From: Candidatus Planktophila sp.
Lineage (GTDB): Bacteria; Actinomycetota; Actinomycetes; Nanopelagicales; Nanopelagicaceae
DNA: 30,932 bases
Direction: 5' to 3'
NCBI GenBank assembly: GCA_030832135.1
Contig: JAURJS010000113.1
Coordinates: 1-30,932 of the forward strand
The notes beneath the pieces were generated by a model. It was not told the DNA's origin, ran no database searches, and saw only the letters and a list, made by a program, of their open reading frames with translations. Positions 1 to 30,932 of this stretch are shown here, one piece after another (the first letter of the stretch is position 1; every line of letters begins with the position of its first letter). The translations under genes and the position numbers were made by a program.

Positions 1-231
1 GAAGCGATGGTCACTGGTCCACAATCAATGCCAGTCTTTAGCGATAAGACACTTACACCAGAAGAGAAGCTATCGATTATTAAGTGGATCAAAGCTGCAG
101 AAGCTGAACCACAGCTCGGTGGAATCGCTCTTGGTCGCGTTGGACCTGTAACTGAAGGCCTTTTGGCATGGACTCTAGGAATCGGATTGCTCATTGGTGT
201 AGCAGTCTGGTTGGCGATGAAAGCGAGATAA
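1..231 (+). CDS. qcrC: Cytochrome bcc complex diheme cytochrome c subunit, C-terminal end (partial)
   Basis: This is the 3' end of a gene cut by the window start; the frame is open from base 1. The visible part holds the end of a cytochrome c fold (residues around GPQSMPVF and LTPEEKLSIIKWIK, where the Met is a plausible heme ligand) followed by one C-terminal membrane helix and a short basic tail. This matches the end of actinobacterial QcrC, a membrane-anchored diheme cytochrome c that takes electrons from the Rieske protein and passes them straight to cytochrome aa3 oxidase. The call rests on this tail plus qcrA and qcrB directly downstream. The CXXCH heme motifs lie outside the window. 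qcrA starts 5 bases after the stop. Confidence 0.88.
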   Translation, partial: EAMVTGPQSMPVFSDKTLTPEEKLSIIKWIKAAEAEPQLGGIALGRVGPVTEGLLAWTLGIGLLIGVAVWLAMKAR

Positions 232-236
232 GGTAA

Positions 237-1232
237 ATGTCTAACGAGATCGAAGCAATCAAAGATCCTGGGCTACCGGCTCACGTTCATCGTCGCGCAG
301 ATAACGATGAGAAGTATGCACGTCGCGCTGAGAACCAAGTAGCAATCCTCTTCTTACTCTCAGCTCTCGGAACGATTCTCCTTATCGTCTCTTACATCTT
401 CATACCAGATGACATCTTTGTCTTTATTCCGATTATGGGTGAGCAGAATATTCATCAGCTTCTCCTTGGACTTGGAATGGCGATAGCGCTCTTCTGCATC
501 GGCGCCGGTCTTATTCACTGGGCTAAGACACTTATGCCGGATGAAGAAGTTATTGCTGAGCGCCATGAGTTCCGATCAGATGATGAAGATCGCGCAGAGT
601 TTGTAAAAACTGTTAAGGCTGGAGCAGGTGCTGCTGGTCTTGGCCGTCGCCCTCTCATCAAGCGCACGCTAGGACTCGCACTCGGTCTCTCTGGTCTTAC
701 TCCCCTCCTTCTTCTTCGTGACTTAGGCCCTCTTCCAAAGGATGAGTTGAAGAAGACATCGTGGAAGGCAGGCACACGCCTGGTTACCGATCCAGGTGAT
801 CGTCCCATTAAGGCTTCTGACCTTGAGGTTGGAGCTGTTGCTCAGACACTTCCAGAGTTGCCTGCTGGGGAGCATCACCGCTCTCTCAACGACATCGCTA
901 AGGATGCAGTTCTCCTGATTCGTCTTCGTCCCGAAGATTTCAACCTCGATGATGAGCGTCTCTCCTGGACACATGAGGGCATCATCGCCTTCTCGAAGAT
1001 CTGTTCCCATATGGGTTGCGCAGTTGCGCTCTATGAGCAGCAGACAAAGCATCTGCTCTGCCCATGTCACCAATCAACATTCGATGTAACTCGCGCAGCA
1101 AAGGTCATCTTCGGTCCTGCTGCACGTCCACTACCGCAACTTGCGATCACAGTGGATGAAGAGGGTTACCTCGTAGCACAAGCACCATTTAACGAACCCG
1201 TCGGACCTAGCTTCTGGGAGCGCACATCATGA
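237..1232 (+). CDS. qcrA: Cytochrome bcc complex Rieske iron-sulfur subunit QcrA
   Basis: 331 residues. An N-terminal part with hydrophobic helices (about 35-57, 70-95 and 143-160) is followed by an extracytoplasmic Rieske domain. The two [2Fe-2S] ligand boxes are seen as CSHMGC (C256, H258, C261) and CPCH (C275, C277, H278). The extra N-terminal helices are typical of actinobacterial QcrA, as opposed to the single-helix Rieske proteins of proteobacteria. The protein oxidises menaquinol at the Qo site with QcrB and passes electrons to QcrC. It starts 5 bases after qcrC and its stop overlaps the qcrB start in ATGA, so the three genes form one operon. Familiar family, length and context; little doubt. 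Confidence 0.96.
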   Translation: MSNEIEAIKDPGLPAHVHRRADNDEKYARRAENQVAILFLLSALGTILLIVSYIFIPDDIFVFIPIMGEQNIHQLLLGLGMAIALFCIGAGLIHWAKTLMPDEEVIAERHEFRSDDEDRAEFVKTVKAGAGAAGLGRRPLIKRTLGLALGLSGLTPLLLLRDLGPLPKDELKKTSWKAGTRLVTDPGDRPIKASDLEVGAVAQTLPELPAGEHHRSLNDIAKDAVLLIRLRPEDFNLDDERLSWTHEGIIAFSKICSHMGCAVALYEQQTKHLLCPCHQSTFDVTRAAKVIFGPAARPLPQLAITVDEEGYLVAQAPFNEPVGPSFWERTS

Positions 1233-2818
1233 CAGCACGCGAAAGAATTGCAGGCAACGTAGCAGGTTATGTAGATGACCGTACAGGTGCAGCAAAGTGG
1301 ATGAAGAAGAACCTCACAAAGGTCTTCCCTGATCACTGGTCATTCCTCCTTGGTGAAATCTGCCTCTACTCATTTATCATCTTGCTTGCATCAGGAACCT
1401 TCCTCACATTCTGGTTCGATCCATCGATGAAGGAAGTTGTCTACGACGGCGCATACGCTCCACTTCAGGGCGTTGAGATGTCTGCCGCATATGCATCAGC
1501 TCTGGATATCTCATTTGAGGTCCGTGGCGGTCTCTTGATGCGTCAGATTCACCACTGGGCAGCGCTGATCTTTATGGTGGGAATTGTTGTCCACTTGCTC
1601 CGCGTCTACTTCACAGGCGCCTTCCGTAAGCCACGTGAATTTAACTGGATCATCGGAATTGGTCTCCTTACCCTCGGCATCGTCGAAGGCTTCCTCGGTT
1701 ACTCACTTCCTGATGACCTCCTCTCAGGAACTGGTATCCGCATCGCGGAGGCGATCATCCAAGCGATTCCGGTTGTAGGTTCATACCTTGCATTCTTCGC
1801 CTTCGGTGGAGCATTCCCAGGTGAGGCATTTATTCCGCGTATCTACACCGTACATATCCTCCTGCTTCCAGGAATTTTCCTCGCCTTGATCACTGTTCAC
1901 TTGATGCTCGTCTGGTACCAGAAGCACACACAGTTCCCAGGTCCTGGTCGCACAGAGAAGAACGTAGTTGGATACCCATTGATGCCTGTCTATATGGCAA
2001 AGGCGGGCGGATTCTTCTTTATCGTCTTCGGTGTCACAGCATTCCTCGGAGCTGTCGCATCTATCAACCCGATCTGGCTCTATGGTCCATACACCCCAGG
2101 GCAAATCTCAGCTGGCTCTCAACCCGATTGGTATATGGGTTGGCTTGATGGGCTAGTTCGCATGGCTCCCCCACTAGAGACTTACTTCTTCGGCTACACA
2201 ATCTCTTGGAATATTTTGATTCCAGGATTAATCTTGCCGGGAATCATGTTCACACTCCTTGCGCTCTATCCATTTATTGAATCATGGGCAACGGGAGATA
2301 AGCGTGAGCACCATCTCCTAGATCGTCCACGTAATGCGCCAAACCGCACGGCTATCGGTGCAATGGCTCTTACCTTCACATTGGTCTCATTGATCAACGG
2401 TGGTAACGACATCATTGCAACGACCTTCGATCTAACAATCAATCAGATGATGTGGTTCTCGCGCATTGGCGTGATCGTTCTTCCTCCGATTGCATTTGTA
2501 GTCACCAAGCGCATCTGCCTCTCATTGCAGCGCGCAGATCGTGAGCTTGTCTTGCATGGTCGTGAGACCGGCCGACTCGTTCGTCTGCCACACGGTGAGT
2601 TTGTGGAAATCCATGAGCCAATCTCAGCTGAGAAGGCATGGACTCTCACATCTCACGAACAGCTTGCACCACTCGAACTTCCTGAGTTCGACGAGGCAGG
2701 CGTTCGCCGTCCTAAGGCTCTCCTTAACAAGGTTCGTAACCGAATCTCACGCGCTAACGCTGTTGCAGTACCAAAGGCGACAGAGACAGAGCGTAAGGAG
2801 CTTGAGGGACATCACTAA
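1229..2818 (+). CDS. qcrB: Cytochrome bcc complex cytochrome b subunit QcrB
   Basis: 529 residues. The heme b ligand pairs are visible as H108 and H122 in one helix and H209 and H224 in the next pair, the latter spaced 15 residues apart. The Qo-site motif is PDWY (P299-Y302), the form usual for menaquinol-using actinobacterial enzymes in place of PEWY. About eight membrane helices are followed by a hydrophilic C-terminal tail of roughly 100 residues, also typical of Actinobacteria. QcrB oxidises menaquinol and drives proton translocation in the bcc-aa3 supercomplex. The start overlaps the qcrA stop by four bases (ATGA). It ends tail-to-tail with the EamA gene, 41 bases away. Confidence 0.96.
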   Translation: MTARERIAGNVAGYVDDRTGAAKWMKKNLTKVFPDHWSFLLGEICLYSFIILLASGTFLTFWFDPSMKEVVYDGAYAPLQGVEMSAAYASALDISFEVRGGLLMRQIHHWAALIFMVGIVVHLLRVYFTGAFRKPREFNWIIGIGLLTLGIVEGFLGYSLPDDLLSGTGIRIAEAIIQAIPVVGSYLAFFAFGGAFPGEAFIPRIYTVHILLLPGIFLALITVHLMLVWYQKHTQFPGPGRTEKNVVGYPLMPVYMAKAGGFFFIVFGVTAFLGAVASINPIWLYGPYTPGQISAGSQPDWYMGWLDGLVRMAPPLETYFFGYTISWNILIPGLILPGIMFTLLALYPFIESWATGDKREHHLLDRPRNAPNRTAIGAMALTFTLVSLINGGNDIIATTFDLTINQMMWFSRIGVIVLPPIAFVVTKRICLSLQRADRELVLHGRETGRLVRLPHGEFVEIHEPISAEKAWTLTSHEQLAPLELPEFDEAGVRRPKALLNKVRNRISRANAVAVPKATETERKELEGHH

Positions 2819-2823
2819 GAACA

Positions 2824-2874
2824 GTTAACACTTCTGAACCCTTCAAACGATTCAGATAGTTAACGCTTTTGAAC
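2824..2874. repeat. Imperfect 16-bp direct repeat in the qcrB/EamA convergent gap
   Basis: GTTAACACTTCTGAAC at 2824-2839 and GTTAACGCTTTTGAAC at 2859-2874 match at 14 of 16 positions and are 35 bases apart start to start. The second copy includes the stop codon of the minus-strand EamA gene. The second copy also begins a short inverted repeat, CGCTTT-TGAACT-AAAGCG (2864-2881), without a T-run. It could be a local duplication or part of a weak two-way terminator; no function is established. Confidence 0.4.
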
Positions 2875-3723
2875 TAAAGCGACCCCCAGCGCAGTCATTG
2901 CAATTCCGATGACAGCCTGGGGGTTTAGCTTCTCTCCAAATAAGATCAGCGCTTGAATGGCGGTCATAGGTGGCACGAGATAGAGAAGACTTGAGACCCT
3001 CGCAGCACTTCCTCGTGTGAGCATCCAGAGAAGCAAGAGGATGGCGATAATCGATGTGACAATCACTGCCCATGCCATTGCAAGAGTAGATTCTAAGTTC
3101 CACTCAAGATCTGTCTTGCCGGTCGCAAGCGAAATAGCGCCGAGAATTATTGCCGCTATAAGGAATTGATATGTGGTTCCCGCAAGCAAGGGAATAGAGC
3201 TGCCAAACTTCTTCTGCATCAAGGTCGCGCTGGTCGAGCCGCTTAGTCCTGCGATGAGAAGTAGAGGAGCAATCAGAGTCATCTCCCCCACTCGCGAGAA
3301 CGCTGGCGCGAGAACGAGGAAGACACCAGCTAGGCCTAGGAGTAAGCCGATGATCTGATTTCTCCGTAACGTCTCTCCCAATAGCCGAACCGCAATGAGA
3401 GAGACGAAGACCGGCTGCAAACTAGTAATCACCGAGGCAATACCGGCAGGCGAACCTTGTGCAATCGCCTCCCATACTCCCCCGAGATAGATTGCATGGA
3501 GTGCCACGCCTATCAGCAATGAAGAGAAGAACTCCCTGCGAGTTAGCTTCAAGGACTGCTTCATCGCCTTGGTGATGAGCGCGAGAATCGCTGCTGCTAT
3601 GAAGAGGCGGATTGAGAGAAAGTAGAGGACATCTGAACTCTTAAATGCATATTTAGCAACGACAAATCCTGAACTCCAGATAATGACAAAGATCCCAGGC
3701 GCATAGCGCTCTAGGATCTTCAT
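2860..3723 (-). CDS. EamA/DMT-family membrane transporter (RhaT/YdcZ-like)
   Basis: 287 residues, almost wholly hydrophobic, with about ten predicted membrane helices arranged as two EamA repeats (about 1-135 and 145-285). The short N-terminus leads straight into a helix with the pattern PGIFVIIWSSGFVVAKYA, which is typical of drug/metabolite exporters. Substrates in this superfamily include amino acids, nucleotides and drugs and cannot be told from sequence. The gene starts 18 bases after the ctaF stop on the same strand, so it is likely the last gene of the ctaC-ctaD-ctaF transcript, though it is not a known part of the oxidase. Confidence 0.88.
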   Translation of the reverse strand: MKILERYAPGIFVIIWSSGFVVAKYAFKSSDVLYFLSIRLFIAAAILALITKAMKQSLKLTRREFFSSLLIGVALHAIYLGGVWEAIAQGSPAGIASVITSLQPVFVSLIAVRLLGETLRRNQIIGLLLGLAGVFLVLAPAFSRVGEMTLIAPLLLIAGLSGSTSATLMQKKFGSSIPLLAGTTYQFLIAAIILGAISLATGKTDLEWNLESTLAMAWAVIVTSIIAILLLLWMLTRGSAARVSSLLYLVPPMTAIQALILFGEKLNPQAVIGIAMTALGVALVQKR

Positions 3724-3741
3724 CAGAATGCGGGTACTTAC

Positions 3742-4143
3742 TTAGTGTGATTCAGGAAGTGGCTTCTCGTATTCAGATACGAAGCCAACGATGCTGACAA
3801 TCAGGGCGACTAGTGAAATCAGTGTGAGCCACCAGCCGATAACAAGGCCTAGCGCCATTGCCGATGCGCTGACAGCAACCGGAAGTGGCCACCATGAGTG
3901 CGGGCTATAGAAACCAAGTTCTCCAGCATCATCTGCAATCTCACCTTCAAGATCATCAGATGGAATATCGAAGCCGATGCGCTTCTGGGTGAACCAGATA
4001 TAGAAGCCAACCATGCCGGCGAGGCAGGCAGCCAGAATCATTCCGGTTATGCCAACAGCTTCGCCACCCACGTAGTAATAGATGACAGCCATAATCGCGT
4101 AGAAGACTGCAAGACCTGCGAAGAGTTTCCAATTTGCCTTCAT
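3742..4143 (-). CDS. ctaF: Cytochrome aa3 oxidase subunit IV, actinobacterial type
   Basis: 133 residues with four hydrophobic segments. The central signature GELGFYSPHSWWP is shared with mycobacterial CtaF (about 139 residues). The frame stays open 50 codons upstream into ctaD, but the ATG at 4143 gives the family length. An AGAAGG-like ribosome site also lies inside the end of ctaD, about 10 bases before it. CtaF is a small integral subunit of the aa3 oxidase peculiar to Actinobacteria. It starts 4 bases after the ctaD stop, which supports co-translation. Confidence 0.92.
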   Translation of the reverse strand: MKANWKLFAGLAVFYAIMAVIYYYVGGEAVGITGMILAACLAGMVGFYIWFTQKRIGFDIPSDDLEGEIADDAGELGFYSPHSWWPLPVAVSASAMALGLVIGWWLTLISLVALIVSIVGFVSEYEKPLPESH

Positions 4144-4147
4144 GTAA

Positions 4148-5809
4148 TTAGTGACCTTCTGTCTTGATGTGTGGGTGGTGGAGATCAAATGCTGGACGCT
4201 CTGAACGGATACGTGGCATTGATGTGAAGTTGTGGCGTGGTGGTGGACAGCTTGTCGCCCACTCAAGGGATGAGCCATAACCCCATGGATCATCGCAATT
4301 AACCATTGGGTTCTTACGAGTGATCCAGACGTTGATAAAGAATGGAATCATCGAAAGGGCCAGAAGCGCGGAGCCGAATGTTGAAATCATATTCATTCCT
4401 GTAAAGCCATCTGATGCAAGGTAATCGGCATAACGGCGAGGGAAGCCCTTGATGCCGAGCCAGTGCTGGATGAGGAATGTTGTGTGGAAGCCGAAGAAGA
4501 GAGTCCAGAAGTGGATCTTTCCAAGGCGCTCATTGAGCATGCGACCGGTGAACTTAGGCCACCAGAAGTAGAAGCCTGCGAACATCGCAAAGACCACTGT
4601 TCCGAAGAGAACGTAGTGGAAGTGCGCTACAACGAAGTAGCTGGCAGAGACTGCAAAGTCGAGTGGTGGTGAGGCGAGGATGATTCCGGTGATGCCACCG
4701 AAGAGGAATGTCACGAGGAAGCCCATTACCCAGAGCATTGGTGTCTCAAATGAGACATTGCCTCGCCACATTGTTCCGATCCAGTTAAAGAACTTCACAC
4801 CAGTAGGAACACCGATAAGGAAGGTCATAAAGGAGAAGAACGGTAATAGCACCTGTCCAGTTGCGAACATGTGGTGCGCCCATACCGCAACTGAAAGTGC
4901 TGCGATTGCAATAGTTGCTGCAATCAAACCTTTATAACCAAAGATTGGCTTACGGCTAAAGACCGGCAAGATCTCAGTTGCAATACCGAAGAACGGTAAC
5001 GCGAGGATATAAACCTCGGGGTGGCCGAAGAACCAGAAGAGGTGCTGCCAGAGCATCGCACCACCGTTGGCCGGATCGAAGATGTGAGTTCCAAAGAGGC
5101 GGTCTGATTCAAGTCCCAAGAGCGCTGCCGCAAGTGGTGGGAAGGCAAGGAGAATCAAGATTGATGTCAGCAAGGTGTTCCAGCTAAAGATTGACATACG
5201 GAACATCGTCATACCTGGCGCACGCATGGTGAAGATTGTCGTGATGAAGTTAACGCCACCGAGGATTGTTCCAAGACCAGAGACTGTTAATCCGATAACC
5301 CAAAGGTCTCCACCGATACCTGGTGAATATGTTGAGTTAGCAAGTGGTGCATATGCAGTCCAACCAAAGGATGCCGCTCCACCTGGAGTGAGGAAGCCTG
5401 CAACGGTCATCAATGAACCGAAGAAGTAGAGCCAGAAAGAGAGCATGTTAAGACGTGGGAAGGCAACGTCTGCTGCGCCAATTTGCAGCGGCATGATGAC
5501 ATTTGCAAAACCAACAAAGAGTGAGGTTGAGAAGAGCAAGAGCATGATCGTTCCATGCATTGTGAAGATCTGGTTGTACTGCTCATTACTCATAAATTGC
5601 ATACCTGGGCGGGTGAGCTCTGCACGCAGGAAGAGTGCCAAGATTCCACCTACGAGGAACCATGCAAAAGATGTTGCGAGGTAGAGATAACCGATGCGCT
5701 TATGGTCTGTTGAGGTAATTGTCTTTACAAACTGAGTTCCCCAAGAGTCCTTGCGCTCAACACCCTTGCGAGGTGCAGTTGCAGCAGGAGCTTCAGCAAA
5801 TGTAGTCAT
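4148..5809 (-). CDS. ctaD: Cytochrome c oxidase subunit I (heme-copper oxidase, A1 type)
   Basis: 553 residues, about twelve helices. The full set of metal ligands is seen: H85 and H398 (heme a), H396 (heme a3), H263, H312 and H313 (CuB), with Y267 of HPEVY as the cross-linked tyrosine. D-channel residue D114, K-channel residue K339 and gating E265 are present, so this is a proton-pumping A1-type enzyme. It reduces oxygen to water with electrons arriving through CuA of CtaC. The ATG overlaps the ctaC stop by one base (TAATG). The hydrophilic N-terminus is somewhat longer than in proteobacteria, as is normal in Actinobacteria. Confidence 0.97.
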
Positions 5810-6573
5810 TATGCGCTCGCCTTCAATGTGTTGAGGTAATTCTGATACTGCTCAGGTGTCACAACCTTGACCTTAAAGATCATCTGGGTGTGATTACGTC
5901 CGCAGAGAATGTTGCATCGACCTGGGTATGTGCCGAGTTTATTTGCAGTGAATTGAAGATGGTTGGTGCGATCTGGAAGGTTCTGCATCTGAATCATAAA
6001 TGCTGGAATCCAGAAACCATGAACAACATCGTTTGATGTGATGGTGAAGCGAACGCTCTCTCCCTGAGGAAGGTAGAGCGTTGGTGGATTCTCTGGAGTT
6101 CCTGTGACAACTGCATCTTTACCCGCTTCTGGGTAGCCAAACTGCCATGACCACTGAATTCCTTCAACGGTAATTTCATGTTGAGCAGGAGTCTTTGGAG
6201 AGACAATTTCAGATTCTTTAATTGCGGTGAAGTAGAAGAGAACTGCAACGATAATGAAAGGAATAACTGTGTAGAGAATCTCAACTGGAATGTTGTACTG
6301 AGTCTGCTTTGGGAACTCGCCCTTCTTGGCATCGTTCTTACGATGGAAGATCGCGGGCCAGATAATCAAGATGAAGGTAAAGACTCCAACAACTGCAGCT
6401 GTGATCCATGCGCCCTGCCAGAGAGAGAGCGAAATATCGTTCACGCTTGTTACATTCTTGGGATAACCCATACCTGAAATATCTTCGGACTTGAGTGAGC
6501 ATCCGCTGAGGAAGGCGGTCGCAAGGAATGCTCCAAGGAGGCCGGCCAGGGTGCGCTTTTTAGGTGCAGACAT
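5809..6573 (-). CDS. ctaC: Cytochrome c oxidase subunit II (CuA subunit), lipoprotein
   Basis: 254 residues from the ATG at 6573, chosen because it begins a clean lipoprotein signal (KKR, hydrophobic core, lipobox LSGC with C25) and because a TATCCT box lies 7 bases upstream. Two helices (about 52-76 and 95-117) precede a cupredoxin domain. CuA ligands are visible as H185, C220, C224, H228 and M231 in [12 protein letters not shown]. The usual Glu between the cysteines (C-x-E-x-C) is Ile222 here; in well-studied oxidases that Glu gives a backbone carbonyl to CuA and a side chain to the Mg/Mn site. The protein accepts electrons from cytochrome c (here QcrC). It is the first gene of ctaC-ctaD-ctaF. 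Confidence 0.96.
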
Positions 6574-6580
6574 AGAGCTA

Positions 6581-6586
6581 AGGATA
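6581..6586 (-). promoter_or_regulatory. Probable -10 box of ctaC, leaderless
   Basis: TATCCT on the minus strand ends 7 bases before the ctaC ATG, with no Shine-Dalgarno sequence between. In Actinobacteria this spacing marks transcription starting at the start codon. No clear -35 box is seen. Confidence 0.55.
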
Positions 6587-6619
6587 GTGGCGCGAACGCA
6601 TAGGTGGCGCTGTAAGAGG

Positions 6620-6625
6620 TATCGT
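6620..6625 (+). promoter_or_regulatory. Probable -10 box of the cysteine desulfurase-like gene, leaderless
   Basis: TATCGT lies 7 bases before the GTG at 6633. This supports that GTG as the start and a leaderless transcript. It is 33 bases from the ctaC -10 box on the other strand, so the two divergent promoters share a 59-base gap. Confidence 0.5.
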
Positions 6626-6632
6626 TCCATGG

Positions 6633-7691
6633 GTGGCTCACCTCACAGATAACTTCACCTCCGAGACTGCGCTCTCCCCTGCCGTCCGAGAGGCGATCTC
6701 TGCCTCCTTTGAACAAGGGTGGGCCGACCCGAAGAAGCAGTCTCAAGCCTCTTCCAAAGCCGCCATCCTCCTCGATGGTGCTAAATCAGAGATTGCAGCC
6801 CACCTCCATACAACCCCGGACCACCTTGAGGTCATAGGTGAGCCCGCGCTCCTTCATTACATCGCCCTCCACGGATTTATCACATCAGCTTCAACTCTCT
6901 ACACCTCAACGGTTGATGTGGGCAAAATCAGAGCAGTCGCCCGCCCCCTCTCCGATGAGAGCAAGGTGATTGGAGTCGATGAAGAAGGCCTGCTCCTAAC
7001 CGCCGGTGTTAAATTTGAGAAGAACTCCATCCTCTCGCTTCAGGCAACCAATGGTGAGAGTGGTGCGACCCAAGATCTAGATTGCTACAGAGATATGGCA
7101 TACAAGGTCGTTGTGGATGGAACGCGCTCGCTACCCAACCGAGATCTCGCCACCGGCTTTTCGGCAACAACCTTCGATGCAACATCGTGGTCTGGTCCCC
7201 AAGGAATTGGCTTTATCAATATCAGCGATGCGAAGAGCTTCAAATATCCACTCCCTCATATCGCTCCGATTCGCGTCCCCGGCTCATACTCACTGCCGCT
7301 GCTGATTGGAAGTGCGATAGCGCTGGCTGAATTTAAGAATGAGATTGAGAATCTCATTTCGCTTCGAAAAAATCTAGTTGGCGCACTTAGCGCCATTGAA
7401 GGTCTCACAGTTTTGGCTCCCAATTCAGGAGCTGATTCACGTTACTTATCCATCATTGTTGAAGAAGTTTCGTCAGAAGAAGTTCTGCGTTCTTTATTGA
7501 AGGAGAATCTAGCTATCGATGCTGGCTCTGCCTGCTCTCCCGAAGATCTCACTCCGAGCCACGTCATTGCATCGATGGGCTTTCCAACAACTGGCCATCT
7601 TCGCTTTACTCTCCACCCACATCACACAGCAAGTGATATCGAGCGTGCTGCATCTACCTTGAAAACGGTGCTCACAAAATTACGCAGCTAG
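6633..7691 (+). CDS. Cysteine desulfurase-like protein lacking the PLP lysine
   Basis: 352 residues with the aminotransferase class V (NifS/IscS) fold. The GTG start is chosen from the family N-terminus (LSPAVREA) and a -10 box 7 bases upstream. Conserved parts include the PLP-ring Asp motif (VDGTRSLP), the GPxGIGF stretch and the substrate-cysteine loop GSACSPEDLTPSHV. In place of the SAHK motif, where Lys binds PLP, the sequence reads FDATSWSGPQGIG: F181-G191, with Thr184 and Ser185 where His and Lys are expected. The His that stacks on PLP (usually in TSxxEH) is also not apparent, and the DxxQ Gln is Arg. The reading frame is intact and full length, so this is not a simple pseudogene. Either it is a PLP-free paralogue or it has another role. 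Desulfurase activity is doubtful. Confidence 0.82.
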   Translation: MAHLTDNFTSETALSPAVREAISASFEQGWADPKKQSQASSKAAILLDGAKSEIAAHLHTTPDHLEVIGEPALLHYIALHGFITSASTLYTSTVDVGKIRAVARPLSDESKVIGVDEEGLLLTAGVKFEKNSILSLQATNGESGATQDLDCYRDMAYKVVVDGTRSLPNRDLATGFSATTFDATSWSGPQGIGFINISDAKSFKYPLPHIAPIRVPGSYSLPLLIGSAIALAEFKNEIENLISLRKNLVGALSAIEGLTVLAPNSGADSRYLSIIVEEVSSEEVLRSLLKENLAIDAGSACSPEDLTPSHVIASMGFPTTGHLRFTLHPHHTASDIERAASTLKTVLTKLRS

Positions 7692-8657
7692 ATGCGCAGC
7701 TACCTCATCTGCTGCAGCTTGGCCATAGGCATCTGAAAAGCGCGCAACAAACTCGCTCTTGGTGAAGCGATATTCCTGCGTTCCCATAGTTTCAATCACA
7801 TAGGTCGCAACCATTGAACCAAGCTGTGCACAGCGCTCATGGCTAAGTCCCCAGGAAAGACCGGCGACAAAACCAGAACGGAAAGAGTCTCCAACGCCGG
7901 TGGGATCGACCTTCGCCTTCTCCTTAGCGCAGGTCACCTTAATAAATTCACCATTAATACTCTCAACTCGAGCTCCCGCAGATCCTTGGGTGATCACGCG
8001 GTACTTCACCTTCTGCAAAATCTCTTGATCGCTCCAACCAGTCTTCTGTATCGCGAGTGCGAGCTCATACTCATTCATAAAGAGGTAGGTTGCGCCTTCA
8101 ATTAATTTACGAATCTGTTCACCTGACATACGAGCCATCTGCTGTGATGGATCTGCGGCCACTGCAATTCCATTTTCAAGGGCTACCTCAGTATGGCGAA
8201 GCATCGCCTCTGGATCATCGGGTGAAATTACCAAGAGGTCGAAGCGACCGGTCTTATCCATAATCGGCTTGAGTTCAATATTGCGCGCCTCAGACATTGC
8301 ACCTGGGAAGAATGAGGCGATCTGGTTGAGTTCGGTATCTGTCGTTACGGTGAAGTGCGCCGTGTACTGCTCTTGTGAGATTAATACATGTGATGTGTCG
8401 ACTCCATGGCGCGAAAGCCAAGCATCGTAATCTGCCCAATCCTTACCGACTGCGGCGATGAGGATGGGATTGAGTCCAAGGTTGGCCATACCGAATGCAA
8501 TATTTGCAGCGCATCCTCCGCGACGGACTTCAAGGCCATCGACTAAGAAGGAGAGTGAAACTTTCTCAAGAGATCCTGCAACAAGAGAATCGGTGAACTT
8601 TCCTGGAAAGGTCATTAAATGATCAAGACCAACTGAACCTGCAACGCCAATTCTCAT
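7680..8657 (-). CDS. adoK: PfkB-family kinase, adenosine kinase AdoK-like
   Basis: 325 residues, the same length class as mycobacterial AdoK (Rv2202c, 324), which it resembles along its whole length (DHLMTFPGKF, KVSLSFLVD, ASFFPGAMSEARNI, AADPSQQMARMSGE, as recalled). The N-terminal GG motif (RRGGCAAN, about 46-52) and the C-terminal anion hole with the catalytic base, DPTGVGDSF (D251-F259, base D257), are intact. AdoK phosphorylates adenosine to AMP with ATP; a sugar kinase role cannot be excluded from sequence. The gene lies 39 bases after erpA on the same strand, so co-transcription is likely. Its end overlaps the convergent cysteine desulfurase-like gene by 12 bases. Confidence 0.87.
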   Translation of the reverse strand: MRIGVAGSVGLDHLMTFPGKFTDSLVAGSLEKVSLSFLVDGLEVRRGGCAANIAFGMANLGLNPILIAAVGKDWADYDAWLSRHGVDTSHVLISQEQYTAHFTVTTDTELNQIASFFPGAMSEARNIELKPIMDKTGRFDLLVISPDDPEAMLRHTEVALENGIAVAADPSQQMARMSGEQIRKLIEGATYLFMNEYELALAIQKTGWSDQEILQKVKYRVITQGSAGARVESINGEFIKVTCAKEKAKVDPTGVGDSFRSGFVAGLSWGLSHERCAQLGSMVATYVIETMGTQEYRFTKSEFVARFSDAYGQAAADEVAAHLAA

Positions 8658-8696
8658 GGGTGGATTTAACTACAGCTCTACTTGAAAAGTTGCTTA

Positions 8697-9056
8697 TTAG
8701 TTAAATGAATCGCCACAGGCACATGAACCCTGCGCTTGTGGGTTATCGATTGTGAAGCCCTGCTTCTCGATCGTATCTTCGAAATCAACTGTTGCACCCA
8801 AAAGGTAAGGATCAGACATCTTGTCGACAACGACCTTTACTGAACCAAATTCACGAACAACATCGCCCTCTTGATTGCGATCATCGAAAAAGAGCTGGTA
8901 GCGAAGACCAGAACAACCACCTGGCTGAACTGCAACACGGAGATAGAGGTCATCGCGACCTTCTTGGGCAAGCAGAGCTGCAACCTTGGCAGATGCTGCC
9001 TCTGTAAGAGTAATTCCGGTAGCGATGGTGATTGGCTGGCTTGTCTCTGTTGTCAT
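8697..9056 (-). CDS. erpA: A-type iron-sulfur carrier/insertion protein (HesB/IscA/ErpA)
   Basis: 119 residues from the ATG at 9056; the frame stays open further upstream, but this ATG gives the family length and is preceded by TATCCT at a 7-base spacing. The three cluster-binding cysteines are present: C48 in PGGCSG and C112 and C114 in SCACG near the C-terminus. A-type carriers hold Fe-S clusters and pass them to target enzymes. Two likely [4Fe-4S] clients, NadA next door and LipA further along, are in the window. The gene is divergent from nadA (54 bases) and heads an erpA-adoK transcript. Confidence 0.93.
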   Translation of the reverse strand: MTTETSQPITIATGITLTEAASAKVAALLAQEGRDDLYLRVAVQPGGCSGLRYQLFFDDRNQEGDVVREFGSVKVVVDKMSDPYLLGATVDFEDTIEKQGFTIDNPQAQGSCACGDSFN

Positions 9057-9063
9057 GTGCCGA

Positions 9064-9069
9064 AGGATA
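9064..9069 (-). promoter_or_regulatory. Probable -10 box of erpA, leaderless
   Basis: TATCCT on the minus strand, 7 bases before the erpA ATG. Box and spacing are identical to those of ctaC. No ribosome-binding sequence lies between the box and the start. Confidence 0.55.
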
Positions 9070-9110
9070 CCCGCGTCGGGTTGCCGTTGCGACTTCAAAC
9101 CCGCGAGAAT

Positions 9111-10265
9111 ATGGACATGTCATCGACCTCACTTCAGGATTTGCTCCTCCTCGGCCGAGGTTCAGACCTGGCATCAGAGCGCGGGGTCTCATGTACTGGC
9201 GAGCTACCTGATGCCAGTGATCCCGATCTTGTCGCCCGAGCCACGGCGGCAAAAGCTGCCCTTGGCTCAAGAGCGCTGATTCTGGGCCACCACTACCAAC
9301 GCGATGAGGTCATTGCATTTGCCGATATCACCGGCGACTCTTTCAAACTTGCCCAAGCTGCAGCAGCCCAATCAACTGCTGAATACATCATCTTCTGTGG
9401 TGTTCACTTCATGGCAGAGAGCGCAGATATTCTCACCGGCTCACATCAGAAAGTTATTCTTCCTGATCTAGCTGCTGGATGTTCTATGGCGGATATGGCA
9501 ACTGCATCTCAAGTGCAGCAATGTTGGAACGATCTTGAGAAGCTCGGATTTGCAAAGGTCACTGTGCCCGTGACGTATATGAATTCATCTGCTGCAATTA
9601 AAAGCTTTACCGGAGAACATGGCGGAACAATCTGCACATCTTCTAATGCAGAAAAAACTCTTCGTTGGGCATTTGAAAAGGCGGAGAAGGTGCTCTTCCT
9701 TCCCGATCAACATCTCGGTCGCAATACCGCAGTGATCGATCTTGGATTATCACTTGAGGATTGCGTCGTATGGAACCCATGGAAACCTCAGGGTGGTCTG
9801 ACTGAAGATGAGATTAGAAATGCCAAGGTGATCCTCTGGCGCGGTCACTGCTCAGTCCATGGGCGATTTACTGCTCAGTCAATCGCAGAATTTAAGGAGC
9901 GCATTCCAGAAGTTCAAGTAATTGTCCATCCAGAGTGCCAGCATGAAGTAGTCACTGCTGCAGATGTTGTTGGTAGTACTGAGAAGATTATTAAGACTGT
10001 CTCTGAATCAGCCCCTGGATCTCAATGGGCTGTTGGAACTGAACTCAATCTCGTCTCCCGCCTTGCGGCGCAGAACCCTGATAAGAAGGTCTACTTCCTC
10101 GATCGCACTGTCTGCTACTGCTCCACGATGAATCGCATCGATCTGCCGCACCTAGTCTGGGCTCTTGAATCACTGGTTGCTGGCAAGGTAGTGAATCAAA
10201 TCTCGGTAGATCCCGAGACGGCGCGCTATTCAAAGTTGGCGCTCGAGCAAATGCTCGCTCTATAG
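9111..10265 (+). CDS. nadA: Quinolinate synthase NadA
   Basis: 384 residues from the ATG at 9111. A second ATG at 9117 is equally possible; neither has a good ribosome site or a -10 box at leaderless spacing. NadA condenses iminoaspartate with dihydroxyacetone phosphate to give quinolinate for NAD synthesis, using a [4Fe-4S] cluster. Seen motifs are LGHHYQRDEV, FCGVHFMAE (C96), GHCSVHGRF (C247), VHPECQHE and CYCSTMN (C335 and C337); the three cluster ligands should be among these cysteines. The longer three-cysteine form fits the Bacillus/actinobacterial type. nadB and nadC do not follow. The downstream DUF3043 gene starts 8 bases after the stop. Confidence 0.95.
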   Translation: MDMSSTSLQDLLLLGRGSDLASERGVSCTGELPDASDPDLVARATAAKAALGSRALILGHHYQRDEVIAFADITGDSFKLAQAAAAQSTAEYIIFCGVHFMAESADILTGSHQKVILPDLAAGCSMADMATASQVQQCWNDLEKLGFAKVTVPVTYMNSSAAIKSFTGEHGGTICTSSNAEKTLRWAFEKAEKVLFLPDQHLGRNTAVIDLGLSLEDCVVWNPWKPQGGLTEDEIRNAKVILWRGHCSVHGRFTAQSIAEFKERIPEVQVIVHPECQHEVVTAADVVGSTEKIIKTVSESAPGSQWAVGTELNLVSRLAAQNPDKKVYFLDRTVCYCSTMNRIDLPHLVWALESLVAGKVVNQISVDPETARYSKLALEQMLAL

Positions 10266-10266
10266 T
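10261..10266 (+). promoter_or_regulatory. Probable -10 box of the DUF3043 gene inside the nadA stop region
   Basis: TATAGT spans the nadA stop codon (TAG at 10263-10265) and ends 7 bases before the next ATG at 10274. It suggests a separate leaderless promoter embedded in the end of nadA. Confidence 0.45.
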
Positions 10267-10273
10267 TTGTCGC

Positions 10274-10840
10274 ATGACTCAATCAGCAGAACAGCCTTCC
10301 AAGAAGGGTCGCCCAACGCCTAAGCGTTCAGAGGCAACAAAGAAGCGTCAGACACTTGCCCCTATCAGGGGAAAAGAGAATAAGAAGCGCGCTCGAGAAG
10401 AGGCGAAGGCTGCTCGTATTGCTACCCGTGCGGCATATATGCGTGGTGAAGAGAGCGCACTCCCTCTACGCGATCGTGGGCCGGTAAAGAAGTTTGTCCG
10501 TGATTACATAGATTCACGTCGCTCCATCGGCGAGTTCTTCCTACCTATCATCTTCGTAGTTCTACTTCTCACGATGATTCCAACAAAGACATCGACGAAT
10601 TCCGAAGGTCTACCGCAGGTGCCGATGACGCAGGTAATCTCAATTGCGATTATGTACTCAGTACTTTTAATCTCAATTCTTGATGGCATCCGCCTCAATC
10701 GCAAGATCAAGAAGTTGGTCCTGGCAAAGTTCCCAGGTGCTGCAACCAAGGGTCTTGGCATGTATGGATTCTTACGCTCTACTCAGATGCGACGTATGCG
10801 TGCGCCAAAGCCACAGGTAAAAGCTGGAGATAAAATCTAA
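10274..10840 (+). CDS. DUF3043-family membrane protein
   Basis: 188 residues. The N-terminal half is very basic (KKGRPTPKRSEATKKRQ and more Lys/Arg-rich sequence to about residue 60). It is followed by the RDYIDSRRSIGEFFLP motif, two membrane helices (about 90-108 and 116-136) and a basic C-terminal tail. This is the pattern of DUF3043, a family of unknown function almost confined to Actinobacteria and commonly near nadA, erpA and adoK; I believe Rv2206 is the M. tuberculosis counterpart. The basic cytoplasmic tails suggest contact with nucleic acid or lipid head groups, but that is inference. Confidence 0.88.
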   Translation: MTQSAEQPSKKGRPTPKRSEATKKRQTLAPIRGKENKKRAREEAKAARIATRAAYMRGEESALPLRDRGPVKKFVRDYIDSRRSIGEFFLPIIFVVLLLTMIPTKTSTNSEGLPQVPMTQVISIAIMYSVLLISILDGIRLNRKIKKLVLAKFPGAATKGLGMYGFLRSTQMRRMRAPKPQVKAGDKI

Positions 10841-10855
10841 CTCTTCACCGAGTTA
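10838..10855. terminator. Short inverted repeat between convergent genes, possible weak terminator
   Basis: TAACTC-TTCACC-GAGTTA forms a perfect 6-bp stem with a 6-base loop in the 21-base gap between the DUF3043 and aldo/keto reductase stops. It starts with the DUF3043 stop codon. It lacks a strong T-run, so it is at best a weak two-way terminator. Confidence 0.35.
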
Positions 10856-10861
10856 ACTTTA

Positions 10862-11863
10862 TTAAGCGCGTGGATTTGGACTCTCGGTCTTGGCTGGATC
10901 CTTCTCCGGCAAATTCCCTAGAGCCTTATCGATAGCCTGTAATTGATCGGGCGATAGCTTCACACCAGAGGCTTTCACATTCTCTCTAATCTGTGATGGC
11001 TTAGTTGCACCGATAATCGCAGATGACACATTTGAATTTGCCAATACCCATGCAAGTGAGAGTTGACCAATAGTCAGGGCTGATTCATCTGCAATTGGCT
11101 TTAGCCGCTGAACCGCCTCAAGGACATCATCTCGGAGCCAGCGTGAGATAAATCCAGCACCGCTCTTCTTATCTGTGGCGCGAGATCCTGCTGGTGGCTT
11201 TGAACCCGGCAGATATTTACCTGTGAGAATTCCCTGTGCCATCGGTGACCAGACGATCTGACCAATTCCCTCTCTCTGGGAAAGTGGAACAATCTCACTC
11301 TCAATAACGCGCCAGAGCGCCGAGTACTGAGGTTGGCTCGATACAAACCGGTTATATCCTCGCTCATCTTGAATCTTCAAAGCATCTTTAATCTGCTGCG
11401 CATTCCATTCAGAGAAACCGATATAGCTGACCTTGCCTTGGCGAATGAGATCATCGAAGGCGCTTAAGGTCTCCTCTAATGGAGTTTCAAAATCAAAGCG
11501 ATGCGCCTGGTAGAGATCAATGTGATCTGTCTTTAATCTCCTGAGTGATGCGTGGCAAGACTCCATAATGTGTTTACGTGAAAGTCCGCGATCGTTCTTA
11601 CCGCCACCTGTCGGGAAGTAGACCTTGGTGAAGAGCTCATAGGATTCACGACGAACACCCTTAAGAGCGCGCCCCAAGATGGTCTCGGCCTTCGTTCCGG
11701 CATAAACATCGGCGGTATCGAAGGTAGTAATTCCCTGCTTCAGCGCCTCTCTCACACATTTCTCCGCCGCCTCCGCCTCTACCTGTGAGCCATGTGTCAC
11801 CCAATTTCCATAAGAAATCTCGGAGACGTACATTCCAGTCGATCCAAGGCGGCGATATTCCAT
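10862..11863 (-). CDS. Aldo/keto reductase (KCNAB/YghZ-like group)
   Basis: 333 residues from the ATG at 11863, chosen for the family start MEYRRLGSTGM and a TACGAT box 6 bases upstream; the frame is open 36 codons further. It is a TIM-barrel NADPH-dependent carbonyl reductase. The catalytic tetrad is visible: D49 and Y54 (TFDTADVY), K80 (FTKVY) and H121 (YQAHRFDF). The C-terminal cofactor part contains IIGATKPSQIREN. It resembles the potassium-channel beta-subunit-like group of general stress and aldehyde reductases; the substrate cannot be named. It is divergent from the riboswitch-led operon. Confidence 0.9.
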   Translation of the reverse strand: MEYRRLGSTGMYVSEISYGNWVTHGSQVEAEAAEKCVREALKQGITTFDTADVYAGTKAETILGRALKGVRRESYELFTKVYFPTGGGKNDRGLSRKHIMESCHASLRRLKTDHIDLYQAHRFDFETPLEETLSAFDDLIRQGKVSYIGFSEWNAQQIKDALKIQDERGYNRFVSSQPQYSALWRVIESEIVPLSQREGIGQIVWSPMAQGILTGKYLPGSKPPAGSRATDKKSGAGFISRWLRDDVLEAVQRLKPIADESALTIGQLSLAWVLANSNVSSAIIGATKPSQIRENVKASGVKLSPDQLQAIDKALGNLPEKDPAKTESPNPRA

Positions 11864-11869
11864 GCCAGC

Positions 11870-11875
11870 ATCGTA
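11870..11875 (-). promoter_or_regulatory. Probable -10 box of the aldo/keto reductase gene, leaderless
   Basis: TACGAT on the minus strand lies 6 bases (GCTGGC) before the ATG at 11863. There is no Shine-Dalgarno sequence. Confidence 0.5.
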
Positions 11876-11932
11876 TGGGGTGGGTTGGTGATTGCCAATG
11901 GCTGTCCCATATGGTTGCCTTCGCACACAACT

Positions 11933-11938
11933 TAATAT
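11933..11938 (+). promoter_or_regulatory. Candidate -10 box for the cobalamin-riboswitch transcript
   Basis: TAATAT would place transcription start near 11945, exactly where the closing stem of the aptamer begins (GATA at 11946). No convincing -35 box at normal spacing was found, so the call rests mainly on position. Confidence 0.4.
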
Positions 11939-11945
11939 CTCTATT

Positions 11946-12070
11946 GATACATCAGGGGAAGTTCGGTGCAATTCCGACGCTGACCCGCAACCGTAAGAGC
12001 GCCTGAGCGCTTAAGTCGGATTACCTGATCTATCTCTTAAGACAGACACCCGCCGAGGTTTGCGGGGCGT
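11946..12070 (+). ncRNA. Cobalamin (B12) riboswitch
   Basis: The conserved core is clear: GGGGAAGTTCGGTG, then AATTCCGACGC, the L5-type element CTGACCCGCAACCGTAAGAG, and AAGTCGGATTACCTGAT. The closing stem pairs GATA-c-ATCAGG (11946-11956) with CCTGAT-c-TATC (12024-12034). An inner hairpin AGCGC-CTGA-GCGCT follows the core. Downstream, CCCGC/GCGGG (12049-12066) forms a further hairpin whose GGTTTGCGGG can pair with CCCGCAACC (11984-11992), with one bulged base, as expected for a kissing interaction. The RNA precedes a secreted protein and an ECF transporter, which it should switch off when cobalamin is plentiful. Whether control is at transcription or translation is unclear; no obvious T-run terminator is seen. 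Confidence 0.93.
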
Positions 12071-12136
12071 AGTCGTAACGGCGCCTCGCCTTTGCTAGCT
12101 ACCCCTGTGAGACTCTTATCTAATTGGAGCTCCAGA

Positions 12137-12670
12137 ATGAAGAAAGTAACAATCACCGTTGCGCTCATTGCAACTCTATTCTCACAATCACTTATCCCAT
12201 CAGCACAGGCTGCATCAAAAGGCTGGCGATATTGGGGTTACTACCAATCTGCAGCAAATAGCAGTACTTGGAAAGCAGCCATGACAGGCCCAACAGTCGA
12301 TATTGCAGATGGTTCAGTCGAAGGTTGGATCTTTACCTTTAGCAACGACGACACTCCATCGACTCCCCCTTCAGTAAAGCCATCATTTGCAACTATCTGC
12401 GCAAAGACCAAGGCTCAGAAGGGCCTCAAGCGCGTCGGTCTCGTGATCGACTTCGGCTCACAGGTGTACGCACCAAAGGGTGAGAAGGTAAAGAAGACGA
12501 TTGTTCGCTGCGTACTCACTGCAAAGGAGTCACAAGGCCTCGACGTTCTCGCACAAGAAATCACCGTTCGCCAGGCAGATTCAGGTCTGATCTGTGGATT
12601 CAATGGTTACCCAGCACGTGAGTGCGGCGTAGAGATTTCAACGCCTCCATCACTTCAGAAGAAGAAGTAA
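12137..12670 (+). CDS. Secreted SCO2322-family protein of a B12-regulated ECF cassette
   Basis: 177 residues from the ATG at 12137, preceded by GGAG 7 bases upstream within the palindrome TGGAGCTCCA (12125-12134). The frame is open 15 codons further, but this ATG starts a signal peptide (KK, hydrophobic core, likely cleavage after AQA at residue 25). The mature part starts RYWGYYQ and has ADGSVEGW, four cysteines (C88, C125, C153, C163), a VIDFG strand and a Lys-rich end. I recognise the pattern of the SCO2322 family, found beside ECF transporters in Actinobacteria. The function is unknown; it could bind corrinoid or help the S subunit outside the membrane, which is inferred from the riboswitch and neighbours. 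No C-terminal anchor is seen. Confidence 0.82.
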   Translation: MKKVTITVALIATLFSQSLIPSAQAASKGWRYWGYYQSAANSSTWKAAMTGPTVDIADGSVEGWIFTFSNDDTPSTPPSVKPSFATICAKTKAQKGLKRVGLVIDFGSQVYAPKGEKVKKTIVRCVLTAKESQGLDVLAQEITVRQADSGLICGFNGYPARECGVEISTPPSLQKKK

Positions 12671-12679
12671 TTCACCACA

Positions 12680-13420
12680 ATGAAACCGTTCCATCCACTT
12701 ACCTTCTGGGCGCTCTTTAGCTGCCTTGCGGTAGGCGTTATCGCTGCAGATAGTGCAACTCTTGCGCTCTTGGCAGTGGGTGGAGCGGCTCTCATTGTGA
12801 AGTTCTATAAACAAGATGGCCCTTGGAGCGCTAGTTTCCATTGGTCCCTCATTGCTGGTCTTGTTCTCATCTCAATTCGTGCACTCACCGGAATTCTGAT
12901 TGGAGTTCCACGCATCGGTGAAGTGCTCTTCACTCTTCCACGGATCAATCTTCCATCGTGGCTACCAGGTATTCGCATCGGTGGCCCCGTCACATGGGAG
13001 CGACTTTCCTCTTCACTCCATGAAGGTTTGATCATTGCAACTGTGATTGCCCTCTTTGGTGCTGCAAACTCCGTTACCAGCCCACATAAATTGCTCCGAG
13101 TTCTTCCCTCACGCATTTATCAAGTCGGAGTTACTCTCACCATCGCCACATCTGTATTTCCACAATTGATTTCAAGCATCGCCAGAATCCGCCAAGCACA
13201 ATTTTTGCGAAGTGGTAGCAAGCCACGAATCTCTAGGATTGCGATTCCACTTCTTGAAGAGAGTCTTGCGCGTGCTGTTCACCTCGCCGAGGCGATGGAG
13301 GCGAGAGGCTTTGGTCAATCAAAGAGCCAGAGCCGCTATCGCCCTATTAATTACTCACTCCGTGATCTTGCCTGGATCGCATCTGGGGCCCTCGTTGCAG
13401 TAGGGATGGTGGCGTTGTGA
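12680..13420 (+). CDS. ECF transporter transmembrane (T) component, CbiQ/EcfT-like
   Basis: 246 residues with several hydrophobic segments (about 7-40, 54-77, 113-133, 143-165 and 228-246). The coupling region holds the two motifs expected in EcfT: RIRQAQFLRSG (about residues 170-180) and AEAMEARGFG (about 205-214), the latter a classic Ala-Arg-Gly box that contacts the ATPase. It joins the ATPase to the substrate-binding S component. The start lies 9 bases after the SCO2322-like stop and the end overlaps the ATPase start in GTGA, so the cassette is one operon. Confidence 0.9.
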   Translation: MKPFHPLTFWALFSCLAVGVIAADSATLALLAVGGAALIVKFYKQDGPWSASFHWSLIAGLVLISIRALTGILIGVPRIGEVLFTLPRINLPSWLPGIRIGGPVTWERLSSSLHEGLIIATVIALFGAANSVTSPHKLLRVLPSRIYQVGVTLTIATSVFPQLISSIARIRQAQFLRSGSKPRISRIAIPLLEESLARAVHLAEAMEARGFGQSKSQSRYRPINYSLRDLAWIASGALVAVGMVAL

Positions 13421-15024
13421 TTACCTTCTCTCGCGTCTCACTGATTTATCCCCACTCCACCACAACAGTCATTGAGGATCTCTCCTTTGAAATTAGCGAA
13501 GGAGAGATGGTTCTGGTAATGGGCCATACCGGCTCTGGTAAATCATCTCTATTGCGATTGATCAACGGTCTTGTCCCCCATCACACAGGTGGAATTCTTG
13601 GTGGTGAGATTATCGTCGATGGTAAATCGACGAGAACGACTAAGCCTGGAGAATTAGCAGGCATCGTGGGAATAGTTGGACAGAATCCACTAGCAACATT
13701 TGTGACCGATATTGTTGAAGATGAACTCGCCTTTGGAATGGAGTCACTCAACTTTCCGCCTGATGTGATGCGAAAGCGCATCGAGGAGGCTCTCGATCAG
13801 GTGGGACTTGTTCCGCTTCGTCAACGAAGCATTGCAACGCTGAGCGGTGGTGAACAGCAGCGACTAGCGATTGCATCAGCTCTTGTTATGCACCCGAAAG
13901 TTCTTGTTCTCGATGAACCGACCAGCGCTCTCGATCCGATTGCCTCAGAAGAAATTCTGGCAATCCTGCATCGACTGGTGCATGACTTGAGCGTGACCGT
14001 TGTTCTCGCCGAGCATCGTCTAGAGCGTGTCATCGGCTATGTCGATCGAATCCTTCTCATTGAAGGAGATGGCGCATCATCTATAGGCGAACCCTCGGAA
14101 ATTCTGAAGAAGACAGATCTCGTTCCGCCGATTGTCCGACTCTCACGCGCACTATCGCTCGAGGAGATCGGAACCAGCACGAGAGAGGTTCGTAAGCTCA
14201 CCGAAGATATTAGGCGCGATCTCAACGATATTCCCCGACCTGTATTTAAAGCAGGCGAGCTCTCGCTCTCCTTGACCGATATCGTCGCAAAGTACGGCGA
14301 GAAGGAAGCTCTCTCATCAGTAACTCTCGAATTACATAGCGGTGAAATCACCGCGCTCATGGGGCGCAATGGAGCTGGAAAAAGCTCGCTCATCAAATGC
14401 GCTGTGGGGCTCCTCTCTCCCGCTTCTGGCTCCATCGTTCTCGGCGAAAGACAGCTTGATGAGATTGCTCAGAAGGAGCGCTCTCGACTGATCGGTTATA
14501 TTCCGCAAGAGCCAGGTGACCTCCTCTATCTCTCATCGGTAGCTGAAGAATGTGCTCGAGCTGATCGCGATAATGCGATCGCACATGGCGCAACACTTGC
14601 ATCGCTTCATCAAATGCTTCCCACAATCTCTCCTCAATCGCATCCACGTGATCTCTCTGAAGGTGAACGACTCTCGTTAGTCTTGGCAATCGTTTTGGCT
14701 GGCTCCCCGCAGATTCTTATCCTCGATGAACCTACTCGCGGCTTGGATTACGAGGCAAAGAATCGATTGATGGCACTTCTTCATCGCCGTGCTCGCATTG
14801 ATGGAACATCGGTATTGATGGCAACGCATGATGTTGAGATTGTCGCCGAGGTTGCAGACCGCACAATCTTCCTTGCAGAAGGCGAGAAAGTTGCAGATGG
14901 CCCCACTCTTGATGTGCTCTTGGCATCTCCGGCATTTGCACCTCAAGTAGCTAAGGTGATGTCTCCACGTCCATGGCTGACCGTTGGGGATGTGCTCCGC
15001 TCACAAGGCAGCTTAGAAGAATGA
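13417..15024 (+). CDS. ECF transporter double ATP-binding (A/A') protein
   Basis: 535 residues: two fused ABC ATPase domains. Domain 1 has Walker A GHTGSGKSS (G36-S44), signature LSGGEQQR (142-149) and Walker B VLVLDEPTSALD (D166, E167). Domain 2 has Walker A GRNGAGKSS (316-324), Walker B ILILDEPTRGLD (D437, E438) and a changed signature, LSEGE (413-417), in place of LSGGE. H-loop histidines appear in LAEHR and MATHD. It powers the T/S module by ATP hydrolysis at the inner membrane face. The GTG start overlaps the T-gene stop (GTGA) and the stop overlaps the S-gene start (ATGA). Confidence 0.94.
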   Translation: MITFSRVSLIYPHSTTTVIEDLSFEISEGEMVLVMGHTGSGKSSLLRLINGLVPHHTGGILGGEIIVDGKSTRTTKPGELAGIVGIVGQNPLATFVTDIVEDELAFGMESLNFPPDVMRKRIEEALDQVGLVPLRQRSIATLSGGEQQRLAIASALVMHPKVLVLDEPTSALDPIASEEILAILHRLVHDLSVTVVLAEHRLERVIGYVDRILLIEGDGASSIGEPSEILKKTDLVPPIVRLSRALSLEEIGTSTREVRKLTEDIRRDLNDIPRPVFKAGELSLSLTDIVAKYGEKEALSSVTLELHSGEITALMGRNGAGKSSLIKCAVGLLSPASGSIVLGERQLDEIAQKERSRLIGYIPQEPGDLLYLSSVAEECARADRDNAIAHGATLASLHQMLPTISPQSHPRDLSEGERLSLVLAIVLAGSPQILILDEPTRGLDYEAKNRLMALLHRRARIDGTSVLMATHDVEIVAEVADRTIFLAEGEKVADGPTLDVLLASPAFAPQVAKVMSPRPWLTVGDVLRSQGSLEE

Positions 15025-15821
15025 AAACCGCTCAAATCCTTAGGCGATTATCGATAGCGCTCTTAATCCCTTCAACTCTCATTGGATTCACCTGGCCCTT
15101 CTTTGCCACCTCGCAGATGCTGGCAAATCAAGCAGAGTGGTTCTTCCTGCTCTCCACGACGATCTCAATCTTCCTTATTGTCTCGCTCGTTGCAACTGAT
15201 GATCTCGGTTCAAAGAATGTTGCCTTCTTAGGAATTCTCTCTGCTCTCGTTGCGGCTCTGCGCCCCCTTGGTATTGGCGCGATTGGAATTGAACCAATGT
15301 GGTTTGCTCTGATTCTTGCAGCCAGAGTTATGGGTCCAACTTTTGGATTTCTCCTCGGCGCACTCAGCATGTCTCTATCAGCTCTGCTCACCGGCGGAAT
15401 TGGTCCCTGGCTTGGTTACCAAGTATTTGCCGCTGCCATCATCGGATTCGGCGTAGGAGTTATTCCTAAGAGAGCGCAAGGAAAGTGGGAGCTTGCTCTG
15501 CTGGCTTTCTATGGCGCAATCGCAGCTGAAGTATTTGGCATCTTGATGGATCTCCAATTTTGGCCGTGGTCGCTCGGCTCTGGAACTGAACTTTCATACC
15601 AAGTAGGAGCTCCGATTGCGGAGAATCTCTCTCGCTTCTTCTCATATCACTTCATCTCAGCGTTGGCATGGGATATTCCGCGTGCAATTATGACGGTCTC
15701 TCTCATTCTTGTTGCTGGCCGCCCAGTCCTCAACGCGCTACGTAGAGCGCGCCATAAAGCAGCCTTCGTTACTCATATCGAGTTTGAAGAGTTAGCGAAC
15801 GTGAGACTCAACCATCGGTAG
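15021..15821 (+). CDS. ECF transporter substrate-binding (S) component, probably for cobalamin or a precursor
   Basis: 266 residues from the ATG at 15021, which overlaps the ATPase stop as ATGA; the frame is open 16 codons further but that would run deep into the ATPase gene. It is highly hydrophobic with about six helices. Features include LRPLGIGAIGIEPMWFALILAARVMGP-type packing (about 73-100) and a Gly-rich GALSMSLSALLTGGIGPWLGY region, as in S components. The substrate is inferred from the cobalamin riboswitch upstream; the sequence alone does not fix it. The last 30 bases overlap the convergent gcvT end. Confidence 0.85.
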   Translation: MKTAQILRRLSIALLIPSTLIGFTWPFFATSQMLANQAEWFFLLSTTISIFLIVSLVATDDLGSKNVAFLGILSALVAALRPLGIGAIGIEPMWFALILAARVMGPTFGFLLGALSMSLSALLTGGIGPWLGYQVFAAAIIGFGVGVIPKRAQGKWELALLAFYGAIAAEVFGILMDLQFWPWSLGSGTELSYQVGAPIAENLSRFFSYHFISALAWDIPRAIMTVSLILVAGRPVLNALRRARHKAAFVTHIEFEELANVRLNHR

Positions 15822-16880
15822 CGCAATAACAATTGCAATCGATTCACGACCTCTGACATCTACTACGACAGAGTCGCCAATCAGATAACTTGGTTTTAAC
15901 AGTGCAAGAGCGATGCCCTTCTTCAAGGATGGCGAGAATGTTCCGCTCGTGATCGTGCCAATGATTTCACCGCTTGAGTTCTTGACTTCCATCCCGGCGC
16001 GTGGAATTCCCCTATCGGTTGATTGAAGACCACGAAGGATTCGCGCTGGGCCACTCTCTTTCTCGCTCCGTAGAGCATCACTTCCTCGGAAACTCTCCTT
16101 CTTCCAACCAACAGCCCAGGTTGAGCCCGCTTGCACCGGTGTGATCTCAAGAGAGAGCTCATGGCCGTGAAGCGGATAACCCATCTCGGTTCGAAGGGTG
16201 TCTCTAGCACCGAGTCCGCAGATCACACCGTCGAAAGGTTGCATTGCAACAACAAGTGCATCCCAGACCTTGCTCGCATCTTGCCAGGTGGGAACAATTT
16301 CAAAACCATGCTCACCTGTGTAACCGGTGCGACATAAAATAACTTCACAGCCAGCGATAACTACATGAGCAAATGCCATGTAGTCCATAGTGGGCGTAAC
16401 GCCAAGAGATTCGATAACGGCGGCAGCCTTTGGACCTTGTAGGGCTAAGACGGCGTGGCCTTCGTGAAGATTGATAACCTCGATTCCTGAAGGAGCTGAA
16501 GCTTGAAGAATCTTTACGACCTCTGTTGTATTCGATGCATTGGGAATCAAGAAGAGATCATCGGCGCTATTGCGATAGACGATTAAATCGTCAACAACTC
16601 CTCCATCTGGATTACAGAGCATGGTGTATTGCGCCTGAGAATCGACGATTCGATTGAGATCGTTTGTCACCTGGGTATTGAGGAAGTCGAGCGCGCCGAC
16701 ACCTTTCACACTCGCCTTGCCGAGGTGTGAAACATCAAAGAGACCCACCCGCTCGCGGACAGCGGCATGCTCGGCGAGAACTCCAGCGCCTGGATATTCA
16801 ATCGGCATAAGCCAGCCGCCGAAGTCGGCCATCTTGGCGTTGAGGTCAAGGTGTTTCTGATGCAATGGTGAGTTTTTCAC
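15792..16880 (-). CDS. gcvT: Glycine cleavage system T protein (aminomethyltransferase)
   Basis: 362 residues, normal for the family. It transfers the methylene group from the lipoyl-bound aminomethyl of H protein to tetrahydrofolate and releases ammonia. Seen are the N-terminal YPGAGVLAEHAAVRERVGLFDVSHLGK block, the NPDGGVVDDLIVYR segment with the conserved Asp of the folate site, TGYTGEHGFEI, and GLGARDTLRTEMGYPLHGHEL. The start is GTG at 16880; TAAGTT lies 6 bases upstream, suggesting a leaderless transcript, and no better ATG exists. gcvP and gcvH are not in the window. Lipoate synthesis genes further along serve the same system. Confidence 0.95.
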   Translation of the reverse strand: MKNSPLHQKHLDLNAKMADFGGWLMPIEYPGAGVLAEHAAVRERVGLFDVSHLGKASVKGVGALDFLNTQVTNDLNRIVDSQAQYTMLCNPDGGVVDDLIVYRNSADDLFLIPNASNTTEVVKILQASAPSGIEVINLHEGHAVLALQGPKAAAVIESLGVTPTMDYMAFAHVVIAGCEVILCRTGYTGEHGFEIVPTWQDASKVWDALVVAMQPFDGVICGLGARDTLRTEMGYPLHGHELSLEITPVQAGSTWAVGWKKESFRGSDALRSEKESGPARILRGLQSTDRGIPRAGMEVKNSSGEIIGTITSGTFSPSLKKGIALALLKPSYLIGDSVVVDVRGRESIAIVIALPMVESHVR

Positions 16881-16886
16881 ATGAAC

Positions 16887-16892
16887 AACTTA
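16887..16892 (-). promoter_or_regulatory. Probable -10 box of gcvT, leaderless
   Basis: TAAGTT on the minus strand, 6 bases (GTTCAT) before the GTG start. It supports the GTG as the true start. Confidence 0.5.
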
Positions 16893-16938
16893 CACTTACC
16901 CCGCGCGGAAATCGCTGCAGAACACTAAAGGGAGCACC

Positions 16939-18438
16939 ATGTCGACTATCAAAATCTCCGACGGAATCATTAAGGATGATGTCCTTGTTGTAGGAGTATC
17001 GATTAAGTCTGGAAAGGGCGCTCTACAGATCGAATCTGGCGATCTTGCTCTCGATTCCAAGGCCTTGGTAGCAACGCTCAACGATATGGGCGCAACTGGT
17101 GCAGTAGATGAGGTTGTTCGTATTCCAGGATCAACAACTCGTCTTATTGTCTTTACCGGTCTCGGAAAAGCTCAAAGCACTTACAGCAATGAATCACTAC
17201 GACGCGCAGCAGGTGCTGCAGCGAGAAACCTCGCTGGAAACAACAGCGCAACTTTCGCTCTTCCAACCAACATTGCCGCCGCTGTTAAGGCCGTTGCAGA
17301 AGGTGCAGGCCTGGGAAGCTATCTCTTTGATCAATTCCGTGGCTCTACAAAGTCAGCACAGAAGAACCCTTTGAAGACAATCACTATTTACTCATCATTA
17401 GTTCATGGCGCAGAGGCTAAGGCGATTAGCAACCATGCCCAGATTATTTCTCGCTATACCAATCTCGTCCGCGACTTAATCAATACTCCTCCAAGCCATC
17501 TCACTCCAGCATCGTTCTGCTCAATGTTAAGTGATGCCGTGAAGGAAGCTGGCGGTGCATCAATCGGTCTTAAAGTCTCCACAATGACAGATTCTCAATT
17601 GAAAGCTAAGGGCTTCGGCGGAATCATCGGAGTTGGACAGGGGTCTGCCAATCCACCACGACTCTTTCATATCTCCTACACACCAAAGGGTGTAAAGGCG
17701 AAGAAGAAGTATGCCTATGTCGGTAAGGGAATTACCTTTGATACCGGCGGCCTTGCACTCAAGCCTGCCCTCGGCATGGAGGCGATGAAGTCAGATATGT
17801 CAGGAGCTGCTGCGGTCTGTGCTGCGACGATTGCTCTTGCGCTCTTAAAGGTTCCGGTAGCTATTGATGCGTGGGCACCGCTTGCAGAGAATATGGTGAG
17901 CGATAACGCAACCCGACCATCTGATGTCATCACAATCTATGGCGGCAAGACTGTTGAAGTGATTAATCCTGATGCAGAAGGTCGCTTGGTTCTTGGTGAC
18001 GCTCTTGTAAAGGCGCAGGAAGCGGGAGATCTCGATGGAATCATCGATGTAGCTACTCTCACCGGTCATCAAGTTGTTGCACTCGGTAAGCGCACTAGCG
18101 CTGTGATGACAAATAATGAAGAGTTCTCTGCTCACTTTATGGAGATCACAAAGGTCTCTGGTGAATCATTCTGGCCGATGCCACTTCCTGCAGATCTTCG
18201 CCCTTCATTGGATTCTCCTGTTGCCGATATTGCCAATATGGGAGAGCGGATGGGCGGGATGTTGGTGGCTGGCCTCTTCCTCAAGGAGTTCGTCTCTGAC
18301 GAACTTCCATGGCTCCATCTCGATATTGCAGGCCCTGCCTATAACGAGGGCGAAGCTCACGGATACACCCCTGTGGGCGGCACTGGAGTGGCCTTCCGTT
18401 CACTAGTTGAGATGGGCATCGCCGCCGGCAGACAGTAA
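16939..18438 (+). CDS. pepA: Leucyl aminopeptidase, M17 family
   Basis: 499 residues: an N-terminal macro-like domain (about 1-165) and a C-terminal dizinc peptidase domain. Metal ligands and catalytic residues are in order: K263 and D268 (GKGITFDTGG), D286 (MKSDMSG), D345 and E347 (NPDAEGR, with R349). The family motif is usually NTDAEGR, so Thr is Pro here. It removes N-terminal residues, preferring Leu, in the cytoplasm. A clear ribosome site (AAAGGGAG, about 6 bases before the ATG) marks a leadered transcript, unlike the divergent gcvT. The gene sits at the pepB position of the mycobacterial order. Confidence 0.96.
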   Translation: MSTIKISDGIIKDDVLVVGVSIKSGKGALQIESGDLALDSKALVATLNDMGATGAVDEVVRIPGSTTRLIVFTGLGKAQSTYSNESLRRAAGAAARNLAGNNSATFALPTNIAAAVKAVAEGAGLGSYLFDQFRGSTKSAQKNPLKTITIYSSLVHGAEAKAISNHAQIISRYTNLVRDLINTPPSHLTPASFCSMLSDAVKEAGGASIGLKVSTMTDSQLKAKGFGGIIGVGQGSANPPRLFHISYTPKGVKAKKKYAYVGKGITFDTGGLALKPALGMEAMKSDMSGAAAVCAATIALALLKVPVAIDAWAPLAENMVSDNATRPSDVITIYGGKTVEVINPDAEGRLVLGDALVKAQEAGDLDGIIDVATLTGHQVVALGKRTSAVMTNNEEFSAHFMEITKVSGESFWPMPLPADLRPSLDSPVADIANMGERMGGMLVAGLFLKEFVSDELPWLHLDIAGPAYNEGEAHGYTPVGGTGVAFRSLVEMGIAAGRQ

Positions 18439-18543
18439 GGCGGGAGTGAGCGACCAGACTCTGCCCGAGTTAGTCATCCACGCCTAAGGCTGGCAAGATA
18501 TGGCGGTAGAAGGTCTTCCCGGTAGGGCTAAAGGAGTTACTTG

Positions 18544-19911
18544 ATGTCGAATTTTGATCTTGTCATTCTTGGTGGCGGCAGCGGCGGTTACGCAGCAGCT
18601 CTCCGTGGTGCACAGCTGGGTCTCTCAGTTGCACTGATCGAACAGGATAAGGTCGGCGGCACTTGCCTTCACCGTGGATGTATTCCAACGAAGGCGCTCC
18701 TTCACGCAGGCGAGGTTGCCGATAGCGCTCGCGAATCCCACCTCTTCGGCGTCAATGCCACTCTCGATTCAATCGATATCAACGGCGTCAATACATATAA
18801 AGATGGCGTCATCGCCGGTCTCTACAAGGGCCTCCAAGGTTTGATCAAATCTCGTAACGTCTCCTTTATCGAAGGTAAGGGTCGCCTCGTCAATAACAAC
18901 ACAGTTGAGGTAAACGGCCAGCAATACACAGGTAAGAACATCGTCCTTGCAACTGGATCCTATGCAAAGACCATTCCTGGACTCGATATCGATGGCCAGC
19001 GCGTCATTACCTCAGATCATGGAACAAAGCTTGATTACATTCCAAAGAGCGCGATTGTTCTAGGTGGCGGTGTCATCGGCTGTGAATTTGCTTCAGTCTG
19101 GAAATCTTTCGGCGTCGATGTCACCATCATCGAAGGCCTCAACCACCTAGTCCCACTAGAGGATGAATCTTCATCCAAACTCCTAGAGCGCGCATACCGT
19201 AAGCGCGGCATCAACTTCGAACTCGGAATTAAGTTCAAATCTCACCGCGTTAATGCAGATTCAGTCACCGTCACTCTTGAAGATGGTCGTGAATTCACAG
19301 CGGAGGTCCTCCTCGTTTCAATTGGTCGCGGCCCAGTAACTGATGGCATCGGCTATCAAGAAGCTGGTATCGCAATGGATCGTGGATACGTTCTCGTTGA
19401 TGACCATTGCCGCACAAACATCCCAGGCATCTTCGCTGTAGGTGACATCATTCCTACTCTTCAGCTCGCCCACGTCGGCTTCCAAGAAGGAATCCTCGTC
19501 GCAGAGACAATCGCCGGACTTAACCCACGCCCGATTAACTATGACGGTGTTCCACGCGTTACCTACTCAGAGCCTGAAGTTGCATCGGTAGGTCTTTCAA
19601 CGAAGGTAGCTAAGGAGCGCGGTTACGATGTCGTTGAGGTTGATTACAACCTTGCAGGAAACGGTAAGGCGCAGATTCTCAAGACCGCAGGTTCTATCAA
19701 ACTCGTAGCGCAGAAGAATGGTCCAGTCCTTGGAATCCATATGGTCGGCGCTCGCGTTGGTGAACTTCTCGCTGAAGCTCAATTAATCTTTAACTGGGAG
19801 GCAACAGCAGATGATGTTGCTCCTCTTATCCATGCCCACCCAACAATGTCCGAGGCGATGGGCGAGGCTCACATGGCCCTCGCTGGCAAGCCACTTCACG
19901 CCCACGGTTAA
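18544..19911 (+). CDS. lpdA: Dihydrolipoyl dehydrogenase (E3)
   Basis: 455 residues from the ATG at 18544; an in-frame TTG lies at 18541, but AAAGGAG at 18529-18535 spaces better to the ATG. The FAD-binding GGGSGGYAAA opens the protein. The redox disulfide is C41/C46 in GGTCLHRGCIPTK, the NAD-binding part has LGGGVIGCEFASVW, and the C-terminal acid-base pair is H432 and E437 in HAHPTMSE. It reoxidises dihydrolipoyl groups of 2-oxoacid dehydrogenases and of the glycine cleavage H protein. The 105 bases between pepA and this start show nothing else definite. The E2 gene follows after 33 bases. Confidence 0.96.
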   Translation: MSNFDLVILGGGSGGYAAALRGAQLGLSVALIEQDKVGGTCLHRGCIPTKALLHAGEVADSARESHLFGVNATLDSIDINGVNTYKDGVIAGLYKGLQGLIKSRNVSFIEGKGRLVNNNTVEVNGQQYTGKNIVLATGSYAKTIPGLDIDGQRVITSDHGTKLDYIPKSAIVLGGGVIGCEFASVWKSFGVDVTIIEGLNHLVPLEDESSSKLLERAYRKRGINFELGIKFKSHRVNADSVTVTLEDGREFTAEVLLVSIGRGPVTDGIGYQEAGIAMDRGYVLVDDHCRTNIPGIFAVGDIIPTLQLAHVGFQEGILVAETIAGLNPRPINYDGVPRVTYSEPEVASVGLSTKVAKERGYDVVEVDYNLAGNGKAQILKTAGSIKLVAQKNGPVLGIHMVGARVGELLAEAQLIFNWEATADDVAPLIHAHPTMSEAMGEAHMALAGKPLHAHG

Positions 19912-19944
19912 GAATTAAGTTAAAGGTATAGAGGAGAAAATCAG

Positions 19945-21669
19945 ATGACATTTTCAGTAACGATGCCAGCACTTGGTGAGTCAGTCAGCGAAGGAACAGT
20001 TACACGTTGGCTTAAAGCTGAGGGCGATCACATCGCAGTAGATGAACCACTCCTCGAGGTCTCAACTGACAAAGTTGATACAGAGATTCCATCACCTGTT
20101 GCTGGCGTATTGCAGAAGATTGTTGTCGGAGTCGATCAGACTGTTCCAGTTGGAGCAGAGCTTGCAATCATTGCAGATAGCGCCGGTGCTTCAGCGCCAG
20201 CACCTGCTTCAGCTGCTGCTACTCCCCCTCCAGCACCGGTTGCCCCTGTTGTCGTTGAGACACCAGCTCCTGTTGCTGCTCCAGTTGTAGAAACTCCCGC
20301 TCCTGTTGCTGCACCTGCTGCCTCTTCTGCTTCAGGCACAGTCATCACAATGCCTGCCCTTGGTGAATCAGTATCTGAGGGAACTGTTACCCGCTGGCTT
20401 AAGAGCGTTGGCGATTCAGTCGCTGTGGATGAGGCACTTCTTGAAGTTTCAACTGACAAGGTAGATACAGAGATTCCTTCTCCTGTTGCTGGCGTGCTCC
20501 TTGCAATAGATGTGCCGGTAGATACAACAGTTCCAGTGGGAGCGCGTCTTGCACTCATTGGCGCTGCCGGTGGCGCAGTAGCTTCAACTCCAGCTCCTGC
20601 CGCCCCTGCACCTGTTGCCGCAGCGCCAGTTACACCACCACCTGCACCAGTTGTTGCAGCTCCGGTTGTTGCAGCTCCAGTTGCCGCAGCACCAGTTTCA
20701 CCACCACCTGCTCCAGTTGCAACACCAGCTGCACCTCTTCCCCAGCCAGCTGATGCATATGTGACACCAATAGTTCGTAAGCTAGCAAATGATCTCGGCG
20801 TCAATCTTGCTTCTGTTAAGGGAACAGGTATCGGCGGACGCATTCGCCGTGAAGATGTTGAGGCTGCTGCACCACGTGCTGCCGCTCCTGTTGCATCGGC
20901 TTCTGCGCCACAAGCACCTCGTGCAGCAGCTCCAGTTGTTGCAGCATCACCACTTCGCGGAACAACGGTGACTATGTCACGTCTTCGCAAGGTGATTGCA
21001 GCCCGCATGGTGGAATCTCTTCAAGTTTCTGCTCAACTCACCACTGTCATCGAAGTTGATGTAACGAAGATTGCTCGACTTCGCGATCGCTCAAAGGCTA
21101 CATTTGAAGCGCGTGAAGGCGTCAAGCTCTCATTCCTTCCATTCTTTGCTGTTGCAGCATGTGAAGCACTTAAGCAGCATCCTGTACTCAACTCATCAGT
21201 TGAAGGCGATCAGATCATTTATCACGGAGCCGAGCACCTCGGAATTGCAGTCGATACCGAGCGCGGCCTCCTCGTTCCAGTTATTCACAATGCCGGAGAC
21301 CTCAATATGGGTGGCGTTGCTCGCAAAATTGCAGATCTTGCTGCACGCACACGCGATAATAAGGTAACTCCAGATGAGCTCGGTGGTGGAACATTTACAC
21401 TCACCAATACCGGATCACGCGGTGCACTCTTTGACACACCAATTATCAACCAGCCACAGGTAGCAATCCTGGGTCTTGGCGCTGTTGTGAAGCGTCCAAT
21501 GGTTGTAAGGGGCGATGACGGTGGCGAATCAATCGCTATCCGCTCAATGGTCTATCTCGGTCTCTCCTACGATCACCGCGTTGTTGATGGTGCAGATGCT
21601 GCACGCTTCCTCGTCACTCTCAAAGAGCGACTCGAAGGCGGAGCATTTGAATCTGATCTAGGACTCTAA
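19945..21669 (+). CDS. sucB: 2-oxoacid dehydrogenase E2 acyltransferase with two lipoyl domains
   Basis: 574 residues. Domains in order: lipoyl 1 (about 1-78, lipoyl Lys K43 in STDKVDT), Ala/Pro linker, lipoyl 2 (about 131-207, K172), a second Ala/Pro linker, the E1/E3-binding domain (about 272-310, [13 protein letters not shown] and [11 protein letters not shown]), and the catalytic domain (about 340-574) with DHRVVDG (H544, D548). The acyl group is not settled by sequence: in Actinobacteria this gene is annotated SucB, while the M. tuberculosis counterpart at this locus (DlaT) serves pyruvate dehydrogenase. GAGGAG precedes the ATG. lpdA, lipB and lipA nearby supply its partner and cofactor. 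Confidence 0.94.
20245..20740 (+). repeat. Ala/Pro-rich linker repeats within the E2 gene
   Basis: The two linkers carry short tandem repeats encoding [11 protein letters not shown] (about 20266-20315) and PVVAAPV/PPPAPV units (about 20636-20725). They are flexible swinging-arm linkers; the DNA repeats are a product of this composition and may be prone to length change. Confidence 0.7.
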
Positions 21670-21670
21670 T

Positions 21671-22561
21671 TTGAGCACCCCACAGCGCATAGCAATCACA
21701 GGCGCTTCAGGCCTGATCGGTTCAGCGCTCGTCGGCTATCTCAAGAGTGAGGGACACACTGTGCAGCGCCTCGTTCGCCGCGCACCAGTCTCCCCCGATG
21801 AGGTTCAGTGGGATCCGCAGACCGATTATGTAGATCTTGAAGCTCTTCGTGGCGTCAATGCCATCATCCATTTAGCTGGAGCCGGCGTCGGCGATAAGCG
21901 TTGGAGCAAGAAATATAAAGCTGAAATTCTCAACTCTCGCCTCTTGGGTACAACGACTATCGCAAAAGCTGTGACTGAGTTGCAACCTGATGTATTTATC
22001 TCAGCTAGCGCAATTGGCTGGTATGGAGAATCCGGTAACCGCGCAGTAGTAGAGAACGATAAGTGTGGCGATGATTTCTTAGCCGCCGTCTGCCGAGAGT
22101 GGGAAGGTGCAGCAGATCTTGCGCAGAACACTCGCACGGTAAAGATTCGCACCGGACTTGTTCTCGATCCCACTGGTGGAGCGCTCGGCAAGATGCTTCC
22201 GCTCTTTCGTTCCGGACTCGGCGGAAAGCTAGGAAGCGGTAAGCAGTGGTGGTCTTGGATCACACTTCATGACCTTATTCGCGCGATCTCATTCTTATTA
22301 GAACGCGATATCTCAGGGGCTGTAAATCTCACTGCGCCAAATCCAGTGACCAATCAGGAGTTCACATCAGCGCTAGCTCGCGCTCTCCATCGTCCAGCGC
22401 TCTTTCCAGCACCTGCTATCGGACTCAAGGTTGCACTCGGCGGTTTCTCCAGTGAGATTCTTGGTTCCAAGAAGGTTATGCCTCAGGTTCTTAGCGATGC
22501 CGGTTTTGAGTGGGATTACCCGCACATCACCAGCGCCCTCTCTGCATTAGTGAGCGAGTGA
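21671..22561 (+). CDS. TIGR01777-family epimerase-like protein (YfcH-type SDR)
   Basis: 296 residues. It has an N-terminal Rossmann fold with GASGLIGSALVGYL (about 9-22), a SASAIGWYG motif (about 111-119) in place of a plain YxxxK active site, and a C-terminal DUF1731-like part with GFSSEILGSKKVMP. The start is TTG at 21671, one base after the E2 stop, with AGGAC upstream. The next ATG would cut the nucleotide-binding motif, so TTG is preferred. The function of the family is not established; it follows the E2 gene in many Actinobacteria (Rv2216 in M. tuberculosis), so a link to lipoyl enzymes is possible but unproven. It overlaps the convergent FAD gene by 15 bases. Confidence 0.9.
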   Translation: MSTPQRIAITGASGLIGSALVGYLKSEGHTVQRLVRRAPVSPDEVQWDPQTDYVDLEALRGVNAIIHLAGAGVGDKRWSKKYKAEILNSRLLGTTTIAKAVTELQPDVFISASAIGWYGESGNRAVVENDKCGDDFLAAVCREWEGAADLAQNTRTVKIRTGLVLDPTGGALGKMLPLFRSGLGGKLGSGKQWWSWITLHDLIRAISFLLERDISGAVNLTAPNPVTNQEFTSALARALHRPALFPAPAIGLKVALGGFSSEILGSKKVMPQVLSDAGFEWDYPHITSALSALVSE

Positions 22562-23677
22562 CTCCATCGCCGCAAGGCGACCTGATAGCAGCGCACCGTT
22601 CTGTGATCCCGCGCTCAGAGAGTCACCTGCAATAAATACGCCTTCTCTTACCTGAGACGATGAAACTCCATGAGAAACAGGGCGGAAGATTGGAAGCGCA
22701 TCCTTAATCTCATATCTCCTCAATGGCGAGAAATCACTAGGAGCTAACGACCAGAATTTTGCAATCTCATTGAGAGCTGCATAATCAGAAAGCGCTTCCA
22801 GCGATGTTGATGAGATTAAAGTTCTATCATCCGGAGCATATTGAGAGACTACATTGCTGATAGCGATGGAGTTAACGATTGGGCTTACTGCGCTGGTAAC
22901 TCGCAGACGCTTCGAAGTGATAACTCCTGCCGGTATTGAGTGATACCAGGTATAGCTTGTCGTATGTTCTGCGACTTCATTTGCTCCGAGCAACGTTGAT
23001 GCGGTTTTTGCATCGGTTGCAACGATGACTCGCTTGCCACCAAAGTCAGCTAGAGATTGAACTGGTGTGTTCAGATGAACATTCTCGACACGTGCACCGA
23101 GAGCTGCAGATAGTGCACCTGCTCCGGCCCGCGGAAGACCTGAATCACCCAGAACAAAACTCTTTATGATCTCTCGTCCATAGGTACCATCCACGTTCTC
23201 CAAATCTGTGAGGAAGACTCCCTTGAGGAATGGCTTGAGGAGATTCTCATAGAAGTCACCTGTCCCAGATGCCAAGAGCGCATCGCGAAGGGAGATATTC
23301 GAATTCGGCTTATCCCCTAAGAATTTAAGCACCGCAACCTTCTCAGATAAAGATCCGAGTGGTGATTTAAAGGCCTGCAATGGATGAAGGCGCGGATCTC
23401 CGATGGCCGAGATGCCAAATGGAGTGACCACATCGATTGTTCTCTCCGACTTACAGAAATCAATCTCCGGGATGACCTGAAGGCGCTTTAACTCGGAGTA
23501 TCCAGAGTTGATGAGCTGAAAACCACGATCAAGGATGTAGCCATCAATGTAATCAGAGCGAACGCGTCCCCCGAGGTCATCGGAGGCCTCGAAGAGCTCT
23601 ACCTCTTCTCCGGCGTCTTGCAGGGTCAGCGCTGCGCTAATTCCTGCAAGACCGCCACCGATAACTACATATGACAT
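22547..23677 (-). CDS. FAD-dependent amine oxidase/desaturase-like oxidoreductase
   Basis: 376 residues. The N-terminus holds a dinucleotide-binding motif VVIGGGLAGISAALTL (about 4-19), the acidic end of the second strand (ELFEASDDLGGR, 28-39) and the GGRV motif, as in phytoene desaturase, protoporphyrinogen oxidase and monoamine oxidases. The C-terminus has GVFIAGDSLSAGSQNGALLSGRLAA, the FAD-closing motif. The substrate is unknown; a lipid, carotenoid or porphyrin-like molecule would fit the family. It begins 6 bases after the MMPL stop, so the two are co-transcribed. That pairing suggests it modifies something the transporter handles, which is inference. Confidence 0.88.
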   Translation of the reverse strand: MSYVVIGGGLAGISAALTLQDAGEEVELFEASDDLGGRVRSDYIDGYILDRGFQLINSGYSELKRLQVIPEIDFCKSERTIDVVTPFGISAIGDPRLHPLQAFKSPLGSLSEKVAVLKFLGDKPNSNISLRDALLASGTGDFYENLLKPFLKGVFLTDLENVDGTYGREIIKSFVLGDSGLPRAGAGALSAALGARVENVHLNTPVQSLADFGGKRVIVATDAKTASTLLGANEVAEHTTSYTWYHSIPAGVITSKRLRVTSAVSPIVNSIAISNVVSQYAPDDRTLISSTSLEALSDYAALNEIAKFWSLAPSDFSPLRRYEIKDALPIFRPVSHGVSSSQVREGVFIAGDSLSAGSQNGALLSGRLAAMESLAH

Positions 23678-23683
23678 TGAGCT

Positions 23684-25807
23684 CTACTTGTTCTGAAGCT
23701 TTGATGGCCACCAGATCTTTGGACCAATCTCATGAACGAGAGCTGGTACGAGGATCGAGCGAACGATGATGGTGTCGAGCAGAACGCCGAAACCAACTGC
23801 AAAGCCAAGTTGAGCAAGTGGAACCAATGGCAACAATCCGAGTACTGCGAATGTTGCAGCAAGGACAATACCTGCCGATGTAATAACAGCACCTGTCACA
23901 GTCACGCCCTTGATCACGCCTGCGCGAGTTCCAAGCTTTGCCGACTCTTCACGAACACGAGTCATCAAGAAGATGTTGTAATCGATACCGAGAGCAACAA
24001 GGAAGATAAAGGCAAAGAGTGGGAACGAGGTATCTCCCCCTTCAAAGCCAAAGATATGGTTGAAGACCAATGCACAGACTCCAAGAGTTGCAAAGTATGA
24101 GAGCACTACTGTTCCCAGAAGAACAACTGCACTCAGGATGCTTCGAAGGAGAAGTCCAAGAATGATGGTGATGACAAATAAGATGATTGGAATAATCGTC
24201 TTATTGTCTCGGTCATTTGCTGTGCGCACATCGAAGTAGGTAGCTGAAGTTCCTCCGACTAGGGCGCTTGGATCTGCACTCTTTGCAGCCTCGCGAATCG
24301 GTGTGATGTATTCGCCCGCTTCAACGCTATCTGGAGCCTGATCGAGGGTGGCATTGATAATGACCTTGCCGCCGACAACCTTGACGTTCTGAGTCATTGG
24401 ATCGACTGCATAGACAACCTCTGAGACTCCCTCTACATCGCTAACTGCAGCGATTACTGCATCAGCTCTACCCTGAGAGACAACAATCTGAGTTGGATCA
24501 CCCTCTCCACCTGGGAAGTGCTTCAAGAGAAGTTTCTGTCCGACTACTGATTCAGGCTTACCAGTGAATGAATCAACGGTGCCGAGACCATCAGCCTTAA
24601 GTGTTGTTGAGGTAAATGCGAAGGCGACGAGTACTACGGTAGTAACGGCCCACGCCTTACGTGGATTGCGACCTATTGCATTTGCCACCTTTGACCAAGT
24701 ACCTGCAAGTACTCGGTCATCTCCATCATTGAGTGGCTTTCGTGGCCAGAAAATCCAGCGACCAAAGAGAACGAGAAGGGCTGGTAACAATGTGAGAATA
24801 GTGATGACAGAGACAACGATTCCGATAGCACCGATTGGGCCGAGGCTTGCAGTATTGGTCAGCTGGCTAAAGAGCAACATCATTAGCGAGATTGCAACCG
24901 TTGCACCTGATGCAAGGATTGGTTCCCAGACGCCCTTATAAGCAGCGCGCATCGCATCGAAGCGATTTTCATGGAGATGAAGTTCTTCGCGGTAACGAGC
25001 AATCAGTAGGAGTGCGTAGTCGGTAGCAGCACCGATAACGAGAACAGAGAGAATGCCCTGCGATTGCCCATCCACATCGATGATATCTGCCTTAGCTAGT
25101 AGGTAGATGATTCCACCAGCAGTTGAGAGTGCAAAGAGTGATGTGAGGAGCGGAATAATCCAGAGAACTGGTGATCGATACACAACGATCAAGATGAGCG
25201 CTACAACCGCTAGCGTTGTTAAGAGAAGTGTTGAATCGAGCGTTCCGAATGCTTCAAATAAGTCGCCGAGCAATCCACCTGGGCCGGTGACATATGGCGT
25301 CAAGCCTTGAGCCTTTGCGATTGGTGCAATATCTTCACGGAGCGCTTCAACGACTGCAGGAAGGACCGGCTTCTCATTTGGTAAAAGTTCGGCGATAGAT
25401 TCACCATTGAGAGGGATATTTACAAGAATCGCTTTGCCATCTTGAGATGGAAATGCCGTAATCGGCTCTCCCTTAACGAGATAGTCACCAATCTTCGCGG
25501 AAGTTCCATCGAGAGTGAGCTGACCAACTGCTGTGAGGTGGGTATTGATCGCACCAATGGCGGCAGGCGTTGCCTGGCCCTCAAGAAGAATCAAGGTTGG
25601 AAAATTAAATGAGGCATCGCCGGCAAACTTGGCAATCTCATCTGCCGCCAATGTCGCCTCTGCGCCCTTCGGAAGGAAGGAAGAGTTGTTATTCTCTTGA
25701 ACGCTGGTGAGCTTGCCGAAGAGTGGTCCGAAGATGCCGGTGATCAAAAACCAGGCGATTACGACTAAAACGGCAAGGGAGATGGGCTTCTTATTCTTGA
25801 TTAGCAT
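23684..25807 (-). CDS. MMPL/RND-family membrane transporter
   Basis: 707 residues. There is one N-terminal helix (about 10-28), an extracytoplasmic domain (about 30-185), five or six helices (about 190-350), a second extracytoplasmic domain (about 400-535) and a second helix block (about 538-700). Asp-Tyr pairs lie in each block: D263-Y264 (ATDYALLL) and D609-Y610 (GIDYNIFL). These match the proton-relay pairs of mycobacterial MmpL3. MMPL proteins export lipids or hydrophobic compounds, or confer drug export. The ATG at 25807 is 7 bases from a TAAGAT box, so it is probably leaderless. The FAD oxidoreductase follows in the same transcript. Confidence 0.93.
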   Translation of the reverse strand: MLIKNKKPISLAVLVVIAWFLITGIFGPLFGKLTSVQENNNSSFLPKGAEATLAADEIAKFAGDASFNFPTLILLEGQATPAAIGAINTHLTAVGQLTLDGTSAKIGDYLVKGEPITAFPSQDGKAILVNIPLNGESIAELLPNEKPVLPAVVEALREDIAPIAKAQGLTPYVTGPGGLLGDLFEAFGTLDSTLLLTTLAVVALILIVVYRSPVLWIIPLLTSLFALSTAGGIIYLLAKADIIDVDGQSQGILSVLVIGAATDYALLLIARYREELHLHENRFDAMRAAYKGVWEPILASGATVAISLMMLLFSQLTNTASLGPIGAIGIVVSVITILTLLPALLVLFGRWIFWPRKPLNDGDDRVLAGTWSKVANAIGRNPRKAWAVTTVVLVAFAFTSTTLKADGLGTVDSFTGKPESVVGQKLLLKHFPGGEGDPTQIVVSQGRADAVIAAVSDVEGVSEVVYAVDPMTQNVKVVGGKVIINATLDQAPDSVEAGEYITPIREAAKSADPSALVGGTSATYFDVRTANDRDNKTIIPIILFVITIILGLLLRSILSAVVLLGTVVLSYFATLGVCALVFNHIFGFEGGDTSFPLFAFIFLVALGIDYNIFLMTRVREESAKLGTRAGVIKGVTVTGAVITSAGIVLAATFAVLGLLPLVPLAQLGFAVGFGVLLDTIIVRSILVPALVHEIGPKIWWPSKLQNK

Positions 25808-25814
25808 GGGCGGA

Positions 25815-25820
25815 ATCTTA
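25815..25820 (-). promoter_or_regulatory. Probable -10 box of the MMPL gene, leaderless
   Basis: TAAGAT on the minus strand lies 7 bases (TCCGCCC) before the ATG at 25807. It is 4 bases from the oppositely directed lipB -10 box. Confidence 0.55.
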
Positions 25821-25824
25821 CCTT

Positions 25825-25830
25825 TAGGCT
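25825..25830 (+). promoter_or_regulatory. Probable -10 box of lipB, leaderless
   Basis: TAGGCT lies 6 bases before the lipB GTG. The whole gap between the two divergent start codons is 29 bases, so both promoters' upstream parts must lie in the opposite gene. Confidence 0.45.
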
Positions 25831-25836
25831 TACCGG

Positions 25837-26484
25837 GTGCCTGCTATCGACTCCCCTGCCTTAGCCCTTCATCGAAGTGGCTTGGTTGAATATGAGCAAG
25901 CCCTGGCAGTTCAGCGGAGTATCCATGCAGAGGTGGCGGCTGGAAGTCGCAATAACACCTTGATTCTTCTCGAACACCCTTCGATCTACACCGCAGGAAA
26001 GCGCACCCTCGATGAAGAGCGTCCAGGAAATGGTGCAAAGGTGCTCGATGTCGATCGCGGTGGAAAGATCACCTGGCATGGACCGGGACAACTAGTGGGC
26101 TATCCAATAGTCCGATTGAGCAACCCGCATGAGCTTGTCGGATTTGTTCGCGAGATCGAGGCCGGTCTCATCGGTGTGTGTAGCGAATTTGGAATTAATG
26201 GTGTTCGAGTTGCAGGTCGTTCTGGCGTCTGGGTCGTTGATGAGAAGGGTGAGCGAAAAGTCGCCGCCATCGGTATCCGCGTCGCCTCTGGAACTTCAAT
26301 GCATGGCTTTGCCCTGAATGTAAACCCCGATCTCTCTGCCTTTGATGCGATCGTCCCCTGTGGAATATCAGATGCTGCAGTAACATCTTTTGAGCGCGAG
26401 CTCGGTCGAACCATCACAATCGAAGAAGTAACGCCTATTGTTGAGAAGTACCTCTATGAAGCACTAACGAAGGTGAGCGTATGA
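25837..26484 (+). CDS. lipB: Octanoyl-ACP:protein octanoyltransferase LipB
   Basis: 215 residues from the GTG at 25837. LipB moves octanoate from acyl carrier protein to the lipoyl lysine of E2 and GcvH, the first step of lipoate synthesis. The [17 protein letters not shown] block is typical, and the catalytic pair is K141 (RKVAAIGIR) and C175 (VPCGI). The start is supported by the TAGGCT box 6 bases upstream; an ATG is not available at family length. The stop overlaps the lipA start in ATGA. Target proteins (E2 with two lipoyl domains) are encoded just upstream. Confidence 0.95.
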
Positions 26485-27413
26485 CAATCGCACCAGATGG
26501 CCGCAAGTTACTCCGCATTGAAGCGCGTAATGCTGAGACGCCGATTGAACGCAAGCCTGAGTGGATTAAGACTCGCGCCAATATGGGCCCTGAATACACA
26601 CGACTTCGCACATTGGTCAAAACTGAATCCCTCCACACCGTCTGCCAAGAGGCAGCATGTCCGAACATCTTTGAATGCTGGGAAGATAAGGAAGCAACCT
26701 TCCTTATCGGAGGCGATCGCTGTACTCGCCGCTGCGACTTCTGCAATATCGATACTGGAAAGCCAGAAGAGCTCGATCGTGATGAGCCTCGTCGCGTTGC
26801 AGAGTCTGTTCAATCGATGGGTTTGAAGTATGCAACTATCACCGGCGTTACACGCGATGATCTAGAAGATGAAGGCGCTTGGCTCTATGCCGAAACGATT
26901 CGGAAGGTTCACGAACTCAACCCAGGAACTGGTGTTGAGATGTTGGCGCCAGATTTCAGTGGCAAGCCAGATCTTCTCAACCAAGTCTTCGACTCACGAC
27001 CAGAGGTTTTCGCACATAACCTTGAGACTGTCCCAAGAATCTTTAAGCGCATCCGGCCTGCATTCTCATATGAGCGATCACTTAATGTCATTACCCAAGC
27101 TCGCGAATTCGGTCTCATTACTAAGTCAAACCTCATTCTCGGTATGGGTGAAGAAATATCTGAAGTTATTCAGGCTTTGGAAGATCTCCACTCAGCAGGA
27201 TGTGACCTCATCACTATTACGCAGTACTTACGTCCAACTAATAAGCATCACCCAGTTGAACGTTGGGTTAAGCCTGATGAGTTTGTAGATCTTGCAAAGA
27301 AGGCGGAAGAGATTGGCTTTAGCGGTGTGATGAGCGGTCCACTCGTTCGCTCTTCATATCGCGCAGGCCGTCTCTATAAGCAGGCGCAAGAGAAGCGCTC
27401 GGCTATTGGATAA
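26481..27413 (+). CDS. lipA: Lipoyl synthase LipA (radical SAM)
   Basis: 310 residues. Both [4Fe-4S] sites are seen: the auxiliary cluster cysteines C55, C60 and C66 ([12 protein letters not shown]) and the radical-SAM cysteines C81, C85 and C88 (CTRRCDFC). The C-terminal RSSYRAG serine motif, which ligates the auxiliary cluster, is present. LipA inserts two sulfurs into the octanoyl chain made by LipB, consuming its auxiliary cluster, so it depends on Fe-S supply (erpA is in this window). Its start overlaps lipB and the acyltransferase gene follows after 6 bases. Confidence 0.97.
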
Positions 27414-27419
27414 GAAGTA

Positions 27420-28124
27420 ATGGCTGAACTTGTCTATCCCCCAGTAATTGGCGCTGTCAAAACTTTTTGGAGAGCGCTCGATTTAAAGTTTGATTTCCAA
27501 GGTCAAGAGAACCTGCCAGATCAGAGCCATGGCGGCGCGGTCTTGGCGATGAACCACATTAGTTATCTGGATTTCGCACTTGTCGGAACAGCCGCACTTC
27601 CCATGAAGCGCTATGTGAGATTTATGGCGAAGAAAGAGATCTTTGCCAATAAGTTAGCGGGGCCGCTGATGCGCGGAATGCACCACATCAGCGTTGATCG
27701 CTCCAATGGTTCGGCATCTCTTGTTGCAGCGCTGCGCGCACTCCGCGATGGTGAAATTATTGGAATCTTTCCGGAGGGCACCATCTCGGTCTCATTTGAG
27801 ATTAAGGAGCTTAAGAGCGGCGCTGTGAGATTGGCCCAAGGAGCTGGCGTTCCAGTTATCCCTACGATTATCTGGGGCTCTCAGCGCTTATGGACTAAGA
27901 AGGTTAAGCGAAACCTTCGTCAACGTGGAGTTCCTATCTCCGTCACCTTTGGCGAACCTATCTACTTTGAGAAAGATAGCGATGTGGAAGAGGGTGAGGC
28001 GATTCTTCGGAGCGCCATGCTAAAGATCCTCCATGAGGTCCAGGAAAAGTATCCTGATTCACACCAAGGACAGCGCTGGGCGCCCGTCCGTCTTGGTGGT
28101 ACTGCACCTGCTCCCCTAAACTGA
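27420..28124 (+). CDS. 1-acylglycerol-3-phosphate acyltransferase-like (PlsC family)
   Basis: 234 residues. Acyltransferase block I is NHISYLDF (H46 and D51 of HX4D) and block III is FPEGT (F117-T121); HHISVDR lies between. The family acylates lysophosphatidate to phosphatidate in membrane lipid synthesis; related acyltransferases use other acceptors. The N-terminus is only weakly hydrophobic, so the protein is probably a peripheral or single-span membrane protein. It is inserted between lipA and the DUF4191 gene, which are neighbours in M. tuberculosis as I recall. Ribosome site is weak (AAGAAG). Confidence 0.9.
   Translation: MAELVYPPVIGAVKTFWRALDLKFDFQGQENLPDQSHGGAVLAMNHISYLDFALVGTAALPMKRYVRFMAKKEIFANKLAGPLMRGMHHISVDRSNGSASLVAALRALRDGEIIGIFPEGTISVSFEIKELKSGAVRLAQGAGVPVIPTIIWGSQRLWTKKVKRNLRQRGVPISVTFGEPIYFEKDSDVEEGEAILRSAMLKILHEVQEKYPDSHQGQRWAPVRLGGTAPAPLN
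28117..28122 (+). promoter_or_regulatory. Possible -10 box of the DUF4191 gene
   Basis: TAAACT spans the end of the plsC-like gene and lies 6 bases before the ATG at 28129, with no ribosome site. It could give a separate leaderless transcript inside the lip operon. Confidence 0.4.
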
Positions 28125-28128
28125 GACC

Positions 28129-28803
28129 ATGTTCAAGAAGAAGAATAAAGAGCCCAAGGTAAAGTCCCCGCGTTTCAAGGAATTCCGTGACGCATATGCC
28201 ATCACAAAGGCAGTCAAGCCTTGGATCGGCCTCCTGCTTGCAGGAGTAGTTGTTGGAGTCGTTGCCATCGCAACTGCGATTGGCGTCGTAACAAACCATC
28301 CGATCTATGCTGGAATTCTTGGTCTCCTTACTTCAATCATCATCGCTCTTGTCATCTTTACCCGCATCGCCGGTTCTGCTGCATATGCTTCAATCGAAGG
28401 TCACATTGGCGCTGGCGCATCTGTATTGATGGCAATCCGTAAGGGATGGACCACAACTCCTGCAGTAGCCGTAAATCGCAATCAGGATATGGTCCACCGC
28501 AGCGTTGGTCGCGCAGGCATTGTTCTCACCGGTGAAGGAAGCAGCGCAGCTGTGAAGCAGATGATCGCTGATGAGCGAAAGAAGTCAGAACGCTTTGCAC
28601 CAGGCGCTCCCATTACCGAGATCATCGTTGGCGATGCTGCAGGCCAGGTCCCACTAAAGAAATTGCAGAAGCATGTTCAAAAGCTTCCAAAGAAGTTATC
28701 TGCACATCAGATGCGCGAGCTTCGTATGCGCCTTAAGGCTGTCGGTGGAATGTCGCTACCTGTTCCTAAGGGGCCAATGCCTAAGGGTGTAAAGATCAAG
28801 TAA
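28129..28803 (+). CDS. DUF4191-family membrane protein
   Basis: 224 residues. A basic N-terminus (KKKNKEPKVKSPRFKEF) is followed by two hydrophobic helices (about 36-56 and 61-80), then a cytoplasmic part with IEGHIGAGASVLMAIRKGW, an NRNQDMVHRSVGRAGIVL block and a Lys/Arg-rich C-terminus. This is the DUF4191 family of Actinobacteria, found between lipA and glnA (Rv2219 in M. tuberculosis, from memory). No function is known. It converges with the RDD gene, with a 12-base gap and no hairpin. Confidence 0.88.
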   Translation: MFKKKNKEPKVKSPRFKEFRDAYAITKAVKPWIGLLLAGVVVGVVAIATAIGVVTNHPIYAGILGLLTSIIIALVIFTRIAGSAAYASIEGHIGAGASVLMAIRKGWTTTPAVAVNRNQDMVHRSVGRAGIVLTGEGSSAAVKQMIADERKKSERFAPGAPITEIIVGDAAGQVPLKKLQKHVQKLPKKLSAHQMRELRMRLKAVGGMSLPVPKGPMPKGVKIK

Positions 28804-28815
28804 CTCTTTTAGGTT

Positions 28816-29187
28816 TTATCGCTTTACCAAGACGGTGTTGGATAGACGTTCATTGATGCCGCGCCCATTCTCATCGAAGGTAATTGCAGTCACGATGATG
28901 ACCATCAAGAGCGTTCGAATCAGCGCTTGAAGCGGTGTGGCTGCGCCTCCATCGCTAAAACGAACCACCTTTAGCCCAACAAGGCGATGGCCAAATGAGG
29001 ATCCACCAAGGCTGACTAAGATCAGGTATTGAAGGGCCATCACGAGCAGGACCGTTCCGCCGATCCCCCGGCTGCGCTCTAGGAAATCGCCCCCGCCGGC
29101 GAAGAAGCCGAGGGTGATGGCATAGGCGGCGAGCCAGTCGATGGTGATTCCTAGGACCCGGCGGCCCTGGCTTACGCGTGGATACAT
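28816..29187 (-). CDS. RDD-family membrane protein
   Basis: 123 residues with three hydrophobic segments (about 10-30, 43-62 and 83-101). The N-terminal motif RRVLGITIDWLAAY matches RDD (Arg-Asp-Asp) with the first Arg and the helix Asp kept, and GHRLVGLKVV is the second family motif. RDD proteins are small membrane proteins of mostly unknown role, some linked to ion exchange or transport. TAGGCT lies 6 bases before the ATG. It is divergent from glnA, as in M. tuberculosis (Rv2219A region, recalled), and its promoter adjoins the glnA control region. Confidence 0.85.
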   Translation of the reverse strand: MYPRVSQGRRVLGITIDWLAAYAITLGFFAGGGDFLERSRGIGGTVLLVMALQYLILVSLGGSSFGHRLVGLKVVRFSDGGAATPLQALIRTLLMVIIVTAITFDENGRGINERLSNTVLVKR

Positions 29188-29193
29188 GCCCTT

Positions 29194-29199
29194 AGCCTA
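29194..29199 (-). promoter_or_regulatory. Probable -10 box of the RDD gene, leaderless
   Basis: TAGGCT on the minus strand, 6 bases (AAGGGC) before the ATG at 29187. Confidence 0.45.
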
Positions 29200-29224
29200 C
29201 CTATCTGAGATGACCTGGTCGATT

Positions 29225-29276
29225 TGTTACCCAAACTTTGTAACATGGGCGTAACACTGAAAATAGCACTTGTAAC
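29225..29276 (+). promoter_or_regulatory. Cluster of GTAAC boxes upstream of glnA, possible nitrogen-regulator (GlnR-like) operator
   Basis: Four copies of GTAAC or its complement lie in 51 bases: GTTAC at 29226, and GTAAC at 29240, 29251 and 29272. The first two form an inverted repeat TGTTAC-N9-GTAACA (29225-29245). The second and third are spaced exactly 11 bases start to start (GTAAC-N6-GTAAC), the spacing of GlnR a and b half-sites (GTNAC-N6-GAAAC). No nitrogen regulator is encoded in the window, so the binder is inferred. The leader from here to the ATG is about 93 bases and has no other clear signal. Confidence 0.45.
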
Positions 29277-29369
29277 CCATAAGACCCTAGGCTCTGCCTC
29301 ATAGAAATGCTCAAAGTCGAGCCTTTCGCCAATCGCAAACTTTTGCGCGACTTATTGGGAGTCCCACTT

Positions 29370-30803
29370 ATGTTTAAGAACTCAAGCGAGATCTTTGCCT
29401 ATATCAAGAAGGAAGACGTCAAGCTTATTGATGTTCGCTTCACAGACCTTCCTGGTATTCAGCACCACTTCAATGTTCCTGTTGAATCATTTGATGAAGC
29501 TGTCTTCACAGATGGTTTGATGTTCGATGGTTCTTCAATCCGTGGATTCCAGTCAATCCATGAGTCAGATATGAAGCTCCTTCCAGTTCCATCATCTGCA
29601 TATATCGATCCTTTCCGTCTTGAGAAGACGCTCGTCATTATCTTCTCTGTTCACAATCCATCAGATGACACTCCTTACTCACGCGATCCTCGTGGCGTTG
29701 TTGCAAAGGCAGTTGAATTCTTGAAGTCAACAGGAATTGCAGATCAGGCCTTCTTCGCGCCAGAAGCTGAGTTCTACATCTTCGATGCAATCCGTTTTAA
29801 GACAGGCATCAACGAGGCATACCACCACATCGATTCATATGAAGGTGCATGGAACACAGGCATCGTCGCAGATCCAGATGGCACACCAAACCGTGGCTAT
29901 CGCACACGTGTTAAGGGCGGATACTTCCCAGTTTCACCAACAGATCAATTCGCAGATCTTCGCGATGAGATGGTGATGGAGCTCGGTCGTGCAGGTCTTC
30001 AGGTTGAGCGTTCACACCATGAGGTTGGCACAGCTGGTCAGATGGAGATCAACTACCGCTTCACAGATATTCTCACAGCAGGCGATGAGTTGATGAAGTT
30101 TAAGTACATCATCCGTAACGTTGCATGGGAAGGCGGCAAGACCGCAACATTCATGCCAAAGCCACTCTTCGGAGATAACGGTTCAGGTATGCACGTGCAC
30201 CAATCACTCTGGAAAGATGGCAAGCCACTCTTCTTCGAAGCAGGCACATATGGCGATCTCTCAGATATGGCACGTTGGTATATCGGTGGTCTCTTGAAGC
30301 ACGCTCCATCACTTCTTGCATTCACCAACCCAACAGTTAACTCATACCGCCGCTTGGTTCCAGGCTATGAAGCACCGGTAAACCTTGTTTACTCAGCACG
30401 TAACCGTTCAGCATGTATCCGTATCCCAATCACCGGATCATCACCAAAGGCAAAGCGCGTTGAGTTCCGTTGCCCAGATCCATCATCGAACCCATACCTC
30501 GCATTCGCTGCGATGCTCATGGCTGGTATCGATGGAATCGTCAATAAGATCGAACCACCTGCACCAGTAGATAAGGATCTCTACGAGCTTGAGGGCGATG
30601 AAGCTGCGGCTATCCCACAGGTTCCAGGTTCACTAGAAGCAGTGCTTAACTCACTCGAAGCAGATCATGAGTTCCTCACAAAGGGTGGAGTCTTCACAGA
30701 AGATCTCATCTCAACATGGATCGAATGGAAGCGTAAGAATGAAGTTGATTATGTGCGACTACGTCCACACCCAGCTGAGTTCGAGCTTTATTACGACATC
30801 TAA
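29370..30803 (+). CDS. glnA: Glutamine synthetase type I
   Basis: 477 residues from the ATG at 29370, chosen because GGGAG lies 8 bases upstream and the start [18 protein letters not shown] matches the family; the frame is open 21 codons further. It makes glutamine from glutamate, ammonia and ATP as a dodecamer. Motifs are FDGSSIRGF (substrate loop), [12 protein letters not shown] (ATP), [13 protein letters not shown] and [10 protein letters not shown]405 in DKDLYEL sits where the adenylylated tyrosine of GS-I-beta lies (KNLYDLPP in others), so control by a GlnE-type enzyme is likely. It stands alone, with its own upstream boxes and terminator. Confidence 0.97.
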
Positions 30804-30816
30804 GAGGCTTAGAAAA

Positions 30817-30854
30817 GAAATCCCCTACAGGACTCCTGTGGGGGATTTCTTTTT
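30817..30854 (+). terminator. Rho-independent terminator of glnA
   Basis: A 15-bp stem (GAAATCCCCTACAGG with CCTGTGGGGGATTTC, one G-U pair) closes a 3-base ACT loop and runs into TTTTT. The A-run before the stem means it would also form a terminator on the other strand. It is the only strong intrinsic terminator in the window. Confidence 0.93.
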
Positions 30855-30908
30855 GACCGGTTACTTCAACTCTGACCAGAGATTTCACCTAGATTTATAG
30901 AAATTGCC

Positions 30909-30914
30909 TAGAAT
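30909..30914 (+). promoter_or_regulatory. Probable -10 box of the gene starting at 30922, leaderless
   Basis: TAGAAT lies 7 bases (CACACAT) before an ATG, downstream of the glnA terminator. It is the closest match here to the TATAAT consensus. Confidence 0.5.
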
Positions 30915-30921
30915 CACACAT

Positions 30922-30932
30922 ATGTTCCCGCC
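30922..30932 (+). CDS. Start of an unidentified gene, cut by the window end
   Basis: An ATG followed by TTC CCG CC encodes M-F-P and then runs out of sequence. The call rests only on the -10 box at leaderless spacing and the terminator before it. Nothing can be said about the product. Confidence 0.4.

Follow-up and report, generated by a model that had tools for sequence, protein, structure and literature searches.

A class V cysteine desulfurase homologue that lacks its PLP lysine and tracks quinolinate synthase in Nanopelagicaceae

Why should a bacterium keep a full-length cysteine desulfurase homologue that has no lysine with which to form the PLP aldimine? The question is raised by a gene, here named DESX, in a stretch of 30,932 nucleotides (the window) from a MAG of Candidatus Planktophila sp., contig JAURJS010000113.1. 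The gene order at the locus is ctaD-ctaC, DESX, a PfkB-family kinase gene, an ErpA-like gene, and nadA (Table 1), which agrees with the original prediction that DESX lies beside adoK (the kinase gene), erpA, and nadA. The true start of ctaC is probably inside the longest frame listed, and alignment puts the probable true start of nadA near 9111. The product of the ErpA-like gene scores 113.7 bits against the ErpA model, slightly below the cut-off of 117. Farther along the window, an AdoCbl (cobalamin) riboswitch (11930-12077, plus strand) is followed by genes (12092-15821) with ECF-type transporter signatures (an ECF S component, a CbiQ-like protein, and a double ABC ATPase); the whole of 11930-15821 is probably a B12-regulated uptake system.

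Table 1. Features of the DESX locus, in positions of the window
Feature	Position	Strand	Remarks
ctaC and ctaD, cytochrome oxidase	4148..6630	-	Divergent neighbors; longest frames
DESX, Lys-less class V desulfurase homologue	6633..7691	+	352 aa; GTG start
GEPA, residues 69-72	6837..6848	+	Replaces the phosphate loop (S70-G71-T72 of Lys-keepers)
Asn140-Gly-Glu142, NxExG motif	7050..7058	+	Kept
Asp162 to Arg165	7116..7127	+	Ring Asp kept; Gln lost
FDATSWSGPQGIG, residues 181-193	7173..7211	+	Former PLP-lysine motif; Ser185 codon 7185-7187
GSACSPEDL, residues 298-306	7524..7550	+	Cys301 codon 7533-7535
PfkB-family kinase	7680..8657	-	Between DESX and nadA; called adoK in the original prediction
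ErpA-like A-type Fe-S carrier	8697..9098	-	TIGR00049 above cut-off
nadA, quinolinate synthase	8871..10265	+	Insert-bearing, type II

The features of DESX that make it puzzling proved to be real. Its frame has no internal stops, the ring aspartate and the loop cysteine are present, and FDATSWSGPQGIG places Thr184 and Ser185 at the His-Lys pair in a gap-free alignment. This alignment is anchored by Trp186 and a Gly-Pro pair, since SAHKWGGPAGVG is the usual reading in orthologues at this locus that keep the lysine; the Trp and Gly-Pro shared with SAHKWGGP rule out a misaligned motif. The stacking histidine and the glutamine of DxxQ are also missing, as had been claimed, with Val96 and Arg165 at the equivalent positions, the roles of PLP-site residues being assumed here to be those of E. 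coli IscS. What had been overlooked is the phosphate loop, where S70-G71-T72 of the Lys-keepers is E-P-A in DESX. DESX has the fold and cysteine loop of the class V family but not the aldimine lysine (SxHK), the histidine, or the glutamine.

The loss of the lysine is old. The window was aligned with 120 relatives, those listed out of 713 matches. Among these 121 sequences, position 185 is serine in 107, alanine in 10, threonine in 4, and lysine in none, so that lysine is absent throughout the aligned set while Ser185 itself, whose fixation had been in question, is not fixed. Cys301, Asn140, Glu142, Asp162, His310, and Arg324 are each found in 121/121 of the same sequences. Lysine is likewise absent from 43/43 Nanopelagicaceae sequences (42 fetched loci and the window), which represent 13 of 17 genera; loci from closed single-contig genomes (e.g., L040 to L042, L051, L059, and L061) agree. 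An intact lysine in close relatives, which might have betrayed an error or a recent change in this one genome, was sought and found in 0 of the 120 listed (713 found) and 0/43 Nanopelagicaceae; together with the closed genomes, this rules out sequencing error and recent decay. Two copies of DESX at ctaC-like loci were seen in two genomes (G081, L052 and L073; G285, contigs C11 and C47), and such genomes may be mixed bins.

The protein has not collapsed around its missing lysine. The predicted fold is intact (pLDDT 92), with A. fulgidus IscS (4eb5) as the best Foldseek match of the model (TM 0.87). Nei-Gojobori dN/dS values for DESX in close loci (40 closest pairs listed, a few of them without a value) are mostly 0.07 to 0.22, with one outlier of 0.54 at a dS of 0.05, and those for the PfkB-family kinase are 0.008 to 0.043 (40 closest pairs listed). 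Selection on DESX is purifying and several times weaker than on the neighboring kinase. One might still regard DESX as a decaying, functionless relict, given that it diverges fast compared with its neighbors and has been lost in one clade, but the open frames in the compared loci, a dN/dS of about 0.1, a cysteine loop present in 109/109 aligned sequences, and the presence of DESX in 129/130 NadA-bearing family genomes make this highly improbable. The same dN/dS and cysteine count, with the intact frame and the absence of the lysine from all examined Nanopelagicaceae, support the original prediction of a conserved pseudoenzyme.

Orthologues from outside the family show how the cofactor site was taken apart. 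A profile search covered 393 genomes of the class, and 66 outgroup loci (36 + 30) were fetched from other actinomycete families, giving 109 aligned sequences (43 Nanopelagicaceae and 66 outgroup), of which 33 keep the lysine and 76 lack it. These outgroup loci mostly have the same neighborhood (ctaD-ctaC, DESX, often a TusA gene, the PfkB-family kinase gene, and erpA), and nadA is also present where the fetched stretch reaches. The lysine, usually in SAHKWGGP, is kept in 33/66 and missing in 33/66 outgroup orthologues, a ratio that is not a census because the second batch of 30 genomes was chosen from families with low profile scores. In its place the 33 Lys-less outgroup sequences have D (13), S (7), G (4), M (3), A (3), Q (1), T (1), or I (1). 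In the Lys-keepers (n = 33), the histidine at position 96 is present in 32 (the exception being a fragment with a gap), Ser182 in 33, Gln165 in 27, S70 in 31, G71 in 32, and T72 in 30. The corresponding numbers, in the same order, are 10, 8, 6, 25, 10, and 6 for the Lys-less outgroup (n = 33) and 0, 3, 1, 2, 2, and 0 for Nanopelagicaceae (n = 43). Thus, most other PLP contacts decay along with the lysine. The decay is not entirely clean, however, as Asp162 is retained in 106/109 sequences and Asn140 in 108/109, both of which we take to be cofactor contacts as they are usually read, and S70 survives the lysine in most outgroup losses. Lysine loss recurs within the DESX family: parsimony on the 109-row tree gives 5 changes at this position, of which well-supported branches force only 2, and if losses alone are permitted, the tree as drawn contains 14 separate groups without the lysine, many of them on unsupported forks.

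This pattern bears on two ways in which DESX might still be an enzyme. The first is that it remains a desulfurase in which another lysine forms the aldimine, and Lys34, Lys35, and Lys98 are each conserved in 121/121 sequences of the window's clade (the window with its 120 listed relatives, out of 713 found). Yet Lys34 is found in only 11/43 and Lys98 in 10/43 Nanopelagicaceae sequences, while Lys35, found in 39/43, is arginine in 31/33 Lys-keepers. A lysine one residue earlier than the lost one, at the former histidine position (184), occurs in merely 5/109 DESX sequences (L042, L043, L049, L197, and L200). As the remaining cofactor contacts are gone as well, we give this possibility very little credence. 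The second is a new chemistry, with PLP, PMP, or another cofactor, in a remodeled pocket, for which the retention of Asp162 and Asn140 and the strong conservation of the clade motifs GEP, SW, and PHIAPIRxPGSYS across the same 121 sequences could speak. In other Nanopelagicaceae genera, however, conservation of these motifs is weaker, the lysine, histidine, glutamine, serine, and phosphate-loop Gly/Thr were lost together, and no finding here favors such a chemistry, which we regard as unlikely.

A different kind of clue comes from the genomes in which DESX is found. The presence of DESX and NadA was compared across 160 genomes of the family, 159 of them with a completeness of 85% or more and the other the MAG that holds the window (60% complete). 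The two genes occur together in 129 and are jointly missing in 30, NadA occurs alone in 1 (G217, partial at a contig edge), and DESX occurs alone in 0. The Fisher p value of 1e-31 for this co-occurrence is not a phylogenetic test, the 160-genome pattern is largely that of one clade, and adjoining genes can drop out together in incomplete genomes. Eleven DESX-less genomes (≥92% complete) keep ctaC, the kinase gene, erpA, and the outer genes and lack nadA, although the kinase gene and erpA separate DESX from nadA. These 11 losses in the window's genus, the co-absences that were placed on a tree, count as one event because they form one clade (99*). NadC follows the same division, being found in 10/10 near-complete DESX-bearing genomes versus 0/11 DESX-less genomes searched, and it is unlinked, with the nadB-nadC operon ~420 kb away in closed genome G254; a search of the MAG that holds the window (60% complete) gave no NadC. 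DESX thus shows both the linkage to NadA and the co-occurrence with it that mark a NadS-type partner. In the clade concerned (L163 to L173), where nadA, nadC, and DESX are lost and the rest of the locus is kept, these freshwater bacteria probably need NAD precursors from outside, as the gene losses suggest.

The same genomes speak to whether DESX serves cytochrome oxidase or another neighbor (ctaCD, the kinase, or erpA), with the NadA link being secondary. These genes do adjoin DESX in most loci examined, but 11 loci keep ctaC, the kinase gene, and erpA after the joint loss of DESX and nadA, and the unlinked NadC follows DESX, so we consider service to a neighbor very unlikely.

The association with NadA extends to the class and is confined to one kind of NadA. 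Two NadA types ~30% identical to each other occur in Actinomycetia (the window's nadA and L206 to L228). We split them first by a score cut of 1e-104 and then by identity to the window's NadA (24 sequences), which is 28 to 36% versus 53 to 71% for the two types; in the 24 sequences compared, a 24-residue insert and the cysteines set the types apart. The insert corresponds to residues 268-291 of the 439-aa frame starting at 8946, and the insert-bearing type has an extra cysteine. Type I NadA is found in 83 of 393 genomes, with DESX in 0; type II NadA in 285, with DESX in 233, ambiguous in 10, and absent in 42; and no NadA in 25, with DESX in 2, all of these counts being approximate because the cut misplaces at least one genome (G444, 33% identity). 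The 10 ambiguous genomes, which have intermediate DESX scores, were set apart; another 5 with intermediate scores were included among the carriers on the strength of synteny in their fetched loci. Of the 235 DESX carriers, then, 233 have type II NadA and 0 have type I. In the 2 carriers without NadA, the contig (6,901 bases in G339 and 12,660 bases in G427) ends ~3 kb or less past DESX, before the usual position of nadA. G617, a single 4.0-Mb contig, has neither DESX nor NadA in a genus that otherwise carries both in these searches, with one congener ambiguous for DESX.

Type II loci without a clear DESX offer a further hint. Five of them (4 of the 42 DESX-absent genomes and the ambiguous G531, 1 of the 10) each have a desulfurase with an SxHK or AxHK motif downstream, on the nadA strand, whereas no desulfurase gene lies in the fetched stretch at 15 type I NadA loci (one stretch being only 3.2 kb). 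The insert-bearing NadA thus seems to be accompanied by a partner from the desulfurase family, DESX being one such kind; of the 42 DESX-less genomes, 4 were looked at.

If DESX does not extract sulfur itself, are there enzymes that could? A second intact desulfurase was sought, and the window's MAG carries an IscS-type gene with SGHK (L001), of which a near-identical but incomplete second copy adjoins mnmA (L002). The two are on contigs C46 and C100, one copy is cut by the contig end, and they are probably strain variants in the bin. SufS scores above the NCBIfam cut-off in 19/19 near-complete relatives; no match above this cut-off was found in the window's 60%-complete MAG. The same 19 relatives have a second PF00266 match (1e-60 to 1e-67), presumed to be of the IscS type. 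These enzymes, together with the retained fold, would suit a silent subunit that modulates an intact desulfurase, whether of the IscS type or SufS, by pairing with it, much as serine palmitoyltransferase has Lys-less subunits that modulate their partner. Three of these 19 genomes (G136, G237, and G255) are without DESX and NadA, however, and still have both SufS and the second class V match, so this partner does not need DESX. A purely structural role also needs no strict cysteine loop, and DESX tracks NadA instead. We therefore judge a silent subunit unlikely. For SufS as the partner of DESX, which had been suggested originally, we found no support; the data point to NadA, listed then merely as a neighbor, and to de novo NAD synthesis.

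TusA is another candidate associate. A TusA frame follows DESX in 31/33 Lys-keepers, 23/33 Lys-less outgroup sequences, and 19/42 Nanopelagicaceae loci, and the TusA gene is fused in at least two outgroup loci (L123 and L133). There is no TusA gene at the window's DESX locus and no PF01206 match in its MAG. TusA is common but dispensable, as its frame follows DESX in only part of the loci, and its absence from many of them rules it out as an obligatory partner.

Known systems provide analogues for parts of this picture. A. fulgidus IscS, in which the lysine is replaced by aspartate, is reported to have no desulfurase activity and to offer its cysteine as a ligand for a [2Fe-2S] cluster carried by IscU (PMC7585200). 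This protein (PDB 4eb5 and 4hvk; D199K mutant, 4r5f) and Methanosarcina IscS1 resemble DESX in that the lysine is replaced and the cysteine loop retained. They differ in that the A. fulgidus motif is changed mainly at the lysine (SSNDIYGPKG), while DESX is without most PLP contacts, and in that A. fulgidus IscS is archaeal and pairs with IscU, while DESX is bacterial and tracks NadA. A Lys-less, Cys-keeping desulfurase is thus already known in archaea; this precedent and the recurrence within the DESX family temper the claim that the combination is unusual, although the combination itself stands. In Corynebacterium glutamicum, NadS, a NifS-type protein of the ndnR-nadA-nadC-nadS operon, is reported to be linked with NadA and the [4Fe-4S] cluster of that enzyme (PMC11995493). 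NadS shares with DESX a family and a link to NadA, but it is presented there as a desulfurase of the active type, encoded within the nad operon, whereas DESX lies at a different locus and lacks the lysine; the five NadS-like genes beside nadA found here keep it, in SxHK or AxHK. Plant SufE3, a SufE-NadA fusion, is reported to be a non-desulfurase sulfur acceptor needed for the NadA cluster (PMC5890173), which is the kind of service, without desulfurase activity of its own, that we propose for DESX. SufE3 is fused to NadA, while DESX is a former desulfurase that is separately encoded. The SufE fold is unrelated to the desulfurase fold. The Lys-keeping DESX orthologues have the same neighborhood, mostly with TusA downstream (31/33), and are orthologous by synteny, yet, unlike the window's DESX, have an intact PLP motif (33/66 fetched). 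The titles and abstracts of the open-licence PMC papers that were listed yielded no Lys-less actinobacterial NadA-linked desulfurase; as far as that literature goes, what is new is a bacterial, recurrent, NadA-linked version in which the PLP site is mostly dismantled.

In summary, the PLP site of DESX is dismantled, its fold and cysteine loop are kept under purifying selection, and its presence matches that of NadA and the unlinked NadC. We favor, with moderate confidence, the reading that DESX descends from a NadA-associated (NadS-like) desulfurase, has lost PLP chemistry, and is a dedicated helper of type II NadA. Because the parts that hold the cofactor are lost, the cysteine is kept, and presence tracks NadA, DESX has probably given up catalysis and become a helper, dedicated to NadA, in sulfur or cluster handling. 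Several observations weigh against this reading: Asp162 and Asn140 are kept, selection is weaker than on the kinase, the losses in the window's genus are one event, 42 type II genomes are without DESX, TusA is often absent, and the 60%-complete MAG yielded neither NadC nor SufS. Past the point of a NadA partner without PLP chemistry, we infer the steps. An active desulfurase of the SufS or IscS type would put a persulfide on Cys301, with TusA perhaps acting as the sulfur carrier where tusA follows DESX, and DESX would pass the sulfur to the NadA cluster. Alternatively, Cys301 may bind the cluster transiently, a role already proposed for the cysteine of A. fulgidus IscS. The co-loss and the published analogues suggest that the [4Fe-4S] cluster of NadA would need DESX.

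More tentatively, and with somewhat less than even confidence, we propose that PLP catalysis was repeatedly lost in Actinomycetia while the cysteine stayed invariant, yielding PLP-free persulfide relays or cluster scaffolds with a desulfurase fold, specific to insert-bearing NadA, in which the cysteine loop, rather than the active site, is the conserved function. The results give a likely role, NadA maturation, to genes named "cysteine desulfurase," a label against which they caution, and they provide a natural series of 33 Lys-keeping and 76 Lys-less sequences for asking what NadA needs from its partner. If the proposal is true, extracting sulfur from cysteine would be separable from handing it over, and lineages could drop the first and keep the second.
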